Source: Patescibacteria group bacterium (GTDB lineage Bacteria; Patescibacteriota; Saccharimonadia; Saccharimonadales; UBA4665). Taken from it: a stretch of DNA of 64,000 nt. This document shows positions 1 through 64,000 of the stretch, piece by piece (position 1 is the stretch's first letter; each line of letters starts with the position of its first letter). The notes beneath the pieces were generated by a model. The model was not told the origin of the DNA. It worked only from the letters and a program-made list of their open reading frames with translations, and ran no database searches. The DNA is taken from positions 186,001-250,000 of the forward strand of contig JARXKN010000001.1 of assembly GCA_030271625.1 (NCBI GenBank). The letters are read 5' to 3'. The position numbers were made by a program, and so were the translations under genes.

Positions 1-1
1 G

Positions 2-745
2 TACGATGCCGTCCGCAACACGGTGGCTACCTCCCAGAACTCTCATGAGCTGTTAAAGAGTTACGATGCTGAGCGCGGCCAACTCAATCAGCTCGACGCC
101 AGCCAGGCTAATTCCGAGGGTAGTGGCTATGTCTATCAAGGCTTCTACAACTTTAATATCCTCGACAATTTGTTGGTCTATAACACCCAGTGGTACAGCA
201 GTGGCGGTGCCAGTTTAGCCGCTAAAACCGATACTATCCGCGGTGTTCTGCCGACCGGTCAAAACAAGAAAGACTACCAAAATATTCCAGCTGCTGGTCT
301 GGGCTATATCCAAGCTGCCCTCACAACCCCGCAGGACATCTACTTCTCGGCCTTTAATTATGTTGATTCTAAAACTAGCTACTACGAATTCCAGAACCAG
401 GCCATGAAGCCAAACAACACGGTTACAGCTGCCAGCTTCAATAAGTTATATCCGGCCTACGTTCTATCACCGAACGGTAAGCAATCGCTTTGGAGCGAAC
501 AACGTGATGGTAAGAGCGTCGTTCTGCTAGGTGATGCCACTGCCGCCACCAGTAAAGTCGTGCCTAGTCTTGCCGGTTACGCCGCCTACGGCTGGTACAG
601 CGATAACTACCTACTGGTGACTAAAAAGGGCAGCGAACTGTATATTATTGCCAGCGACGGCTCTGGTGTACCGACGAAATTATCCAACTACTACAAGCCG
701 GCCCAAAATATTGCTGGCTCCGGCTCCGGTTACGGCAGTCTCTAG
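2..745 (+). CDS. Hypothetical protein with C-terminal propeller-like repeats (5' partial)
   Basis: The reading frame is open to the left window edge, so only the C-terminal part is present; the GTG at 23 is an internal in-frame codon and probably not the start. The last 110 residues contain two short beta-propeller-like segments (SPNGKQSLWSEQRDGKSVVLL and, later, a YIIASDGSGV-type strand), as in TolB or WD40-like exported proteins. The rest is rich in Tyr, Asn, Ser and Gly, typical of secreted proteins. I do not recognise a specific family. The next gene follows after 18 bases with its own promoter. Confidence 0.6.
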   Translation, partial: YDAVRNTVATSQNSHELLKSYDAERGQLNQLDASQANSEGSGYVYQGFYNFNILDNLLVYNTQWYSSGGASLAAKTDTIRGVLPTGQNKKDYQNIPAAGLGYIQAALTTPQDIYFSAFNYVDSKTSYYEFQNQAMKPNNTVTAASFNKLYPAYVLSPNGKQSLWSEQRDGKSVVLLGDATAATSKVVPSLAGYAAYGWYSDNYLLVTKKGSELYIIASDGSGVPTKLSNYYKPAQNIAGSGSGYGSL

Positions 746-751
746 AGCCGC

Positions 752-757
752 TATACT
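752..757 (+). promoter_or_regulatory. -10 box of leaderless promoter (TATACT)
   Basis: TATACT ends 6 bases before the ATG at 764, so transcription would start at or next to the start codon. No ribosome binding site is visible. Confidence 0.6.
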
Positions 758-763
758 ACAGCT

Positions 764-1579
764 ATGACTCAGGCACGTGATACGGCGTTTCAAGCTACGG
801 TTTTAGACTATTATGCGGCTCATGGTCGGCATGATTTAGCCTGGCGCCAGCCGGACAAGACCGGCTTTGACCCATACAAAATCCTCGTTAGTGAACTAAT
901 GCTGCAACAAACCCAAGTGGCGCGGGTTATCCCTAAATATGACTTGTTTTTAAAACAGTTTCCGACCGTAGAGCTGTTAGCGGCAGCACCATTAGGCGCG
1001 GTCCTGACGGCCTGGAGCGGGTTGGGCTACAACCGCCGGGCGCAGTATTTGCAGCGAGCCGCTCAAGCTATCGTGGCTGACTTTAATGGTGTCTTTCCAC
1101 GCATGGCGCCAGATTTAGTAAGGCTGCCTGGGGTAGGCAGTAATACTGCGGGCGCAATTTTGGCCTACAGCTTCAATCAACCGGTTCTGTTTATAGAAAC
1201 TAACATCCGGTCAGTCTATATTCACCATTTCTTTAACGACGCCAGCCAGGTTACCGACAAAGCGATTATGACGCAGCTAGCAGCTACCTTAGACGCCACC
1301 AACCCACGACAATGGTATTGGGCTTTAATGGATTACGGCAGCTACTTAAAACAATCAACTGGCAATGCTGCCCGACGCAGTGCTAGCTATAGCAAGCAGT
1401 CAACTTTTGCTGGTTCGCAGCGTCAACTGAGGGGGCAGGTGATTCGAATTCTATCCCAAAAATCTTTAACATTACAGCAGTTGCAATCGCAACTTACCGA
1501 CGAGCGCCTGCCGGTAGTTTTGGAGACGCTCGTTAACGAGGGGTTAGTCCAAAAAACCGGCCAGCGCTATCAACTTTAA
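764..1579 (+). CDS. mutY: A/G-specific adenine glycosylase-like protein (HhH-GPD), no Fe-S cluster
   Basis: Base-excision repair glycosylase of the MutY/Nth superfamily, expected to remove adenine opposite 8-oxoguanine. The N-terminal helical core has the catalytic-type Glu (SELMLQQTQ, about residue 44), the helix-hairpin-helix LPGVGSNTAG (121-130) and the GPD-region motif FIETNIRSV (143-151). At the position of the MutY catalytic Asp there is Glu145. The four Cys of the usual 4Fe-4S loop are absent; the region after residue 190 contains none. The C-terminal 60 residues look like a small winged-helix segment rather than the MutT-like domain of full MutY (about 350 residues; here 271). The start follows a leaderless -10 box. 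The exact substrate is not certain. Confidence 0.8.
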   Translation: MTQARDTAFQATVLDYYAAHGRHDLAWRQPDKTGFDPYKILVSELMLQQTQVARVIPKYDLFLKQFPTVELLAAAPLGAVLTAWSGLGYNRRAQYLQRAAQAIVADFNGVFPRMAPDLVRLPGVGSNTAGAILAYSFNQPVLFIETNIRSVYIHHFFNDASQVTDKAIMTQLAATLDATNPRQWYWALMDYGSYLKQSTGNAARRSASYSKQSTFAGSQRQLRGQVIRILSQKSLTLQQLQSQLTDERLPVVLETLVNEGLVQKTGQRYQL

Positions 1580-1614
1580 AAAGCTTACGCTTTCTGATAA
1601 ATATTTGCTAAGAT

Positions 1615-1620
1615 TAGAAT
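1615..1620 (+). promoter_or_regulatory. -10 box of leaderless promoter (TAGAAT)
   Basis: TAGAAT ends 4 bases before the ATG at 1625. Confidence 0.4.
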
Positions 1621-1624
1621 AACT

Positions 1625-1999
1625 ATGGAATCAACTCCCGCGCCCACAACCGCTCCACCGACACCGACGCCAGCCGCTCCCACACCCGGACCGGTCATGG
1701 ATGTGGTAGCCCCGCCAAAAGCCGCACCCGAAGTAGCCGTTGAACCAACTGCCGCCCCAGCCCCAGCAGAAGAAGCCATGGCGACACCCCCACCCGAAGA
1801 AGAGGGTGCAGCAGCAGAAGGCGCACCAGCCGAGACAACCACTGAACCGGTAGCTGCTCCCGTACATACCCAAGAGGCTGTAAAGCCTCCTAAGACGCCC
1901 AGCGACCGAGCTCCCGGCGTCGATATGGCTATAACTGCCACGGCCATTATTATCATCGTTTTGGCTGGCCTGGCCGTCATTGCCTTTATTAAGCGCTAG
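1625..1999 (+). CDS. Pro/Ala-rich membrane-anchored hypothetical protein
   Basis: The first 95 residues are a low-complexity, Pro-, Ala-, Glu- and Thr-rich disordered region. One hydrophobic segment (about residues 101-121, ITATAIIIIVLAGLAVIAF) ends in KR, so the protein is probably a C-terminally anchored membrane protein. There is no signal peptide and no recognisable domain. A long open frame on the opposite strand here is a by-product of the biased composition. The start is supported by a -10 box 4 bases upstream. Confidence 0.6.
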   Translation: MESTPAPTTAPPTPTPAAPTPGPVMDVVAPPKAAPEVAVEPTAAPAPAEEAMATPPPEEEGAAAEGAPAETTTEPVAAPVHTQEAVKPPKTPSDRAPGVDMAITATAIIIIVLAGLAVIAFIKR

Positions 2000-2027
2000 G
2001 CAACTTGCGTCGCACTGCCGTCTGCGG

Positions 2028-2033
2028 TAGTAT
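2028..2033 (+). promoter_or_regulatory. -10 box of leaderless promoter (TAGTAT)
   Basis: TAGTAT ends 8 bases before the ATG of tsaC at 2042. Confidence 0.4.
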
Positions 2034-2041
2034 TTGTCAGC

Positions 2042-2596
2042 ATGTTTACCAACGCTCTAACTTTATTACAGCCCGGTGCCGTCGGTGTTATTCCGACCGA
2101 CACGGTCTATGGCTTAGCGGCCCGGGCCAGCGACCCAGCAGCCGTCGAACGACTCTATAAACTGAAGCACCGCGAGCAGAAACCAGGCACGCTAATTGCG
2201 GCCTCGATTGACCAGCTCGTTGAGCTCGGCATCAAGCGCCGCTACCTGACGGCTGTTAGTCAGTACTGGCCCGGCGCCGTTAGTGTGGTGGTGCCCGGTG
2301 ACCCAAACTTAAACTATCTGCATCAGTCTAAGATGAGCCTGGCTGTGCGCCTGCCGGCTGACGACCAACTCCAAGTCCTCCTCTTAAAAACTGGCCCGTT
2401 ATTAACGAGCAGCGCCAATCATCCCGGCGCCCCGACCGCGACAACTGTCGCCGAAGCCAAAGCTTATTTTGGTGAGGCCGTCGATTTTTATGATGACGGC
2501 GGCGATTTAAGCAATCGGCCACCTTCAACCGTGATTAGAATTGTTGACGATGCTGTGGAAGTCTTGCGAGCTGGTGCGGTCGACATCGATGTCTAG
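2042..2596 (+). CDS. tsaC: L-threonylcarbamoyladenylate synthase (TsaC/YrdC/Sua5 family)
   Basis: Makes threonylcarbamoyl-AMP from Thr, bicarbonate and ATP for t6A modification of tRNAs reading ANN codons. The YrdC fold is evident from the N-terminal PTDTVYGLAARASD motif, the KHREQKPGTLI nucleotide/Thr-binding segment (about residues 41-51), WPGAVSVVV and LLTSSANHPGAP. At 184 residues it is the single-domain TsaC type without the Sua5 extension. It belongs functionally with tilS further along the window, since both act on the tRNA anticodon region. Leaderless start at 2042. Confidence 0.93.
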   Translation: MFTNALTLLQPGAVGVIPTDTVYGLAARASDPAAVERLYKLKHREQKPGTLIAASIDQLVELGIKRRYLTAVSQYWPGAVSVVVPGDPNLNYLHQSKMSLAVRLPADDQLQVLLLKTGPLLTSSANHPGAPTATTVAEAKAYFGEAVDFYDDGGDLSNRPPSTVIRIVDDAVEVLRAGAVDIDV

Positions 2597-2602
2597 TACA
2601 AT
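2597..2602 (+). promoter_or_regulatory. -10 box of leaderless promoter (TACAAT)
   Basis: TACAAT ends 6 bases before the ATG at 2609 and overlaps the end of tsaC by the stop region. Confidence 0.5.
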
Positions 2603-2608
2603 AGACGC

Positions 2609-2944
2609 ATGACATTCGACGAATACCAAAAAGCCGCTATCACGACCGCCCTTACCACCTACGATGACCCCTTGTTACAAAATAGTGTCTGGGTAATGGG
2701 CATTGCCGGTGAAACCGGTGAAGTAGTAGAAAAGTGGAAAAAGGCGCTAGCTTACCGCCAGGGGAAATTTAGCGACGAAGAGTTTGCCGACTTTAAAAAA
2801 GAGTTTGCCGACGTTATTTGGTACATTGCCGTCTTAGCCGACAGCCTCGGTCTGTCGCTCGATGAACTAATGCAGGAAAATCTAGCGAAATTAAAGAGTC
2901 GCCAAGCTCGTGGCGTTATTAAAGGGACCGGCGATAATCGCTAA
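2609..2944 (+). CDS. MazG-like nucleotide pyrophosphohydrolase
   Basis: All-alpha NTP pyrophosphatase family, which hydrolyses (d)NTPs or modified nucleotides to the monophosphate and pyrophosphate. The metal-binding motif is visible as GETGEVVEKWKK (about residues 31-42) and, after a helix, EFADVIWYIAVLAD (64-77), matching the EExxE...ExxD pattern. At 111 residues it is a single MazG domain, probably acting as a dimer or tetramer. It ends 3 bases before the end of the convergent murC. The substrate cannot be told from sequence. Confidence 0.85.
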   Translation: MTFDEYQKAAITTALTTYDDPLLQNSVWVMGIAGETGEVVEKWKKALAYRQGKFSDEEFADFKKEFADVIWYIAVLADSLGLSLDELMQENLAKLKSRQARGVIKGTGDNR

Positions 2945-2946
2945 GT

Positions 2947-4245
2947 TTACGAAGCGCTAAAATTCTGGCGCAGCCAATCGTCCAACGACTTGCCGCCGCC
3001 GCCAACCATGCCGACCACCATATCGCCGTTAGCTAGGTGCTCAGCAATAATGGTTTTGAGGGCTTCGTTTGGTTCAGCTGGCTCAGCAATTGATGGGTCA
3101 TCCAGATAGCTAATTAATTCGGCCGGTGGCATAACCCGTTGGGTCGGATCTTCACGGGCTAAATAGCTGGGCAGCCAATAGACTTTAGTGGCGCCCGCAA
3201 AACAATCTTTGTACTCGGCTTTTAAGTAGTGCTGACGGCGATTGGTTAGGGGCTCGTAAACGACCACTAAATTCTGGCCGGATTCGGCAGCCATTTCGGT
3301 AGCCACACTCATAGCGCCTCGAACTTTTTCGGGGGTGTGGGCGTAATCACTATAGAGGTTAGGGACAATCTGTTCCATGCGGCGAGTCAGGCCAGGGAAG
3401 CTATTGATGCTAGCCACTAAGCTGTCGACTGGCGCACCGGTTGCCTGGTGGACGGCAGTAATCGCTAGCCAGGCATCTAAGCGGTTGTAGAAGCCTTTGA
3501 GGCTAATCTGGCTAATATGCTCGTCGGCGGGGTCAAGCACGCTAAGACGCTCGCTGGAGCCCAACTGCAGGTAACTGGCATCGTCTTGCCACAGGTAGGT
3601 TTGTTGACTCTGCTCGATAAATTCAATAAAGGCCTGCTGATAATCTTCCCGGGTCGGAAAAATCTCGTGGTGATCCCAACTAACGCCGGTAATTAAACTG
3701 ATGGCCGGTTCATAGGCGAGGAAGTTGCGGTCAAACTCATCGGCTTCGTAAATAAAGTACTTGCTGTCCGGCGTAAACTCACCCATTTCGCCGTAGCTGA
3801 CTTTGGCAGGTAACAGGTAACTTACCGGTTCCTGCAGCTGCTTGAACAACCAAGTCACCATGGCTGTAGTGGTGGTTTTACCATGCGTACCGGCGATGGC
3901 AATCAGTTGCAGGCCGGTATCTTTTAAAATCAGATTTAGTAATTCGTCGCGTTTGCTAGTTTTAATTTCCTGATTAACGCAGAAGCGCAGTTCGGCCGCA
4001 TCGGGATTTTCTAAGGGCAGGGCCGAAGTGTAAACAAACCAATCAATTGGATTCTCATCATAGACCTTAGAAATGCCATCGTAATCTTGACCAATATGGA
4101 TGTTAGTAACACCGTGGCTTTTTAAGTACTGAATGTACTGCGAGTCCTGCTTATCGGAGCCTGAAACGGTATAGCCAGCTTGCTGAGCAATTTGGGCTAA
4201 CGGGCCGATGCCAGCGCCGCCAATGCCTGAAAAATAAATATGCAT
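2947..4245 (-). CDS. murC: UDP-N-acetylmuramate--L-alanine ligase (MurC-type Mur ligase)
   Basis: Cytoplasmic peptidoglycan precursor ligase that adds the first amino acid to UDP-MurNAc using ATP. It starts with the MurC Rossmann motif IYFSGIGGAGIGPLA (3-17), followed by the P-loop GTHGKTTTT (119-127), the central EADEFDRNFL motif (Glu/Asp Mg-binding region), the SWDHHEIFP motif and a C-terminal DYAHTPEKV. At 432 residues it is a little short for MurC (450-490). The related Mpl ligase has the same architecture and is a less likely alternative. A -10 box sits 6 bases upstream on the minus strand. Confidence 0.88.
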   Translation of the reverse strand: MHIYFSGIGGAGIGPLAQIAQQAGYTVSGSDKQDSQYIQYLKSHGVTNIHIGQDYDGISKVYDENPIDWFVYTSALPLENPDAAELRFCVNQEIKTSKRDELLNLILKDTGLQLIAIAGTHGKTTTTAMVTWLFKQLQEPVSYLLPAKVSYGEMGEFTPDSKYFIYEADEFDRNFLAYEPAISLITGVSWDHHEIFPTREDYQQAFIEFIEQSQQTYLWQDDASYLQLGSSERLSVLDPADEHISQISLKGFYNRLDAWLAITAVHQATGAPVDSLVASINSFPGLTRRMEQIVPNLYSDYAHTPEKVRGAMSVATEMAAESGQNLVVVYEPLTNRRQHYLKAEYKDCFAGATKVYWLPSYLAREDPTQRVMPPAELISYLDDPSIAEPAEPNEALKTIIAEHLANGDMVVGMVGGGGKSLDDWLRQNFSAS

Positions 4246-4251
4246 GGTTAC

Positions 4252-4257
4252 AGTATA
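4252..4257 (-). promoter_or_regulatory. -10 box of leaderless murC promoter
   Basis: TATACT on the minus strand ends 6 bases before the murC ATG. Confidence 0.6.
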
Positions 4258-4291
4258 CCGCTCGAGCCACTGATATGCGTAGCGGCTGGTA

Positions 4292-4297
4292 TATAAT
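4292..4297 (+). promoter_or_regulatory. -10 box (TATAAT)
   Basis: TATAAT ends 10 bases before the ATG at 4308. This makes the upstream in-frame ATG at 4275 an unlikely start, because it lies before the promoter. Confidence 0.55.
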
Positions 4298-4307
4298 CAT
4301 AAACAAG

Positions 4308-4874
4308 ATGTCAAAACTGCCGCCTCCCCAACTATTGCTCGGCGCCACGCTGGTAAGCTTATCAATTTGCGCCTTTTCGCTGCGGGCTAACAATCAACAC
4401 ATGCTGCAATTACGCCAAGCGGTCTATACGGCCGACGAAAAGGGTAGTGGCGTTGAACCGGCCTTAGTAAGTCTGCAATCGTACGTCACGGCGCATATGA
4501 ATACTCGACTAGACTCCGGATCGAATGCCGTCTATCCGCCGATTCAGCTAAAATACACCTACGATCGGCTGGTCCAGGCCCGCAGTGATAAGTTGGCTAC
4601 CACTAACAGCCAAACCTATAGCGCCGCCCAAGGCTACTGTGAACAGCAGAATTCCACCGACTTTTCGGGCCGCAACCGCGTGCCCTGTATTGAGCAGTAT
4701 GTCCAAAGTCATGGCGTGCAGCTGCCAACAATACCTGATGCGCTCTATAAGTTTAGTTTTGCGTCGCCGGTTTGGTCGCCTGATGTTGCCGGCTGGAGTC
4801 TGGTAACAACAATTCTGCTAGCTATCGTTACACTACTGGCCACCGCCCATCGTTTTCTCCGTAAGCGTCGCTAA
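4308..4874 (+). CDS. Hypothetical membrane protein, two transmembrane segments
   Basis: The protein has an N-terminal hydrophobic segment (about residues 8-26, LLLGATLVSLSICAFSL), an external domain of about 120 residues and a C-terminal transmembrane helix (about 160-180) ending in RFLRKRR. The external region has two Cys (EGYCEQ-like and VPCIEQ contexts) that could pair. I do not recognise a family. I chose ATG 4308 rather than 4275 because a consensus -10 box lies between them. A strong terminator follows at 4896. Confidence 0.65.
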   Translation: MSKLPPPQLLLGATLVSLSICAFSLRANNQHMLQLRQAVYTADEKGSGVEPALVSLQSYVTAHMNTRLDSGSNAVYPPIQLKYTYDRLVQARSDKLATTNSQTYSAAQGYCEQQNSTDFSGRNRVPCIEQYVQSHGVQLPTIPDALYKFSFASPVWSPDVAGWSLVTTILLAIVTLLATAHRFLRKRR

Positions 4875-4895
4875 TAAAAAATATTGTCAGCCATT

Positions 4896-4923
4896 AAAAA
4901 AGCCCCTCGAGAGGGGCTTTTTT
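4896..4923. terminator. Bidirectional intrinsic terminator
   Basis: A6 run, stem AGCCCCTC paired with GAGGGGCT, then T6. It can end transcription of both the plus-strand gene to the left and the minus-strand gene to the right. Confidence 0.9.
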
Positions 4924-4939
4924 AATTCCGGTGTACCGA

Positions 4940-5557
4940 TTACTGCTTAGGAGTAGTGGTAGCTGGAGCGCTGTTGGTTGTAGTGTTACTAGAACCTTGA
5001 ACGTTGTTAGTGGTGCTAGCGTTGGTAGCTGAATCGCTACACTTCTGACCACTTGGGTTTTGCTGCTTGAAGGTCTTAACGGCCTTGGCAACTTGGCCAC
5101 TGTCCTGTAAGTTTTCCCAGAAGGTAACTTGAGAACGGTTAATGACCATTTGGTCGAATGGTGAGTGTAACTCACAACCCAACTTAACAAGTGAGACACT
5201 TGTGTTGGCATTGGCAGCTTGGCCAGTGCTTGAAGTCTGGAGGTAGTAAATGTTGCTAACAACAAAGTACTTGCTGTTAAGATCTTTAATGTTACCAAAG
5301 TAGACCTGTCCGGTGCTCAAGAAAACGGCCTGTAGGCGTCCCTTGTCAACGAACTTCTGCTCAGCGTTATCTTTGCCACCAGCGGCTGCAACAGCTGCTA
5401 ATGCTAGTAAGATAACGGCTGCGCCGACTACTAAGCTTACGAGACCAATTTTGCCCCATTTATTACCTTCTGTTTGGCCCTTACGACCGGCACCAGCTAC
5501 TGCTGGGTGCGCGCTAGGAGTAACTCCTGGCTGTTGAGTGCTACGGTTAAAATCCAT
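4940..5557 (-). CDS. Hypothetical single-pass membrane protein
   Basis: 205 residues from the ATG at 5557. The start is chosen because AAAAGG and GGAG ribosome-binding sequence lies just upstream, whereas the longer frame back to 5653 adds an implausible basic extension. A cytoplasmic N-terminus (about 40 residues, Gly/Pro-rich) is followed by a transmembrane helix (about 42-62, VSLVVGAAVILLALAAVAAAGG), a globular external part of about 100 residues with two Cys, and a Ser/Thr/Asn-rich tail. The motif AVFLSTGQVYFGNIKDLNSKYFVV resembles conserved Patescibacteria membrane proteins of unknown function. Confidence 0.75.
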   Translation of the reverse strand: MDFNRSTQQPGVTPSAHPAVAGAGRKGQTEGNKWGKIGLVSLVVGAAVILLALAAVAAAGGKDNAEQKFVDKGRLQAVFLSTGQVYFGNIKDLNSKYFVVSNIYYLQTSSTGQAANANTSVSLVKLGCELHSPFDQMVINRSQVTFWENLQDSGQVAKAVKTFKQQNPSGQKCSDSATNASTTNNVQGSSNTTTNSAPATTTPKQ

Positions 5558-5739
5558 ACCTTTTCTTCTCCACCTCTTATACTTTTTATGGTTACCGCAT
5601 AAGTGTAATACAGGCATTAAGCTTATGCAATATAAAATCATAAGCAATTTCATTAACCTGTGGAAGAATTACACCTTACAGAGGCGCAAACGCTAGCTAT
5701 AAACAGGGGCTCTAAGAAGGCACGAAATAGCGATTAGGG

Positions 5740-5769
5740 TTGACAAGCAAAATCGCACCAGAGTATGTT
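5740..5769 (+). promoter_or_regulatory. Promoter TTGACA-18-TATGTT
   Basis: The consensus -35 box TTGACA (5740-5745) and -10 box TATGTT (5764-5769) are 18 bases apart, ahead of the 64-residue gene at 5810. The leader is about 35 bases with a GAGAGGGAG ribosome binding region. Confidence 0.65.
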
Positions 5770-5809
5770 AGGGGTACATCACTAAGTTATAAGAGAGGGA
5801 GAGTCAGCA

Positions 5810-6004
5810 ATGGCATACAAGCACACTAACTCAAAAGGTGTCACGTACTACTTAAATTCCAAGGAAGTTACCCTTCGCGGTGGCAAAGTCCAGAGAATCT
5901 ACTACTTCAGCAAGGATGAGCGCCCAGAAGCTACAGACCTACCTGACGGTTACGAAGTGAATGAAAACCCACGCAACGGGTTCCTGACCATCAAGCGTAA
6001 ATAA
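5810..6004 (+). CDS. Small conserved hypothetical protein (64 aa)
   Basis: A compact, charged 64-residue soluble protein starting MAYKHTNSKGVTYYLN and containing LRGGKVQRIYYFSKD. It has its own -35/-10 promoter, a ribosome binding site (GGGAG region) and a strong terminator, so it is a free-standing and probably well-expressed gene. The sequence pattern (alternating beta strands, no catalytic motif) looks like a small conserved protein family of Saccharibacteria; function unknown. Confidence 0.8.
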   Translation: MAYKHTNSKGVTYYLNSKEVTLRGGKVQRIYYFSKDERPEATDLPDGYEVNENPRNGFLTIKRK

Positions 6005-6023
6005 TTAGCCTAGTTTTACTAGC

Positions 6024-6057
6024 AAAAACCACCCGTGCTTATCGCCGGGTGGTTTTT
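6024..6057 (+). terminator. Intrinsic terminator
   Basis: A 12-base stem AAAAACCACCCG / CGGGTGGTTTTT closes a 9-base loop; its A-run and T-run arms make it potentially bidirectional. Confidence 0.9.
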
Positions 6058-6102
6058 AGTTATCGAGCCAAAGTACTCCTTGTAAAGTAAGCGTAACCGT
6101 GT

Positions 6103-6108
6103 TATAAT
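6103..6108 (+). promoter_or_regulatory. -10 box of leaderless promoter (TATAAT)
   Basis: TATAAT ends 7 bases before the ATG at 6116. Confidence 0.6.
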
Positions 6109-6115
6109 ACAGCTA

Positions 6116-6667
6116 ATGTCTACCTCCCCACAGCAGCCTAACTACGAGCAGCCTGGATTATTCGAGGTTGGTACTACCGTTAGTTTTGGTCTGACGGATC
6201 CTTCTGCACAGCCACACATCACTCACACCTTCCTACCGGCCGCAAACGCTCCCAACGTCGCGCCAGCAACAGCTGCCATACCAACGGTAGTAACTGCCGA
6301 GCCGGGTGTATCGGTACCTGTTAGCGACCGCGCCCTCGTCCTAGAAGAATTTGTGATACCAGCTATTGCTGGTATCGGTCAGCGTGAAGCTCTGCAAGAT
6401 GCCATGTTTACTGATGATGCTCCAGAATTGAGCCAACGTAAAGTAGAGCGGGCGGCGGAAAACGCTAAAGATATGGAGCGCTCAGCCTGGAACCTGTTGT
6501 ACCGGACGCTGGGCTATGAAGCTGCTGCCGCGGCCGGCGTTGGCGACCCGACGAGCGGTAAACGATTAGTTAGTGAAGACCTGCAACGTCTGAAGGCTCA
6601 ATATGGCCGCGGTAAACCAAAAGAGCGCAGTGCCTTCCTAAAGATTCTAAAAACCCAGCGTCACTAA
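6116..6667 (+). CDS. Hypothetical protein (183 aa)
   Basis: No family recognised. The first 90 residues are Pro/Ala/Thr-rich and probably disordered. The second half is helical and charged (VERAAENAKDMERSAWNLLYRTLGYEAAAAAG, then a basic tail GRGKPKERSAFLKILKTQRH). There is no signal peptide or membrane segment, so it is likely cytoplasmic and may bind nucleic acid through the basic end (inference). It precedes another unknown gene at 6719 with a separate -10 box. Confidence 0.65.
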   Translation: MSTSPQQPNYEQPGLFEVGTTVSFGLTDPSAQPHITHTFLPAANAPNVAPATAAIPTVVTAEPGVSVPVSDRALVLEEFVIPAIAGIGQREALQDAMFTDDAPELSQRKVERAAENAKDMERSAWNLLYRTLGYEAAAAAGVGDPTSGKRLVSEDLQRLKAQYGRGKPKERSAFLKILKTQRH

Positions 6668-6690
6668 TTGCAGTATCTCTGTAAAAGTTG

Positions 6691-6696
6691 TATAAT
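6691..6696 (+). promoter_or_regulatory. -10 box (TATAAT)
   Basis: TATAAT lies 22 bases before the ATG at 6719. A second TAGAAT overlaps the start codon itself and is less likely to be used. Confidence 0.45.
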
Positions 6697-6718
6697 CTAG
6701 CTCTTGTAAAGAGTTAGA

Positions 6719-7543
6719 ATGATGTCCAGAAAATCCGAAATTATTACCCCCGTAGAATACAGCGAAGTCGTCGGCGCTCAGACGCTAGACGGTATTGATT
6801 ATGAACGACGTATATCACTCGGTAAGCTAGTAGCGCGGACGGCTGCGGTGCTTGATTTACCGGCTGGCTACGCTAGCGATGATGATCTGTTACGGGCGCG
6901 CCCCGATCAACTGCAGACTGGCCTCTATGTGCTGCCCCAAGATGCTCGCTACGAAGACGCTGAGCTACGGATACGGGACACCATATTTCCGAGCCAGGAG
7001 TTCAGTGTAGTAGCTCGTAGCCCCGGCGATCTTGTCCGGCATGCTAAAAGCGTGACTCGTAAGGCGCGAGCCGGCAATCCAGACCGTGATGAAACCGAAC
7101 ACGCCACCAATCGCTCAGCGGCCCATGCCCTAGAAGCAAAATTAGTAGGCACTGATGTATTACTACAGCAATGGCAAGAGCGACGCCGCGTGCTGGCTAG
7201 TTTGGCAATTGATTTAGGCGGCACCTGGCCGCATTATAAAGCTAAGAACCTCGAGCTGCGCCGCGTGGAAGTCGACCAAGCTATTCACCAAACGGCTGAA
7301 GTAGCCGCTGTTAACCGGCCCGATTGGGACAACCAAGTGGTACAGGGTATTCACCGGGCTATTAAAGTGCATTTGTACCGAACCGACACTTCGGCGGAGC
7401 ACCGCATAGCTCGCTGGCTGGGCTATATGAAGCTAGTTGATCGCCACACCTTTGCTAAATTTCAGGTAGCCAGTACGGCTCGTAAATTCACCGACTGGGA
7501 ATTCCAGAAATATAAGTCATACTTAGAAGATGTCCTTTTTTAA
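6719..7543 (+). CDS. Hypothetical protein (274 aa)
   Basis: Soluble, charged and mostly helical, with no recognised domain, signal peptide or membrane segment. The gene overlaps the following tRNA-dihydrouridine synthase gene by 14 bases (its last codons contain the next ATG at 7530), so the two are translationally coupled and may be functionally linked. The two ATG codons at 6719 and 6722 are both possible starts. Confidence 0.65.
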   Translation: MMSRKSEIITPVEYSEVVGAQTLDGIDYERRISLGKLVARTAAVLDLPAGYASDDDLLRARPDQLQTGLYVLPQDARYEDAELRIRDTIFPSQEFSVVARSPGDLVRHAKSVTRKARAGNPDRDETEHATNRSAAHALEAKLVGTDVLLQQWQERRRVLASLAIDLGGTWPHYKAKNLELRRVEVDQAIHQTAEVAAVNRPDWDNQVVQGIHRAIKVHLYRTDTSAEHRIARWLGYMKLVDRHTFAKFQVASTARKFTDWEFQKYKSYLEDVLF

Positions 7544-8522
7544 GCTACAAAATCTACCTCAGCCGTTCTTTGTGCTGGCGCCCATGGACGACGTTACTGA
7601 TACCGTCTTTCGACGAGTGATTGCTGATTGTGCAGCGCCGGACCTGTATTTTACGGAGTTTGTGAACGTTGATGGGCTACAGAGCCCAGGCCGCCCTAAA
7701 TTATTGAAAAAGCTCCGGTTTACAGAAGTCGAGCAGCCGTTAATCGCTCAAATCTGGGGTAAAAACCCGGAGAATTTTCAAACTACAGCTGATGAGATTG
7801 CCAGTGGTAGTTTAGCGCGCGAACTCGGTTTGCCCGAAGGCGTTAACTTTGCGGGCATCGACCTCAATATGGGCTGTCCCGAAAAAAACGTCGTCAAGAA
7901 TGGGACGTGCAGTGCATTAATCAACGATCCAGAACTGGCCGTGGCGATGATACAAGCGACTCAGGCTGGCGCGGCGGGACGACTGCCGGTGAGTGTCAAA
8001 ACGCGGCTTGGTTTTAATGAGGTGACATGGGATTGGCCTACTACCCTGCTCCAGCAGAAACTTAACATGTTAACTATACACGGACGAACTCGGGCCCAAA
8101 TGAGTAAAGTACCAGCCGACTGGGCGGCGATTGGCCAGGTTCGGGCGTTGCGTGATTCCCTATCGCCAGATACCTTAATTGTTGGCAACGGAGATGTTAT
8201 GTCGCGCGCCCAGGGTGAAGCCCTAGCTAAAGAGCATGGTCTTGATGGCGTTATGGTTGGCCGTGGTATCTTCCAAGACCCATACTTGTTTGCCGAAGAT
8301 ACTCCATGGCTCAACTTAGAGCGAGCAGAGCGGATTAGCTTGTATCGTAGCCATGTCGAACTGTTTGCCGCCACCTGGCGTAACAATGAACGACCTATCC
8401 ACACCTTAAATAAATTCTGCAAAATTTACATTAATCACTTTGATGGCGCCAAAGAACTGCGTGAGCTGCTGATGAACGCTACTAGCGCCGACGAACTGTT
8501 GGCGATTATGCAGGCTGCCTAA
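7530..8522 (+). CDS. tRNA-dihydrouridine synthase
   Basis: FMN-dependent reduction of uridine to dihydrouridine in the tRNA D-loop. It is a TIM-barrel of 330 residues with the N-terminal FVLAPMDDVTD FMN-binding strand, QIWGKNPENF, the catalytic-Cys motif DLNMGCPEKNVVKNG (about 110-124), the VKTRLGF strand, TIHGRTRAQM and the phosphate-binding IVGNGDV and DGVMVGRGIFQDP motifs. The C-terminal helical tRNA-binding domain is present. The subfamily (DusA, B or C) is not resolved. It starts inside the end of the upstream gene. Confidence 0.93.
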   Translation: MSFFKLQNLPQPFFVLAPMDDVTDTVFRRVIADCAAPDLYFTEFVNVDGLQSPGRPKLLKKLRFTEVEQPLIAQIWGKNPENFQTTADEIASGSLARELGLPEGVNFAGIDLNMGCPEKNVVKNGTCSALINDPELAVAMIQATQAGAAGRLPVSVKTRLGFNEVTWDWPTTLLQQKLNMLTIHGRTRAQMSKVPADWAAIGQVRALRDSLSPDTLIVGNGDVMSRAQGEALAKEHGLDGVMVGRGIFQDPYLFAEDTPWLNLERAERISLYRSHVELFAATWRNNERPIHTLNKFCKIYINHFDGAKELRELLMNATSADELLAIMQAA

Positions 8523-8533
8523 GCCAAGCATCG

Positions 8534-8539
8534 TATACT
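8534..8539 (+). promoter_or_regulatory. -10 box of leaderless promoter (TATACT)
   Basis: TATACT ends 6 bases before the ATG at 8546. Confidence 0.6.
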
Positions 8540-8545
8540 ACGGGG

Positions 8546-9373
8546 ATGCAAAAAAAGTTAGAAGCATTTTGGCATGGGACGTTACGGCGGCCCTACAGAC
8601 TAGCTAAAACCTACGACAGTGGTGATGGCCCAGCCGTTGTGTTGCTGCATGGCTTAGGCCGCTCAGCCCGGGTCTGGCAGGAAGTTATCCAACTACTCAG
8701 CGACCAGCCAGTGCCGTGCCGAGCGGTGGCTTACGATTTGCTTGGCTTTGGCGCCTCTCCTAAACCGGCGCGTATTAGTTACACGGTTGACGACCACGCG
8801 GCGGCCGTCATTGCGCAGCTGCAGCGCCTTGGGCGGTCGAAGCCGGTGGTCTTGGTGGGGCATTCAATGGGCTGCTTAGTGGCCGTTCGGGTCGCCAAAC
8901 TGCGGCCCGATCTAGTGCAGCACCTGGTGTTATACGAAATGCCGGTCTATGAGGGGTTGCCAGAAAAATGGCGCTATAAAACTCGGCTTAACATTTACTT
9001 CCGATTATATGAGTGGATTAGCCGCCAAAACCCGAGTTTTGATGAACTGAACCAGCGCTTTAAAGAACGACTGTCGACTAAAATTGTCGGTACCGAATTA
9101 ACGGCCGAAACTTGGCAGCCGTTTGTTAAAAGTTTAAAGAATACCATTATGAAGCAAAGTGCTGCCCAAGATTTACCAACCCTACCCATGCCAGCCGATA
9201 TTATTTATGGATCACGCGACGTTCTGGTTATCCGCGGAAAAGTACATCAAGTGCTAGGGTTAGATTCCAAGTTAGTCACGCTACATACCATTAAAGAGCG
9301 GCACGTTATCTCGCGCCAGGCGAGCGCTTTTATCGTTGACCGGATACAGCAAGCCCTAACACCAAATACTTGA
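8546..9373 (+). CDS. Alpha/beta hydrolase
   Basis: Alpha/beta-hydrolase fold with the full catalytic triad in view: nucleophile Ser107 in GHSMG (105-109), Asp225 in YGSRDVLV and His253 in ERHVISR. The oxyanion motif LLHGLGRSARVW (33-44) and the YDLLGFGASPKP strand are typical of esterases and C-C hydrolases. There is no signal peptide, so it should be cytoplasmic. The substrate is unknown. Leaderless start. Confidence 0.88.
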   Translation: MQKKLEAFWHGTLRRPYRLAKTYDSGDGPAVVLLHGLGRSARVWQEVIQLLSDQPVPCRAVAYDLLGFGASPKPARISYTVDDHAAAVIAQLQRLGRSKPVVLVGHSMGCLVAVRVAKLRPDLVQHLVLYEMPVYEGLPEKWRYKTRLNIYFRLYEWISRQNPSFDELNQRFKERLSTKIVGTELTAETWQPFVKSLKNTIMKQSAAQDLPTLPMPADIIYGSRDVLVIRGKVHQVLGLDSKLVTLHTIKERHVISRQASAFIVDRIQQALTPNT

Positions 9374-9394
9374 ACCGCCTATGGTTAATGGGTG

Positions 9395-9400
9395 TATGAT
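9395..9400 (+). promoter_or_regulatory. Candidate -10 box (TATGAT) with long leader
   Basis: TATGAT with a weak TTGAAC (9370-9375) 19 bases upstream. It would give a leader of about 95 bases ahead of the AAA ATPase gene, containing the hairpin at 9448. Confidence 0.4.
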
Positions 9401-9447
9401 GAAAGTGGAAATAAAAAATGTGAGCGGTAAAATTTTATTAGTTGAAT

Positions 9448-9484
9448 GACCACCTGAAACACTACGTTTAAGGCGGTCTTTTTT
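9448..9484 (+). terminator. Hairpin plus U-tract in the leader of the AAA ATPase gene (terminator or attenuator)
   Basis: GACCACCTGAAAC (9448-9460) pairs with GTTTAAGGCGGTC (9466-9478), with two mismatches and a 5-base loop, followed by T6. It lies 75 bases after the upstream stop and 16 bases before the next start, so it can be the end of the hydrolase gene or a conditional terminator within the leader. Confidence 0.6.
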
Positions 9485-9500
9485 ATTTTAAGGAGACCCC

Positions 9501-10424
9501 ATGAGTGAGCAAAGCCCTGGTTTAGATAGAGACGAAGTTGGGCAGGCACTGGTGCCGCGGCAACAAATCGAAGAGGTGGTGGAGTCAACGCCGATTGTAG
9601 ACACTCGTCCAAACTTTAGTGACTTTGCCGGTCTCGACCAAGAGATTAGTCAACTCAAAGAGTTCGGAGCAATTTTTAATAATGCCGAACTGGCGCAGCA
9701 ATGGGATGTTGAAGTACCGACCGGACTACTGCTCTGTGGGCCAGGCGGGGTTGGGAAAACCGAACTGGTACGGGCTTTTAGTAAAGAGATAGATGCCGAA
9801 CTGCTGGAAGTCGCTGTTAGCGACGTTCAAAGCATGTGGGTGGGGAAATCGAACGAGCAGTTAAAAGAGGTCTTTCAGGAAGCCCGTTTGGCAGACAGTA
9901 AAGTTGTAGTCTTTTTTGATGAGTTGGATGGCCTATTTAGCAAAAATGCTGGTGGCAATAGCGGCGTTAGCACGGCGCTTATAAGCGAACTTAAAACCAT
10001 TCTGTCGCAGCTGCGGGTTAAACAGCCAAATACTATTGTCGCTGCCTCTACTAACAGCCTATCTGGCTTTGATGAAGCCTTATTACGACCTGGCCGCTTT
10101 GATGTGGTACTGCAAATTAGTAAGCCAAATGATTCGGCACGGGCCAGTATATTCGGCAGCTACATCAGTCGTAAATACGACCTTTATAATCTAGGAGAAG
10201 TCGGCGTAGATTCCCGGGCTGGCGGCACGATTGATTTGCCATCGTTAGCAGCGGCAACCGAGGGCATGACCGGCGCGGATATTAAAGCTATTTTACATAG
10301 CGCTCGAACAAAGCGTCTGATGGCACACATCCAGCGTGGCGTTGAACTCACAGCCGTGACTCAGGATGACATTTTGTTAGCCATCCGACATCATCGGCAG
10401 CAACGCCCGAATGCGACCGACTGA
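9501..10424 (+). CDS. AAA family ATPase
   Basis: Classical single-domain AAA ATPase of 307 residues. Walker A is GPGGVGKT (80-87), Walker B VVVFFDELD (135-143), a sensor-1 region AASTNS and the second-region-of-homology arginine motif [11 protein letters not shown] (about 193-203). A C-terminal helical lid contains the GMTGADIKAIL sensor-2-type motif. It resembles the proteasome-ATPase, Cdc48 and FtsH AAA module but has no protease or membrane segment, so it is probably a remodelling ATPase. A strong AAGGAG site at 9490-9495 fixes the start. Confidence 0.88.
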   Translation: MSEQSPGLDRDEVGQALVPRQQIEEVVESTPIVDTRPNFSDFAGLDQEISQLKEFGAIFNNAELAQQWDVEVPTGLLLCGPGGVGKTELVRAFSKEIDAELLEVAVSDVQSMWVGKSNEQLKEVFQEARLADSKVVVFFDELDGLFSKNAGGNSGVSTALISELKTILSQLRVKQPNTIVAASTNSLSGFDEALLRPGRFDVVLQISKPNDSARASIFGSYISRKYDLYNLGEVGVDSRAGGTIDLPSLAAATEGMTGADIKAILHSARTKRLMAHIQRGVELTAVTQDDILLAIRHHRQQRPNATD

Positions 10425-10602
10425 GCTGGGCGAATTCTAGCAAATGCCAGCGCACACGGTATTGCGCTAATCGAATCATTGTTAAACGCCAACTTTCTGG
10501 CCTAAAAATCAACAGTAAGAGCCCCTTATTTACTTCTACAAACTGCTTACGATATAGCGTTTAAGGTGTGATAAATTTTACTTGTTAGATTTGAAAGCAA
10601 TG

Positions 10603-10608
10603 TAGCAT
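10603..10608 (+). promoter_or_regulatory. Candidate -10 box (TAGCAT)
   Basis: It ends 6 bases before the ATG at 10615, the same spacing as other leaderless genes here, but the box is weak. Confidence 0.3.
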
Positions 10609-10614
10609 AGGCAA

Positions 10615-11526
10615 ATGAACAAAGTTACTTATGACGGTCGCCACACCACAAATTTAATAACCGACATCAAGCCGTCTCGCGCTACCAGTCCAGCACCGGA
10701 ATCAGATCGAACCGGTAAAGCTAATTTTTTGCCCTTTGAGGAAATCGGAGGCAGTTTAGGGCTTGGGGGACATGCCAGTCAGTCGACTAAGAAGACAGCA
10801 CGATCGATTCAAGTTAAAGATCGCGATGTTCCAACAAAAGTTGATGTTAGTCGCAATCACGGGGCTGCAGCTAGTGAGTATACGTATGTGCCCCCACTGC
10901 GCTCATTAGCACTAAGCGGCGTGGCTTATGCTGGAGCAGCTAGCTCAAACATCATTAGCGATTTTGAAGGATTTCTAAACCAGAAGTTACAGTCACTAAC
11001 AACGGTAGCGCATACCGTACTGAAGGATTTAACAACTGCAGCCCGTGACTTTTACGAACTGGCTCTGATTAAACGAACGACGGCCATAAAGATTACCGCC
11101 GGTCTCGCTGTCGGCGTCCTCAGTATTTTGCTCTTAACTCAAGCAATTAGTGACCCGCACGCCCCAAGCAGTAGCAAAATCATACACCAGCCCACAGCCG
11201 CAACAAGTGGTAATCTATCACCGACAGCAGTAAATACTTCAGGAACACCAACCGCGAGTGGTGTCACAACGAGCCCTAACCCGCCGGTTACCACCAACTC
11301 TGTCGGCTCTGGCGGCGGTGGCAGTCCAGCCACCTCAAGCGGCGCCTCCCCAACGACAACCGGGTCTGGCTCAACTCCATCACTTCCAGCCGTAACCGAC
11401 CCAACGCTTGTCCCGAACCCCATCGACGCCGTGCCATACTATCAAGTTACTGCACCTGGCACCTCGGTTCAGGCCGGCGGTAAACAAGTAATTGGCACCT
11501 CACCTGTCACCTTAACCACCAACTAA
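10615..11526 (+). CDS. Hypothetical single-pass membrane protein with Ser/Thr/Pro-rich exterior
   Basis: A cytoplasmic part of about 160 residues precedes one transmembrane helix (about 164-182, IKITAGLAVGVLSILLLTQAI). An extended Ser/Thr/Pro/Gly-rich region of about 100 residues then ends in a short folded segment (PYYQVTAPGTSVQAGGKQVIG). The topology suggests a surface-exposed stalk. No LPXTG motif and no recognised domain. Confidence 0.65.
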   Translation: MNKVTYDGRHTTNLITDIKPSRATSPAPESDRTGKANFLPFEEIGGSLGLGGHASQSTKKTARSIQVKDRDVPTKVDVSRNHGAAASEYTYVPPLRSLALSGVAYAGAASSNIISDFEGFLNQKLQSLTTVAHTVLKDLTTAARDFYELALIKRTTAIKITAGLAVGVLSILLLTQAISDPHAPSSSKIIHQPTAATSGNLSPTAVNTSGTPTASGVTTSPNPPVTTNSVGSGGGGSPATSSGASPTTTGSGSTPSLPAVTDPTLVPNPIDAVPYYQVTAPGTSVQAGGKQVIGTSPVTLTTN

Positions 11527-11627
11527 TCTGAGTTAAAAAACGGATTATTTCGCCATGCTCACGCATACTATTTTTCGTCACCTATAAAGCCATTAATTTC
11601 TAGCCATTACTAAATTTTAGGAGTAAG

Positions 11628-12419
11628 GTGGAGGTAATGGAACTTGTCTCCAACAGCCCGCCAATAATGGATTTACCAGTTGCCGTACCCGACTTACTGC
11701 CGCAACTAACAGAGTTTGCGCGTAACGGTGATACGGCAACGCTTGAACACTCCATCCGGGTATCATTCTTAGCTGTCATGGCTGCCGAATTTGAAGGCCG
11801 CTCGGCAGTCGTAAAGTCGCAGGCCAGTGTAGCCGGCCTGGCGCATGACCTGGGTAAGCAGCGTCCGGAAATAGCTGAGGTTGTACACAACGGTCGGCCG
11901 CTGACACACAATGAAAGACGCCTGATTAACCAACACGCCCAGATTGGTTTTGAAATGCTATACGAAACTGGTGACGCCGAACAAATAGGTGTTCGTGAAC
12001 GACTAGGTAGTTTTATGGGCCAAGTCGCCCTTGATACGCTATTTAGCCACGCCAACGCTCAAAATATTCACCACCGGGGTATTAACCAAGGCTACTTAGC
12101 AGATTTAGTACATGATGGCGTCATCACGCCGACCGACGCCGAAAGTCATAATCGTCAAATTAGCGTCCAACTAGTAACTATTGCTGATGTCAGCGACGCC
12201 TTTTTAAGCCAAGGCTGCGAACGTTCGTACCGCGCCGCCCGGTTGGCTCAAGAAGGCTGCCGCACGACAGTCACGCCCGAGACCATGCCGCAACTAGTGG
12301 CAGCGACGGTTCAGGTGCCCGATTTAAACATTGCCAGAATCGTGCCCGAGTTTATACGTTATTATCCAACCGTCACGCGGATTGCAACTTGGCTGGCCGG
12401 CGCCATAGCCGAAAAATAA
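11628..12419 (+). CDS. HD-GYP-like metal-dependent phosphohydrolase
   Basis: HD-domain protein of 263 residues from GTG 11628; ATG 11637, three codons later, is an equally possible start because AAGGTGGAGG lies directly before it. Metal ligands are visible as H41, the HD pair in LAHDLGKQ (71-78) and H103 in NQHAQIG. HHRGINQGY (about 146-154) takes the place of the HHExxDGxGYP signature, so the GYP part is degenerate. ISVQLVTIADVSDAF near residue 185 is the conserved later helix. HD-GYP enzymes usually degrade c-di-GMP; with a GGDEF protein at 52460 a c-di-GMP role is possible but not shown. Confidence 0.8.
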   Translation: MEVMELVSNSPPIMDLPVAVPDLLPQLTEFARNGDTATLEHSIRVSFLAVMAAEFEGRSAVVKSQASVAGLAHDLGKQRPEIAEVVHNGRPLTHNERRLINQHAQIGFEMLYETGDAEQIGVRERLGSFMGQVALDTLFSHANAQNIHHRGINQGYLADLVHDGVITPTDAESHNRQISVQLVTIADVSDAFLSQGCERSYRAARLAQEGCRTTVTPETMPQLVAATVQVPDLNIARIVPEFIRYYPTVTRIATWLAGAIAEK

Positions 12420-12430
12420 ATAGCAAAATA

Positions 12431-12506
12431 TGGTGGGGGTACTTGGACTTGAACCAAGGACCAATCAGTTATGAGCCGACTGCTCTAACCACTGAGCTAT
12501 ACCCCC
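12431..12506 (-). tRNA. tRNA with CAU anticodon, probably tRNA-Ile2 (lysidine type)
   Basis: 76 bases including encoded CCA. The acceptor stem GGGGGTA pairs with TACCCCC, discriminator A, and the anticodon loop is CTCATAA. The D-arm (AGCTCAGTGGTTAGAGCAG) and the variable region (TTGGTC) match the pattern of E. coli ileX rather than an elongator Met tRNA, and the window has separate initiator and elongator Met tRNAs. It would need TilS (37164) to decode AUA as Ile. It is a tRNA for certain; the Ile2 identity is inferred. Confidence 0.9.
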
Positions 12507-12552
12507 ACGCGCGTTAGCTGGTTAGCTGCTAACAGATGTGAGTATATCAGAT

Positions 12553-13179
12553 TTAGATGCGGTCCGTAAAAACTACCAGGCGTTGGGCAAACTGGTGGGC
12601 GGTTTTATCCCAGGCGCCGGTACAGGTAATCAAATTTAAATGAGAGCCAGAGGTACTGCTAAATACTTCTGCTGGTTGATCGTTTTGGCCATAGCTTTTC
12701 AGGGCGCGTACCGAAAAGCTGACGGTGGCTCCGGCGTTATCGCGGACGCTCACTACATCGCCGACCTGCAATTGTTTGAGGTTACTAAAGACACCGGGCT
12801 CAGCCTTTAGCCCATCGAGGTGACCAGCTATAACGGCGGTGCCAGTATTACCAGGCAGGGCACCATATTTGTACCAGCCGGCGTCGACAACGTTTCCAGG
12901 CACCTGCATGTTGCCGGCGGCGGTTTTGCCCATGTAGAGCATCTTGGCGTCAACTTTTAATTTGGGGATTAACAGCCGAACCGGTAAGCCATACCCGTGT
13001 ATGGCAGCTACTGGGGCAGTGGCTTTAGTAACTGTCGCCGGCTTGGGGTCGGCAAAACTACTACTAAAAGCTGGGGGCGGGACAAAGGCAGGCGGTGCAG
13101 TTACGACGTGTATTGCATAGGCAGCCGCGCCAAAGACTAGACTAACAGCTACCGCAGCTACGAACGCGCCCCGCTTCAT
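12553..13179 (-). CDS. Sortase (class D/E/F-like transpeptidase)
   Basis: Membrane-anchored cysteine transpeptidase that joins LPXTG-type proteins to the cell wall. The N-terminal signal/anchor helix (4-24) is followed by a Pro-rich linker and the sortase barrel with catalytic His120 (VIAGHLD), Cys186 (LITCTG) and Arg200 (AQRLVVF), all present. Length is 208 residues. It lies 18 bases downstream of the gene for an LPNTG-tagged protein, so the two form a substrate-sortase operon. Class assignment is tentative. Confidence 0.92.
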   Translation of the reverse strand: MKRGAFVAAVAVSLVFGAAAYAIHVVTAPPAFVPPPAFSSSFADPKPATVTKATAPVAAIHGYGLPVRLLIPKLKVDAKMLYMGKTAAGNMQVPGNVVDAGWYKYGALPGNTGTAVIAGHLDGLKAEPGVFSNLKQLQVGDVVSVRDNAGATVSFSVRALKSYGQNDQPAEVFSSTSGSHLNLITCTGAWDKTAHQFAQRLVVFTDRI

Positions 13180-13197
13180 TTAGGCCGACCCTATGGG

Positions 13198-14061
13198 TTA
13201 AACAGACCGTTTGCGAACAAAGTAGCCAAGTGTCAAAGCGGAGATAGTGGCTAGTGGTGCAACAAGTTGCGTCATGGATGAGCTAGGGAGTGGGGCGCCG
13301 CCAGTATTAGGCAAGCCGGGCAATTTAGTTGCAGTCGAAGGAGTGGTGGCAGTTGTTGCAGTTGCACAGCCAGCTGAGCTAACAGTATCGATATCAGTTG
13401 AAACTGTGCCGCCAAACGCTAAGGCGCGGCCAGCCCAGTTAACGGTGTTGCCGATAGTTATACCTGAAGCATCAATAATGGTTCCGCCAAAGGTTGAGTT
13501 AGCACCAAGGGTAGTAGCTGCGCCTGGTGTCCACCAAACGTTACAGACTGAAGCCCCACCTGCAACGGCCACCTTCGAGTTGGCAGTGCTGGTTAAAGCG
13601 CCGGTTGTTCTAAAGATATAGGTGCCAGCACCGGTTAGGGTGATTGTACCACCGCCACCAATTGAGGCAGCGCCGTTAATACAGTAGATGCCAGGTGTGT
13701 AAACGCCCACAACACCGTGCGTCGTGTCGGAAGCTAGGTCGACGGCACCGGGTGCAAAGCTAAAGCTACAGGGTTGGTTGTTAAGATTAGTTAAGGCCGT
13801 TCCTTGATCGATACCAGCTTGGTTGTAAACGGCATCGGCCACGTGGGTTGAACCATTTACAGTCGGTGAGGTAACCGGTGGTGTGGTATAGCCAAGATCA
13901 CCAGTTAGTGTGGTGCCAGCCGTTGTGTTGCTGTAAGTGCCAGACAAAACAGTAAAGGTACTAGCTTGTCCAAGGCTAGGGTTACTGGCGGCGTAAACGG
14001 GCGCGCCGCTTAAAAGGGTAGCCGCTAGAAAGGTAAACCCGAATAATTTGCTTGTTGTCAT
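13198..14061 (-). CDS. Ice-binding-like DUF3494 surface protein with LPNTG sorting signal
   Basis: 287 residues. An N-terminal signal peptide ends near PVYAASN (21-27). A repetitive Gly/Ser/Thr-rich beta-helix domain of the DUF3494/ice-binding type follows, seen in FTVLSGTYSNTTAGT, LTGDLGYTT, VYTPGIYCINGAASIGG and GTIIDASGITIGNT. The end is a standard sorting signal: LPNTG (250-254), a hydrophobic stretch and the tail RKRSV. Related domains bind ice in some bacteria and diatoms but are also common adhesion-like surface domains, so ice binding is not established here. AGGA before the ATG may serve as ribosome binding site. Confidence 0.9.
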   Translation of the reverse strand: MTTSKLFGFTFLAATLLSGAPVYAASNPSLGQASTFTVLSGTYSNTTAGTTLTGDLGYTTPPVTSPTVNGSTHVADAVYNQAGIDQGTALTNLNNQPCSFSFAPGAVDLASDTTHGVVGVYTPGIYCINGAASIGGGGTITLTGAGTYIFRTTGALTSTANSKVAVAGGASVCNVWWTPGAATTLGANSTFGGTIIDASGITIGNTVNWAGRALAFGGTVSTDIDTVSSAGCATATTATTPSTATKLPGLPNTGGAPLPSSSMTQLVAPLATISALTLGYFVRKRSV

Positions 14062-14207
14062 TTTTTTGTCCTGTGTTTATTTACGTGTTAACTAACTAAT
14101 ACTTATATTTTACCATAAGCGTCAAATTAAAATAACAAAATTATTTACGAAGTACCATCGTTAATAAGTAGATTTGGGTAAAAGTTATATACTAGTAGTA
14201 GCTCATT

Positions 14208-14654
14208 ATGAACATAAACATCCAACCGTACCGTAAACAAATACTCCAGCTGGGTGATCGCCTGCAAGACGTGCGCTTTATTGGGCAGGTGGCTTTTGTA
14301 GTAATTGTCTTATTAATAAGCTGGAGCGGGGTGAAATCGATTCAGACTAATTATGCTTTACAAAAGCAGATTACCGGCCTCAGCCAACAAAACGATTTGC
14401 AACTGTTGCAAAACGCTAATCTAGAACTCAGCAACAACTATTATAAGAGTAATCAATATTTGGAGCTGTCGGCTCGGCAGAATTTTGGTCTGGCTGCCGC
14501 AGGCGAAAAGGAGATTGTGGTACCAAAAGCTGTAGCGTTGTCTAAAACCCAGGACATTCCTGTGCCGGGCGGGGTGGTCATTAAGGCCTCAACGCGCGGC
14601 CGCAACAATTTCGAAGCCTGGGTCGATTTTTTCTTACACCGTACTGCTAATTGA
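14208..14654 (+). CDS. FtsB/DivIC-like septum formation initiator protein
   Basis: 148 residues. A short cytoplasmic N-terminus and one transmembrane helix (about 26-45) are followed by a coiled coil (YALQKQITGLSQQNDLQLLQNANLEL) and then the family motif YLELSARQNFGLAAAGEKEIVVP (about 82-105). In FtsB/DivIC the equivalent segment bridges FtsL and FtsQ/DivIB at the division site. A TATACT box lies at 14188-14193, 14 bases before the ATG. The tail beyond residue 110 is longer than usual. Confidence 0.82.
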   Translation: MNINIQPYRKQILQLGDRLQDVRFIGQVAFVVIVLLISWSGVKSIQTNYALQKQITGLSQQNDLQLLQNANLELSNNYYKSNQYLELSARQNFGLAAAGEKEIVVPKAVALSKTQDIPVPGGVVIKASTRGRNNFEAWVDFFLHRTAN

Positions 14655-14711
14655 CTTAAACACCCCTGTTTGCTACAATCTTAGGAGTTAATTTGCCGAA
14701 ATTAGCAGATA

Positions 14712-14786
14712 CGCGGGATGGAGCAGCGGCAGCTCGCGTGGCTCATAACCACGAGGTCCCAGGTTCGAGTCCTGGTCCCGCAACCA
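14712..14786 (+). tRNA. Initiator tRNA-fMet (CAU)
   Basis: 75 bases with encoded CCA. The C1 x A72 mismatch at the end of the acceptor stem (CGCGGGA / TCCCGCA) identifies the initiator. The anticodon loop is CTCATAA on a CGTGG/CCACG stem, which has a T-A pair in place of the first of the usual three G-C pairs. A terminator follows directly, and the last 7 bases plus the terminator are repeated at 15846. Confidence 0.96.
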
Positions 14787-14823
14787 AAACAAAACACCTA
14801 GTTCACGCTAGGTGTTTTGTTTT
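14780..14823 (+). repeat. 44-bp direct repeat, copy 1 (tRNA 3' end plus terminator)
   Basis: It starts with the last 7 bases of tRNA-fMet and includes the whole terminator hairpin. An identical copy lies at 15846-15889, 1066 bases away, which suggests an attachment-site duplication. Confidence 0.85.
14787..14823 (+). terminator. Terminator of tRNA-fMet
   Basis: AAAACACCTAG pairs with CTAGGTGTTTT around loop TTCACG, followed by a T-rich run. Confidence 0.9.
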
Positions 14824-14902
14824 AGTTCACAGCCGGGCTATACGAACGGTACGGTCGTTAGTCTGCTGCCCGGCGAAGCGCGGCGCACAGATTAACCTGC
14901 GC

Positions 14903-14920
14903 TGTCCTGGTCCCGTAACC
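14903..14920 (+). repeat. Third, shorter copy of the tRNA-fMet 3' end
   Basis: GTCCTGGTCCCGTAACCA matches tRNA positions 14769-14786 at 17 of 18 bases. It lies between the two 44-bp repeats and is followed by its own terminator. Confidence 0.7.
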
Positions 14921-14932
14921 ATAAGTACTATG

Positions 14933-14959
14933 ACCTCTGTTATTACAACAGAGGTTTTT
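14933..14959 (+). terminator. Intrinsic terminator
   Basis: CCTCTGT pairs with ACAGAGG around a short loop, followed by T5; it lies after the partial tRNA copy. Confidence 0.8.
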
Positions 14960-15015
14960 GTTTGCCAAACAATACCGAAAAGCATATGCTTAACTTAATA
15001 ACGAGGGTCAGTATT

Positions 15016-15747
15016 ATGAAGAGTAATGAAAAAGGATTTAGTTTAGTTGAAGGACTGCTCACAGTCCTAGTGTTAACTGTGATCGGTTTTGTTGGCTGGT
15101 ATGTATTGAATGCAAACCAGGAGAAATCCGTAGGTACCGCAAATAAGTCAGCGCAGGAATCTCCAGGGCCGGAACAAAAGACAAATGATCCTTATGAGGG
15201 CTGGAAGACCTATACTTCAAAAATCGGCAGCGGTCTTACTTTCAAATATCCAGCAGATTGGTACTTTCCCGACGCCGACGCTACGACCGAGCCATTCAAG
15301 AATAATTTGGGTGGCCGCGAAGCCGACCACGTTCTTAAAAGCGTTAAACCGACATTTTCTGAGCCAGGACCAGGAGGTGTGTCAACAAATCAGTACCTCT
15401 GCCTTAGTATAGATGAATACACCAGCAATGGCTGGCAACACTCCAAGTGGCAAACTAGTAAACCCGTTAAAGATGTCCCCCTGACAATTAACGGGAAGAT
15501 TGTTAACTTCGGACTTTTCGCAGGCTCTAGTCCTATGATGAGTGAGTTATATATAAACAATCCTAATCATCCCTCTGGTGACCATTTCATAACCACCAAA
15601 GAGGGCTATGTTGTTGCTATAAAAGCTGCTTACAATTATTGTCAGCAGTCAGGTGGGGAAGCTGGCATTGCCAACCCCCAAGCAGACTTTATGCAACAAC
15701 CTGAAGTTAAGACTGTTGAACTGATCATAAGTAGTATTAAGTTCTAG
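15016..15747 (+). CDS. Prepilin-like exported protein
   Basis: 243 residues from ATG 15016, chosen because GAGGG lies 8 bases upstream and the protein then begins with a type IV prepilin leader MKSNEKG|FSLVEGLLTVLVL. Cleavage after Gly7 by a prepilin peptidase would expose Phe, with Glu at position 5 of the mature protein. After the hydrophobic helix and a Ser/Pro-rich linker there is a globular domain (KIGSGLTFKYPADWYFP), similar to PsbP-like domains of exported proteins. The gene lies between the two 44-bp repeats, so it may be carried by a small inserted element. Confidence 0.78.
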   Translation: MKSNEKGFSLVEGLLTVLVLTVIGFVGWYVLNANQEKSVGTANKSAQESPGPEQKTNDPYEGWKTYTSKIGSGLTFKYPADWYFPDADATTEPFKNNLGGREADHVLKSVKPTFSEPGPGGVSTNQYLCLSIDEYTSNGWQHSKWQTSKPVKDVPLTINGKIVNFGLFAGSSPMMSELYINNPNHPSGDHFITTKEGYVVAIKAAYNYCQQSGGEAGIANPQADFMQQPEVKTVELIISSIKF

Positions 15748-15845
15748 TATTTTAGGACAGGGCTATTGTAGGTGCGTTAACTGGTTGAAGCGCCAACCAG
15801 CGAGACACCTCCGATAAGATAAGGCTCCAATTCGACTGCACAAGG

Positions 15846-15889
15846 GCAACCAAAACAAAACACCTAGTTCACGCTAGGTGTTTTGTTTT
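15846..15889 (+). repeat. 44-bp direct repeat, copy 2, including terminator hairpin
   Basis: Identical to 14780-14823. Here the tRNA-like end is not preceded by a tRNA gene, only by unrelated sequence. The hairpin can still end transcription of the prepilin-like gene. Confidence 0.88.
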
Positions 15890-15891
15890 GT

Positions 15892-15897
15892 TATGAT
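15892..15897 (+). promoter_or_regulatory. -10 box of leaderless promoter (TATGAT)
   Basis: TATGAT ends 6 bases before the ATG at 15904, directly after the repeat. Confidence 0.55.
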
Positions 15898-15903
15898 TAA
15901 TCT

Positions 15904-16464
15904 ATGAAAAGAGTAATTATCGTCCATGGCTATACTGGCTACCCCGATAAGAATTGGTTCCCATGGCTAAAATCTGAATTAGAAAAGTTAGGCGTTAAGG
16001 TGTATGTACCTGCCATGCCAAACACTGACGCACCTCAGTTAATTGAATGGCTGCCCTATTTGCAGCAGGAAGTAGGTCTGCCAACTACGGAGACATATCT
16101 CGTTGGTCATAGCTTAGGCTGCCCTACAATACTGCGTTATTTGGAGTCACTAACAGAAAATGAGCAGGTCGGCGGTGCGCTACTGGTTGCAGGCTTTGCT
16201 GAGCCGTTGCCTAATCTACCTGAACTTAACAGCTTTACCGAAAATTATTGGAGTGATGAAAAAGTAAAGGCACACACAAAACAGTTGGCTATTATTAATT
16301 CCGATGATGACCCAGCGGTTCCACTTATTAATGGTGAGCATGTGCGCGACCGTTTTGATGCCGAGCTTATTCTCGTACAAAATGCCGGTCATATAAATGA
16401 GAAATCTGGCTACTTCCAAGTTCCGTTTGTGCTGGATAAATTGAAACGGATGATGTCGATATGA
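15904..16464 (+). CDS. RBBP9/YdeN-family serine hydrolase
   Basis: Small alpha/beta hydrolase of 186 residues. VHGYTGYPDKNWFPWL (7-22) is the family's N-terminal signature, the nucleophile is Ser70 in VGHSLGCP, an Asp lies in INSDDDPAVP (about 131-135) and His in NAGHINE (about 160). Members are cytoplasmic serine hydrolases of mostly unknown substrate. It lies in the accessory region after the tRNA repeats. Its TGA stop overlaps the start of a HAD remnant. Confidence 0.9.
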   Translation: MKRVIIVHGYTGYPDKNWFPWLKSELEKLGVKVYVPAMPNTDAPQLIEWLPYLQQEVGLPTTETYLVGHSLGCPTILRYLESLTENEQVGGALLVAGFAEPLPNLPELNSFTENYWSDEKVKAHTKQLAIINSDDDPAVPLINGEHVRDRFDAELILVQNAGHINEKSGYFQVPFVLDKLKRMMSI

Positions 16465-16562
16465 GAGAGCCTGCTACAAAAGCAATATTATTTGATTGTT
16501 TTGGTTGCGGATTAGCACTATCCGAACACTTCCGCCGATTGATTGTAAAGTTACCCGTGTAA
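16461..16562 (+). pseudogene. HAD-superfamily hydrolase remnant (N-terminal fragment)
   Basis: The ATG overlaps the upstream TGA (ATGA). The 33-residue frame reads MREPATKAILFDCFGCG and then an unrelated tail before TAA. KAILFDCFG is the usual start of HAD hydrolases, where the Asp is the nucleophile. Nothing else of a HAD enzyme is seen before the next promoter at 16582. I interpret it as the leftover start of a deleted gene that was once coupled to the hydrolase. Confidence 0.5.
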
Positions 16563-16581
16563 GCAAAATTAGGCTATTTGC

Positions 16582-16587
16582 TATGAT
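16582..16587 (+). promoter_or_regulatory. -10 box of leaderless promoter (TATGAT)
   Basis: TATGAT ends 6 bases before the ATG at 16594. Confidence 0.55.
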
Positions 16588-16593
16588 GTCTTA

Positions 16594-17517
16594 ATGAAGA
16601 TATTTATCATTAGTCCTAATACCGGGACACAATTGTCGGAGTATATGAACGCGCTATCAGAAGTAGGTGATTTAGTGCTGATTGATAAAATGCAGCCTTG
16701 GAGTGAGATTACTGAACTTTATGAAGGTGATGAACCACGCATCGTTGCTGTTGACCCGGATTTTAGTGATTGGCAGTTTCCTAATGATGTAATTGATAAG
16801 ATACCAAACCTTAAAGCAATTTGTTTGCAAACGACCTCATTTAGCTGGGTTGATATTGAGTACTGCAAAGAGCTAGGTGTACCAGTAACTAACCTAATTG
16901 GGTTTTCTGCTATTGCAGTTGCTGAGTGGGCGACATTAGTTACGCTGTCGTTAGCGCGTAAGCTTCCTATTGTCATTAAGGATAACTGGAAGCTCGATTT
17001 TGGTAACCATCGCGGCCATGAACTTCGTGGCAAAACAGCTGGAGTTATTGGGCTGGGGCGTATAGGTTCAGCCTTCGCTGAAAATATGTCTGGCTTGGGT
17101 ATGCATGTCCAGTACTGGTCTAAGAATAGCCGAGATGACCGATTTTCTGCTGTCGCTCTCGACACGCTGATGAGTTCATCAGATGTAATTATTTTATCAA
17201 CAGCAAATAACGCGGAAACTAAAATACTCCTCACGGACGAGTTGCTGAAAACTATGAAAGCCACGGCTATTTTTATGACGATTACTGATGCGCTTTATGA
17301 TCAAGAGCTGGTATTGGATATGGTTAAAACCGGGAAGCTCTATGGCTATGGCTTTGAAGACGAGAAGAATGCCTTTGGCATATATGAGGGGAATGTATGG
17401 AACGGTCCTGCTCTCGGATGGTGTACTGATGAGTCTATGAGCAAGAATGCCCAGCTGTGGGTGAACAGCATACTATCGGCTGCCAAAAGCGAGTACCCCA
17501 CGCAAGTGAATAGCTAG
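16594..17517 (+). CDS. D-2-hydroxyacid dehydrogenase-like protein, catalytic triad altered
   Basis: The NAD-binding domain of the D-isomer 2-hydroxyacid dehydrogenase family is clear: TAGVIGLGRIGSAFAENM with the GxGxxG at 153-158, and the surrounding substrate-domain strands. In the position of the usual INTARG motif it has FMTITDAL (227-234), so the catalytic Arg is absent. Near the end GPALGWCTDES (271-281) replaces TPHxxxxTxE, so the catalytic His is absent too. The protein may bind NAD or a ligand without the standard chemistry. Codons are more A/T-rich than in the housekeeping genes, consistent with acquisition. Confidence 0.82.
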   Translation: MKIFIISPNTGTQLSEYMNALSEVGDLVLIDKMQPWSEITELYEGDEPRIVAVDPDFSDWQFPNDVIDKIPNLKAICLQTTSFSWVDIEYCKELGVPVTNLIGFSAIAVAEWATLVTLSLARKLPIVIKDNWKLDFGNHRGHELRGKTAGVIGLGRIGSAFAENMSGLGMHVQYWSKNSRDDRFSAVALDTLMSSSDVIILSTANNAETKILLTDELLKTMKATAIFMTITDALYDQELVLDMVKTGKLYGYGFEDEKNAFGIYEGNVWNGPALGWCTDESMSKNAQLWVNSILSAAKSEYPTQVNS

Positions 17518-17520
17518 GCA

Positions 17521-18087
17521 ATGAAGGAATTTAATAACTACACACTTCCATTAGTAGCAGAGTTCGAATTACTGCTGCCTCGGTCCTCTCGTGTAGCAGA
17601 CCTCGGAACGGGTTCAGGAGCCAACGCTCTGTATCTTGCTAGCCGAGGTCATTCAGTGCTGGCGTTAGATCGAGATAAGTCCTATCTCGAAACCCTACGG
17701 ACCACCGCTAAAGAATTAGGTTGCACCGCACTACAATTTGTTAACAAGGATATTGCAGAGCTAAATACGGTCATTGGAGAACAACAATACGATGCAATGC
17801 TGTGCTTACGAGCGTTTCAGCATGTCCGCCCAAAGGAAAAGGTGTACACTGCAATATCCGCCATGCAAAAGGCAACCATAGTTGGTGGTTATAACTTTGT
17901 GTTTAGCTATTGTGCAGAGGAGTACGAGCAAGCTATACGGCCCGACCTGTCGTTGCTTTCCCCCACCGAATTAAAGGAACTTTACGCAAATGAAGGGTGG
18001 AATATTCGACATTACGAGTATCGTCAGGGCACTGTCGACACAACCGGAGTAGACTCCAGAGCTGTCATGATTGCGCAGAGGATCTAA
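17521..18087 (+). CDS. Class I SAM-dependent methyltransferase (TehB-like)
   Basis: 188 residues. SAM-binding motif I is VADLGTGSGANALYLASRG (about 25-43), motif II ends in LALDRD (49-54), and a DAMLCLRAFQHV strand follows as motif IV. It starts 3 bases after the dehydrogenase-like gene and lies directly before a second methyltransferase, so the three form an operon. The small size and motif I resemble the TehB group; the substrate is unknown. Confidence 0.85.
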   Translation: MKEFNNYTLPLVAEFELLLPRSSRVADLGTGSGANALYLASRGHSVLALDRDKSYLETLRTTAKELGCTALQFVNKDIAELNTVIGEQQYDAMLCLRAFQHVRPKEKVYTAISAMQKATIVGGYNFVFSYCAEEYEQAIRPDLSLLSPTELKELYANEGWNIRHYEYRQGTVDTTGVDSRAVMIAQRI

Positions 18088-18092
18088 AATAT

Positions 18093-18710
18093 ATGACAGA
18101 CGATTACTGGTCCAAACTTCACGCGTTATATAGCCAAACTGATTGGGCAGCTAAGCCCTCGCTCTTTGCGGAAACAGTCAAATCGTACTTGCCAAAATCA
18201 GGTACCTTACTCGAACTAGGAGCCGGTCTTGGACAGGACAGTGCCTACTTCTCAGATTCAGGCTATAGAGTGACAGCAACTGATCTCAATATTGATAAAC
18301 TTACAGTTTTAGCTGGCACCAATTTTTCCGTTCAGGCAGTTGATCTACGCCAAGACCTCCCGTTTGAAAATAATAGCTTCGACATTGTGTATGCGCATTT
18401 ATCTTTGCATTATTTTGACCAGGCTACCACTAATCACCTTTTTGCTGAGATTCATCGTATAGTAACTCGTGGTGGAACTCTGGCATTCTTTACGAATTCT
18501 ACGGATGACCCAGAATACGACACCGGAGTACAAATCGAGCCAGACTATTTTGAAATCGACGGTACGGCAAAACGCTATCTAAACGTTCAGAGCGCCAGAC
18601 AGTTTTCGCGCGATTTCAAGCCGATACTCGCAGATAACAAAGGTGAAACATATAAAGATAGTGCGAAAGGCGTCCATAATTTGATCCGCTTTATCGGCAC
18701 AAAAAAGTAA
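18093..18710 (+). CDS. Class I SAM-dependent methyltransferase (methyltransferase type 11)
   Basis: 205 residues from ATG 18093, 5 bases after the previous stop; a longer frame to 17997 would overlap the previous gene by 90 bases. Motif I is LLELGAGLGQDSAYFSDSG, motif II VTATDLN, and the FDIVYAHLSLHYFDQ segment is typical of type 11 methyltransferases. It is the last gene of the accessory operon that began with the dehydrogenase-like protein. Substrate unknown. Confidence 0.87.
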   Translation: MTDDYWSKLHALYSQTDWAAKPSLFAETVKSYLPKSGTLLELGAGLGQDSAYFSDSGYRVTATDLNIDKLTVLAGTNFSVQAVDLRQDLPFENNSFDIVYAHLSLHYFDQATTNHLFAEIHRIVTRGGTLAFFTNSTDDPEYDTGVQIEPDYFEIDGTAKRYLNVQSARQFSRDFKPILADNKGETYKDSAKGVHNLIRFIGTKK

Positions 18711-18790
18711 TCGGTTACAATCCAGGAGGGTCAGCAATTGCTGCCGATAAATAGTGTTAAAGTTTGACCCGGATACAGTTGGATTAGAAG

Positions 18791-20080
18791 CTAAAAGCGA
18801 TTTGGGGCACTAGGCATTTCTGGAATAGCCTGCTTTGCAGGCACGTCGGTTGATAGCGGCCGTGGCCCCTTAACAGTGATAAGCAGATTATAAGCCGGGA
18901 AGATACAAAGCATACTGCAGTCCCGATCTCGGTCATAATTAGTGGTATCGATTTGCAAAAGATTGTTGCTGATGGTGGTTTTTATTTTAGAAATATCCGG
19001 GTTATCAAAATAGTGAAACGAGACCGCGTAGTTATCGGCATATTCCCACCGATAATCAACGTCTTTGCCGACAATAGTAACATCCTGGAATGGCTCGACC
19101 GTGCGGCTAATCGTGTGCGAGCGGCTCAGGTAACGATCCCGAACACTATGAGCGCTATCGACACTGAGGGCGCCGGCAGTAGCCATACCAATCAAAAATA
19201 GTGCGGCTATAATACCTGTCACCCAACCGGGTATAGGCCAACGGCGTTTAAAGACGGTCAATCCGCACAGTATTCCAAATACTGCCACAATACCCGCTAA
19301 GCCGAACACCAGATCGGCTAATAGGTGTTCAGTAGTTCCGACTGGGAATAAGTTCTCTTGAAATAGTTGTCCATGATGAGCGGCCATGTATATCCGCGTA
19401 GCTACTAAACCGAAGAGAACACCCAAACTTCCAATAATTAGTACAATTCCAATTAACCTCAAGGCGATGCGACTCAGCTTATAAAATAACGGTGCCACAG
19501 TATTCCCAGCCCGCACGGCTGCACCCTTGGCGTCGGCGCGTTCAACAACGGTTTTTAAGTTACTCAGCGTAACCGATTCGCCGCGCATGCGCAGCCAGTC
19601 ACTACCTGATTTAGCTGGCGGGACCAACAACCAAATGGCAATATAAATTAGTATTCCCCAGCCGCCGGTAAGAGCGCCAATTACAAAAATAATACGGATT
19701 AGAAGTACATCAACGCCAAAGTAAGCGGCCAGACCGGCTGCAACGCCCGCCACCATACCGTGTTCAGGATCACGAAACAGCTGTTTAGTAGCTGGCAGAT
19801 TATCAGTTTGGGTACTTTCATCTGAGTTGGTATCGCTAAAATCTTTCGGGTCTCCAAGTTGCTGCTTAAGATAGTCAACATCTTGCTCTAGAATAACTTT
19901 ATCGCCGCTGAGACCACGCTCTGTTAGTAGTTCTGCCATTCGCAGTTCGACTTCTTCAATAACGTCTTTGTCATCTACTTGATTTTGTATGGCGCTAATA
20001 TACGCCTCGAGCGCCTTATGAGCCTTTATAGAAGCAGTAAATGGCTGGCGACCAAGATGGATTCGTGTTATTTCGTTCAT
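18791..20080 (-). CDS. PspC-domain envelope stress membrane protein
   Basis: 429 residues. An N-terminal cytoplasmic helical part (1-100) is followed by a PspC domain (LFRDPEHGMVAGVAAGLAAYFGVDVLLIRIIFV to LLVPP, about 102-155). After it come more transmembrane helices (about 205-230, 258-280 and 290-310) and an extracellular C-terminal part with a DUF-like beta segment. PspC domains sense or anchor membrane-stress responses. Its ATG overlaps the PadR stop by 4 bases (ATGA), so both are translated from one mRNA. Confidence 0.87.
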   Translation of the reverse strand: MNEITRIHLGRQPFTASIKAHKALEAYISAIQNQVDDKDVIEEVELRMAELLTERGLSGDKVILEQDVDYLKQQLGDPKDFSDTNSDESTQTDNLPATKQLFRDPEHGMVAGVAAGLAAYFGVDVLLIRIIFVIGALTGGWGILIYIAIWLLVPPAKSGSDWLRMRGESVTLSNLKTVVERADAKGAAVRAGNTVAPLFYKLSRIALRLIGIVLIIGSLGVLFGLVATRIYMAAHHGQLFQENLFPVGTTEHLLADLVFGLAGIVAVFGILCGLTVFKRRWPIPGWVTGIIAALFLIGMATAGALSVDSAHSVRDRYLSRSHTISRTVEPFQDVTIVGKDVDYRWEYADNYAVSFHYFDNPDISKIKTTISNNLLQIDTTNYDRDRDCSMLCIFPAYNLLITVKGPRPLSTDVPAKQAIPEMPSAPNRF

Positions 20081-20427
20081 GACTTCTTTCCTTTCTCGAG
20101 CGTATTAATTGAGTTATGTAATTTAGTATAGGTTCGCTTTAATTCAACGAGCAGGGCGTGGCCTTCCTCGGTTAACTGGTAGTATTTACGTGGTGGTCCT
20201 TGCTCACTTTCTTGCCACTCGTAACTTAATAAATGGTCTTTCGCTAAACGGCTTAACAACGGGTAGAGTGTGCCTTCAACAATAATCAATTCAGCTTCAC
20301 GCAGGGACCTAATGATCTCGGAGCTGTAGACTGAGCCGTCTTTAAGTAGCAGTAGGACGCAGTAAACCAGCACGCCCTTACGCATTTGGACTTCAGTTTG
20401 ATTAGTAACTTCAGTATTATCATTCAT
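20077..20427 (-). CDS. PadR-family transcriptional regulator
   Basis: Winged-helix repressor of 116 residues. The HTH (LLKDGSVYSSEIIRSLREAELIIVEGTLYPLLSRLAKDHLL) and wing (YEWQESEQGPPRKYYQLTEEGHALL) match the PadR N-terminal domain, with a short C-terminal helix for dimerisation. PadR proteins commonly repress their own operon, and here the regulator is the first gene of a two-gene operon with a PspC protein. A palindrome sits directly at the start (20428-20437). Confidence 0.92.
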   Translation of the reverse strand: MNDNTEVTNQTEVQMRKGVLVYCVLLLLKDGSVYSSEIIRSLREAELIIVEGTLYPLLSRLAKDHLLSYEWQESEQGPPRKYYQLTEEGHALLVELKRTYTKLHNSINTLEKGKKS

Positions 20428-20437
20428 ATAGTACTAT
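20428..20437. promoter_or_regulatory. Candidate PadR operator palindrome
   Basis: ATAGTACTAT is a perfect 10-base palindrome between the -10 box and the padR start codon. PadR sites often carry AGTA/TACT-type inverted half sites. Confidence 0.5.
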
Positions 20438-20464
20438 GTTATACAAGGTACTCTGCATTGTCAA
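20438..20464 (-). promoter_or_regulatory. padR promoter (TTGACA-15-TATAAC)
   Basis: On the minus strand TTGACA (20459-20464) and TATAAC (20438-20443) are 15 bases apart. The short spacer suggests a weak or activated promoter. The -10 box ends 10 bases before the start. Confidence 0.5.
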
Positions 20465-20526
20465 CTATAAACAGGCTTTGTATGTCACTAGTACTTACCT
20501 TAAGAATCTGATTTAATTACAGTTAC

Positions 20527-21546
20527 ATGAAGCTAAAAATAAACATCCAACAAATTTCTAAAACTAAGTTGTTATTAGTTAGCGGTTTAATCGCGGTAGT
20601 AACAATAGGTGGCGGCATAACGGCAGCTAAGTATTATTCGAACACTCCAGTTAATGGAACCAGGGTAACGGTTGGAGCTCCGGCTAAACAAACGACCCAA
20701 CCCGCAGTATCAAAACCAGCAACAGTCGCTGCTCCAACCCAGAACAAGCCGGCCACAACTCCGGTAGCAGTAACGCCGAAGGCAGCAACTCCTGCCACCA
20801 CCACGGCACCTAAACCTACTGCGGCAGCGACAGTAACGCCTGTCTCAAAGCCGGCCGGACCAACACTCGATCAAATTGTCGCTACCATAAACCAGCACCT
20901 CCAGCCGTATGGCGTAACAGCCACCCTTTCCCCGGCTAACAATAGTGGCACCTACTCAACTTGGTTAGTGTTGGATAACAATGATGTGAACCAACTCAAT
21001 ACGTTTAGTACCTACCTTATCGACGAGTTTAGTAAATATCCAACTGATTTAGTTGTTAATTCCGGGCTCAAAACAATTGGACTGGTGAAAAGCTTACAAG
21101 TTTCTGGAGGCTCCAGAGCCGCCGCGCCCGCACCAAGTATTACCGGGATGCTGTACGACGTTATTGCTATGACAAACGCCGGTAGCGCCTATGCCCGAGA
21201 AGTCGTCAGTCATGAATACTGGCACTACCTAGACTATAAGATGAGGGGATCATACTCATACGCCGATTCGCAATGGAACGCCTGTAACCCTTCTGGCTTT
21301 AGCTATGGATCGGGTGGGGCGTCGGCTTATGGACCAAACTCTGGGTACACGGCGGCCTTCCATCCGCAAGCCGGTTTCATTACGGCTTATTCAAAGTATG
21401 CAATTGAAGAAGATCGGGCCGAAATGTTCGGCTGGCTAATGTACAGTTCATCGAGCGTTAAAAACCTCGCCGATAGCGGCATAAATTGCAAAACCAGTCG
21501 GCTGACGACCATTGTTCATCAGCTCAGCCCGGCAATGACATTTTAG
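20527..21546 (+). CDS. Exported zinc metallopeptidase-like protein
   Basis: 339 residues. An N-terminal membrane anchor (about 13-35), a Pro/Thr/Ala/Lys-rich linker to residue 110 and a C-terminal peptidase domain. HEYWH (229-233) is an HExxH zinc site, and EEDRAEMFGWLM (294-305) supplies a plausible third ligand Glu. Three Cys occur in the domain (ACNPSG, INCKT and neighbours). It resembles putative zinc-binding metallopeptidases seen next to surface proteins in Patescibacteria, acting outside the membrane. Substrate unknown. A weak TTTAAT box lies at 20512-20517. Confidence 0.75.
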   Translation: MKLKINIQQISKTKLLLVSGLIAVVTIGGGITAAKYYSNTPVNGTRVTVGAPAKQTTQPAVSKPATVAAPTQNKPATTPVAVTPKAATPATTTAPKPTAAATVTPVSKPAGPTLDQIVATINQHLQPYGVTATLSPANNSGTYSTWLVLDNNDVNQLNTFSTYLIDEFSKYPTDLVVNSGLKTIGLVKSLQVSGGSRAAAPAPSITGMLYDVIAMTNAGSAYAREVVSHEYWHYLDYKMRGSYSYADSQWNACNPSGFSYGSGGASAYGPNSGYTAAFHPQAGFITAYSKYAIEEDRAEMFGWLMYSSSSVKNLADSGINCKTSRLTTIVHQLSPAMTF

Positions 21547-21737
21547 GTAGCTATAAACTTCAAAAGATCATGGGTTAGGAAAGCTGGCCAGACTATAGCT
21601 TTTAAAAACGCTACTACCACCGACCAAAAACCCTGACTTACTTGAATGTAGTAGACCAGTGACCCAACCAGACCAAAAAAGTATACCGGTTGAGTTGGGT
21701 TGCTAGTGACTCGTTCGCGGGCGAATGACTTTTTCAT
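21543..21737 (-). CDS. Small membrane protein (64 aa)
   Basis: Preceded by AAAGGA 6-7 bases before the ATG. After a basic, polar N-terminus it has a hydrophobic stretch (about 19-50, FFGLVGSLVYYIQVSQGFWSVVVAFLKAIVWPAF), so one or two membrane helices. It is the last gene of the four-gene minus-strand operon starting at 22619. Its stop interleaves with that of the metallopeptidase in a 4-base overlap. No family recognised. Confidence 0.7.
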   Translation of the reverse strand: MKKSFARERVTSNPTQPVYFFGLVGSLVYYIQVSQGFWSVVVAFLKAIVWPAFLTHDLLKFIAT

Positions 21738-21754
21738 AATCGGTTCCTTTCTGG

Positions 21755-22174
21755 TTAAGATTTACTAGTCTGAAAATGATTTTTATCTGACGTCGCGACC
21801 GTATCGTCAGTGAGTGGAATCGACAACCAGATAATTGCTAGAGCGGTGCCGAGATAGAGCGTTTGCAGCCATGAAAACTGATGGATAAGAATTATCTCGG
21901 TGACTATCCAACCCCACATTATCCAGCCGGCTAACATGGCGTACAGGGCGTTCCACTTCACTTTCTTCACCAGCGCAACCGTGGCGAACAATGAGCTACC
22001 GCCGACTATGGCCAGCAAAACTAAGCCCGGCACAACGTAGCTGTCGTAGGGAGTAAGGCTCAGCCATTTTAGGGGTGGCTTAATCAGTCCGGTCATGAGA
22101 CTCAGGCCACCGGCAATGGCCGTTAGGGCATTAAACATGCAGAGCAGTAACACGCTTCTAGTTTTAGCGATCAT
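21755..22174 (-). CDS. Hypothetical membrane protein (four helices)
   Basis: 139 residues with four predicted hydrophobic segments (about 6-29, 46-68, 78-98 and 103-120) and a polar C-terminal tail. It overlaps the upstream PspC gene by 4 bases and precedes the 64-residue membrane gene by 17 bases, so it belongs to the envelope operon. No specific family recognised. Confidence 0.72.
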
Positions 22175-22413
22175 CTTGTAGCCTCGTTGTCTTTCGGTTG
22201 GTTAGGAACTACCTCGGCGGCAATGATATAAGCAATAATGCCGGGGATAACGCCCGTCATGACGGTAAAAATTACCCAAGCCAGTCGTACTAAGGCCGAA
22301 TCAATTTCAAAGTACTCAGCAATACCGCCACATAAGCCTTTTAATTTTTTATCGTCCGCAGACAGATATAGTCGCTTGGGTGAGGTAGGTGGTGTGGCGC
22401 CGGTAGTAGTCAT
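22171..22413 (-). CDS. PspC-domain small membrane protein
   Basis: 80 residues consisting almost entirely of one PspC domain: [39 protein letters not shown], with a second hydrophobic segment [15 protein letters not shown]. It overlaps neighbours on both sides by 4 bases. This is the second PspC protein within 2 kb, suggesting a membrane-stress module. Confidence 0.92.
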
Positions 22414-22619
22414 GATTTTTCGCTTTCTTTCAGGGGGGCGGTTGCCAATAGGTACATAATTGGCAGCAAGCCGGCGCTGTTAATGAATAGCAGGGCAATA
22501 AACCACTTTGTCTGGTTGCGATGCGCTGCCCGCCATAAAGCTAAACCTTTCCAAGCGAGTTCCCAAACAGCTAATAAAACTAGAGCAATTTCTTGATTGG
22601 TTGTAATGTTGTAGGTCAT
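22410..22619 (-). CDS. DUF5652-type small membrane protein
   Basis: 69 residues: two hydrophobic segments around the motif [38 protein letters not shown], typical of DUF5652 (PLDc_N-like) proteins. It is the first gene of the four-gene operon 22619-21543. AGGAG at 8 bases before the ATG marks the start. Confidence 0.85.
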
Positions 22620-22808
22620 GAGGGTTTCTCCTATCTAAGAGCTATTGTGCGGTTCGTACTAGAAGTTCGCCATAGCTTTAAGCAAGCGGAACGAGTGATT
22701 TCAATCAATAGGCTTATTGATACACATCACAGATAGCCGCTGTTAGCAGTCATGGTACAGCCCGGCAGAAAGTCGCACACTATAGCTAGAGTAAGGAGGA
22801 GGTAGCTT

Positions 22809-22841
22809 ATGAGTACGATGGAACAGGCAAGAACCCAATAG
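22809..22841 (+). CDS. Possible 10-residue leader peptide with very strong ribosome binding site
   Basis: An AAGGAGGAGG sequence (22793-22802) precedes ATG 22809, which reads MSTMEQARTQ and then TAG. The site is the strongest in the window. The frame ends 25 bases before the next gene. It may be a translated leader that couples to the downstream membrane gene, or the start of a decayed gene. Confidence 0.4.
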   Translation: MSTMEQARTQ

Positions 22842-22866
22842 CAGACTAATCTTAAGGGAGAATATT

Positions 22867-23247
22867 ATGAACAAGATGTTGAGAGATATTATGGCAAGTG
22901 CCTTGGTAATTTTCGGTGGAGTGGTTGTATTTGCCAAACTACAATCATACTCATGGTGGTTGATTGGTAGCTGGAAAGGCGCCCTCGGTGTCGTAGCGGT
23001 TACCGGCTTGCTAATCGCACTAACCAATATTACCGAACTAGTAAAAGATGATTCGGCTAGTTTATTCGAATCTTTGATATGGATGATTGCCGCTGCCGCA
23101 ACAGTAGTAAGCTTAGTCCTAGTCACCACGCGAGCCGAGTTTATCGCGTCCTCAGTTTTAGTCGGACTAGCCTGGGGTACGCAGCTTGTTAGGCATCTCT
23201 GGGAGACTAACCACCACTCACCAGATCAATTCATACCTGCCCACTAG
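22867..23247 (+). CDS. Hypothetical membrane protein (126 aa)
   Basis: 126 residues with AAGGGAG (22854-22860) 6 bases before the ATG. Three or four hydrophobic segments (about 8-26, 37-55, 68-88 and 95-107). No known family. It lies between the divergent DUF5652/PspC operon and a Crp/Fnr regulator. Confidence 0.68.
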   Translation: MNKMLRDIMASALVIFGGVVVFAKLQSYSWWLIGSWKGALGVVAVTGLLIALTNITELVKDDSASLFESLIWMIAAAATVVSLVLVTTRAEFIASSVLVGLAWGTQLVRHLWETNHHSPDQFIPAH

Positions 23248-23270
23248 GTAAGAGCCGTACTTTTGGCACA

Positions 23271-23303
23271 TTATAGCCCTGAGCTTGACAAACAGGGCTA
23301 TAA
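23271..23303. promoter_or_regulatory. 11-bp perfect inverted repeat over the crp-like promoter
   Basis: TTATAGCCCTG (23271-23281) and CAGGGCTATAA (23293-23303) are separated by 11 bases. The right arm carries the -10 box TATAAT (23299-23304) of the regulator gene, and the left arm holds the same box on the minus strand. It may be an operator for the regulator or a terminator of the gene to the left; there is no U-tract. Confidence 0.6.
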
Positions 23304-23322
23304 TAGTGTGTAGGAGTAACCG

Positions 23323-23973
23323 ATGACCTCCCACATTGCCAATAAAATTGAGCAACATTTCTCCCAATTCCCTAAACGCACTTATCCTGCTGGCCAGATA
23401 CTAGTTTTTGCGGACGAAAATCCGGAGCACATCTTCTATATCGTGAAAGGCAGAGTCCGTAAATACGACGTGTCATACCGGGGCGAAGAGGTCATTTTAA
23501 ATATCTTTCGGGCACCGTCCTACTTCCCAATGTCGTGGGCGATTAACCGCTTACCCAATGAGTATTTTTACAAAACAGAAACTAGTACGGTACTGCACGT
23601 GGTGCCCACGGACGAGGCGCTGCAGTTTGTTAAAGACAACCCCGATGTCATGCTCGACTTACTGAGCCGGATTTACAAGGGAATGGACGGCTTATTAGGC
23701 AGGGTGGTTGGCTTAATGTCCGGCTCGGCCCAAAGCCGGTTAGTATACGAACTTATCGTTGATTGTCGCCGCTTTGGCCAGCTAAATACTGACGGTAGTT
23801 ATACCCTCAGTACAACCGAAGTTGATTTAGCCGCTCGATCAGGTCTATCGCGCGAAACAATTAGCCGAGAAATACATAAATTGAAAACCGATGGCTTAGT
23901 TAGCGTTAGCAGCACCGGTATTGTTATAAACGATTTTACCGGCTTGAAAAAAAGGGGTGGAACCAAAGTTTAA
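23323..23973 (+). CDS. Crp/Fnr-family transcriptional regulator
   Basis: 216 residues: an N-terminal cyclic-nucleotide-binding-type beta barrel (about 20-120, with GQILVFADENPEHIFYIVKGRVRKY), a dimerisation helix, and a C-terminal helix-turn-helix (TTEVDLAARSGLSRETISREIHKLKTDGLV, about 163-192). There is no Fnr Cys set. A TAGGAG site and the -10 box 23299-23304 precede it. The gene converges with a flavin-binding pyridoxamine-oxidase-like gene, with the stops overlapping by 4 bases. Confidence 0.9.
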   Translation: MTSHIANKIEQHFSQFPKRTYPAGQILVFADENPEHIFYIVKGRVRKYDVSYRGEEVILNIFRAPSYFPMSWAINRLPNEYFYKTETSTVLHVVPTDEALQFVKDNPDVMLDLLSRIYKGMDGLLGRVVGLMSGSAQSRLVYELIVDCRRFGQLNTDGSYTLSTTEVDLAARSGLSRETISREIHKLKTDGLVSVSSTGIVINDFTGLKKRGGTKV

Positions 23974-24482
23974 ACTGCAGTTGGGTGTAGCTCGAACGAC
24001 TCAATTGACTCAAAGATTTTGCTATAGTCACCGGCATCCGGTCGAGCGTAGGAGGCCATGCGGATTTGGCGCGGCTTGATTCGAAAGGCTGTGTAATCGC
24101 CGGCCTGGAGTTTTGCTATCGGCGGCACCCCGCCGTCACTGGTTCTGAGGCTAGTTATGAACACAGCGGCAGCAACCTGATTAATTTCGTAGCCGTCCAG
24201 TATCTCGACAGCTTCGCCGGTTATTTGGGCGACTGTTTGGCTTTTCGGCTCGTAGATTACGTAGACCGTATGATTATGCCGAATCAGGTTATCATACTTT
24301 TTAGTACCAGTTTTAGTTAGGAACGACACATTAAAGTCAGTATCAACCGTGTGATAAATAACGGCCGCGTGTGGTTCGCCGTTCGGGTCAACACTGGCTA
24401 AAACGCCAATCCGATTGGTATTAATAAAGTCATACATTATTTGCTGTCGTTCGGTAAGTGCATGAGCTGATTTTTTAAACAT
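23970..24482 (-). CDS. Pyridoxamine 5'-phosphate oxidase-family flavin-binding protein
   Basis: 170 residues. The split beta-barrel with an RIGVLASVDPNGEPHAAVIYHTVD N-terminal strand set and a KYDNLIRHNHTVYVIYEP segment is typical of the PNPOx-like FMN-binding family. It probably acts as a cytoplasmic flavoprotein or F420/FMN reductase; the specific role is unknown. AGGAGGAGG lies just upstream of the ATG. Confidence 0.85.
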   Translation of the reverse strand: MFKKSAHALTERQQIMYDFINTNRIGVLASVDPNGEPHAAVIYHTVDTDFNVSFLTKTGTKKYDNLIRHNHTVYVIYEPKSQTVAQITGEAVEILDGYEINQVAAAVFITSLRTSDGGVPPIAKLQAGDYTAFRIKPRQIRMASYARPDAGDYSKIFESIESFELHPTAV

Positions 24483-24695
24483 AGTGCCTCCTCCTGCACT
24501 AGGTATTCTGAACCACTTTGGTTGTTAAGAATATGCTGCCCGTCACCGGGCGCCCGTGATACTAGTCAATGTCTATTTTTATACAGTTTGGTGTTACTTA
24601 ATTAAGAAGCAGCAGTCTCACGTTGCTAGCGTGACCTGCATCATTGCTCGCCCTAAATAAGCCACATACAATACAGATACAATAAGGAGTAAAAG

Positions 24696-24851
24696 ATGAA
24701 GAAGCGACAGACACATCCTAGCCGACCGGAAAACAAAGACCTAGATTTTGATGAATTTTATAGAGAAATCAGTTCTGGTTGGCTAGAAAAGTCCCATCAG
24801 CTGCAAGCTCGTCGTTGGCGTGCCCGCCGGCGCTCGCTACGAGGAGATTAA
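24696..24851 (+). CDS. Small basic protein (51 aa)
   Basis: 51 residues beginning MKKRQTHPSRPENKDLDFDEFYREI and ending in an Arg-rich tail (RRWRARRRSLRGD). A strong AAGGAG site (24684-24689) precedes it, and its last codons contain the ribosome binding site of the next gene, so the two are translationally coupled. No family recognised; the basic end suggests nucleic-acid or membrane-surface binding. Confidence 0.72.
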   Translation: MKKRQTHPSRPENKDLDFDEFYREISSGWLEKSHQLQARRWRARRRSLRGD

Positions 24852-24852
24852 C

Positions 24853-25311
24853 ATGACCAACTTTCAGAACCGCACCCAGTTACCACACTATGACTCCGCC
24901 AAGGACCAGGTATTTGCTGAATTAAGAGTGGCTGGGGCTAATCGTTACGACATGAAGCTTCCGGAGACCTACTACATGCCGACGGTGATTAAGGCTGATG
25001 AGCATGTTATGGCCGCAGTCTATGGAAAGTATGAGCTGGGCCGGGGCGTATTGGTGGCGACTGATAGCCGGGTCCTGTTTATTGATAGGAAACCGTTATT
25101 TGTGCGCTGCGATGAAATTGGCTTTGGCATGATTGGTGGCGTTAGTCACAGTCGCGTTACACTAGCGGCTATCCTGACTATGCATACTCGTCTCGGTGCC
25201 TATAAATTGCGAACTTTTAACCATAAAGCCGTCAAGAACTTCGTGGACTACATCGATCAAGTTTGCCTACAAACCCTGCGGAAGGAAATTCACTATGATT
25301 TTACCACTTAG
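24853..25311 (+). CDS. Bacterial PH-domain-like protein
   Basis: 152 residues from ATG 24853, preceded by GAGGAG. The central part IKADEHVMAAVYGKYELGRGVLVATDSRVLFIDRK, followed by VSHSRVTLAAILTMHTRLGAYKLRTFNHKAVKNFVDYI, is the pattern of bacterial PH (YokE-like) domains: a beta sandwich closed by a C-terminal helix. Such domains are cytoplasmic and their ligands mostly unknown. It overlaps the following gene by 17 bases. Confidence 0.78.
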   Translation: MTNFQNRTQLPHYDSAKDQVFAELRVAGANRYDMKLPETYYMPTVIKADEHVMAAVYGKYELGRGVLVATDSRVLFIDRKPLFVRCDEIGFGMIGGVSHSRVTLAAILTMHTRLGAYKLRTFNHKAVKNFVDYIDQVCLQTLRKEIHYDFTT

Positions 25312-25693
25312 GAATGGCCAGTATAAGCTGATCGAAACCAAACACAATACCAAGGTCCTGTACTTGGATAATAATATTTATGCTTGGGTGGAACCGGCTT
25401 CCATCGGCGAAATATTAGTGGTGTCACACAAAATCCATCACACCGACTATGTCTTAAGCATGGGGCAGTATAAATTGTATGACGTTATTGATGAGCCCGA
25501 GTTATCCGACCAGATGCATCTGGAACTAGAAGTTGGTGCAAAACAGTGGCAAGGCTACCTATTGTTAACCGGCTTGCCCGATTCGCATCACCTGCGGGCC
25601 CGGATTATCCCCACAGCCGAAACAATTACTGGTAACCCACAATATCAACGGGGTCACGGCCTCAACATAAACCTGGCCAAAACCGCTCGTTAA
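25295..25693 (+). CDS. Hypothetical protein (132 aa)
   Basis: 132 residues from ATG 25295, with AAGGA just upstream, overlapping the PH-domain gene by 17 bases. Mostly beta strands (YKLIETKHNTKVLYLDNNIYAWVEP) and no membrane segment. No family recognised. It shares an operon with the basic protein and the PH-like protein. Confidence 0.68.
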   Translation: MILPLRNGQYKLIETKHNTKVLYLDNNIYAWVEPASIGEILVVSHKIHHTDYVLSMGQYKLYDVIDEPELSDQMHLELEVGAKQWQGYLLLTGLPDSHHLRARIIPTAETITGNPQYQRGHGLNINLAKTAR

Positions 25694-25714
25694 GCAGCTA
25701 TTGCAATGCGGGTA

Positions 25715-25720
25715 TATAAT
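25715..25720 (+). promoter_or_regulatory. -10 box (TATAAT)
   Basis: TATAAT lies 28 bases before the ATG at 25749, with AAGGAG between them, so this gene has a leader and a ribosome binding site. Confidence 0.6.
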
Positions 25721-25748
25721 TTAAACATAACCTAAGGAGATACGCTTT

Positions 25749-26675
25749 ATGGCAAATTACTCTATTACGGACACTAACTTTGGCTACCGACACAAATTCC
25801 ATAAACGTATCGCCTTAGCTATCGCGGCCTTGACCTTAATTCTGATGATGCTGTTGAGCGTGCATGTCACGGCCTCAGCCGACACGCCACCGACTCGTTT
25901 TGATTTTACCCAGGCAGAGCTTACCAACAATTGGGGACCAGAACGGATTGCACCGTCCGGGAGCTTTACTTCAGTATCAGCGTTTGGCCGCGACCACGTG
26001 GCTCAAATCAGTATTGTCAGCAGTAAAGCCAGCACTAATGCCAGTTTGGATAACCCCTACTACTGGACGGAAGGCATTAAAACAAAGCCGAGTTCAGCCG
26101 ATAACTTTGATGCACCCGGCGATTTTGGAACTTCAGTGTCTGTCGATTTGTATCTGGATAAGGCTTGGGACAATAATGCCGTTCGCGCCGGACTTTGGAC
26201 GGTCGGTAACAATGGCAGCACAGGTACCGATGCCGCTAATTACAATTTTGGTATCCTAGAATTCGCCCACGTTAGCGGCTATGAAGGCTTCAGGTACTAC
26301 GGGCCTACCGGCTGGGTTCCGGTAAAGGGCTTCCACGGCTATGGTAAATGGACAACCCTTAATATTACCCTCGATACCGAAAATGATCTGTACAAACTGT
26401 CGGTTGACGGCACGGTCGTTGGCAATACTTCAGCCCCCGCACCAAGCAACTACTTGTACAGCGTCATGCTAAACCAACGCAATTTTGGCAAAGACCCACA
26501 AGCTGGACTCAACAATGTTGACTACTCGGCATATTGGCAGGGCGGAGTTGTGTCTCCGACTGGCCCAAAGTCGAAAGACGAATGTACTAAAGATGGCTGG
26601 ATGAAGTTCACCGGTATGTTCAAAAACCAGGGTCAATGTGTCAGTTCCACCGTTAAGAATTCCAACAGTAACTAA
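25749..26675 (+). CDS. Exported protein with LamG-like domain
   Basis: 308 residues. The N-terminal signal or anchor is about residues 17-45 (KFHKRIALAIAALTLILMMLLSVHVTASA). A central concanavalin-like beta-sandwich region follows, and the C-terminal motif SKDECTKDGWMKFTGMFKNQGQCVS carries two Cys and is shared by many secreted proteins of unknown role. It probably sits on the cell surface. AAGGAG precedes the start and a strong terminator follows. Confidence 0.78.
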   Translation: MANYSITDTNFGYRHKFHKRIALAIAALTLILMMLLSVHVTASADTPPTRFDFTQAELTNNWGPERIAPSGSFTSVSAFGRDHVAQISIVSSKASTNASLDNPYYWTEGIKTKPSSADNFDAPGDFGTSVSVDLYLDKAWDNNAVRAGLWTVGNNGSTGTDAANYNFGILEFAHVSGYEGFRYYGPTGWVPVKGFHGYGKWTTLNITLDTENDLYKLSVDGTVVGNTSAPAPSNYLYSVMLNQRNFGKDPQAGLNNVDYSAYWQGGVVSPTGPKSKDECTKDGWMKFTGMFKNQGQCVSSTVKNSNSN

Positions 26676-26690
26676 ATAAGCAAAAACAGT

Positions 26691-26722
26691 AAAATAGCCC
26701 GGAATGTTCCGGGCTATTTTTA
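26691..26722. terminator. Bidirectional intrinsic terminator
   Basis: AAAATAGCCCGGAA pairs with TTCCGGGCTATTTT around a two-base centre. It serves the exported protein gene on the left and the SRPBCC gene on the right. Confidence 0.9.
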
Positions 26723-26740
26723 AAACGTATTGAAGTGAAG

Positions 26741-27193
26741 CTAAGCAGCCAGCAGCGTTGCTAACTGGTCGAAGGCTTGCTCCAGGCCCGGCTTCATACC
26801 GCTCAAGAATTGGTCGGCGTTTGGTCCGGCCGACAAGACTTCGGAGGTAATATCTAAGACGGTGCCGCCCGCAACTTCGCTAAACAATATGGTGTGCTGA
26901 ATTTCAAACAGCTTTTTTCCTTCGCCATCGAGTGGCGAGTTAGTTAGCACCAATTTAGACGGTTCTTCAACTACTTTGAATTCGCCGGTTAAGGGCATGA
27001 TGCTGCCGTCGGGGCCTTGCGTACTTATTGATAGTAAGCCGCCGGGACGAAGATCAAACTCGCAGGCTGGCACGCTAAATGGAGCTGGCATGTACCACTG
27101 TTTAAACTGTTCTGGTTGGGTCCAGGCATCCCAGACTGCTTGGCGTGGGGCCTCAAAGGTTCGACTAATTTGTAATGGAGCGTATTCACTCAT
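26741..27193 (-). CDS. SRPBCC / AHSA1-family protein
   Basis: 150 residues of the START/Bet v 1-like superfamily: ISRTFEAPRQAVWDAWTQPEQFKQWYMP start, then FDLRPGGLLSISTQGPDG and a C-terminal long helix (GMKPGLEQAFDQLATLL). Proteins of this group often pair with ArsR regulators, as here, where it lies 4 bases after the ArsR gene. The ligand is unknown. AAAGGA before the ATG. Confidence 0.9.
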   Translation of the reverse strand: MSEYAPLQISRTFEAPRQAVWDAWTQPEQFKQWYMPAPFSVPACEFDLRPGGLLSISTQGPDGSIMPLTGEFKVVEEPSKLVLTNSPLDGEGKKLFEIQHTILFSEVAGGTVLDITSEVLSAGPNADQFLSGMKPGLEQAFDQLATLLAA

Positions 27194-27197
27194 GCTA

Positions 27198-27503
27198 TTA
27201 TCCTTTCTTTAAATGACGTTCTAAATTATCGAGCCGCTGGTTCCAGTATTGGTGGAAGGAGCCAACCCAATCTTCTAACTGTATAAACGGCTCAGCTTTG
27301 AGCGAATATATGCGCTGCTGAGCCACTGGCTTGACGCTTACTAAGCCAGCCTCGGCGAGCACGTGTAGATGCTTAGACGTTTGCGGCTGACGAAGTTTGA
27401 GTAATAGGGAGACTTCGTTGACCGAGCTAGGGCGGCCGCGAAGCACCTCGACTATCTTTAAGCGATTAGGTTCAGCTAAAGCATTAAATATTGTCGGACT
27501 CAT
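27198..27503 (-). CDS. ArsR-family transcriptional regulator
   Basis: 101 residues: winged helix with FNALAEPNRLKIVEVLRGRPSSVNEVSLLLKLRQPQTSKHLHVLAEAGLV (the recognition helix is around QPQTSKHLHVL). The N- and C-terminal metal sites of ArsR proper are not visible, so it is probably a non-metal type, as is usual for ArsR-SRPBCC pairs. It is controlled from a consensus promoter with an operator overlapping the -35 box. Leaderless start. Confidence 0.92.
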   Translation of the reverse strand: MSPTIFNALAEPNRLKIVEVLRGRPSSVNEVSLLLKLRQPQTSKHLHVLAEAGLVSVKPVAQQRIYSLKAEPFIQLEDWVGSFHQYWNQRLDNLERHLKKG

Positions 27504-27509
27504 ACGCTT

Positions 27510-27515
27510 AGCATA
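27510..27515 (-). promoter_or_regulatory. -10 box of arsR promoter (TATGCT)
   Basis: On the minus strand TTGACA (27533-27538), 17 bases, then TATGCT; it ends 6 bases before the start codon. Confidence 0.75.
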
Positions 27516-27519
27516 ACGC

Positions 27520-27551
27520 GATTGTATATTCTTGTCAAGGAATATACAATC
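27520..27551. promoter_or_regulatory. ArsR operator: 12-bp perfect inverted repeat
   Basis: GATTGTATATTC and GAATATACAATC flank an 8-base centre that contains the -35 box. Binding would block RNA polymerase, giving autoregulation. Confidence 0.8.
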
Positions 27552-27632
27552 AGCTTGCTGTAAGTTAATTCCTATACAGCCACAACAGGGTAGGTGATAC
27601 TAGCGCTAAAGAACATTAAACTAAGGAGACAC

Positions 27633-27749
27633 ATGCAAGCTGTAACTCGTAACCAAAACGGCAAAGTAATAATTAAAGTATTCTGGTTGGCCAGCATACT
27701 GATAAGCCTGTTCTTAACACTACTGTTGAACTTGGTTTTGAATCATTAG
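27633..27749 (+). CDS. Small membrane peptide (38 aa)
   Basis: AAGGAG (27623-27628) precedes ATG 27633. The protein has a short polar N-terminus and one strongly hydrophobic helix (about 16-37, VFWLASILISLFLTLLLNLVL). It sits between the arsR promoter and the convergent DedA gene. No family recognised. Confidence 0.6.
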   Translation: MQAVTRNQNGKVIIKVFWLASILISLFLTLLLNLVLNH

Positions 27750-27761
27750 AAAGCTATAAGC

Positions 27762-28391
27762 CTAATTGGCTTTGGCTTGCTTCTTTTTGCGAAGCGAACT
27801 AAACGTCTTTAGACCTAACAGCACTAAAATTAGTAGCAACACATACAGTTCGTAGTGACGTATCTTGTCATAGACGGCGACAATGTTGTTGCCCGCCAGG
27901 AACCCGGCAGTTGACCAGACTGCCACCCATAGTACGGCACCAAGTGAGTTGTATAGTAAGAACTTCGGCCATTTCATTTCAGCAGTACCAGCCACGATGC
28001 CATTTAGCTGCCGGAAGCCGGCAACGAAGCGCGCCACCGTCACCACTGGACCGCCATACTTATTAAAGAATTCTTGGGCTTTATGCAGCCGCTCCGGTGT
28101 CAGTAGAATGTAACGGCCATATTTTAAGACGACGCGTTCGCCCCCGTAATGGCCGATAGCAAAAGCTATGTTATCACCGATAATACAGGCGATTATGGCA
28201 GTAATAGCCACGACAATGATATTGAGCTGACCTAATCCAGCGTAGACCGAAGCGGCAATTAATATTGTCTCTCCGGGCAGGGGTATGCCCATATTTTCTA
28301 GCAGCAAGAACCCCGCCACTGCAAAGTAACCGTACTGATCTAAATAGGGTGCGACAGTTTTCAGAATACCCGGTAAAACAACTTGAGTCAT
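27762..28391 (-). CDS. DedA-family membrane protein
   Basis: 209 residues, polytopic. The family motif region FLLLENMGIPLPGETILIAA (about 28-47), GDNIAFAIGHYGG and VARFVAGFRQLNGIVAGTAEM contain the conserved acidic and arginine residues of the DedA/VTT superfamily, linked to lipid (undecaprenyl phosphate or phospholipid) flipping. A leaderless -10 box on the minus strand precedes it. Confidence 0.92.
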   Translation of the reverse strand: MTQVVLPGILKTVAPYLDQYGYFAVAGFLLLENMGIPLPGETILIAASVYAGLGQLNIIVVAITAIIACIIGDNIAFAIGHYGGERVVLKYGRYILLTPERLHKAQEFFNKYGGPVVTVARFVAGFRQLNGIVAGTAEMKWPKFLLYNSLGAVLWVAVWSTAGFLAGNNIVAVYDKIRHYELYVLLLILVLLGLKTFSSLRKKKQAKAN

Positions 28392-28397
28392 AACCCA

Positions 28398-28403
28398 AGT
28401 ATA
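28398..28403 (-). promoter_or_regulatory. -10 box of leaderless dedA promoter
   Basis: TATACT on the minus strand ends 6 bases before the start codon. Confidence 0.55.
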
Positions 28404-28469
28404 CAGTTTGTCTATAGATAGACGGCGGATATCTTCTGAACGCGACTATGCTTTTAAGCATAACTATTT

Positions 28470-28475
28470 TATGAT
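28470..28475 (+). promoter_or_regulatory. -10 box of leaderless corA promoter (TATGAT)
   Basis: It ends 8 bases before the ATG at 28484. Confidence 0.5.
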
Positions 28476-28483
28476 TAAGGCAG

Positions 28484-29440
28484 ATGACCGAAACTAAACA
28501 ATCTGGCGTGCAGCGGCTTGAACGCGATGGTATTACTTGGCTATGTGTCGAAAAGCCGTCTAAAGCTATCTTTGAGTCGCTAGAGCAAGACTACAAGCTG
28601 CACCCGGTGCATCTAAAAGAGAGCACCCAGACTATTCAGTTGACGCAAGTTGAACGCGAAGACCACTATATCTTTTTGCTGGTGCATTTACCGACCTACG
28701 ACGCGGCTACTGATAGAATTATGACCAGCCAAGTTGGTGTCTTTTTGGGGCATGATTTTTTAATAACAATTCACGACGGTCGCCAGTCGGCTATAACTGA
28801 CCTGTTTAAGGCCTGCCTAGCTGATGAGGCCGTAGCTAACGCCTATTGTAAAGACTCGAGCGGCTACTTGCTGTACGGGCTGCTGAAACAACTGCTGGAA
28901 GACGTCACCAACACTATCGAAACACTACTAAACGAGCTAGATACCATCGAAATAGTAGTCTTTGACAACAACAAGTCCGACGCCTATCAGATTGGTAAGC
29001 TACGCCAAAAAATTATTCGGCTAAAAAGGGTAGTTGATCCCTTAGAGACAGTATTAAATGACTTGGCTCAGCAGATTAATACTTTTAGCCACGAACACTT
29101 GGCCAAGTACTACTCTAATAATGCCAAGATGGCTAAGAAGTTAACTGAAGTTGTAGCCGAAGCTCAGGAGACCATCGAAATATTTAAGGACGCTGACTTT
29201 ACCACCAGCACCGAGCAAACCAACCGAATTTTGGCGATTCTAACCTTGGTCTTTACCTTTACTATTCCGGTTACCGTTATGGGGACTCTCTATGGCATGA
29301 ATGTACCGTTACCAGGTGGCTTATCCACTCATGCTTGGACCTTTCTCGGACCGTATACAACCGAGGGGCTGATTATTTCCGGTTCGGTCGGTGCCGCCTT
29401 AGCTATGTACGCTTTCTTCAAAAATAAACGCTGGTTCTAA
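28484..29440 (+). CDS. corA: CorA-family magnesium/cobalt transporter
   Basis: 318 residues. The cytoplasmic domain (1-255) ends in the long pore helix; the signature GMN (271-273) in YGMNVPLPGG sits at the end of the first transmembrane helix (about 248-270), and the second helix (about 295-313) ends in basic KNKRWF. The protein forms a pentameric Mg2+ channel in its family. All signature residues are intact. Confidence 0.95.
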   Translation: MTETKQSGVQRLERDGITWLCVEKPSKAIFESLEQDYKLHPVHLKESTQTIQLTQVEREDHYIFLLVHLPTYDAATDRIMTSQVGVFLGHDFLITIHDGRQSAITDLFKACLADEAVANAYCKDSSGYLLYGLLKQLLEDVTNTIETLLNELDTIEIVVFDNNKSDAYQIGKLRQKIIRLKRVVDPLETVLNDLAQQINTFSHEHLAKYYSNNAKMAKKLTEVVAEAQETIEIFKDADFTTSTEQTNRILAILTLVFTFTIPVTVMGTLYGMNVPLPGGLSTHAWTFLGPYTTEGLIISGSVGAALAMYAFFKNKRWF

Positions 29441-29472
29441 AATTAAGGGCTGTTTTACGACCGTCTAAGTTG

Positions 29473-29478
29473 TATACT
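29473..29478 (+). promoter_or_regulatory. -10 box of leaderless promoter (TATACT)
   Basis: It ends 8 bases before the ATG at 29487. Confidence 0.55.
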
Positions 29479-29486
29479 TAACGCTA

Positions 29487-29822
29487 ATGGCAACGACACT
29501 CCCTACTACAACCGGTACTGGAACTCAGAACTCAACCCAAGATCCTCAAACTGCTGGAACTTCAGCTGGTTCAGGCGCCCCGATTTCTCAAGTCCAACCT
29601 GGGGCTGTTAACACTCTAGATACTGGTACTGGCGGCGTACCTTTAACCAGTCAAAACCTGTCAACCGTGGCCCTCAAGCCAACTTCATCGTTGGTGGTAA
29701 AGCCGGATGTAGCCCAACAGCACACAAGCGCATCAACCACTGTGGCAGCGAGCCTATTATTTGTCGTGGCGCTAGTCCTTGTCGTTAGTATTTTCATGCC
29801 TGCAAAAAACACAACGAATTAG
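29487..29822 (+). CDS. Membrane-anchored Ser/Thr-rich hypothetical protein
   Basis: 111 residues: a Thr/Ser/Gly/Gln-rich disordered region of about 80 residues, then one hydrophobic helix (about 83-103, TVAASLLFVVALVLVVSIFM) and a short tail. The layout is like the protein at 1625: low-complexity exterior or cytoplasmic tail plus C-terminal anchor. No family recognised. Confidence 0.6.
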   Translation: MATTLPTTTGTGTQNSTQDPQTAGTSAGSGAPISQVQPGAVNTLDTGTGGVPLTSQNLSTVALKPTSSLVVKPDVAQQHTSASTTVAASLLFVVALVLVVSIFMPAKNTTN

Positions 29823-29917
29823 CTTATATCAGCTTGTTGACAACCGCCACTAGCGGTATTATTAGCGTAAGATCACAAAAACTAAACAGAACGCATAGTC
29901 GTAACTAACACTAATAT

Positions 29918-29945
29918 TTGACAAATTAACAAATTTATGTATAAT
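29918..29945 (+). promoter_or_regulatory. Consensus promoter TTGACA-16-TATAAT
   Basis: TTGACA (29918-29923) and TATAAT (29940-29945), both exact; the pair is the strongest promoter in the window. CTAACACT/AGTGTTAG inverted arms (29905-29912 and 29950-29957) flank it and may be an operator. Confidence 0.8.
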
Positions 29946-30008
29946 AAACAGTGTTAGTGATCACAAACAAACAGTTACAAAACAAAATAACAAAAGGGAA
30001 TTATTACA

Positions 30009-30098
30009 ATGAAAACAAGCAATGGCCTAGTCTTTGAATTAGCTACAACATCTAATCAAGGCTTACTCCGAATCGACCGCTGGCTTAAAAAGCTATAG
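30009..30098 (+). CDS. 29-residue peptide gene under a consensus promoter
   Basis: AAAAGGGA precedes ATG 30009. The frame reads MKTSNGLVFELATTSNQ and ends with an amphipathic basic helix (GLLRIDRWLKKL). With a perfect promoter upstream and a terminator downstream it is an independent transcript of about 190 bases, with a leader of about 57 bases. It may be a small protein or the transcript may act as RNA. No family recognised. Confidence 0.5.
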   Translation: MKTSNGLVFELATTSNQGLLRIDRWLKKL

Positions 30099-30113
30099 TC
30101 CTATGACTCGTCT

Positions 30114-30142
30114 AAAGGTCCGGATTTCTATCCGGACCTTTT
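30114..30142 (+). terminator. Intrinsic terminator of the 29-codon unit
   Basis: AAAGGTCCGGAT pairs with ATCCGGACCTTT around TTCT, followed by a T-rich run. Confidence 0.9.
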
Positions 30143-30205
30143 CTATTATCTCTGTTACGGCTCGACAATAATCCAAAAAAGGTTTAGTATCTTAAGTATA
30201 TTCTT

Positions 30206-30970
30206 ATGACAAACTTTGTATCACAAATTCGCCGCTGGCCGCAGGGCATCCGCTTTTATATTGGCCTAACCACAGTTTTAGTAACGGCCGAGATGTACTG
30301 GTATACCAAAAGCGTCTACGGTGATTCCAATACAGCCGCCATTAGATTACAGGATATTTATGCCTGGCTATCACTCAGCTTGATTTTGTTGGCGCTGGCA
30401 ATTGGGCCGTTATGCTCGTTACTACCAAACATACGGGGGAAGAGTTTGCTGCGAGACGCTCGCCGGCTCATAGGGGTGAGCGCGGCCTGGTTTGCAGCTT
30501 GGCATGTCGGCATTAGCTACATTAATCAGTTTAAGGCTGCCAACCCGCTGACTTTGCCGGCTGCCTACCAACGAGCTTTTGCGGTGGGAGCCGTAGCTAT
30601 GCTGATTCTGCTAGCTCTAGCCGGGACTTCGTTTGATGCTGCCTTTAAGCGCTTAGGTGTCTGGTGGTTTCGATTACACCGGCTGATTTATTTGAGTGTG
30701 TTACTTATTCTTTTCCATGCTTTTGCGATTGGTGTTCGTTCGGTCAGTTGGCCGTATATCGGGACGCTGACACTCGTTATTGGCCTATTGTTTGCGGCCC
30801 ATTTATATCTTGGGTTTGGCCCGGGAAAAGAACCAACTATCTTACGTAGCATCGTCTTATGTTACGGTCTGTTAATTACCATTGCTGTCTTTGCCTATGG
30901 CTACAGCCAACACCTAGGTTTGAGCGACATAGCCGGCAACTCACAAGGAGGACAGTATGAATCACGCTAA
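30206..30970 (+). CDS. Ferric-reductase-like transmembrane haem protein
   Basis: 254 residues, about six transmembrane helices. Haem ligand-type His residues lie in AWFAAWHVGISYI (about 94-106) and in WWFRLHRLIYLSVLLILFHAFAIG, giving the two-helix pattern of the ferric-reductase-like/YedZ (MsrQ) domain. It may carry electrons across the membrane. It overlaps the following exported protein gene by 14 bases, so the pair is co-translated. Confidence 0.82.
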   Translation: MTNFVSQIRRWPQGIRFYIGLTTVLVTAEMYWYTKSVYGDSNTAAIRLQDIYAWLSLSLILLALAIGPLCSLLPNIRGKSLLRDARRLIGVSAAWFAAWHVGISYINQFKAANPLTLPAAYQRAFAVGAVAMLILLALAGTSFDAAFKRLGVWWFRLHRLIYLSVLLILFHAFAIGVRSVSWPYIGTLTLVIGLLFAAHLYLGFGPGKEPTILRSIVLCYGLLITIAVFAYGYSQHLGLSDIAGNSQGGQYESR

Positions 30971-31508
30971 ACGTTTTGGGGGGATGCTTACGCTCGCCGT
31001 TGTGGTGGCGGCTAGTTTGTTTAATGCCTCAGCCTCGGCTCACGTATTACAATCGGATAATGGGGTATCGGCAATTTTGCACATTAAACCCGACGATAAT
31101 CCAGTAGCCGGCAAGCCAGTGCCAGTTAACTTTTTGTTTAGTAATGACGTCGGGGGTTTCAGTCTAAACGATTACAAAGTGCAACTTCGACTGATTCAAA
31201 ACAAGACCGTTAAATTTAGCAGTCCCGTGCCACCACTTTTCTTTGGAGCTTCAACTGAAGGCGAGACAATGGCAACTTTTCCGGAAGTTGGCGTTTATAG
31301 CCTCCAAGCCAAAGGCACTCCGGTCGAAAAAGACGCCCCACCATTTACCCTTAATTTTACGGTTAGAGTGGCCAGCGCAGCGGACGGTAAAACAGGCAGC
31401 GGCAAGACGGCAGTAATTCTGAGCGGCTTTAGTCTTATCATCCTTGGCATGGTGGCAGCTAAGACGATTCAGACCGGCGGCAAGTACCGCAAGCCAAAGC
31501 TAAAATAA
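30957..31508 (+). CDS. Exported protein with predicted mature N-terminal histidine
   Basis: 183 residues; AAGGAGG lies 5 bases before the ATG. Signal peptide (about 1-28) with AxA-type cleavage site SASA|HVLQS, so the mature end would be His. The domain AILHIKPDDNPVAGKPVPVNFLFSN is a beta-sandwich similar to CopC/YtkA-like proteins, and a C-terminal transmembrane helix (about 148-168) anchors it. In CopC-like proteins an N-terminal His binds copper; that role is inferred here. Confidence 0.75.
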   Translation: MNHAKRFGGMLTLAVVVAASLFNASASAHVLQSDNGVSAILHIKPDDNPVAGKPVPVNFLFSNDVGGFSLNDYKVQLRLIQNKTVKFSSPVPPLFFGASTEGETMATFPEVGVYSLQAKGTPVEKDAPPFTLNFTVRVASAADGKTGSGKTAVILSGFSLIILGMVAAKTIQTGGKYRKPKLK

Positions 31509-32135
31509 ATGCTTTAAACGGTCGTGGAGGGTAACTGTTTCGGCGCCGGCACAACTTGCCGGGTCTTTACTAACATCGTATTTAGCCGCGCTACTCGAGA
31601 CGGCTTTGGCTTCTTTGAGTAGAGTGGCATCATCCTGATTGCCGTAGCTTATTAACAGTCGATCTTTATCTTTAATAACGGTGTTAGCGAGATTGGTTAG
31701 ATCGGTGTAATCCTGGTTGTTAATAAAAATATGTAACTTGTTAGTGCCATCGGCCCGATACATAGTTGAGTCGGCGGTTTGGATAAAATCACTGCCAATA
31801 TTCCAGCCTAGGTTGTTGAAGAACTGGCCCCAGGTCACGGCATGGTCATGCACGTGAATTGCGGAATTGTCATTATCGTGCAGATGGACTCGCGCTTCGG
31901 GCACAGTAATGCCGCGGCCTTTACTGCAAATAGCAACTTCCTGATAGTAGCGTGGTTCTTTAAACAATTCTTGTTGGCCATTGATGTAGACGGCAAAGTT
32001 AGCGTGGTAGTGAATATGCTCAGGCGCATAGGTCGCGAAGCGGATACCAAGGACTAGGATTGCCCCCAGAACAAGGCCGTAAATAAGGCTAGCAACTGGA
32101 TTTTTACTGACTGCTGAATTGAGTTTTAATGTCAT
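31500..32135 (-). CDS. His-rich membrane-anchored protein
   Basis: 211 residues. A cytoplasmic N-terminus and one transmembrane helix (about 16-34) precede an external domain rich in histidines: EHIHYHANFAVYINGQ (about 39-54) and ARVHLHDNDNSAIHVHDH (about 81-98). The second half has a DUF-like beta/alpha region with IFINNQDYTDL. The histidines could bind copper or zinc. It ends 9 bases inside the convergent gene. Confidence 0.72.
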   Translation of the reverse strand: MTLKLNSAVSKNPVASLIYGLVLGAILVLGIRFATYAPEHIHYHANFAVYINGQQELFKEPRYYQEVAICSKGRGITVPEARVHLHDNDNSAIHVHDHAVTWGQFFNNLGWNIGSDFIQTADSTMYRADGTNKLHIFINNQDYTDLTNLANTVIKDKDRLLISYGNQDDATLLKEAKAVSSSAAKYDVSKDPASCAGAETVTLHDRLKHLF

Positions 32136-32238
32136 ATCTACTTAGCTTACCATAAGCGTGCCGACCTGTGGGCTGTAGTCGTTAAATAACAGATTAGAAG
32201 CGGCCCGAGTTCGTTGCAAATAATATGACGATTTCTGC

Positions 32239-32244
32239 TATAAT
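32239..32244 (+). promoter_or_regulatory. -10 box (TATAAT)
   Basis: It ends 10 bases before the ATG at 32255 and excludes the earlier in-frame ATG at 32225 as start. Confidence 0.55.
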
Positions 32245-32254
32245 AAAGCTAAGA

Positions 32255-32530
32255 ATGATAGAAAAAAATACCACTCCTACTGCCACCGAACCAAGGCCGC
32301 TATCAGAGCAAGAGTTTGTTGAGGTTTATGGGGAATACCCAGTTGCCTTAGCAGGTTTACCGCGCCCCATAACTATTAATTTTGCCTTAGCGATGGAAGC
32401 GGCGGCTTGCCCAGCTGATGCCGAGCAACGGTCTGACGAAGCAAAGCGATTAAAGCAATTAGCTAGCTTTGTTGGTCATGAAGCCTTAAAGCCAGAACAT
32501 CGTTGGCTGCTAGCTCAATCCGAAAAATAA
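32255..32530 (+). CDS. Hypothetical protein (91 aa)
   Basis: 91 residues from ATG 32255. Helical, charged, soluble: LSEQEFVEVYGEYPVALAGLPRPITINFALAMEAAACPADAEQ. First gene of a two-gene unit with the long acidic protein that begins 15 bases later. No family recognised. Confidence 0.65.
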   Translation: MIEKNTTPTATEPRPLSEQEFVEVYGEYPVALAGLPRPITINFALAMEAAACPADAEQRSDEAKRLKQLASFVGHEALKPEHRWLLAQSEK

Positions 32531-32545
32531 ATACAGGAATAATTT

Positions 32546-33931
32546 ATGCATGAAGCCGGGCCAGTCATTAATCAGGAGCAGCTACTAGAAGCCAAGATTT
32601 ATGAAGATCACGGTAATGATCTGCTTAATGTAAACGGTCAGCAGATTACTCTTAACGAATATCGAGAGCTAGCTGACATGTTGTGCCCAGTTCCCGCTAG
32701 TCAACGGACGGCTGGTCAAAACCTGGAGCGGGTTGCGGGGCTCTTAACTGAAAATAATGTTGTGCTCAGAGAAGAATACACGGCCTATGTTCCCAAGCCG
32801 CCTGAGGCTGATCGCCCAGCAACAGATAATAAACACCAGGAAAAAATTAGTCATGTTAAAGCTGACGCTACTGTCCAAACAGAAAAAGCTACCAAGCAAC
32901 CAAATGTACAGAAAGTCGTATTACCGACCATTGAGCTCGCCGAGGCCGTACTAGAGCCAGCCCGTCTGGCTGAACAGGTGGCTAGGCGGCAGTTGCAGGC
33001 CAGACAGCAGGAAATAATTCAGCAGTTAGTAAGCTTAGCAGTTGAAAAACCGTCGGTAGTCGTTCAGGCTGTACTGGCAGCTAAGACACCAGTTACCGGT
33101 GCCTTTATTACTGCCGAAAGAGCGCCAAAAGTGGTCGCAGTCCCTGCTGCAACCAAGACCACAGAGGTAAGGGCTGATTCCCCTAAATCGGTAGTCTTTG
33201 AGTCCAGTTTAGAGTCGCCGGCTGAATCGACCGCTCTACAAAATTTGGTAAGCGAAATAACCCTTGATGGACTGACTGATAGTTTAGAAGAATTTGCCGT
33301 TCCAGTTTCCAATGAGCTTGGCCTCTTAGATTATGGTGAGATGATTGAATCCGACATAGTTACATCACTTCCTGCCACTGTAGAAGCAGTTGACTCCACT
33401 ACAGTTTTCGTAACCCAAGAGCATACCGCCGAGCTAGTTGAGCAAACACCACAAGTGATTATCGAGACGTTTTTGAGCCAAGTCCTACCCGCCTTAGCTG
33501 AAGCATTGCAAGAGCAAATTGCTGACATGGCGCCCGAAGCAGCGGCTGAGATTGTCGCCCAGGTTGAGTTGATTACGGTGGTTGCCGATCGACTGCACGT
33601 ATTAGTAATAAGTGGTCAGGAAGCCGGTGAAGAGGCACAGCAAATTGAGGTCTTTTTGGCGCGTGAGTACGAACAGCTACTGGTCGCTCTAGGCATAGAA
33701 CCAACTAAAGAAATGATGACTGATTTTATTCACTACATTTACTCCGAAACATATAATTTACAACCAGAAGTTGTACTCAGCGAAGCCGATATCTTTAGTG
33801 AAGGTACTCACGAAAAGAAGTTATTTGATGAACAGAGCGTATTTGCCAAAGCACAACTCGCTTCAGTCCGATTAGGTCAGGGAATTGGCAGTATGATTGG
33901 CCGCGTGGCAGTTACTAATCTAGCCGCCTAA
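32546..33931 (+). CDS. Large acidic hypothetical protein (461 aa)
   Basis: 461 residues, strongly acidic, mostly helical, with no signal peptide or membrane segment. There are Glu/Ala/Val-rich repeats of helix type (VVLPTIELAEAVLEPARLAEQVARRQLQARQQEI) and a central disordered zone. No catalytic motif is seen. It ends 5 bases before the end of the convergent YcnI-like gene. Confidence 0.65.
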   Translation: MHEAGPVINQEQLLEAKIYEDHGNDLLNVNGQQITLNEYRELADMLCPVPASQRTAGQNLERVAGLLTENNVVLREEYTAYVPKPPEADRPATDNKHQEKISHVKADATVQTEKATKQPNVQKVVLPTIELAEAVLEPARLAEQVARRQLQARQQEIIQQLVSLAVEKPSVVVQAVLAAKTPVTGAFITAERAPKVVAVPAATKTTEVRADSPKSVVFESSLESPAESTALQNLVSEITLDGLTDSLEEFAVPVSNELGLLDYGEMIESDIVTSLPATVEAVDSTTVFVTQEHTAELVEQTPQVIIETFLSQVLPALAEALQEQIADMAPEAAAEIVAQVELITVVADRLHVLVISGQEAGEEAQQIEVFLAREYEQLLVALGIEPTKEMMTDFIHYIYSETYNLQPEVVLSEADIFSEGTHEKKLFDEQSVFAKAQLASVRLGQGIGSMIGRVAVTNLAA

Positions 33932-33936
33932 AAAGA

Positions 33937-34524
33937 CTAAGGCCGCTTCTTAAAGAGTAATCCGCCAACGCTAATAGTTAAGGCAAGAGCACTTATAACC
34001 AGCGGTAAGGTATTATCTGATTTTGGGGCCGGGTTGGAAGCTGCCGGCGTTAGGTCGTCTAAAACCTTAGTTACTGAGTAGGGGCCGCCATCAGCCGTTT
34101 CTGTTTCCTTGGTGGTAGGGGCTTGGTCCCAATGAGTAGTGCTGCCGTCTTCGTAGGTTTGGTAGGCTTTCCAGTTAAGGTTGACAGTAGCAGCAGGTGC
34201 TTGGGCGTTAAAGGTAAAATCGTCGCGCTGTCCGGCCGGGATGGTGCCGCCAGTCCAGGTAATGACTGTGATGTCGTCACCGCTTTTGTTGGTTGAAATC
34301 GTCCAGCCGGTTTTAACCGTTGGCGTGATTTCTTTCAATCCGCTAGGAATCGCTAAACGTACACTAGTGATAGACACTGCTTTTTCGTTCGGCACACTAA
34401 TACTAAAAGTAGTGAAGGAGCCGATTGTAACTGCTGCTGGGGTGACTGCTACGTGAGCCAAGGCAATGCCTGGTGAAAGTAATACAGCCAACGATAACAA
34501 CGTTGCACTAAACAGCTTAATCAT
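33937..34524 (-). CDS. YcnI-like (DUF1775) exported copper-site protein
   Basis: 195 residues. Signal peptide (1-23) with LALA|HVAVTPA, so the mature N-terminus is His, as in YcnI where it contributes to a copper site. SVPNEKAVSITSVRLAIPSG and the IPAGQRDDFTFNAQAP segment are the DUF1775 fold; a C-terminal transmembrane helix (about 172-190) with KKRP anchors it outside the membrane. AAGGAG precedes the start. Together with the protein at 30957 it suggests copper handling nearby. Confidence 0.9.
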   Translation of the reverse strand: MIKLFSATLLSLAVLLSPGIALAHVAVTPAAVTIGSFTTFSISVPNEKAVSITSVRLAIPSGLKEITPTVKTGWTISTNKSGDDITVITWTGGTIPAGQRDDFTFNAQAPAATVNLNWKAYQTYEDGSTTHWDQAPTTKETETADGGPYSVTKVLDDLTPAASNPAPKSDNTLPLVISALALTISVGGLLFKKRP

Positions 34525-34609
34525 TAAAACTCCTTAAGTAACTTAACGACTATTGTACCGAATGCCTACTGATTCAGCAATAAGTTTTGGCCGGGTTAAT
34601 CTAAAACAA

Positions 34610-34984
34610 TTACTCGGAAGTTTTTCCAGACACCCAAGCAATTGCTTCATCCAGGTCGTGGGTAATTTTCATCTTTTTGATTTTGGCATAAGTTAAAGCA
34701 AACTGGGCATAATAAACTAGCTTATCGTCTTCAGGGGCAATTACAGCTGCCGTACGTGGTTGCTTATGGATAACCCGTAGAGCTTCTATCGACTCTAGCT
34801 TATTAGCAGCGCTCAAATCCTTGTAGCGAATGGCAGTATCGTCTATTAAGACATTTATATTTGGTTTGGTAGCAATTATCTTTTTAGCGGCCTCGCCAGC
34901 CTTGGTTATTTCGCCCTTATCCAGCTTGGAGCTGAACTTAACGTAAATGTAACTATCTCGATCTTCGATTTCAAAATTTTCCAT
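34610..34984 (-). CDS. SpoIIAA-like (STAS-like) protein
   Basis: 124 residues of the SpoIIAA-like family (PF11964 type): EDRDSYIYVKFSSKLDKGEI with KPNINVLIDDTAIRYKDLSAANKL and AVIAPEDDKLVYYAQF, a Rossmann-like alpha/beta fold. Function in this family is poorly known; they may bind lipids or partner proteins. No strong ribosome binding site. Confidence 0.78.
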   Translation of the reverse strand: MENFEIEDRDSYIYVKFSSKLDKGEITKAGEAAKKIIATKPNINVLIDDTAIRYKDLSAANKLESIEALRVIHKQPRTAAVIAPEDDKLVYYAQFALTYAKIKKMKITHDLDEAIAWVSGKTSE

Positions 34985-35183
34985 GGTGTGTTCCCGACAT
35001 TTGTTTTTATTTTATAACGCTTAATTCTTGTGTCACCTTGATAATTCACAGTAAGGCGTCAATGTCTTCGGCAAGTGTAGTCGACCGCTAGACTATTTAC
35101 AATGCCAAGTTAATAATTCTACTTACCACTAGGTTGAGCATTGGTATAGTAAAATCGTATGAGTTAAGAGTAAAGGAATTAGT

Positions 35184-35294
35184 ATGAATCTAGCCCATCA
35201 ATTTCCCGAATTAAACGAAGCTCAACTCCGTATGTTAGAACGCTTTATTGCCAGTCGTGAGCAGCAAGCGGTGGCACAATCACGGAGTAAATAA
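35184..35294 (+). CDS. Small protein (36 aa)
   Basis: AAAGGA (35172-35177) precedes ATG 35184; the frame is 36 residues, MNLAHQFPELNEAQLRMLERF and a polar tail, forming one amphipathic helix. It ends just before the opposing tRNA. It could be real, but function is unknown. Confidence 0.45.
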   Translation: MNLAHQFPELNEAQLRMLERFIASREQQAVAQSRSK

Positions 35295-35297
35295 TAA

Positions 35298-35374
35298 TGG
35301 TAGCGACGAGTGGACTTGAACCACCGACCCCAGGCTTATGAGTCCTGTGCTCTAACCAGCTGAGCTACGTCGCC
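35298..35374 (-). tRNA. Elongator tRNA-Met (CAU)
   Basis: 77 bases with encoded CCA. The acceptor arm is GGCGACG/CGTCGCT (G1-U72), D-arm AGCTCAGCTGGTTAGAGC, anticodon loop CTCATAA and T-arm GGTGGTTCAAGTCCACT. The overall sequence resembles E. coli metT. The 31-39 pair is A-G instead of a Watson-Crick pair. Confidence 0.95.
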
Positions 35375-35435
35375 GCGTGTGAACGCAGGGCTTAATATAG
35401 CATGTTTGGTATCTGTTGGCCAGTCATCAGTCGGC

Positions 35436-36197
35436 TTAATATTGGCGTAAGAATAAGTACGAGGCGGTTATTAAGCCGATAGTGATAACGACTATCCGTA
35501 TGGTATGCGAGGGAATCCGCTGTGCCAGGCGCGATCCGCAGTAGCCACCAATCGTTGTGCCCGCGGCCATAACTAAGCCATGACGCCAATCAATCAGCCG
35601 AGCGCTAAACAGGCAAAAAATAGACACTATGGCCATAGTTGAAGCAGCCAGATTCTTAAGGGCGTTCATTTTGTGGACATCATGCAAATTGGTAAAGCCC
35701 AAGAAAGCCAGCATGACAAAACCGAAGCCGGCACCAAAGTAGCCACCGTAAACAGCTAAGGGCAGGAGCGCAAGGCCAATGTACAGCAGTGGCCGGTTAT
35801 CGACTTTTTTAGTTTTAAGTTGCTTATGAACATGAAAGTGTAGCAGTGGCTGGAAGGCAAATAAGACGACCGCAAACAAAATGAGTCCGGGCACCAGCTG
35901 TTCGAAATTGTTTGAGGAAGTACGACGTAATATTAAGGCGCCGAAGGCCGCGCCAACTGCACAGGGCGGTAGTAACCATAGATAGACCCGTGGCACTTGG
36001 CGTAGGTACTTACGATAGCCATAGGCCGAAGCCAGTTGACCCGGCAGGATAATAATGTTTGAGGTGGCGTTCGCTACCAAGGCGGGTAGACCAACTGCCA
36101 GCAATACCGGAAAGCCAACTAACATGCCGCCGCCAGCAATGGCGTTCATGGTGCCGACAACAATGCCTACAACTAGTAATAGTACGTCTGTTAACAT
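35436..36197 (-). CDS. TauE/SafE-family (TSUP) membrane transporter
   Basis: 253 residues with about eight hydrophobic helices. The N-terminal repeat IVVGTMNAIAGGGMLVGFPVLLAVGLPALVANATSN is a clear TSUP signature. This family exports sulfite or sulfoacetate, or imports related ions. The gene follows the Nudix gene by 32 bases on the same strand. Confidence 0.9.
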   Translation of the reverse strand: MLTDVLLLVVGIVVGTMNAIAGGGMLVGFPVLLAVGLPALVANATSNIIILPGQLASAYGYRKYLRQVPRVYLWLLPPCAVGAAFGALILRRTSSNNFEQLVPGLILFAVVLFAFQPLLHFHVHKQLKTKKVDNRPLLYIGLALLPLAVYGGYFGAGFGFVMLAFLGFTNLHDVHKMNALKNLAASTMAIVSIFCLFSARLIDWRHGLVMAAGTTIGGYCGSRLAQRIPSHTIRIVVITIGLITASYLFLRQY

Positions 36198-36221
36198 ATT
36201 TGTTTTTTAGTGTCAGTTTCT

Positions 36222-36227
36222 AGTATA
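36222..36227 (-). promoter_or_regulatory. -10 box (TATACT) of the TauE-like gene
   Basis: On the minus strand it is 24 bases before the start codon, giving a short leader. Confidence 0.4.
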
Positions 36228-36229
36228 AC

Positions 36230-36634
36230 TTACAGCCGTAAATCGGGTAGGGTGGTTCGTAAATTCTTGAGCGGCAGGAAGATGTTGGCCGGCATGGCGC
36301 TATAGGTAAACCATTTAACACTAGAGCATTTTTCTGGCTCACAGATTTTAGGTACGCCCATAGCCCAATCGGCCAGCATAAAAATAGTTACGTAGTGTTT
36401 ATCGGGACCAAAAATATCATTGGTTGCAGCCAGAAAACGGACATTAGTAATGGCGACACCTGTTTCTTCCTGGGTTTCACGCACCGCACAATCTTCCCAG
36501 CTTTCGTTCATTTCTAAATGTCCGCCCGGTAAGCCCCAGTCACCGGCACCATGCGCGCGTTGCCGGAGCATCATAATAAATTTGCCGTTCTTCATTACAA
36601 ATACACCAATGCCAATTTTAGGTCGATCGGTCAT
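36230..36634 (-). CDS. Nudix hydrolase
   Basis: 134 residues with a complete Nudix box, GHLEMNESWEDCAVRETQEETGV (GX5EX7REUXEEXGU), in a pyrophosphatase fold. The substrate (a nucleoside diphosphate derivative) is unknown. Its start codon overlaps the stop of the phosphatase gene by 1 base, so both are in one operon. Confidence 0.92.
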   Translation of the reverse strand: MTDRPKIGIGVFVMKNGKFIMMLRQRAHGAGDWGLPGGHLEMNESWEDCAVRETQEETGVAITNVRFLAATNDIFGPDKHYVTIFMLADWAMGVPKICEPEKCSSVKWFTYSAMPANIFLPLKNLRTTLPDLRL

Positions 36635-37140
36635 TATATAAGCTTTACTACTTCGGCGTTACCGAAACCTGGTGACGGCTTGAAGGGAATGCTGGGATTG
36701 GCGCAGTGACGGAGGGCTCGACCAATCGCGCCGTGACTCACCACCAGAATATTGTCATAGGGAAGTTGCTGTAAGAATTCGTAGCCGGCTTGTGCTCGAG
36801 TTAGCAAATCCTCGATAGTTTCAACGCCTTCATGGTCGCCCAAATCTGGTTTGTATTCAGTGCCTTCTAAGGGCCCAAAATCACGTTCAGTTAGTAAGCT
36901 GGTCGTGATGAGTTTGTGCTTAGAATAACCAATTTGTTCGGCAATAATTTCGGCGGTTTGCACGGCTCGCTGCATTGGCGATACAACAATACAATCAATG
37001 GCAACGTCGCACAGTTGCTGACCAGCTACCACGGCCTGTTGTTCGCCTTCGCTATCTAGAGGCGTTTCGGTGCGACCCGAAAAAATACCCTTTTTATTCA
37101 TAACACTGAGGCCATGACGTACAAAGTAAAGATGAACCAT
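36634..37140 (-). CDS. Histidine phosphatase family protein
   Basis: 168 residues with the phosphoglycerate mutase-like signature YFVRHGLS (about 5-12): catalytic His in RHG. A second conserved region is VVSPMQRAVQTAEI, an acidic residue lies in TERDFGPLEG, and the second His in VVSHGAIGRA (about 135-144). It may be a phosphatase or mutase. A leaderless -10 box lies 6 bases upstream. Confidence 0.92.
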   Translation of the reverse strand: MVHLYFVRHGLSVMNKKGIFSGRTETPLDSEGEQQAVVAGQQLCDVAIDCIVVSPMQRAVQTAEIIAEQIGYSKHKLITTSLLTERDFGPLEGTEYKPDLGDHEGVETIEDLLTRAQAGYEFLQQLPYDNILVVSHGAIGRALRHCANPSIPFKPSPGFGNAEVVKLI

Positions 37141-37146
37141 GGCTTT

Positions 37147-37154
37147 AGTATACT
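37147..37154. promoter_or_regulatory. Palindromic -10 box AGTATACT shared by two divergent leaderless genes
   Basis: The 8-base palindrome gives TATACT on the minus strand (37147-37152, 6 bases from the phosphatase start) and TATACT on the plus strand (37149-37154, 9 bases from the tilS start). The whole intergenic region is 23 bases. Confidence 0.75.
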
Positions 37155-37163
37155 ATTGCTACC

Positions 37164-38051
37164 ATGCAGATAACACTCCCGCCGGGAACTTATGTCGCCG
37201 CCATTAGTGGCGGGGTCGATTCGATGGTTTTATTACATTTATTATCGAAGTGTCAGGATGTAACCATCGTGGTGGCTCATTTTGATCATGGCATGCGGCC
37301 CGATTCCGATAAAGATCGAGACTTAGTTCATAAAACAGCCACAGCGCTTGGTTTACCGTTTGTGTCCGAAGCTGGCAATTTGAACTCACTGTCCAGCGAA
37401 GCTACTGCCAGGACGGCTCGGTACGCTTTCTTACGCCAGGTTCAAAAGCAATACCAGGCCGAAGCAATCATAACTGCCCATCATGAAGATGATGTTATTG
37501 AGACGGCCATTATTAACTTGGCGCGCGGCACCGGTCGCCGTGGTTTGAGCTCGCTGGCAAGTACTAGACAGCTACTGCGCCCCTTATTAGACACTCCTAA
37601 ATCAGAAATTATTGCCTACGCCAACCAGCATCAACTCAGTTGGCGGGAAGATAGCTCGAATGCTGACCAAAAATATCTGCGGAACTATATTCGCCATTCG
37701 GTGTTGCCACTTTTTAGCGCTGCCCAAAGGCAACAGTTTGTGTCCTACATTACATCGCTACGCAGTCTGAACCAACAACTAGACAGCGCCCTAGCTGCAG
37801 CCGTTGAGGGGATCCAAACTGATAGCCAACTCAATCGTAGCGCCCTGACAGCTGCTTCACCAAGTATTATTAAAGAAATATTAGCTGCTTGGTGGCGCGC
37901 TAACGGTTTTACTGGTTACGAAACTAAAACCCTACAGCGAGCATTGCACGATGTTCGCTATGGCCAAACAGGGGCCACCATCCCCTTAAAGGGTAATTAT
38001 TATATGACGCTGGGGCGTCAGCAACTGGCACTCCATAATCGTGAGCGCTAG
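37164..38051 (+). CDS. tilS: tRNA(Ile)-lysidine synthetase
   Basis: Adds lysine to C34 of tRNA-Ile2(CAU) so it reads AUA. PP-loop motif SGGVDS (15-20) is intact, the nucleotide-binding DHGMRPDSDKD and ITAHHEDD regions follow, and RNYIRHSVLPLF is the C-terminal part of the catalytic domain. Length is 295 residues, without the long C-terminal TilS domain of E. coli. The likely substrate tRNA is at 12431. Confidence 0.95.
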   Translation: MQITLPPGTYVAAISGGVDSMVLLHLLSKCQDVTIVVAHFDHGMRPDSDKDRDLVHKTATALGLPFVSEAGNLNSLSSEATARTARYAFLRQVQKQYQAEAIITAHHEDDVIETAIINLARGTGRRGLSSLASTRQLLRPLLDTPKSEIIAYANQHQLSWREDSSNADQKYLRNYIRHSVLPLFSAAQRQQFVSYITSLRSLNQQLDSALAAAVEGIQTDSQLNRSALTAASPSIIKEILAAWWRANGFTGYETKTLQRALHDVRYGQTGATIPLKGNYYMTLGRQQLALHNRER

Positions 38052-38071
38052 CCAAAACAAAAAACGGGCGG

Positions 38072-38077
38072 TATAAT
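38072..38077 (+). promoter_or_regulatory. -10 box of leaderless ftsH promoter (TATAAT)
   Basis: It ends 8 bases before the ATG at 38086. Confidence 0.55.
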
Positions 38078-38085
38078 AGACGTCT

Positions 38086-39966
38086 ATGGATAAGAAACCA
38101 TTCAAGGGAAACCACAGCAACCGCAAGGGAGCAGCCCCAAATCGTAAGGGCATGAAGAACGCTGGCTTTATTGCCATCATTATTCTGTTCGCTTTAATTG
38201 CCTTTGCCGCTACCAATCAACCGAGTACTTTAAAGACTATTGATGTCACGCAAGCTGTCGCCCAAGCTAACGAGGGTGATTACGACAAAATTGCGGTCGT
38301 CAAACAGAACGAATTACAGATTACTAAGAAGGGTGATTCCCGACCGACGCTCCGATCCTACCTAGAGCCAAACTCAACCTTAAAAGACCAGGGCTTTAAC
38401 ACTAATAAATTTAAGGTTTCAGCCGCACCTGTTTCTGAAGGCAGCTCGCCGTGGGTCAATTTAGCCAGTTCAATCTTGCCCGTCGTCTTTGTAGCCGGTA
38501 TTTTATACTTTATTTTGCGCAACGCTCAGGGACAGGGTAACCAAGCCATGAGCTTTGGCAAGAGTAAGGCTCGCTTGTACGGTAATGAAAAAGACAAGGC
38601 CACCTTTAAAGACATCGCTGGCTCTGATGAAGCCAAACAAGATTTAGAAGAAGTTGTGGAATTCTTAAAGTTTCCCAAAAAGTTTGCCAGCATGGGCGCC
38701 CGGATTCCAAAAGGCGTGCTGTTAGTCGGGCCTCCCGGTACCGGTAAAACCATGTTAGCTCGAGCCGTTGCCGGTGAAGCTAATGTGCCATTCTTTAGTA
38801 TCTCTGGTTCCGAATTCGTTGAAATGTTTGTCGGTGTTGGTGCTTCTCGGGTACGCGACTTGTTCGCTAAAGCCAAGAAGAACGCGCCATGTATTATTTT
38901 TGTCGATGAAATTGATGCTGTCGGCCGCAAGCGCGGTAGCGGTATGGGTGGTGGTCATGACGAGCGCGAGCAAACCCTGAACCAAATTTTGGTTGAAATG
39001 GACGGCTTTGAACAGGGGCAAAACGTAATCGTACTGGCCGCAACCAACCGCGCCGATGTCCTGGATGCTGCTTTGCTCCGACCTGGTCGTTTTGACCGCC
39101 GCGTCAATATTGGCTTGCCAGATCGTAAGGATCGGGAAGCTATTCTAAATGTTCATTTCGAAAAGAAGCCACTGGCTAAAGACGTTGATATTGATGCCTT
39201 GGCAGCTAAGGCGGCCGGATCATCAGGTGCTGATTTAGCTAATATCGCTAACGAATCGGCCATTATTGCCGCTCGTAACGCACACACCGAAATTACCCAG
39301 CACGATGTTACCGAAGCCTTTGAGCGGGTTGCTATTGGTCCTGAACGCAAGAGCAAGGTTATGACTGAAGCTGACAAGCTTACGACTGCCTACCATGAGG
39401 CCGGTCACGCCCTAGTCGGCCACGTGCTACCTGACAGCGACCCCGTCCACAAAGTCACGATTATTCCTCGTGGTGGTACCGGTGGTGTTACCTGGTTCAT
39501 TCCACCTGAAGACCGGATGTACGTCTCTTTGGTCCAGTTTAAAGACATGTTAGCCCGGGGTATGGGTGGCCGGATTGCCGAAGAAATCACCCTTGGTATC
39601 GATAAGATAACTACCGGTGCCGGTAACGATTTGCAAAAGTCATCCGAAATTGCTCGTGACATGGTCGTAAGCCAAGGAATGGGTAAAAATCTCCGTGATC
39701 AAGTCTTCCACTCCGAAGACGGCATGATGATGGACCGCATGATGCACGAACGCGAATACTCCGAAGATACTGCTAAGCTTATCGACCAAGAGATCAAGCA
39801 GCTGTTAACCGAAGCAGCTGATCGAGCTCGAGCCGTCATAAAGGCTAATATGGGCAAACTAGAAACGCTTAAAGACCGCTTGCTAGAAAAAGAAACGGTT
39901 GATGCCGACGAAGTTGCCGAAGTCTTAGCTGGTGCTAAGTTGCCTTCCTCAGCTGCTCTTTACTAA
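38086..39966 (+). CDS. ftsH: ATP-dependent zinc metalloprotease FtsH
   Basis: 626 residues. Transmembrane helices at about 27-43 and 126-144, with an external part between. AAA domain: Walker A GPPGTGKT (215-222), Walker [23 protein letters not shown]. Zinc-protease motif HEAGH (437-441). It degrades membrane and short-lived cytoplasmic proteins as a hexamer. The basic N-terminal extension before the first helix is usual in this group. Confidence 0.97.
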
Positions 39967-40004
39967 AACAATAAAAGTACCTGTCATCGAGCAGCCGCCT
40001 GCTC

Positions 40005-40010
40005 TATACT
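40005..40010 (+). promoter_or_regulatory. -10 box (TATACT) of murJ
   Basis: It lies 24 bases before the ATG at 40035. Confidence 0.45.
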
Positions 40011-40034
40011 GGAGCCAGTAAATATGATGCCCGC

Positions 40035-41633
40035 ATGACGCCTACAACTGCCGAAAAAAAAGAGACCAACCGTCGTATAAACGTTGGTAGTGCCGCCGTG
40101 TTGCTGATTGGTATGAGTTTAGTTGGCCAAGTGCTCGGCTTTTTGCGGACCAAGCTGGTTAACGGTAACTTCCCAGCGGTAGGACCACACAGTACTGATG
40201 CCTATTTCGCCGCCTTTAGTATCCCTGACTTTTTCTTCTTTACCCTCGCGGCCGGGGCGCTTGGCGTGGCCTTTATGCCAGCGTTATCTGATCACCTGCA
40301 CAAGAACGATCGCAAGGGCGTCTGGGAACTAGCTACCTGGCTGCTTAATATGCTGGCCGTCATCATGACCGCAGTCGGTGTGATTATGTTTGTCTTTGCG
40401 GGCCCCTTAATTCACCATGTGGTGGCACCAAGTCTGCAGGGCGAGCAGTTTAACACGGCGGTGACTATCATGCGACTTATCGCCTTTAACCCGCTGTTAT
40501 TTACGATTTCCGGTATTATCACCAGTGTCCAGCAAACACTGGGCCGTTTCTTCTTTTATGCCATCGCGCCGCTATTTTATAACCTCTCAATTATCGTCAG
40601 TATCTATGCTTTTAAACACAATATTGGGTTGGTTGGTCTGGGCATTGGAGCGGCGGTTGGAGCCGTCCTGCAGCTGATTGTCGTGTTTATTGGTAACTAC
40701 AAATTAAACTTCCACTATCGTCCACGCATCAATTGGAAGAGCCATGAGTTTAAGAGCATCTTAGCTAACTTACCAGCTCGATCGATTGACCAGGGAATAG
40801 ATCAAGTTAACAGCGTTGTCGAAACCCACATTGCCAGTTCGCTCAGCCAGGGTAGCATTACCTATTACAACAACGCCTACGTGCTGAGTACGGCGCCTAT
40901 CTTGCTGATTGGCACGGCTATTTCTACCGCTGCTTTCCCGCGGCTCAATCAGCACCTCAGCCAAGGGCGCCCAGACCTGTTCCGTAAAGACTTTTTAAAG
41001 ATTCTACGGGTTATGATTTGGCTCAGTGCGCCGTTGGTGGTGGTTTGTTTCTTTGCTCGTGGTTACCTAGCTCGTTTAATTTTTACCCAGGGAAATGGTC
41101 AGATTGCGGCTATCTTCGGCTTTTTAACGGCCGCTATCTTCTTCCGAATTCTGTATTCCATTATGTCCCGTTGGTTCTATGCCCAGCGTGATACCCGGAC
41201 ACCACTGCTAGTCTCGGTGTTTACTATCGGGCTTAACATTTTTCTAGCCTACCACTTGGCACGCCGCACTTCATACGACGTTGAAGGCTTAGCTTTGGCG
41301 CAATCATTAGTCGCCACTATCGAAGTACTGGTACTGGGGACAATCATGCTCTATAGAGACAGTAAACTGTTTGACCGAGAGTTTGTTAGCGGTATCTGGC
41401 GCATCGTATCGGTCACCGGCTTCAGCGTTGTGGCTGGCTTTACGGCAGTGACGTTGTATCCACTAAACCTGAATGATAAGGGTTTCCTGGTGCTTGGCTC
41501 AAAGCTAACCGCCATTGCCGTGGCGGTACTGGGAACGCACATTTTAATCTCAGCTTTATTTGATCTCGATGAAGTCCGACCGCTTTTCAAACGGCTAAAA
41601 GGCTTCGTTTTTAAGTCGGTCCGGATTGATTAA
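40035..41633 (+). CDS. murJ: Lipid II flippase MurJ (MviN family)
   Basis: 532 residues with about 14 hydrophobic helices. The N-terminal GQVLGFLRTKLVNGNFPAVGPHSTDAYFAAFSIPDFFFFTLAAGALGVAFMPALS is the MviN/MurJ signature. It translocates lipid-linked peptidoglycan precursors across the membrane, with murC upstream in the pathway. Several basic residues line the central cavity region. Confidence 0.95.
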   Translation: MTPTTAEKKETNRRINVGSAAVLLIGMSLVGQVLGFLRTKLVNGNFPAVGPHSTDAYFAAFSIPDFFFFTLAAGALGVAFMPALSDHLHKNDRKGVWELATWLLNMLAVIMTAVGVIMFVFAGPLIHHVVAPSLQGEQFNTAVTIMRLIAFNPLLFTISGIITSVQQTLGRFFFYAIAPLFYNLSIIVSIYAFKHNIGLVGLGIGAAVGAVLQLIVVFIGNYKLNFHYRPRINWKSHEFKSILANLPARSIDQGIDQVNSVVETHIASSLSQGSITYYNNAYVLSTAPILLIGTAISTAAFPRLNQHLSQGRPDLFRKDFLKILRVMIWLSAPLVVVCFFARGYLARLIFTQGNGQIAAIFGFLTAAIFFRILYSIMSRWFYAQRDTRTPLLVSVFTIGLNIFLAYHLARRTSYDVEGLALAQSLVATIEVLVLGTIMLYRDSKLFDREFVSGIWRIVSVTGFSVVAGFTAVTLYPLNLNDKGFLVLGSKLTAIAVAVLGTHILISALFDLDEVRPLFKRLKGFVFKSVRID

Positions 41634-41656
41634 ATCTGTAATCAAGTATCTTGGGT

Positions 41657-41662
41657 TATAAT
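41657..41662 (+). promoter_or_regulatory. -10 box of leaderless lepA promoter (TATAAT)
   Basis: It ends 8 bases before the ATG at 41671. Confidence 0.55.
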
Positions 41663-41670
41663 AGTCGGAC

Positions 41671-43467
41671 ATGGAACAGAGTAAAATCCGCAATTTTTGT
41701 ATAATTGCGCACATTGATCACGGTAAGTCGACGCTAGCTGACCGGCTGTTGGAATTAACCGGCACCGTTTTAAAGCGCGATATGAAAGCCCAGCTTTTAG
41801 ACCGTATGGATTTGGAGCGGGAAAAAGGCATCACCATTAAATTGGCGCCGGTCCGCATGGACTACAAGGGCTACCAACTTAATTTGATTGATACCCCCGG
41901 ACATGTCGACTTTAGTTATGAAGTATCTCGGAGTCTAGAAGCTTGCGAGGGTGCTTTGCTGGTGGTGGATGCTTCACAAGGCATTCAGGCGCAAACCCTA
42001 GCCAATGTCTACTTGGCGATGGCGGCTGATCTAACCATAATCCCTGTCTTAAATAAAATTGATTTACCGGCCGCTGATGTGGAGCGGGTAGGAGCGGAAA
42101 TTGTTAGCCTCCTGGGCTGTAAATTTGAGGACATTTTGCAGATTTCAGCCAAGACCGGCATCGGTATTGAATCAGTATTGGAGCGAGTGATTGCTGATAT
42201 CCCAAACCCGGCAACCTCGGTGCGCGGTAACTCTCAGCATACCGGCCAAACGCGGGCTTTAATTTTTGACAGCTACTACGACGATTACCGCGGCGTTATT
42301 TTGTATATCCGAGTCTTTGAGGGTGAAATTAGTAAGAACGCCCAAATAAAAATGATGGCTACCAGCGCCCCCGGCATTGCGTTAGAAGTCGGCGCCCTTA
42401 AGCCAGGCATGACAGCCGGTACAAAACTGGGCGACGGTGAAATTGGCTACATTGTGACCAACTTAAAGACGACCCGCGATGCCAAAGTCGGTGATACTGT
42501 CACACTGAGTAACAATCCGGCGCTCGAGCCATTACCGGGCTATCGAAACGTCCAGCCATTTGTCTACGCCGGTTTCTTCCCCGAGTCCAATGAGTACTAC
42601 CAAGAACTCAAAGATGCCATCGAAAAGTTAAGCCTCAGTGATTCGGCTCTGCAATTTGCCCCCGAAAATTCACCGGTGCTTGGCTTTGGCGTCCGCATCG
42701 GTTTCTTGGGGCTGCTGCACATGGATATTATTCGTGAACGCTTGGAACGGGAATATAATTTAGAACTGGTTGTTACTAATCCTTCAACTGACTATCAAGT
42801 TAAATTACTGAATGGTGACGAACTAGACATCAAAAGCGCCGCCGATTTACCGGATCCGGCTCGGATCGAAAACATCAAGGAGCCGTGGATAAAGGGCGAA
42901 ATTGTGGTGCCTCAAGAGTACGTTGGGCCAGTTATTCAACTGATTTCTTCCAAGCGTGGGTTGCAAACTAACCTTAGCTTCATGGAACAACGGGCGCTAG
43001 TTAGTTTTGAAGCCCCGCTGGCCAACTTACTGACCGATTTTTACGACCAGCTTAAAAGCCTAACCAGCGGCTACGGCTCCTTCAATTACGAGTTAGACGA
43101 TTACCGAGTAGAAGATTTAGTTAAAGTAGATTTCTATGTGGCCGGTGAACGCGTTGACGCGCTGTCGGTTATGGTACACAAAACCGAAGCCGACCGTCTG
43201 GGCAGGGACATCGTCGCCAAGTTAAAAGAAGTAATTCCGAAGCAAAACTTCCAAGTTGCGCTGCAAGCCGCCATTGGTGGTCGCTTTATTGCCCGTGAAG
43301 ATATCAGTGCCTACAGAAAAGACGTCACGACCGGGTTATATGGTGGTGACGTCTCTCGTAAAAAGAAGGTGCTGGCCAAACAAGCCAAGGGCAAGAAACG
43401 AATGAAGCGCTTCGGTAAGGTTGATATTCCCTCCGAAGCCTTCACTGTCATGCTTAAGCGCGACTAA
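41671..43467 (+). CDS. lepA: Elongation factor 4 (LepA)
   Basis: 598 residues. GTPase motifs: G1 AHIDHGKSTLADR (13-25), G3 DTPGHVDF, G4 NKID, and the REKGITIK switch region. Domains II, III and the EF4-specific C-terminal domain follow to the KRMKRFGKVDIPSEAF ending, so the protein is full length. It binds the ribosome and remodels stalled translocation complexes. Its stop interleaves with that of the next, convergent gene by 4 bases. Confidence 0.97.
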   Translation: MEQSKIRNFCIIAHIDHGKSTLADRLLELTGTVLKRDMKAQLLDRMDLEREKGITIKLAPVRMDYKGYQLNLIDTPGHVDFSYEVSRSLEACEGALLVVDASQGIQAQTLANVYLAMAADLTIIPVLNKIDLPAADVERVGAEIVSLLGCKFEDILQISAKTGIGIESVLERVIADIPNPATSVRGNSQHTGQTRALIFDSYYDDYRGVILYIRVFEGEISKNAQIKMMATSAPGIALEVGALKPGMTAGTKLGDGEIGYIVTNLKTTRDAKVGDTVTLSNNPALEPLPGYRNVQPFVYAGFFPESNEYYQELKDAIEKLSLSDSALQFAPENSPVLGFGVRIGFLGLLHMDIIRERLEREYNLELVVTNPSTDYQVKLLNGDELDIKSAADLPDPARIENIKEPWIKGEIVVPQEYVGPVIQLISSKRGLQTNLSFMEQRALVSFEAPLANLLTDFYDQLKSLTSGYGSFNYELDDYRVEDLVKVDFYVAGERVDALSVMVHKTEADRLGRDIVAKLKEVIPKQNFQVALQAAIGGRFIAREDISAYRKDVTTGLYGGDVSRKKKVLAKQAKGKKRMKRFGKVDIPSEAFTVMLKRD

Positions 43468-43913
43468 TCTAAAGTTACTGTCGCAGTACAGCTGGCAGCA
43501 GAACTGACATCACGAAGCGTGTAAACAATTTTTGTTGACGGTGCCAATATCTTCCACTGACCGCCCGCAACAGTGTTCTTAGTAGCGGTTGCGCTGGCAG
43601 CAATCTCTTGGAAGCCAAGATCGGCTGTAATGAGCCGAGTAGCAGTCTCACTATTGTCGAAGAATTCGGCTGTTAAGACGGGGTGGGGAGTGTATGCTTT
43701 CCCAGTTCCATTAGTAAAGTAAGCAATTACATCGAATCCAGCACCTTCAGCAATTGCATCTGGCGCATCTAAAGTGCAGGTTACTTTATGCCCAACGTTC
43801 TGCGATGCCTGAGCTCGCTGGACCAGTTTAAAAGTTCCAAACCCAGCCAGACCTAAGACGATAACCGCTAAGACTGCAAAGTGGGCAATGCCAGAAGTAT
43901 TTAATTTTTTCAT
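43464..43913 (-). CDS. Exported hypothetical protein with shared membrane anchor
   Basis: 149 residues; AAAGGA lies 9 bases before the ATG. The N-terminus MKKLNTSGIAHFAVLAVIVLGLAGFGTFKLV is a signal or anchor that resembles the N-terminus of the upstream protein (MKQLNVRGAAHFAALAIVILG). The rest is a beta-sandwich external domain with two Cys. The shared leader suggests a common export path. The gene is 20 bases after the lectin gene in the same operon. Confidence 0.75.
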   Translation of the reverse strand: MKKLNTSGIAHFAVLAVIVLGLAGFGTFKLVQRAQASQNVGHKVTCTLDAPDAIAEGAGFDVIAYFTNGTGKAYTPHPVLTAEFFDNSETATRLITADLGFQEIAASATATKNTVAGGQWKILAPSTKIVYTLRDVSSAASCTATVTLD

Positions 43914-43933
43914 GAGTGCATTCCTTTCTAGAA

Positions 43934-45856
43934 TTAGCTATTTAGCTCTGCCTGCAGAGTAGTCTTAGGTGTTAAAAATGTCGGGTGGAATTGAGCTGGA
44001 CTTTGCCAGCCGTTAGTACAAGCGCTGCTCAATAGTGTAGTTAAATCAGGACTAAAGCTTGGAGGAGTAGTGCAATGGGTAGTGTCTATGACAGGTGTAA
44101 CTTTGAGATGGTGATTCTTGTTATCTGCGCGGACGAATTTACAAAGTTGAGGGGTAAGTTTAGCTGTTTGTGGCAAGCTATCTTCATCTACCCACTTACA
44201 GGTAACGAATATCGCAACAGCGGATTTACTTGGAGCTTTAGCCTTTGGGGATTCAGCAACTTTAGCAGCACATACATCCTTGTTGGCGACAATTTCATTG
44301 ATGTGTTTAAAGCCAGTTTTGTCAGTCCAATTACATCGAGTTTGCTTCTTAAGTATAGCCAGGCGCGCAGCTTGAGCTTGGGCCTGTAGTGCGGTGCAGG
44401 CACCAAAGGTGGAGGCGGAATTCTTGTTCTTACCGTCTAGCTGAACTATAGAACAGCTAACTGGACGCTTATCTAAATCTGGCTGGTGTTCTACTAACTG
44501 CTTACATCGATTTGCTGGTTGAGTTTCGTTAAGGTGATGGTGGAATTTAGCGTCGTAGTACGAACAGTTTATAGGACGCGCCGCTTCATTAGGACTACGA
44601 CTTCGGAGTACGGCACACTCGGCTTGGCTGTTCTTGATAGTGACTCGAACGTAGTCAGCGTTTATGTAGTTACAGCTTATAAGGACGGCGTTGTCAGTAA
44701 CGCCCACCACAGTAACATTTGTTTTACAGTAGTAAGTTGTGTTCTGACCACTAACTCCGGCGTGAGTAACCAAAGTAGTTCCCGTAACACAGGTGGGCTT
44801 AACGAGTGTAACGCAAGTACCATCAGCGTCTTTAAAGTATCCGCTCCGACAGTTTATGGGTGTAATCGTCGAGGTCGTCGTAGACGGAGAAGTTGTAGTA
44901 ACTGGTGTTGCTGCTGGCGCAGTAGCCGGGAAGCTGCCTTGCTTACCGCTGGTACCGGTCGTCCAGATAGTCGTTGCGTTACTGCTGCGCATGACGACAT
45001 TGCCGTCGTTCTGGACAGCGATAACGGCACCGCCCTTACCGTTTGTTTGGCTGCTCCACAGGGTAGTAGTGCCGAGTCGTACCACTAAGTTTCCATCGCC
45101 CTGGAAGGTGGCAGTCGCATTTGTACCACGAGTATTTGAGTACCAAACCGCCGCACCCTCTCGGTTACGAAGCGTGAGATTACCGTCGCCTTGCATGGTT
45201 AGTTTCATGCCGCCGTCAGTTGAGATTAATTGCTTGCCAGCCGTTAAAGTCTGGTTGAGTTTGAACTGATAGCCGGTCGCGGGGGTGATTGAAGTTGAAG
45301 TGGTTGTGGAAGTTGTGCCCGAACTAGTGCCTGTACTGGTGGTTGTAGGGCTTGAGGTCGTCGTGCTTCCCGAAGTAGTAGTCGTGGTTGTGCTAGGGAA
45401 GGTACCTTCTTTGCCACTCGTACCAGTAGTCCATACCGATGCACCAGCGCTGTTGCGCATAACTAAGTTGCCATCATTTTGCAGCACAACTAGCACGCCG
45501 CCTTTGCCATTAGTCATGCCGTTCCAGATAACGGTAGTGCCGGAACGGACTACTAGGTTGCCGTCACCCTGAAAGGCCAGTTCAGCGTTGGTGCCACGAG
45601 AATTTGAGTACCATACAGCGGCGCCATTACGGTTACGGAGCACCAGGTTGCCGTCGCTTTGCATATTAAGCTTCATGCCGCCGTCAGCCGAGACTATGGA
45701 CTGTCCAACTAGTACTTTCTGGCTGGGAGATAAACGGTCGCCTAAGGAGTCGGCATGGCTAGCCACTAGTTTATACGTACCAAAAACGGCGATGCCAAGT
45801 ATGACAATCGCCAGAGCTGCAAAATGTGCAGCGCCGCGGACATTTAACTGTTTCAT
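43934..45856 (-). CDS. Surface protein with two B-lectin domains and Cys-rich repeats
   Basis: 640 residues. N-terminal membrane anchor (1-33). Two bulb-type (mannose-binding) lectin domains follow, about residues 40-150 and 205-310, with sugar-site motifs of the QxDxNxVxY type: MQSDGNLVL, FQGDGNLVV, LQNDGNLVM and their second-domain copies. They are separated by Ser/Thr-rich linkers. The C-terminal half (about 335-600) has several imperfect Cys-containing repeats (for example CSYYDAKFHHHLNE and CNWTDKTGFKHINE). It probably sits on the cell surface and binds host or polymer sugars. Confidence 0.88.
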   Translation of the reverse strand: MKQLNVRGAAHFAALAIVILGIAVFGTYKLVASHADSLGDRLSPSQKVLVGQSIVSADGGMKLNMQSDGNLVLRNRNGAAVWYSNSRGTNAELAFQGDGNLVVRSGTTVIWNGMTNGKGGVLVVLQNDGNLVMRNSAGASVWTTGTSGKEGTFPSTTTTTTSGSTTTSSPTTTSTGTSSGTTSTTTSTSITPATGYQFKLNQTLTAGKQLISTDGGMKLTMQGDGNLTLRNREGAAVWYSNTRGTNATATFQGDGNLVVRLGTTTLWSSQTNGKGGAVIAVQNDGNVVMRSSNATTIWTTGTSGKQGSFPATAPAATPVTTTSPSTTTSTITPINCRSGYFKDADGTCVTLVKPTCVTGTTLVTHAGVSGQNTTYYCKTNVTVVGVTDNAVLISCNYINADYVRVTIKNSQAECAVLRSRSPNEAARPINCSYYDAKFHHHLNETQPANRCKQLVEHQPDLDKRPVSCSIVQLDGKNKNSASTFGACTALQAQAQAARLAILKKQTRCNWTDKTGFKHINEIVANKDVCAAKVAESPKAKAPSKSAVAIFVTCKWVDEDSLPQTAKLTPQLCKFVRADNKNHHLKVTPVIDTTHCTTPPSFSPDLTTLLSSACTNGWQSPAQFHPTFLTPKTTLQAELNS

Positions 45857-46006
45857 TTTTATTCGAACCTTTTTTGTTTTTAGGAGATCTAAGATGGTTT
45901 ATATAGGTTCAAAGTGCTTATGTCAACTATTTTACGGTGCCTAGCGATTAATTATTTGCTGAATACTGCTACTTGGGTTTACACTGCCAATTAGGAAACA
46001 GTACCT

Positions 46007-46624
46007 ATGACACACAACACAAAAAAATTCTTACTAGTTATTACGCCATCGTGGTTTAGCGGTCTAGCAACCGTCATTATTGCGGTGTTAGTGATTGGCT
46101 CGGCTTATTTTCGGTCGCGAGGTGATAGTGGCATTTTCGAGGAAGGTATTCAGGGCTTCCAGACGGTATTCAGCCCGCCGTACCATCAACTTACTGATCG
46201 CTTGGCTCAGAATAGTGTCATCAGTAACATACCGTTACTGTTATTTTGGTCCGTGGTTGGCGCCATAGTTTATCTGGTGGCCGTTGAAGTCTTCAGTTCG
46301 TTTAATAAGACAGCCTTGCTAGAGCAGACACTATTTTATACCAACGTCCGCCGTGAAAATTTAGTGACGTCATTACTGGCTAGTTTTGCGGTCCGGCTGG
46401 CGGCTGTTTTTGCATGGCTCATCTACTGCGCTGTGTTTTTTAAACTGCTATTACCGCAGGCTGTCTTGGCGGGGCAGACGGCGGGCGTTACGAGATTGTC
46501 GAGTCACCTAGCTAGTCTTTTCGTGGCACTGATAGTTTTAATTGCCGCAATCCATATACAGATTGTGTTAACGCGGGTGCTACTTTTACGGGTCCGAATA
46601 TTCTCTGACGGTATAGTCGATTAG
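46007..46624 (+). CDS. Hypothetical membrane protein (205 aa)
   Basis: 205 residues with about four hydrophobic helices (about 14-35, 78-100, 122-145 and 165-190). A polar loop of about 40 residues after the first helix contains VFSPPYHQLTDRLAQN. No recognised family. The ribosome binding site is weak (AGGAAA at about 10-15 bases before the ATG). Confidence 0.66.
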   Translation: MTHNTKKFLLVITPSWFSGLATVIIAVLVIGSAYFRSRGDSGIFEEGIQGFQTVFSPPYHQLTDRLAQNSVISNIPLLLFWSVVGAIVYLVAVEVFSSFNKTALLEQTLFYTNVRRENLVTSLLASFAVRLAAVFAWLIYCAVFFKLLLPQAVLAGQTAGVTRLSSHLASLFVALIVLIAAIHIQIVLTRVLLLRVRIFSDGIVD

Positions 46625-46658
46625 CTCGACAGCGGTTGCAACATATCTGTAAACCAGC

Positions 46659-46664
46659 TATAAA
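46659..46664 (+). promoter_or_regulatory. -10 box of leaderless promoter (TATAAA)
   Basis: It ends 6 bases before the ATG at 46671. Confidence 0.45.
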
Positions 46665-46670
46665 TACTAG

Positions 46671-47408
46671 ATGCCAGAACTAAAATATATAGACGACTTT
46701 CATGCTGCCCTCAGTAATTACCAGCTGTCTGACCATGCTTTGCAGATTCTAAAACATACGCGCTTGATAGTCCTCACCGCTCCAACGGCTAGTGGCCGCA
46801 ACACAATTATTAATGAGTTGCTACGCACCAATCAGTACAACTTCATCGTCTCCGATACAACCCGACCACCACGAGAAAATGACGGTATTTTAGAGCAAAA
46901 TGGCCGTGAGTATTTCTTTCGTAATGAAGCTGATATGCTAGCCGACATTAAAGCTGGTAACTTTCTAGAAGCCGAAGTAATACATAAGCAACAGGTGTCC
47001 GGTATTAGTATTCGAGAGCTGGAAAAAGCCAGTCAAGAGCATCGGACGGCTATAACCGACATGGATATTGGCGGCGTATCTAACTTGTTGAGCCTAAAGC
47101 CAGATACGATTGCGGTATTAGTTTTACCGCCAAGTTTTGATGTCTGGCATGAGCGTATTTTTAGCCGTGGCACTATGGCAGATGATGAATATGCGCGGCG
47201 CTTGCAAACGGCAGCCCGAATTTTGGCCAGCGGTATAGAAGAGAGCAGTGAACTGAAAATCGTAATTAACGATGACCTAACCGACGCCGCCGAAGAAATC
47301 CACGAGCTGGTACAAAATAATACGTTTAGTGAGGCCCAACAGGCAGCCGGCGTGGCCCTAGCTCGGCAATTACTGGCCGACACCCAAGCAGCGCTAGCCG
47401 CCTTATAA
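46671..47408 (+). CDS. Guanylate kinase-like protein with altered P-loop
   Basis: 245 residues. The GMP-kinase-like fold is recognised by SDTTRPPRENDG with NGREYFF (about 61-83), the GMP-binding part. The P-loop is APTASGRNT (37-45) instead of GPSGAGKST, so the first Gly is Ala and the Walker A Lys is Arg43. Without the Lys, guanylate kinase activity is doubtful; it may bind nucleotides weakly or act as a scaffold. It lies upstream of the CIRCE operator of hrcA. Confidence 0.78.
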   Translation: MPELKYIDDFHAALSNYQLSDHALQILKHTRLIVLTAPTASGRNTIINELLRTNQYNFIVSDTTRPPRENDGILEQNGREYFFRNEADMLADIKAGNFLEAEVIHKQQVSGISIRELEKASQEHRTAITDMDIGGVSNLLSLKPDTIAVLVLPPSFDVWHERIFSRGTMADDEYARRLQTAARILASGIEESSELKIVINDDLTDAAEEIHELVQNNTFSEAQQAAGVALARQLLADTQAALAAL

Positions 47409-47411
47409 CAA

Positions 47412-47438
47412 TTAGCACTCTTGACGGTGGAGTGCCAG
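47412..47438. promoter_or_regulatory. CIRCE operator (HrcA site) upstream of hrcA
   Basis: TTAGCACTC (47412-47420), a 9-base centre TTGACGGTG and GAGTGCCAG (47430-47438). The left arm matches the consensus fully; the right arm (consensus GAGTGCTAA) has two changes. Confidence 0.85.
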
Positions 47439-47450
47439 ACGAGCTATACT
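47421..47450 (+). promoter_or_regulatory. hrcA promoter TTGACG-18-TATACT
   Basis: The -35 box TTGACG lies in the centre of CIRCE; the -10 box TATACT is 47445-47450. It gives a leader of about 15 bases. Confidence 0.75.
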
Positions 47451-47472
47451 GACTCTAGTAAATTAAATTTGT

Positions 47473-48180
47473 ATGACTATCCGCCAACAAAATATTCTTA
47501 ACGCCATTGTCGAACAATACGCCGAAGTTGCTAGCCCGGTTGGCTCCAGCCTGCTTGCCAAATTATTTAGTGTGTCATCGGCAACTATCCGGGCTGAAAT
47601 GGCTGCCTTAGAGCGCGGTGGCTACATAGCTCAGCCACACACCAGTGCTGGTCGGGTGCCGACCGACAAAGGCTATCGTCATTACGTTAATGCTGTCGCG
47701 GCCGAAGATCCAAGTGAACCTATTGACCGCCGCGTCCAAAAAGCCTTAGCAGCTCGCGTTAAAGTTGGTGGCGTTCCGGAACGCACTATCCGCAACACGG
47801 TTGATACGTTAGTAGAACTGACGCATAATCTCGGCCTCGCCACCATCGGCAATCAGCTATATATGAGCGGCCTTAGTAACTTGTTTGGACAGCCAGAATT
47901 TATTGACGGTTCACAGGTAAAACAGGTGGCGCAGCTCTTAGATAATTTAGAACCTTGGTTGCGCGAAGCTGCTCCCAATGAACCACTCAGCGTTTACATT
48001 GGTGGCGAGAATCCAATCGGGCGGAGTGCCGGCTGCACGCTGATTATTAGCCGTTTCCGGAGTCCATTTTCGGACCGCAGCTACATCGGCACCCTCGGTC
48101 CGACGCGACAGAGTTACCGTGATGTTATGACATTAGTAGCCCGAGCCGGCCGGGAATTAGAAGAAGTATTGTATAGCTAG
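47473..48180 (+). CDS. hrcA: Heat-inducible transcription repressor HrcA
   Basis: Represses chaperone genes by binding CIRCE. The N-terminal winged helix is complete (TIRQQNILNAIVEQYAEVASPVGSSLLAKLFSVSSATIRAEMAALERGGYIAQPHTSAGRVPTDKGYRHYV), and the C-terminal GAF-like part includes IISRFRSPFSDRSYIGTLGPTRQSYRDVMTLV. At 235 residues it is shorter than typical HrcA (about 340), because the middle domain is reduced. It starts the hrcA-grpE-dnaK-dnaJ operon and represses itself through the site at 47412. Confidence 0.93.
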   Translation: MTIRQQNILNAIVEQYAEVASPVGSSLLAKLFSVSSATIRAEMAALERGGYIAQPHTSAGRVPTDKGYRHYVNAVAAEDPSEPIDRRVQKALAARVKVGGVPERTIRNTVDTLVELTHNLGLATIGNQLYMSGLSNLFGQPEFIDGSQVKQVAQLLDNLEPWLREAAPNEPLSVYIGGENPIGRSAGCTLIISRFRSPFSDRSYIGTLGPTRQSYRDVMTLVARAGRELEEVLYS

Positions 48181-48189
48181 GAGAAACCC

Positions 48190-48693
48190 ATGACTAAAAA
48201 GAATGCCCCCCAAGACAACGATAACCCTGATCCAAATCTGCAACCTGCCGCGACAGCCCCAGTCGAAGATCAGTTACTGCAACTTACTGATGCCCTACAG
48301 CGTGAACGGGCCGATGCGCTTAACTTACGTCGCCGTCACGAAACTGAACTCAATAGCCTCCGGACACGACTAAAGTCGAGTATTATTTATGATCTGCTAC
48401 CAGTTATTGATAACTTTGAGCGAGCCCTTAAGCATGTGCCTACAGAGTTGGAAAGCAATGCCTACATTACCGGAGTCCGGGGTGTGGTAAAACAGTTTGA
48501 GACCACTTTAGCCGACATGGGCGTCGAACGTATTAACAGCGTTGGTGAGGTGTTTGACCCACATTTCCACGAGGCGGTTAGTATGGAAGAAGGCGAAGGT
48601 AGCCAAGAAATAGTCAGCGAAGAACTACAGGCTGGTTTTAAAATTGGCGATGATGTCATTCGACACGCTATGGTCCGCGTTAAGCAACAGTAA
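48190..48693 (+). CDS. grpE: Nucleotide exchange factor GrpE
   Basis: 167 residues: an acidic disordered N-terminus, a coiled coil (LQLTDALQRERADALNLRRRHETELNSLRTRLKS), and the C-terminal beta domain with FDPHFHEAVSMEEGEG. It exchanges ADP for ATP on DnaK. The AGGAG site is 5 bases before the ATG, and the gene lies 9 bases after hrcA. Confidence 0.95.
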   Translation: MTKKNAPQDNDNPDPNLQPAATAPVEDQLLQLTDALQRERADALNLRRRHETELNSLRTRLKSSIIYDLLPVIDNFERALKHVPTELESNAYITGVRGVVKQFETTLADMGVERINSVGEVFDPHFHEAVSMEEGEGSQEIVSEELQAGFKIGDDVIRHAMVRVKQQ

Positions 48694-48713
48694 CGTAATA
48701 ATTAAAACAACAA

Positions 48714-48740
48714 TTAGCAGTCTTGACACATGAGTGCTAA
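48714..48740. promoter_or_regulatory. CIRCE operator upstream of dnaK
   Basis: TTAGCAGTC (48714-48722), centre TTGACACAT, GAGTGCTAA (48732-48740): one mismatch to the consensus, on the left arm. Confidence 0.9.
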
Positions 48741-48751
48741 TTTTTTATCAT
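48723..48751 (+). promoter_or_regulatory. dnaK promoter TTGACA-17-TATCAT
   Basis: -35 TTGACA (48723-48728) in the centre of CIRCE, 17 bases, -10 TATCAT (48746-48751), so dnaK has its own heat-regulated promoter besides read-through from hrcA-grpE. Confidence 0.8.
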
Positions 48752-48800
48752 GGATGTAGTTAGCCCACCGTGGCGCATTGATTAACGAAAGGGTACACAC

Positions 48801-50717
48801 ATGGCAAAAATTATTGGAATCGATTTAGGAACTACTAACTCGGCAATGGCCGTTATGCAATCTGGTAAACCAGAAATTATCGCTAACTCTGAAGGAGCTC
48901 GCACCACGCCCTCGGTTGTGGCTGTTAACAAGAACGGCGAGCGTTTAGTGGGGCAGGTAGCTCGTCGCCAACAAGTTACTAATAGTAAGAACACGATTTA
49001 CGAAGTAAAGCGCCTGATTGGCCGCAACTTTAACGATGCCGAAGTGCAGCGCGACCTGAAACTGATGGGCTATGAGATTATTAAGAGCGGCAATGCCGTA
49101 AAGGTAAAAATGGGTGACAAGGAATACAGTCCTGAAGAAGTCAGTGCCATGATTCTGGGCAAGCTCAAAAGTGACGCCGAAGCTTTCTTAGGCGACAAGG
49201 TTACTGAAGCGGTGATTACCGTTCCGGCTTACTTTGACGACTCACAGCGTCAGGCTACCAAAGACGCTGGTAAAATTGCCGGCCTAGAGGTTAAGCGTAT
49301 TATTAACGAACCAACGGCAGCTGCTTTGGCGTATGGCCTTGATAAAGCCGAAAAATCCGACGAAAAGATTGCCGTTTATGACCTTGGTGGTGGTACCTTT
49401 GACGTTTCTATCTTGGAACTTGGTGACGGTGTCTTTGAAGTCAAGAGTACTAATGGTGACACCCACCTTGGCGGTGCTGACTTTGACCGCGTTATCGTTA
49501 ACTACTTTGCCGCTGAGTTCAAAAAAGAACACGGCATCGACATCAGTGATGACAAGGCGGCCATGCAGCGTCTCCGCGATGAAGCTGAAAAAGCCAAGAT
49601 CGAACTATCGAGCGCTCAGGAAATTAACATCAACCTGCCATTCTTAACGGCTGATGCTGACGGTCCTAAGCACTTCGAACACAAACTAACTCGCGCCAAG
49701 CTCGAGGACCTGGTCGGAGATCTTATTAGTAAGACGGCTGACCCTTGCGAAAAGGCCCTCAAAGACGCCGGCCTAAAAGCTAGTGATATTGACGCTGTGG
49801 TACTGGTTGGTGGTATGACCCGTATGCCAGCCGTGCAAGAGAAAGTGAAAGCTATCTTCGGTAAAGACCCAATGAAGGGTGTAAACCCCGATGAAGTAGT
49901 AGCCGTCGGTGCTGCCATCCAGGGCGGTGTCTTACAAGGCGACGTTAAAGACGTTCTCCTGCTCGATGTAACACCATTGAGCCTCGGTATAGAAACTATG
50001 GGTGGCGTTATGACCAAGCTGATTGAGCGTAACTCAACTATCCCAACCAGTAAGTCTGAAGTCTTTTCGACCGCCGCTGATAACCAGCCGCAAGTTGAAA
50101 TTCACGTTGGTCAAGGTGAGCGCGATATGATTGACGGCAACAAGAGCCTTGGCCGCTTTGTGCTCGATGGTATCCCATCAGCGCCTCGTGGTGTACCGCA
50201 AATTGAAGTCACCTTTAACATTGATGCCAACGGTATTTTAAACGTCACCGCTAAGGACAAGGGCACGGGCAAAGAGCAGAGCATTACCATCTCTGGTTCT
50301 GGTAACTTGAGCAAGGACGACGTTGAAAAGATGGCCAAAGAAGCCGAAAGTCACGCCGATGAAGACAAGGCCCGTAAGGAAGCTGTCGAAGCTCGTAACT
50401 TACTCGATAGCACTATCTACCAGGCCGAAAAAATGGCTAAAGACAGTAAAGACCAAATTGCCGAAGAGGATATGAAGACGCTGACTGAAGCTGTTGAAGA
50501 AGCCAAGAAGACCGTCGCCAAGGAAGATGCTACCAAGGACGAGTTAGAAAAGGCGGCCAGCGAATTAAACGACAAATTAATGCCAATTGGCGCTAAGATG
50601 TACGAAAAACAAGCCGGTGAAGCTGGGTCAGAGGCTGGTGAAGAACCAAAAACTGATGCACCAGTTGAGGGTGAAGTAGTAGACGAAGCTGACGCTGACA
50701 ACAGCGACAAAAAGTAA
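48801..50717 (+). CDS. dnaK: Molecular chaperone DnaK (Hsp70)
   Basis: 638 residues. N-terminal ATPase [15 protein letters not shown] with phosphate motifs [14 protein letters not shown] and LVGGMTRMP; substrate-binding domain with the [18 protein letters not shown] linker region; and a helical lid with an acidic C-terminus. The AAAGGG site precedes the start. A partner of DnaJ (51357) and GrpE (48190). Confidence 0.98.
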
Positions 50718-50731
50718 GTCGGCAGCCACTC

Positions 50732-51340
50732 ATGAGAACATTCATAGATGGTGAAAATTTTCGACATCGTATAGTTGACGTGCTACTGGAAGCCGGCTTA
50801 ATTGGTACTAGCGAGCAACCGTTTGAATTTGATATTCGTACGCTGCTTGATGGTGCCCTTGGCCGGCCGGTGCAGGAGATTAATTACTACACGTCTCACG
50901 TCCAGGTCCCGAGCTTTGATATTCCCGATGAACTGCGCGAGCGAATCGAGTCGATTAAGCGTACAAGTCAGTATTGGACTGAGGGGCTTACGAAGCGCCA
51001 AGTCCAAGTTATAGAAGGCGGTAACCTAAAGGTCCACAACAGTGCCCGCTGTATGCACTGTCACAAAAGCACGTTAGTGTTACAGGAAAAAGGCGTTGAT
51101 GTTCGCTTGGCGACCGACATTGTTTTAGCCGCTACGCTTGAAGAAATGAGCGAAATTGTGGTCGCTAGTTCTGATACTGATATGTTGCCAGCATTAGATG
51201 TTGCTAAGCGAGCGGATACCAAGATTGTTTACCTCCACTTTGAAGACGACTTAAACCATGCCATTGCCGCCATGGCCGACGAAACAATTGCCTATACTCG
51301 CCAACACATAATTGACTGCTTCAATAGTCAGAACGGATAA
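50732..51340 (+). CDS. NYN-domain (PIN-like) nuclease, LabA-like
   Basis: 202 residues of the NYN family: N-terminal TFIDGENFRHRI (Asp at about 6), the EKGVDVRLATDIVLAATL strand and the VVASSDTDMLPALDVAKRADTKIVYL strand carry the acidic residues that hold a metal ion, as in PIN nucleases that cut RNA. A CMHCHKS pair of Cys/His may be a small zinc site. It lies inside the dnaK-dnaJ operon, 14 bases after dnaK. The substrate is unknown. Confidence 0.87.
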   Translation: MRTFIDGENFRHRIVDVLLEAGLIGTSEQPFEFDIRTLLDGALGRPVQEINYYTSHVQVPSFDIPDELRERIESIKRTSQYWTEGLTKRQVQVIEGGNLKVHNSARCMHCHKSTLVLQEKGVDVRLATDIVLAATLEEMSEIVVASSDTDMLPALDVAKRADTKIVYLHFEDDLNHAIAAMADETIAYTRQHIIDCFNSQNG

Positions 51341-51344
51341 CTGG

Positions 51345-51350
51345 TAGACT
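51345..51350 (+). promoter_or_regulatory. -10 box of dnaJ (TAGACT)
   Basis: It ends 6 bases before the ATG at 51357; a weak internal promoter in the operon. Confidence 0.35.
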
Positions 51351-51356
51351 AGAACT

Positions 51357-52463
51357 ATGGCTAAGCGTGATTATTATGAGGTTTTAGGCGTTAGCAAATC
51401 GGCTAGCGCTGATGAGGTTAAGAAAGCCTTCCGCAAGGCTGCTATTGAACACCATCCTGATCGCGGCGGTGATGAAGCCAAGTTCAAAGAAATCAATGAA
51501 GCCTATGAAGTTTTAAAAGACCCGGCTAAAAAACAGCGTTATGATCAGTTCGGCCATGCCGGCGTCGGCGGTAGCGGCGGCGGTGGTTACGGGGGCTTTG
51601 AAGGCTTTGGTGGTCAAGGGCAGAACGTTAACTTTGATTTTGGTGACCTTGGTCTGGGCGATATTTTCAGCAGTTTCTTCGGTGGTGGTAACGGTGGGGG
51701 CGGTCATTCGCAGCGCCAAGCCCGAGGTCGTGATATGGAGGCGCGAGTTGAAATTAGCTTCGAAGAAGCCATCTTTGGTACTGAATCCAAACTAAATTTG
51801 CACATGGAAGATAGCTGCGATCACTGTAAGGGCTCAACGGTCGAACCAGGCTATGAGCTTAAAACCTGTGAAACTTGTAAGGGCTCGGGACAGGTCGTGA
51901 CTGTGGCGCGCACTATTTTTGGTAATATCCAACAGGCAGCCGTCTGTCCAACTTGTCACGGACGAGGCAAGGTGCCAGAAAAAGTCTGTAGCGTTTGTCG
52001 CGGTAAGGGAACCCAAGTCAAAAAACAGGATATTGCCCTCAAGATTCCGGCTGGTATCGACGACGGTGCTACTATCCGCTTACGCGAGCACGGTGAAGCC
52101 ATTGCCAATGGACCGAAGGGTGATTTATATGTCAATATCCGCGTCAAGCCACACAAACAATTTACCCGCGAAGGTGATTTAATCCTTAGCAGCGAGCGTA
52201 TTAGTATGGTTGAGGCCGCTTTGGGTACGGAAATAGAAGTTGCAACCGTTGATGGCCTAGTGCGCATGAAAGTACCAGCTGGTACGCAAAGTGGTAGTGA
52301 CTTTAAGTTGAGTAACCACGGTGTACCGCACCTAAAGGGTACGACCCGTGGGGCACAGATTGTAACTATTATTGTCGAGACGCCAACTAAATTAAGTAAG
52401 CGACAACAAGAAATCTTAAAGGAGTACGCTGAAGCTAGCGGCAAAAAGCCCTTCTGGAGCTAG
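51357..52463 (+). CDS. dnaJ: Co-chaperone DnaJ (Hsp40)
   Basis: 368 residues. J-domain with HPD motif (IEHHPDRGG, about 31-39), Gly/Phe-rich region (about 70-115), zinc-binding CxxCxGxG-type repeats ([32 protein letters not shown]; the first is slightly altered) and two C-terminal substrate domains. It delivers substrates to DnaK. The stop interleaves with that of the convergent GGDEF gene by 4 bases. Confidence 0.97.
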
Positions 52464-53191
52464 CTGACCTTGGCAGCAACGTCGATTATCATGTCGTCAA
52501 TGTGGACGACGACGTTTTTGCCAGTCTGCTTAGCATTTGCTAGCGCGGCATCAGCAATACTAACGGTCTCTTCTAGTGAGCGAGAATAGTCTACTTCGCC
52601 GACACCAATGCTGACGGAAGTAGTGGTTCCCCTACTAATATCCTTGCGGATTTTCTCGGCAATATCGTAGGCTCGTTTTTTTGGCGTCCGGGGCAGTAAA
52701 ATTACAAACTCATCCCCTCCCCAGCGGGCAACAACGTCGTTGCTCCGGGTGTTAGCCGCCATAAAGGCTCCCACAACCTGCAGCAAGTCGTCACCCGCCT
52801 GATGGCCGAGTTGTTCGTTAACCGATTTAAAATCATCAAGATCTAAAACTAGCATTTGGGCGCTAGGGGGTTGTTGGTTACTACGACGCTCGGTTACAAC
52901 TTTAGCTTGCAGTAGACTTTGATAGGCCCGCTCGGCACCACGCCGGTTAAAGAGCCCGGTTAATGGGTCGGTATTACTCAGCTGCAACATCCGCTCGCTA
53001 TCGGCCCGCAGGTTGCTCTTATCAGCCTCTTGACTGACTACTACATCAACAAGTGGGTTTTGATCTACCAATAATATCCGGCTAGCATTAATACCGAGCG
53101 CGTGGGCGCGCCAGTAGTGCAGATAATGTTCATTGTGGATGTCGTATGACTCCGGATTACTGGCTGGCGGGAACAGATATGAATTAGACAT
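52460..53191 (-). CDS. GGDEF-domain diguanylate cyclase
   Basis: 243 residues. A short N-terminal region precedes the catalytic domain, with [31 protein letters not shown] and [14 protein letters not shown]: the GGDEF motif (158-162) is exact. RSND (149-152) lies five residues before it, so the RxxD product-inhibition site is present. It would make c-di-GMP in the cytoplasm. The N-terminal 65 residues have no known sensor domain. Leaderless start on the minus strand. Confidence 0.95.
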
Positions 53192-53199
53192 GAAAACTT

Positions 53200-53205
53200 A
53201 CTATA
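53200..53205 (-). promoter_or_regulatory. -10 box of leaderless promoter (TATAGT)
   Basis: On the minus strand it ends 8 bases before the GGDEF gene start. Confidence 0.5.
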
Positions 53206-53285
53206 CAGTTTTTTTAACATAATAGCGAGAGTCTAAATGAGATTTCAATTGCTTTATTCTGCTTATGCCTTAATAATAAACCAAT

Positions 53286-53402
53286 ATGAATCAGCGTCCA
53301 CTTAATCAACAGGGCTTTATCCCAATGATGCTGTCTATCTTAGCGTTGGTTGTATTTGTGATTTATGTGGTCTATAGCCGTGTCGGCCATGCTGTACACT
53401 AA
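53286..53402 (+). CDS. Small membrane protein (38 aa)
   Basis: 38 residues: MNQRPLNQQGFIPMMLSI, then a hydrophobic helix and a YSRVGHAVH end. QGFIPMxLxIL followed by a helix resembles short conserved membrane proteins of Patescibacteria. It lies between divergent GGDEF and ATP-grasp genes. The ribosome binding site is not obvious. Confidence 0.6.
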   Translation: MNQRPLNQQGFIPMMLSILALVVFVIYVVYSRVGHAVH

Positions 53403-53403
53403 C

Positions 53404-53431
53404 TTGAAATAGTACAGAAAAGTAGTATGCT
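53404..53431 (+). promoter_or_regulatory. Promoter of the ATP-grasp cluster (TTGAAA-16-TATGCT)
   Basis: -35 TTGAAA (53404-53409), 16 bases, -10 TATGCT (53426-53431), ending 6 bases before the ATG at 53438. Leaderless. Confidence 0.65.
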
Positions 53432-53437
53432 AGTGCG

Positions 53438-54475
53438 ATGACTAACGCCGTCTGCTTTGCTTATCAGCCTGAACATTTACCGCCGGATACTCGTTTACCA
53501 GATAGAGCTGAGCTGTTTGCGAAATTACGCGCCCTCGACCTTGATCCATTTGTGTCACTCAATGCCGAGCAAGCTTTTGGGCCCGACACGGTGCAGGCGA
53601 TTGGACTAGACCCAAAAATTAAGCGTGACCACCGACAAATTGCATTTGAGGGGTTGGGGCTGATAGTTAACCGGCTAAATCGTTCAATTAAAAGTGAGCT
53701 GCTAGCCGTTACAGAATTGCCAACGCTGATAAATGAGAATGCTGTCCGAAAAATTGCCTGGCATAAGGAAGTGGCCGCCGAGCAAGTCTTAGCCCCACTC
53801 GATCTAGGTATTCCTACGGCGCTGGTAACCGAACCAGAAGATGTCGATCGCTTTCTAGAACAATATACTGCCCCACGCTTTATACTCAAGCCCCGTCATG
53901 GAAACTTTGGTGCTGGCACGCATCTGCTCAGTCGTCATAGAACACTCAAATTCTACAGCCAACACCCAGATCTGCTAGCTAAGCATGTCATCCAGCCGGC
54001 TTATAACTTTAACCGGCCATTTCCAACCAGTATTAAAGCGCTTAACCGTCAAACTGCTGAAACCTTCGATGCCTGCAATCGGTCCGGTATTACCAAGGAA
54101 CTGCGCATGTATGCCTTTCTATCACCAACCGGCGTAACGACGCACCCGGCGGCTCGGGCCGTAAAGCCGTCGGCTGACGGCAAGCAACTACACAGTCGGT
54201 GGTTTTTTGTCGACCCCGAGTCGATCCCTAACGAACTGGTAACGCAAACCGAGCGGGTAGTGCAAAGAACGGCCCAACTAACGGCTTCACGAGCGGTGTA
54301 TGCGGCCGTTGACTACGGCTACGGCACTATTAGTGGTGTTTCGCCTAGCTGGCAGATTATCGAGCTCAATGCGCTCTCGCCCGGCATGATTAATTATAAA
54401 GATAATCAATTAGTGGCTGACCGGCTTCAAACTATGTTTAGTCAACAGATTAGAGACACTATCGACGCCCGCTAA
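53438..54475 (+). CDS. ATP-grasp ligase, first gene of an amide-ligase cluster
   Basis: 345 residues. A Rossmann-like N-terminal part and the ATP-grasp fold: RFILKPRHGNFGAGTHLL (about 147-164) contains the flexible Gly loop and Lys, a middle part with the TKELRMYAFL strand, and IIELNALSPGM (about 307-317) supplies the Mg ligands. ATP-grasp enzymes activate a carboxylate as acyl phosphate and form an amide. The specific substrate is unknown. Placed upstream of a Mur-type ligase, it resembles the order of the two catalytic modules in cyanophycin synthetase. Confidence 0.82.
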   Translation: MTNAVCFAYQPEHLPPDTRLPDRAELFAKLRALDLDPFVSLNAEQAFGPDTVQAIGLDPKIKRDHRQIAFEGLGLIVNRLNRSIKSELLAVTELPTLINENAVRKIAWHKEVAAEQVLAPLDLGIPTALVTEPEDVDRFLEQYTAPRFILKPRHGNFGAGTHLLSRHRTLKFYSQHPDLLAKHVIQPAYNFNRPFPTSIKALNRQTAETFDACNRSGITKELRMYAFLSPTGVTTHPAARAVKPSADGKQLHSRWFFVDPESIPNELVTQTERVVQRTAQLTASRAVYAAVDYGYGTISGVSPSWQIIELNALSPGMINYKDNQLVADRLQTMFSQQIRDTIDAR

Positions 54476-54518
54476 ACGCCTAAGCTTAAAAACCCTAGTA
54501 AAATATATAAAAATATGC

Positions 54519-54524
54519 TATAAT
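54519..54524 (+). promoter_or_regulatory. -10 box (TATAAT) before the Mur-type ligase gene
   Basis: It lies 27 bases before ATG 54552 in a 76-base gap, so the last three genes can be transcribed separately from the first ATP-grasp gene. Confidence 0.5.
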
Positions 54525-54551
54525 AAAACAAATAATTTAGCAAAGGTGGTT

Positions 54552-55835
54552 ATGCAGCATATTCCCAAAATTTCCGTTACGGGCACCAAAGGTAAAACCA
54601 CCGTTGTTAACGTTGTCGCCAGTGTACTGGAACGACTCAATCACGACGTTTTAAAGGTCGATACCACTGGTCATTATGTTAATGGTGAACAGCGGAGCAG
54701 CCTAGAAGACTCTAAAGTTATTTGGAATCTGGTACCCAGTGTCTGTCCGGGCCGCTATTTATATGAATTTAAAACCGATGCACAACTAGCTGCCAGCCAG
54801 CACCCCGTCGCAGTGTTGGAGTGTGCTCTCGGTTGCAGCGCCTCGGCTGGCCTTGGTTACCGCGAACATGAAGTTGGCGTGTTTTTAAACGTTTTAGAAG
54901 ATCATCTCGGATCGAGCCCCCGCCTCAAAACCAAAGCCGATATTGCCACCGCTAAAGATTTTGTCTTCCGCCGCATTAAACAAGCTGGCTATGCTGTCTT
55001 CAACGCCGACGATAGCTACGTTACCAGTGTGCTCAATAAAATCCCGGCCGAACGAGCGGCTAGCTTATTGCCGTGTGGCTTAGATTTTAGTGCTTTTGAT
55101 GTAGCCGGCCATATGGCAGCTGGCGGCAAAGTCTTGACTGTAACCGGAACCGAAGTAGTACTACGAAGTCAGACTGCCGACACGGTCTTGTTTGATTTGG
55201 CACAGATTCCGTGGGCCTTTAGCGGCGCCTTCAAGCCCTCAGTCTATAACTTGCTGCTAGCTACTGGCGCGTTATACGGCTATTACAAAGGTGAGCTACC
55301 AAGTAATTTCCGCTCGGTCATGGAGGCCACCCGCTTAGATCAGTTTGGTGGGCGCCTCACCTTGTTGCAGGCTGAAAGCGGCACCGTAATTTTAGCTGAT
55401 TATGCCCATGAAAAGTTTTCACTCAGCCTAGTCGGTGACTTGGCCCGGACCTTGGTTAAGTCAGGCGGCAAAGTAATTGGTGTTGTCCGTCTAGCCTATG
55501 ACCGGACACCAGAATTAATTGCTGAAACCGGTGCGGCGATTGCTAGTCATTACGACCAGTTTGTTGTCTACGACAAAATTGATGGTTATTTCGTCAAAGG
55601 TGAATCTAAGCCAGGCCGCCGCTTTCAGAAAGTGGAAGGTCAGGTCTCGACCGCTTTAACCGCAGCGATTGCTAGCGTCAATCCTCAGGTGGTGCGAATC
55701 GTGCGAGAAGATGAAGCCCTGGCTGAAGCTGCCCAGCAGGCTGGCCCTAACGACTGTGTGGTGGTAATCGTTAACGACGACATCAAACAGTCAATTAGTT
55801 TTATCCAAGACATGTTTAAGGCGAGGTTTATCTAA
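54552..55835 (+). CDS. Mur-ligase family protein without N-terminal UDP-binding domain
   Basis: 427 residues from ATG 54552, with AAAGG 5 bases upstream; an in-frame GTG at 54546 is less likely. It begins directly with the P-loop TGTKGKTT (10-17), then VLECALGCSASAGL, FLNVLEDHLG, FNADDSYV, the KPSVYNLLLATGALYGY motif and a C-terminal ILADYAHEKFSL. This is the central and C-terminal Mur ligase domains, as in FolC, CapB or the Mur half of cyanophycin synthetase. It forms an amide through an acyl phosphate. The next gene overlaps by 1 base. Confidence 0.88.
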   Translation: MQHIPKISVTGTKGKTTVVNVVASVLERLNHDVLKVDTTGHYVNGEQRSSLEDSKVIWNLVPSVCPGRYLYEFKTDAQLAASQHPVAVLECALGCSASAGLGYREHEVGVFLNVLEDHLGSSPRLKTKADIATAKDFVFRRIKQAGYAVFNADDSYVTSVLNKIPAERAASLLPCGLDFSAFDVAGHMAAGGKVLTVTGTEVVLRSQTADTVLFDLAQIPWAFSGAFKPSVYNLLLATGALYGYYKGELPSNFRSVMEATRLDQFGGRLTLLQAESGTVILADYAHEKFSLSLVGDLARTLVKSGGKVIGVVRLAYDRTPELIAETGAAIASHYDQFVVYDKIDGYFVKGESKPGRRFQKVEGQVSTALTAAIASVNPQVVRIVREDEALAEAAQQAGPNDCVVVIVNDDIKQSISFIQDMFKARFI

Positions 55836-56275
55836 TGACTGCCCCAATTATCGTTGGCAGCTTCGAGTTGGTTAGCTTCCCAGATCTGGGTATAGCTGAG
55901 GTAGTTGCCAAGGTTGATACCGGCGCCTACTCCGGGACGGTTCACGCCACCAATATTACCGAAACAACTGACCCGAGTGGCGACCAGATTTTAGAGTTTT
56001 ACCCGCTTGGCAAAGCCGAGCTCAAAACACACAGCCGCGACTATACGTCAAAGCAAATTCGAAGCTCCAATGGGCAACTGGAAACGCGCTTTGTTATAAA
56101 CACGAAAATCATACTGCAAGGCCAAGAGTATCCAATTAGTATCAGCCTAGCCGATCGCAGTGCTATGATGAAGTCTGTATTAATTGGCCGCCAATTTCTT
56201 CGTCGTCAACGCATAATAGTTGACGTTCGGCAGGGCACACAGTACGCTTACGCAGTAAAGGAAGCTGAATTATGA
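55835..56275 (+). CDS. RimB-like retropepsin-fold protease (PF05618 type)
   Basis: 146 residues. AKVDTGAYSGTVHATN (25-40) is an aspartic protease-type DTGA flap and VLIGRQFLRRQRI is the second strand, matching the 'ATP-dependent zinc protease' family whose members act as RimK partners. In this family the proteins are compact dimers that cleave peptides built by ATP-grasp ligases. Starts at the last base of the Mur ligase and ends 4 bases into rimK, so the three genes are translationally coupled. Confidence 0.86.
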   Translation: MTAPIIVGSFELVSFPDLGIAEVVAKVDTGAYSGTVHATNITETTDPSGDQILEFYPLGKAELKTHSRDYTSKQIRSSNGQLETRFVINTKIILQGQEYPISISLADRSAMMKSVLIGRQFLRRQRIIVDVRQGTQYAYAVKEAEL

Positions 56276-57174
56276 ACATCGTTATTTTATCTAAAGGACC
56301 CGGCAACTACTCAACCCGCCGCTTAAAAGAAGAGGCGCTAGCTCGTGGACATAACGTCCGCGTCGTTAACTATGCCAAATGTTACGTTACGCTTGAGGCT
56401 AGCAATCCGGTTATTCACTACCTCGGCGAAGAAGTTCGTGATGTTGATGTCATTATCCCGCGGATTGCTTCTAACTTAACCAAGTATGGCTCAGCGATGG
56501 TCCGTCAGTTCGAAATGCAAAACGTCTTTACTACCACCAGTTCGATTGCCATTGTTCGTTCTCGAGACAAGCTGCGCAGTATGCAGCTATTAGCTAAATC
56601 TGGCGTTGGCATTCCTAAAACTGTCTTTGCTCGTGAAACGTCTGATTTTGAAGGAGTCTTGGAGCAGGTCGGTGGCGCGCCAGTTATTATTAAGGTGGCG
56701 CGCGGCACACACGGTAACGGTGTCGTACTAGCCGAAACCCGCAAAGCCGCCTTGGCGGTAATGCAGGCCTTTTACGTCGAACACGTAAACTTTTTGGTGC
56801 AGGAATTTATTCACGAAAGTGCTGGCGTTGATATCAGGGCCTTTGTAGTCAACGGTAAAGTTGTTGCTAGCATGTTGCGACAAAGTCTCGATGATGACTT
56901 CCGTTCTAACTTACATCAGGGCGGTGAAGGTATCCCCGTTAAATTAACTGATGAAGAACGAAAGACGGCCCAAAAAGCCGCCAAAGCTATGGGCCTGCCA
57001 ATTTGTGGCGTTGACCTTATGCGCTCAGCTCGGGGCCCATTGGTACTGGAAGTTAATTCTAGCCCTGGCTTTGGTATCGAGAAAGTTACTAATCACAATG
57101 TGGCGGCCAAGATTTTAGATTACATTGAGCAGAACGCCAAAGCCCGACGCAAAAAAGACAAAGTCGGCGCCTAG
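56272..57174 (+). CDS. rimK: RimK-type alpha-L-glutamate ligase
   Basis: 300 residues, the same length as E. coli RimK, which adds Glu residues to the C-terminus of ribosomal protein S6. Many segments match: VIPRIASNLTKYGSAMVRQFEM, RSRDKLRSMQLLAKSGVGIPKT, GGAPVIIKVARGTHGNGVVLAE (ATP-grasp loop), the VDIRAFVVNGKVVASMLRQS segment and GPLVLEVNSSPGFGIEKVT (Mg ligands). The target here may be a ribosomal protein or a product of the neighbouring ligases. Confidence 0.93.
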   Translation: MNIVILSKGPGNYSTRRLKEEALARGHNVRVVNYAKCYVTLEASNPVIHYLGEEVRDVDVIIPRIASNLTKYGSAMVRQFEMQNVFTTTSSIAIVRSRDKLRSMQLLAKSGVGIPKTVFARETSDFEGVLEQVGGAPVIIKVARGTHGNGVVLAETRKAALAVMQAFYVEHVNFLVQEFIHESAGVDIRAFVVNGKVVASMLRQSLDDDFRSNLHQGGEGIPVKLTDEERKTAQKAAKAMGLPICGVDLMRSARGPLVLEVNSSPGFGIEKVTNHNVAAKILDYIEQNAKARRKKDKVGA

Positions 57175-57212
57175 TAGCTGTTCCGGCCACCCCCTGGTCA
57201 TCCCGCTCATGC

Positions 57213-57218
57213 TATAGT
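57213..57218 (+). promoter_or_regulatory. -10 box of leaderless promoter before a GTG start
   Basis: TATAGT ends 6 bases before the GTG at 57225. Confidence 0.5.
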
Positions 57219-57224
57219 AGAGCA

Positions 57225-57749
57225 GTGACCCCTACGATAATTCTCGGCGCAATTGTTGCTGTTCCGCTCGCCTTACTGATGATTCTCCGCATTAACGCGG
57301 CGTTGGTATTCCTGAGCTTGTGCCTAGGCGACGTGTTAGTGCAATTCGTGGCTGATGATGCCAACTCGTTTATAAGTCTGCTCCAGAGCACCCACGCCAC
57401 GCAAGCCACCGATACAGTTGCCACCGGCAGCAACTTTATTCGGCTAGTACTCCTGCTCCTACCCGTGCTGTTAACGGCCATCTTTATGATTAAAACTGTT
57501 AAAGGCGCTAAGCTGTTATTAAACATTTTGCCGGCAGCCGGAGTTGGTCTGCTGGGAGGGTTGCTGGTTGTGCCGCTCTTAAGTCCGGGCTTATCGACTA
57601 ATATTATTCAGTCTAGCTTGTGGTTACAGGTTACCAAAGCCCAAAACTTAATTGTCGGCAGTAGCGCCATGGTCTGTCTGTTAGTATTGTGGCTGCAACG
57701 CCCCAAAGCCGGCGGTGGCTCAGAAAAGCACAGCAAACACCACGGTTGA
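57225..57749 (+). CDS. Hypothetical membrane protein (174 aa)
   Basis: 174 residues, starting with GTG and a leaderless -10 box. Hydrophobic segments at about 5-20, 24-44, 71-90, 98-119 and 142-158; it is a polytopic protein with a CvpA-like general look, but no exact family match. The tail is polar (PKAGGGSEKHSKHHG). No function can be given. Confidence 0.65.
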   Translation: MTPTIILGAIVAVPLALLMILRINAALVFLSLCLGDVLVQFVADDANSFISLLQSTHATQATDTVATGSNFIRLVLLLLPVLLTAIFMIKTVKGAKLLLNILPAAGVGLLGGLLVVPLLSPGLSTNIIQSSLWLQVTKAQNLIVGSSAMVCLLVLWLQRPKAGGGSEKHSKHHG

Positions 57750-57751
57750 TC

Positions 57752-57757
57752 TATACT
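57752..57757 (+). promoter_or_regulatory. -10 box of leaderless idi promoter (TATACT)
   Basis: It ends 6 bases before the ATG at 57764. Confidence 0.6.
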
Positions 57758-57763
57758 AACGGT

Positions 57764-58300
57764 ATGGATAGCGAGCAAATAGTGTTACTAAATGATAATT
57801 GGCAGCCCATTGGGGTAGCGCCAAAGTTAGCTAGTCACCACGCCGATACACCCTTGCATCTGGCATTTTCATGTTACGTTTTTAACGATGAAGGGCAGGT
57901 GTTAGTTACCCGTCGCGCCTTATCAAAAAAAGTCTGGCCAGGCATTTGGACCAATAGCTGTTGCGGCCATCCGGCACCGAACGAACCAATGGAAGCAGCG
58001 ATTGATCGTCGTTTAGACTACGAACTCGGCATGGACGTCATCGACCTTCAGTTAGCCTTGCCGCGCTTCCGGTACTGCTGTGAGTTCGGCGGAATTCTAG
58101 AAAATGAGTGTTGCCCCGTCTATGTGGCCAAGGTACGTAGCCAGCCAGTTCCGAACCCAGAGGAAGTTGAGGACTACGTGTGGCTCAGTTGGCAGGATTT
58201 TAAAACTGATGCTACTCAGCACCCCAATGAGTATTCAGAATGGTGCCGTTTGCAAATTCCCCTGCTTGAAGCCGCCGGTTTTGCGCCACTAACAGATTGA
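57764..58300 (+). CDS. idi: Isopentenyl-diphosphate delta-isomerase type 1
   Basis: 178 residues from ATG 57764. Nudix-fold type 1 isomerase that interconverts IPP and DMAPP. Visible motifs are LHLAFSCYVFNDEGQVLVTRRA, WPGIWTNSCCGHP (about 58-70) with the catalytic Cys, and ENECCPVYVAKV (113-124) with the two Glu metal/catalytic positions. Starting at an earlier in-frame ATG would overlap the previous gene. The isomerase may rely on imported or scavenged precursors in an organism of this kind (inference). Confidence 0.92.
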   Translation: MDSEQIVLLNDNWQPIGVAPKLASHHADTPLHLAFSCYVFNDEGQVLVTRRALSKKVWPGIWTNSCCGHPAPNEPMEAAIDRRLDYELGMDVIDLQLALPRFRYCCEFGGILENECCPVYVAKVRSQPVPNPEEVEDYVWLSWQDFKTDATQHPNEYSEWCRLQIPLLEAAGFAPLTD

Positions 58301-58335
58301 CTTTTCACCGTAAACCCGGATAATGTAGAGGTCGA

Positions 58336-58412
58336 GGGCCCATAGCTCAGCTGGTTAGAGCACCTGCCTTTTAAGCAGGGTGTCGTGAGTTCAAGTCTCA
58401 CTGGGCCCTCCA
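58336..58412 (+). tRNA. tRNA-Lys (UUU)
   Basis: 77 bases with encoded CCA. The acceptor GGGCCCA pairs with TGGGCCC, the anticodon stem CCTGC/GCAGG carries loop CTTTTAA, and the T-arm has GTGAGTTCAAGTCTCAC. Confidence 0.97.
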
Positions 58413-58442
58413 AATGAATCTCCGGTAATACGACTGCACCGC

Positions 58443-58463
58443 AACTCCCTACAGGAGTTTTTT
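58443..58463 (+). terminator. Intrinsic terminator after tRNA-Lys
   Basis: AACTCC pairs with GGAGTT around CTACA, followed by a T-run. Confidence 0.85.
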
Positions 58464-58502
58464 GTTTGTTATACTCTTAGCATAATATAAGAGGATAAAA
58501 CG

Positions 58503-58916
58503 ATGTTAGAATTTTCAAGCTTAAGCACCTGGCCAATAGTAGTAGGTGTCTTTATAAATATGTTCATCGGCTCATTCTGGTACTCTCCACTTGGCTTTGG
58601 CAAAGTCTGGTCTAAGCTTAGTGGCGTTAACATGATGGACATTCCCAAATCCGAGGCTAATAAATCGATTGCCATAGTTGCCCTCGGTGCTATTATTCAG
58701 ACAGTAGCTCTAGCAGTCATTATTAACTCAGTTGAGGCTGATACGTTCCTACAGGGACTAGTTGTCGGACTGCTTGTTTGGCTGGGTTTCACGGCTGCTA
58801 CTACAATTGGTGATACGCTCTACGCTCGTCGCGGCTGGAACCTCTGGTGGATCAACAGCAGCTTCTTCTTAGTCGTTTTTCTTATCGATGCTGCTCTACT
58901 CGCCGTTTGGAATTAA
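58503..58916 (+). CDS. DUF1761 membrane protein
   Basis: 137 residues with four hydrophobic helices. PIVVGVFINMFIGSFWYSPLGFGKVWSKLSG and later GLLVWLGFTAATTIGDTLYARRGWNLWWINSS are characteristic of DUF1761. AGAGGA precedes the start. Function unknown. Confidence 0.87.
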   Translation: MLEFSSLSTWPIVVGVFINMFIGSFWYSPLGFGKVWSKLSGVNMMDIPKSEANKSIAIVALGAIIQTVALAVIINSVEADTFLQGLVVGLLVWLGFTAATTIGDTLYARRGWNLWWINSSFFLVVFLIDAALLAVWN

Positions 58917-58959
58917 TTAAGTAATTCTTAACTATACCTACGCTAGGGGAATGCATTGC

Positions 58960-58965
58960 TAGACT
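58960..58965 (+). promoter_or_regulatory. -10 box of comEC (TAGACT)
   Basis: It ends 7 bases before ATG 58973. Confidence 0.45.
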
Positions 58966-58972
58966 AGTTGTG

Positions 58973-60457
58973 ATGCACAGTACTTTGGCATACCAGTTCC
59001 GTCGCACCAGTTTGTTAGTAACTGGTTGCGTCGGCAGCTTACTAGGTCTGAGTCTGGCTCGTCGCGGTATTTCGGCCACTGCGACGGCAGTGGGTATCGG
59101 CGTAGTGCTGTGCATCCTCCCAGCAAGATCACGAACTCTAGCCGCAGTTGTCTCAGTTCTGCTCGCGACCACCGTCGTTGGGTTATGGCGCGGCACGGTG
59201 GTTCGGGCTGCCCAGGCTCAGTATCAGCCACTGTACGGGCATCAAATTACGGTGCGCGTCAGCGTCTTGAACGATGCTACCTATAGTAAAACTAAACAGT
59301 TATCGTTTGATGCCCATAATGTGCAGCTGTTGAGTGGCCAGCCGTTACCCGGTAAGCTGGCCATCAGTGGCTTTGGCTTAAACAGTATCTATTATGGGGA
59401 TGAATTAGTAGTGCGGGGCAAACTGCAGACAACCCTCGGTACAGCCCAGGGTCGTATCAGTTTTGCGCAGTTACAATTAGTGCGACACCACCCGTCTTTT
59501 ATTGGCGAGACGCGACGTAGCTTTGCTGTTGGACTGCAGAATGCCTTGCCAGAACCATTAGATGGGTTTGCGCTCGGGTTGTTGGTCGGCCAAAGAGCCA
59601 CCTTGCCCCAAGCTATCAAAGATTCGTTACTGATGGTTGGTTTAACGCACATCATTGCGGTTTCTGGTTATAACTTAACGATTATTTTACGAGCCAGCAA
59701 ACGTCTACTGGCCCGGCACTCTAAACGACTATCGACCTGTCTATCACTGGGGCTAATTGTCTGCTTTATTCTCATTACCGGTTTTAGTGCTTCAATTGTT
59801 CGGGCGGCGATAGTGAGTAGCTTGAGTCTGTATGCCAGTTACTATGGCCGTTACTTCAAGCCGCTACTACTGTTACTGCTGGTAGCGGCAATGACAGCGC
59901 TGGTGAACCCGGTCTATATTTGGAGCGACGCCGGCTGGTACTTGTCATTTCTGGCATTTGGAGGTGTCATGATTATTTCACCGCTGCTAGCCGAGCGCCT
60001 GCCAGCTCGATTACAGGCCTCAACTGTCGCCATGATTGCTGTCGAGAGTATAGCGGCCGAGATGACTACAATACCGTACTTATTACACACCTTTGGCCAG
60101 ATGTCCTTCGTAGGGCTGATTGGGAATACTGTCATCGCGGTCTTTATTCCACTGGCAATGTTACTGAGCGCGACAGCTGGCTTAGTCGGTATGCTGGCTG
60201 CAAGTTTTGCTGGGTGGATTGCCTGGCCGGCTGTGTTGCTCCTAACCTACATGCTCGATACGGCTCAGTTATTAAGCCATGGACCACACGTCTTTCAAAA
60301 AAACCTCAGTCTGAGCGGTGGTTCAGCGATAGCGATGTATGTCGCCGTTGCTTTTGTGTGGCTAATATTGTACTTTAAAAAACCGCCTAAACCAGCTATA
60401 CTAACAGATAAGAATGCCAGCATAATACCGCTTCAGGAAAGGATGCACCTTGTATGA
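58973..60457 (+). CDS. comEC: ComEC/Rec2-family DNA uptake channel protein
   Basis: 494 residues from ATG 58973 (a GTG at 58970 is directly before). N-terminal membrane and DUF4131-like region, then the competence domain DGFALGLLVGQRATLPQAIKDSLLMVGLTHIIAVSGYNLTIIL (about 197-239) with several membrane helices. There is no C-terminal metallo-beta-lactamase domain, which is present in longer ComEC proteins. It would form the inner-membrane pore for single-stranded DNA during natural uptake. Confidence 0.92.
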   Translation: MHSTLAYQFRRTSLLVTGCVGSLLGLSLARRGISATATAVGIGVVLCILPARSRTLAAVVSVLLATTVVGLWRGTVVRAAQAQYQPLYGHQITVRVSVLNDATYSKTKQLSFDAHNVQLLSGQPLPGKLAISGFGLNSIYYGDELVVRGKLQTTLGTAQGRISFAQLQLVRHHPSFIGETRRSFAVGLQNALPEPLDGFALGLLVGQRATLPQAIKDSLLMVGLTHIIAVSGYNLTIILRASKRLLARHSKRLSTCLSLGLIVCFILITGFSASIVRAAIVSSLSLYASYYGRYFKPLLLLLLVAAMTALVNPVYIWSDAGWYLSFLAFGGVMIISPLLAERLPARLQASTVAMIAVESIAAEMTTIPYLLHTFGQMSFVGLIGNTVIAVFIPLAMLLSATAGLVGMLAASFAGWIAWPAVLLLTYMLDTAQLLSHGPHVFQKNLSLSGGSAIAMYVAVAFVWLILYFKKPPKPAILTDKNASIIPLQERMHLV

Positions 60458-61179
60458 GTGGACACTCTAAATGGTCAACTATCAAACGCGAAAAGGGCGC
60501 TAAAGATGCCGCTCGCGGCGCTGTTTTTACCAAAATTGGTAACCTGATTGCCATGAGCGCCCGCAGTGGCACCGATCCTGATACCAACTTTTCTTTGCGA
60601 CTAGCCATCGATAAGGCCAAGGCTGCCAACATGCCATCTGCCAATATCCAGCGGGCCATCGACCGAGTGAAAGATAAGAGCGCCGCCCAACTGACGGAAG
60701 TATTGTACGAAGGCTACGGGCCAGGCGGGGTAGCAATTTTAGCTGAGGTAGCGACCGACAATATCAACCGAACCTACCCAGAAGTCCGCTTAGCTTTCAG
60801 TAAGCATGGCGGCAGTATGGGCGAAAAGGGATCGGTGGCTTTTCAGTTTGATCACAAGGGCATGATCCGTGTCAGTGGTACTGGTGACGATATAATGTTG
60901 CAGGCCCTGGATGCCGGTGCCGAAGACGTCCAGGAAGAGGCTGATGAATCGGTTATCTACACCGAAGCTAAAGAACTTGCCAAAGTCCGCGACACCCTTA
61001 AGGCCGCTGGCCTGGCCATTACCGAAGCCGAGCTAACCTATGTTCCTAACACTACTGTCGAAGTCACTGATGCCGCTACTGCCGGTAAAATCATGCGTCT
61101 GATGGACGCGCTCGATGCCATCGACGAAGTTAGTAACACGCACGTAAACTTCGACATCCCCGAAGACCTGCTGCAATAA
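60454..61179 (+). CDS. yebC: YebC/TACO1-family regulator
   Basis: 241 residues beginning MSGHSKWSTIKREKGAKDAARG, the exact family start. The three-domain layout continues with ARSGTDPDTNFSLRLAIDKAKAANMPSANIQRAI and EVLYEGYGPGGVAILAEVATDNINRT. Members act as transcription regulators and, as shown for TACO1 and bacterial relatives, promote translation of difficult peptides. It overlaps comEC by 4 bases and lies just upstream of the ruv genes, a common arrangement. Confidence 0.97.
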   Translation: MSGHSKWSTIKREKGAKDAARGAVFTKIGNLIAMSARSGTDPDTNFSLRLAIDKAKAANMPSANIQRAIDRVKDKSAAQLTEVLYEGYGPGGVAILAEVATDNINRTYPEVRLAFSKHGGSMGEKGSVAFQFDHKGMIRVSGTGDDIMLQALDAGAEDVQEEADESVIYTEAKELAKVRDTLKAAGLAITEAELTYVPNTTVEVTDAATAGKIMRLMDALDAIDEVSNTHVNFDIPEDLLQ

Positions 61180-61181
61180 TT

Positions 61182-61682
61182 ATGGCGACACTTGAAACTG
61201 CATTTTTGACTTGGGAGGCCGATGCTAGGCGTCTCGATTTTACTTGTTTGCCAGACGTTCAGGTTCCATTAATTGCACTTGCCGGTACCTATAGTTGTGT
61301 CACTGGTCTCCCAAAAAACGTGCATTCATTTCGCAAGACTGTGACTGCAAATAGTCAGCTATGTGTACTCTTGGCTGAAGTTACTCCTGAAAATATGCGT
61401 GATGAATTCGAGGATGATGAAAAAATTCCGATTGCCAGTCTACTTTCTCAATATAGCTCTCATGCCCGCGCCCGTTGTGAGAATTTATTGCTAGAGGATG
61501 GCTTACCAGATAACGAAACGATGATAAGTAGCCGGGAATATTTCCTGACACGTTTCTTGGGCCAAGCTGCCTATAATTACACAGTCAATTTACAGCCACT
61601 TAGAATTGATTTAAGACATGCACGGCCGCCCTTGCAGCATTTCTTTCCGCGCAGTCTTGATCTTATAGAAAAGCATTTATGA
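61182..61682 (+). CDS. Hypothetical protein (166 aa) between yebC and ruvC
   Basis: 166 residues, soluble, mostly helical, with four Cys and LTWEADARRLDFTCLPDVQVPL near the start. It begins 2 bases after yebC and overlaps ruvC by 4 bases, so it is fully embedded in the operon. Codon choice is somewhat more A/T-rich than its neighbours. No family recognised. Confidence 0.7.
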   Translation: MATLETAFLTWEADARRLDFTCLPDVQVPLIALAGTYSCVTGLPKNVHSFRKTVTANSQLCVLLAEVTPENMRDEFEDDEKIPIASLLSQYSSHARARCENLLLEDGLPDNETMISSREYFLTRFLGQAAYNYTVNLQPLRIDLRHARPPLQHFFPRSLDLIEKHL

Positions 61683-62152
61683 GAATCCTTGGCATAGATC
61701 CCGGCACAGGCATACTTGGCTTTGGTGTCATTGACGTCGTAAAAGGAAAACCACAGTTGGTGGATGCGGGCGTTATCCGCACACCGGTTAATGAAGATGA
61801 CGCCGTGCGTCTGTTAACTATCTACGAAGAATTAACAGAAATTATCAAACTTAATAAACCAGAAGTGATGTCGGTCGAAAAGTTGTTTTTTGCGCGTAAT
61901 GTTACCACCGCTATGACTGTTTCGCAGGCCCGTGGCGTGGTGCTGTTGTGTGGCATGCAATCAGGCATGAGCATTGCTGAGTATACACCGATGCAAATAA
62001 AACAGGCGATAACTGGCTATGGAAAAGCCGACAAAAAACAGATGCAAGAGATGGTGCGGGTTATTCTGCAGCTTAAAGAAATACCCAAGCCAGACGACGC
62101 AGCTGACGCGCTTGCCGCCGCCATAACGTACAGTATGACGGTCCGGACTTAA
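61679..62152 (+). CDS. ruvC: Holliday junction resolvase RuvC
   Basis: 157 residues. Catalytic acids: Asp7 in GIDPGTGILGFG, Glu67 in SVEKLFFARNVTTAM, and Asp140 and Asp143 in PDDAADALAAAI. It cuts four-way junctions in recombination together with RuvAB; ruvA follows after one gene on the other strand. Confidence 0.97.
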   Translation: MRILGIDPGTGILGFGVIDVVKGKPQLVDAGVIRTPVNEDDAVRLLTIYEELTEIIKLNKPEVMSVEKLFFARNVTTAMTVSQARGVVLLCGMQSGMSIAEYTPMQIKQAITGYGKADKKQMQEMVRVILQLKEIPKPDDAADALAAAITYSMTVRT

Positions 62153-63021
62153 GGTAGACGAATATTCGGTTTAGAGCTACGCAAACTGACCGTTACCAGC
62201 TGGCCAAGAGCTAGCTGGCTAGCTGGTTGATAAACATGTACTAGATTTTGACCAAAGAAATCACCACGGGTACTGCTGTATCTATCGATACCGTGCCTGG
62301 TGGCGCGCAGCGCTTTTGTTACGCTCCGGTCAGAGTCGCGTTGGCCGGTTTGTTGGTCCACATCCGGAACTGCACAGCGGGCGCAGGCTCTAACAATGTA
62401 AGCCCGCAAGTTACCGATAGTTAGGGTACGCCAGCGGTCCTCGGCATAAGGTTCTAGACTATCACCATCAATAACAATGTTGGCTCGGAAACGGTCTATG
62501 CCAACCGGCGCTTCTAGATTACTATTTAGTTTCGCTAACGAAGCCTTAGAGGTTAGTAGCATTGGAAAGCCATCAGCAAAACCAAGGCTGGCTGCTGCGC
62601 CGTAGCGACGGTATTTTTCGTTGACGGGGCGGGGCTGCTCCGTCCGTAACAGACTGACTTGAATTCCTAGATAATCACTAAAGAAACTATTAGCTTCGGC
62701 TGATTGGGTGCGGCCAGTGCCAGCTTTGTTAAAGAATTCAACCGACTGCTCGGCTTGGCCCGTAGAGTGAGAGGACTCTAAAGCAACACTGACTGACCCG
62801 AAGCTTGGTATGGTAGCAGTCAGCTCGCTGTCGCTGATGGCTGGCTGCACGACCGCCAGCTCTGGGTAGCGCCGTTGGCTAATAAAGCTGCCTCGGTGAT
62901 CAACTAACAGCCATTCGCGGTCGTAGGCTAATCCCCGTTCGGTAACGGACACAGATTCATGGGATAGGCTGCCACAGCCCTTAATTGGGTAGCTGTGTAG
63001 CTCGGCAACATGTGTACTCAT
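62149..63021 (-). CDS. MOSC-domain protein (mARC/YcbX-like)
   Basis: 290 residues. N-terminal MOSC beta-barrel (ELHSYPIKGCGSLS, GLAYDREWLLVDHRG) and the C-terminal MOSC core FRANIVIDGDSLEPYAEDRWRTL with CARCAVPDVDQQTG (213-226), where the conserved Cys would hold the Mo of the molybdenum cofactor. Members reduce N-hydroxylated compounds. It lies on the opposite strand between ruvC and ruvA. No molybdenum cofactor synthesis genes are in this window. Leaderless start. Confidence 0.92.
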   Translation of the reverse strand: MSTHVAELHSYPIKGCGSLSHESVSVTERGLAYDREWLLVDHRGSFISQRRYPELAVVQPAISDSELTATIPSFGSVSVALESSHSTGQAEQSVEFFNKAGTGRTQSAEANSFFSDYLGIQVSLLRTEQPRPVNEKYRRYGAAASLGFADGFPMLLTSKASLAKLNSNLEAPVGIDRFRANIVIDGDSLEPYAEDRWRTLTIGNLRAYIVRACARCAVPDVDQQTGQRDSDRSVTKALRATRHGIDRYSSTRGDFFGQNLVHVYQPASQLALGQLVTVSLRSSKPNIRLP

Positions 63022-63029
63022 CGATAATC

Positions 63030-63035
63030 ATCATA
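63030..63035 (-). promoter_or_regulatory. -10 box of the MOSC gene (TATGAT)
   Basis: On the minus strand it ends 8 bases before the start codon. Confidence 0.5.
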
Positions 63036-63056
63036 GCACGCACCTAAAGCGGCCTG

Positions 63057-63062
63057 TATACT
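63057..63062 (+). promoter_or_regulatory. -10 box of leaderless ruvA promoter (TATACT)
   Basis: It ends 6 bases before the ATG at 63069. Confidence 0.55.
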
Positions 63063-63068
63063 GGGAAC

Positions 63069-63653
63069 ATGATCGCTATCTTATCAGGCACCGTCTTAGA
63101 AAAAACCGCTACAGAAGTTATCCTTGATGTGCACGGCGTCGGCTACGGTTTATACGTTACAACTGAAGATTATGGACGCCTTAACGCCACTGATACCACC
63201 AGGGTCTATGTCTATGAGCACATCCGCGAGCAGTCACACGACCTGTTTGGGTTTTTAACCCGCGATACGAAGAATTTATTTGAGCAGTTGTTGGGCGTAA
63301 ATGGTGTCGGGCCAAAAATGGCACTCAATATTTTAAGCGTTGGCACCAGCAGTGAGGTGCGCGTCGCCATAGCAGGCGGTGATGTCAAAACTATTCAGCG
63401 CGCTAACGGGGTGGGTAAAAAAGTCGCCGAACGGGTAGTTGTAGAACTAAAAGACAAAGTCGGCTTGGTGGGCGTCGACCTGCAGGCCACCGGCTTATTA
63501 CAAGGTGAAGGTTTGCTATTGCAAGATGAAGCCGTCGAGGCCCTGGTGGCATTAGGCTACACGGCACCAGATGCCGCCAAAGCGCTTCAGTCTATTGACC
63601 CATTATTGCCGACTGCGGAGCGTATTACCCAGGCTCTAAAAGGCGGTAACTAG
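63069..63653 (+). CDS. ruvA: Holliday junction branch migration protein RuvA
   Basis: 194 residues. N-terminal OB fold (IAILSGTVLEKTATEVILDVHGVGYGLYV), two helix-hairpin-helix motifs (LLGVNGVGPKMALNIL and IQRANGVGKKVAERVV), and the C-terminal RuvB-binding domain (AVEALVALGYTAPDAAKAL). It directs RuvB to junctions. A GTG-start aldo/keto reductase follows with no gap. Confidence 0.97.
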   Translation: MIAILSGTVLEKTATEVILDVHGVGYGLYVTTEDYGRLNATDTTRVYVYEHIREQSHDLFGFLTRDTKNLFEQLLGVNGVGPKMALNILSVGTSSEVRVAIAGGDVKTIQRANGVGKKVAERVVVELKDKVGLVGVDLQATGLLQGEGLLLQDEAVEALVALGYTAPDAAKALQSIDPLLPTAERITQALKGGN

Positions 63654-64000
63654 GTGGCCGTACCAACAATTACTTTAGGTAACTATCAGATTCCACAGGT
63701 TGGCCTAGGGGTTTGGCAGGTCGAAAATAGCGAGCAGTTTCAGACCGCCTTTACGGCTGCTGTTGGCGCTGGTTATCGTCATTTTGATTCCGCCCAAGTC
63801 TATAAAAACGAGCAGATGCTCGGCGACGCCTGGGTAGCTAGTGGCCTTAAACGCGAAGAACTATTCTTAACCACCAAAGTCTGGCTCGATAACTTTCCGG
63901 CCAGTCGATTAAAACGTAGCGTCGATGAATCACTCCAAAAATTACAGACGGAATATATCGATTTACTGCTGCTTCACTTTCCAGTAACCGGCCTCCGCAA
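63654..64000 (+). CDS. Aldo/keto reductase (3' partial)
   Basis: Starts at GTG 63654, directly after the ruvA stop, and runs off the right edge. The frame contains the family's active-site pattern: FDSAQVYKNE (Asp and Tyr), LTTKVWLDN (Lys) and LLLLHFPV (His). It is an NADPH-dependent aldehyde/ketone reductase of the 2,5-diketo-gluconate type in general look. Its substrate is unknown. Confidence 0.88.
   Translation, partial: MAVPTITLGNYQIPQVGLGVWQVENSEQFQTAFTAAVGAGYRHFDSAQVYKNEQMLGDAWVASGLKREELFLTTKVWLDNFPASRLKRSVDESLQKLQTEYIDLLLLHFPVTGLR

Follow-up and report, generated by a model that had tools for sequence, protein, structure and literature searches.

What does a saccharibacterium do with two amide ligases encoded directly ahead of RimB and RimK, and is the arrangement a peculiarity of one genome? 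The question arises from four consecutive genes in the window, the 64,000-nucleotide stretch analysed here. The cluster is not an isolated novelty; it contains the RimB-RimK core of an operon that is conserved in most Saccharibacteria. We favor, with confidence that is about evenly balanced, a Rim-type ribosome-tailing operon equipped with accessory tail-modifying ligases.

Gene organization

The cluster lies downstream of DnaJ (51357..52463, forward strand), which forms the upstream border of a variable slot and is syntenic at most RimBK loci, and of a GGDEF diguanylate cyclase gene on the reverse strand (52460..53191). All on the forward strand, it comprises a divergent accessory ATP-grasp ligase (53438..54475; 345 aa), an accessory Mur-type ligase (54552..55835; 427 aa from its ATG), a RimB-like retropepsin protease (55835..56275; 146 aa), and a RimK alpha-L-glutamate ligase of the S6 type (56272..57174; 300 aa). 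A conserved small membrane protein (MP; 57225..57749, forward strand) follows RimK; the DUF192 gene that elsewhere usually separates the two is missing from the window. The initial annotation of this DNA had described four genes in a row, the last three overlapping by 1-4 bases, and this description holds: all four open reading frames are intact, Mur overlaps RimB by 1 base, and RimB overlaps RimK by 4.

The Mur frame can also open at a GTG (54546; 429 aa), but the ATG at 54552, preceded by the Shine-Dalgarno-like AAAGGTGG, is the best start. The gap between ATP-grasp and Mur is 76 bases when counted to the ATG and 70 to the GTG. It had also been said to carry a TATAAT box. The hexamer is there, at 54519, but a separate promoter before Mur is rejected because no acceptable -35 partner was found for it and because the window contains 25 copies of TATAAT or its complement.

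RimB and RimK

The RimK and Rimk_N Pfam domains score well over cut-off in the window RimK. Against the S6-glutamate ligase model PRK10446 (E 1.6e-93) it reaches 313 bits versus a 331-bit cut-off, slightly under equivalog level, and it matches the Pseudomonas RimK structure (PDB 7qyr) at E 1e-90. When compared with the contact residues listed for Pseudomonas RimK (PMC10092738), all six ATP contacts are identical (K141, E178, I180, F210, S212, and N213), as are five of seven poly-glutamate contacts (S7, S14, R64, R189, and N262); the other two differ, R8 being replaced by K and S68 by N. RimB is a single-domain retropepsin with a catalytic DTGA that matches the NCBIfam RimB model at E 6e-21 (75 bits, under the curated 200-bit cut-off) and PDB 9g59 at E 4e-7. 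Both family assignments had been made in the initial annotation and are borne out by these matches. RimK is probably the writer of a glutamate tail and RimB its trimmer.

Among known systems, RimABK, which polyglutamylates S6 (RpsF) in Pseudomonas, likewise has adjacent RimB and RimK, an S6-type RimK active site, and a c-di-GMP enzyme encoded nearby. It differs in that the window lacks the RimA/EAL phosphodiesterase and instead has a GGDEF cyclase together with the extra ATP-grasp and Mur ligases. RimBK hybrid proteins (PMC11957791) have a counterpart in the RimB-RimK fusion of one relative (G086), whereas the window genes are separate and some relatives also fuse RimB to other ATP-grasps. Fusion loci include L195:2487-3911 and L026:6954-8342 (a RimB-RimK fusion and another ATP-grasp fused to RimB). 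The RloABC operon of Pseudomonas aeruginosa (PMC12239564) also joins a retropepsin with an ATP-grasp; RloA, however, is secreted and its operon encodes a transmembrane inactive transglutaminase, while the window RimB is nearer to cytosolic RimB.

A conserved operon with a variable slot

Genes of relatives were called mechanically, as open reading frames matched to seeds. Among 100 sampled genomes of the window's order, RimB is present in 76 and RimK in 82, and at 75 loci the two are direct neighbors, separated by a median of 2 bp. The combination had been thought unusual for a reduced genome; for RimB and RimK this does not stand, since the pair is near-universal in the order. A literature search returned no paper linking Saccharibacteria with RimK and, for Saccharibacteria with ATP-grasp, only archaeal protein fusions.

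The conserved block reads HrcA-GrpE-DnaK-DnaJ-slot-RimB-RimK-DUF192-MP-ComEC-YebC-RuvC. RimB directly follows DnaJ in 14 genomes, so the remaining slot genes are a variable insert, and the window's ATP-grasp and Mur are one version of its content. At least one extra amide ligase accompanies 37 of 80 RimK loci; the kinds are RimK-like, CphA-G-like, LAL-like, biotin-carboxylase-like, the window's ATP-grasp type, and Mur. The 94 slot open reading frames include, among the matches listed, 28 members of the RimK ATP-grasp family, 11 MATCAP, 7 TTL, and 4 Mur, whereas, among the matches listed for the 75 flank frames, every ATP-grasp family stays below two members. Slots elsewhere also hold unrelated genes (sortase, CAP, methyltransferase, AcrB, and glycosyltransferase).

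The full order ATP-grasp-Mur-RimB-RimK is shared with a second genome, G039, from another family. Mur itself is rare (13 of 393 genomes) and lies within the RimB/RimK operon in 11 of the 13 that have it. Together, these two observations argue that the cluster is not a product of chance. The initial annotation had staked its idea of a system on conserved gene order among relatives and on related domains in predicted structures; the order is conserved, and structure prediction did not reveal unrelated domains.

The accessory ligases

By sequence, the window ATP-grasp falls below Pfam and NCBIfam cut-offs, with YheCD at E 0.013. Its predicted structure, fairly confident across residues about 100-320, matches ATP-grasp ligases such as ArgX (3vpb, E 2.6e-8) and RimK (5zct, E 7e-7), and the fold matches also include Ddl and graspetide ligases. 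Homologues occupy the same locus in G039, G002, and G710.

The Mur-type ligase consists of middle and C domains only, the middle domain beginning at residue 11; the N-terminal UDP-binding domain is absent, as first described. It keeps the P-loop TGTKGKTT and the invariant K137. Its best NCBIfam match is the C-half of cyanophycin synthetase (E 4e-51), and it is closest to the Arg-adding M domain of that enzyme. Identity as a peptidoglycan Mur ligase (MurC-F) is rejected on the missing UDP-binding domain and the closer resemblance to CphA.

The first two genes had been read as cyanophycin synthetase split in two. The analogy survives for Mur, which corresponds to the M domain of CphA1, and for relatives G097, G354, and G528, which encode a CphA-type, G-domain-like ATP-grasp within the same operon. 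It fails for the window ATP-grasp, which has no NCBIfam match and whose fold is not specifically CphA-like, so its assignment as a G domain is unsupported. The locus further differs from CphA1 in that its genes are separate, no N domain is seen, and the ligases are coupled to RimB and RimK; Mur stands alone rather than in a single N-G-M polypeptide and scores 174 bits versus the 850-bit cyanophycin synthetase cut-off.

Mur occupies three operon positions: before RimB, before the CphA-type ATP-grasp, and, in two genomes, between RimB and RimK. In several genomes the Mur and RimB frames share 1-4 bases. Mur is absent from a further five genomes in the window's genus. The divergence of Mur tracks that of RimK (rho 0.72, tree structure uncorrected), pointing to an association that is old and has been lost repeatedly. 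Genomes with Mur but no adjacent RimB are G526 (matching locus L028) and G678. Mur-family genes away from RimB are found at L028:6004-7287, L323:7874-9157, and L328:8156-9439, with a release-factor-like neighbor in L028 and L323. A scan of genome contigs with the TGTKGKTT pattern recovered mostly distant Mur ligases (20-30% identity) and one new close relative. A plasmid search returned mainly annotated cyanophycin synthetases; a Deinococcus Mur from that search (L331) has no Rim neighbors.

c-di-GMP and MATCAP neighbors

The window GGDEF protein (Pfam E 7.7e-35) retains its GGDEF motif and RxxD inhibitory site and is the sole GGDEF match in its genome. A GGDEF gene is present at 20 of 80 RimK loci, 8 of these 20 neighboring proteins being without the motif; counted by genome, GGDEF appears in 57 of 100 relatives. 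None of the 100 genomes, the window genome included, yielded an EAL phosphodiesterase, so RimA has no counterpart there. In Pseudomonas, c-di-GMP stimulates RimK, and the same work postulates both a "reset" protease and a diguanylate cyclase feeding RimK, naming neither gene (PMC7343187). By analogy, the neighboring GGDEF protein, a parallel that the initial annotation had missed along with the variability of the insert, may point to such control and is a candidate for the cyclase.

MATCAP-family genes, found in 22 of 100 genomes, could supply S6 tailing with its reset protease. They lie near RimB/RimK in 15 of the 22, across ten families, for which a naive binomial gives ~1e-25, a value that is overstated because the genomes are related; viewed by locus, a MATCAP carboxypeptidase accompanies 15 of 80 RimK genes. 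Genomes with MATCAP beside RimB/RimK include G069, G017, G060, G035, and G010 (among loci L163, L176, L171, L201, and L187). The animal MATCAP/TMCP enzymes cut glutamates off tubulin tails (PMC10499314). The window genome encodes no MATCAP member.

Proposed function

Ribosomal protein S6, which the initial annotation named only as one candidate acceptor, would be the natural target. In the window genome its C-terminus reads ...DKEESEE. S6 ends in EE in 26 of 51 genomes with RimK versus 3 of 16 without (Fisher p 0.04, phylogeny ignored), and exceptions with RimK and another S6 ending include G097, G072, and G076; the association is suggestive only.

The initial annotation had proposed a pathway that adds and removes a tail, and the conserved order of a writing and trimming module with extra ligases supports it. 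The accessory ATP-grasp and Mur may, at about even confidence, act on the same tail as RimK and RimB. Under such a model, they would extend or branch the S6 tail: Mur would couple a second amino acid to tail side-chain carboxyls, as in cyanophycin, the ATP-grasp would extend or cap the chain, and c-di-GMP from the GGDEF protein would tune RimK as in Pseudomonas. If so, ribosomal C-terminal tailing would take more forms than plain polyglutamylation and would occur in nearly all members of a streamlined, parasitic bacterial group, its tails may carry more than plain glutamate, and MATCAP and GGDEF become candidates for the two Pseudomonas gaps. More tentatively, we can imagine a "tail code" akin in logic to the tubulin code, in which swappable ligases (RimK, CphA-like, LAL-like, and Mur) write the ribosomal tail, RimB and MATCAP-family carboxypeptidases erase it, and c-di-GMP exerts control.

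Alternatively, the product could be a free peptide or short polymer, derived from poly-alpha-glutamate or cyanophycin-like, with RimK making the backbone, Mur and ATP-grasp decorating it, RimB degrading it, and S6 a secondary target. RimB does stimulate RimK synthesis of free poly-alpha-glutamate (PMC11957791), and both the M-domain affinity of Mur and its pairing with true CphA-type ATP-grasps in relatives fit such a polymer. We nevertheless consider this rather unlikely: RimK belongs with the S6 ligases and, being near-universal, has a much broader distribution than Mur, the C-terminus of S6 resembles that of E. coli, and the N-terminal anchoring domain of CphA is not seen in the operon.

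It is less likely still that the DnaJ-RimB interval is simply a tolerant insertion site, its ATP-grasp and Mur being cargo with a metabolite of their own, unrelated to RimB and RimK. Unrelated slot genes and the patchiness of Mur even inside a genus would be expected of such a site, yet amide ligases and tail peptidases are strongly enriched in the slot relative to the flanks, Mur overlaps RimB or sits between RimB and RimK, ATP-grasps are fused to RimB, and Mur diverges in step with RimK. Least probable, and by a wide measure improbable, is modification of a cell-wall or host-derived peptide precursor by the Mur/ATP-grasp pair; the Mur fold and a distant relationship to MurE are in keeping with it, but the UDP-binding domain is absent, CphA is closer than MurE, and the locus contains no wall genes.

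Other observations at related loci

A LAL-type ATP-grasp also precedes a stand-alone Mur in a different Patescibacteria genome (L099:1285-3838), a second such pair, with no RimBK in the stretch seen. A class-I glutamine amidotransferase occupies the slot of several genomes (L228:5334-5897, L324:8357-8923) and in G474 lies directly ahead of Mur-RimB-RimK. Lastly, a conserved all-helical 310-aa protein with a confident model (pLDDT 90) has no PDB match and, in the one member scanned, no Pfam match; six genomes encode it next to RimB, in the opposite orientation (L179:4979-5920, L232:3961-4902, L188:2371-3321, L225:3981-4913, L207:4013-4951, and L226:4989-5909), and it carries invariant SEHRNVL and LDNK motifs.
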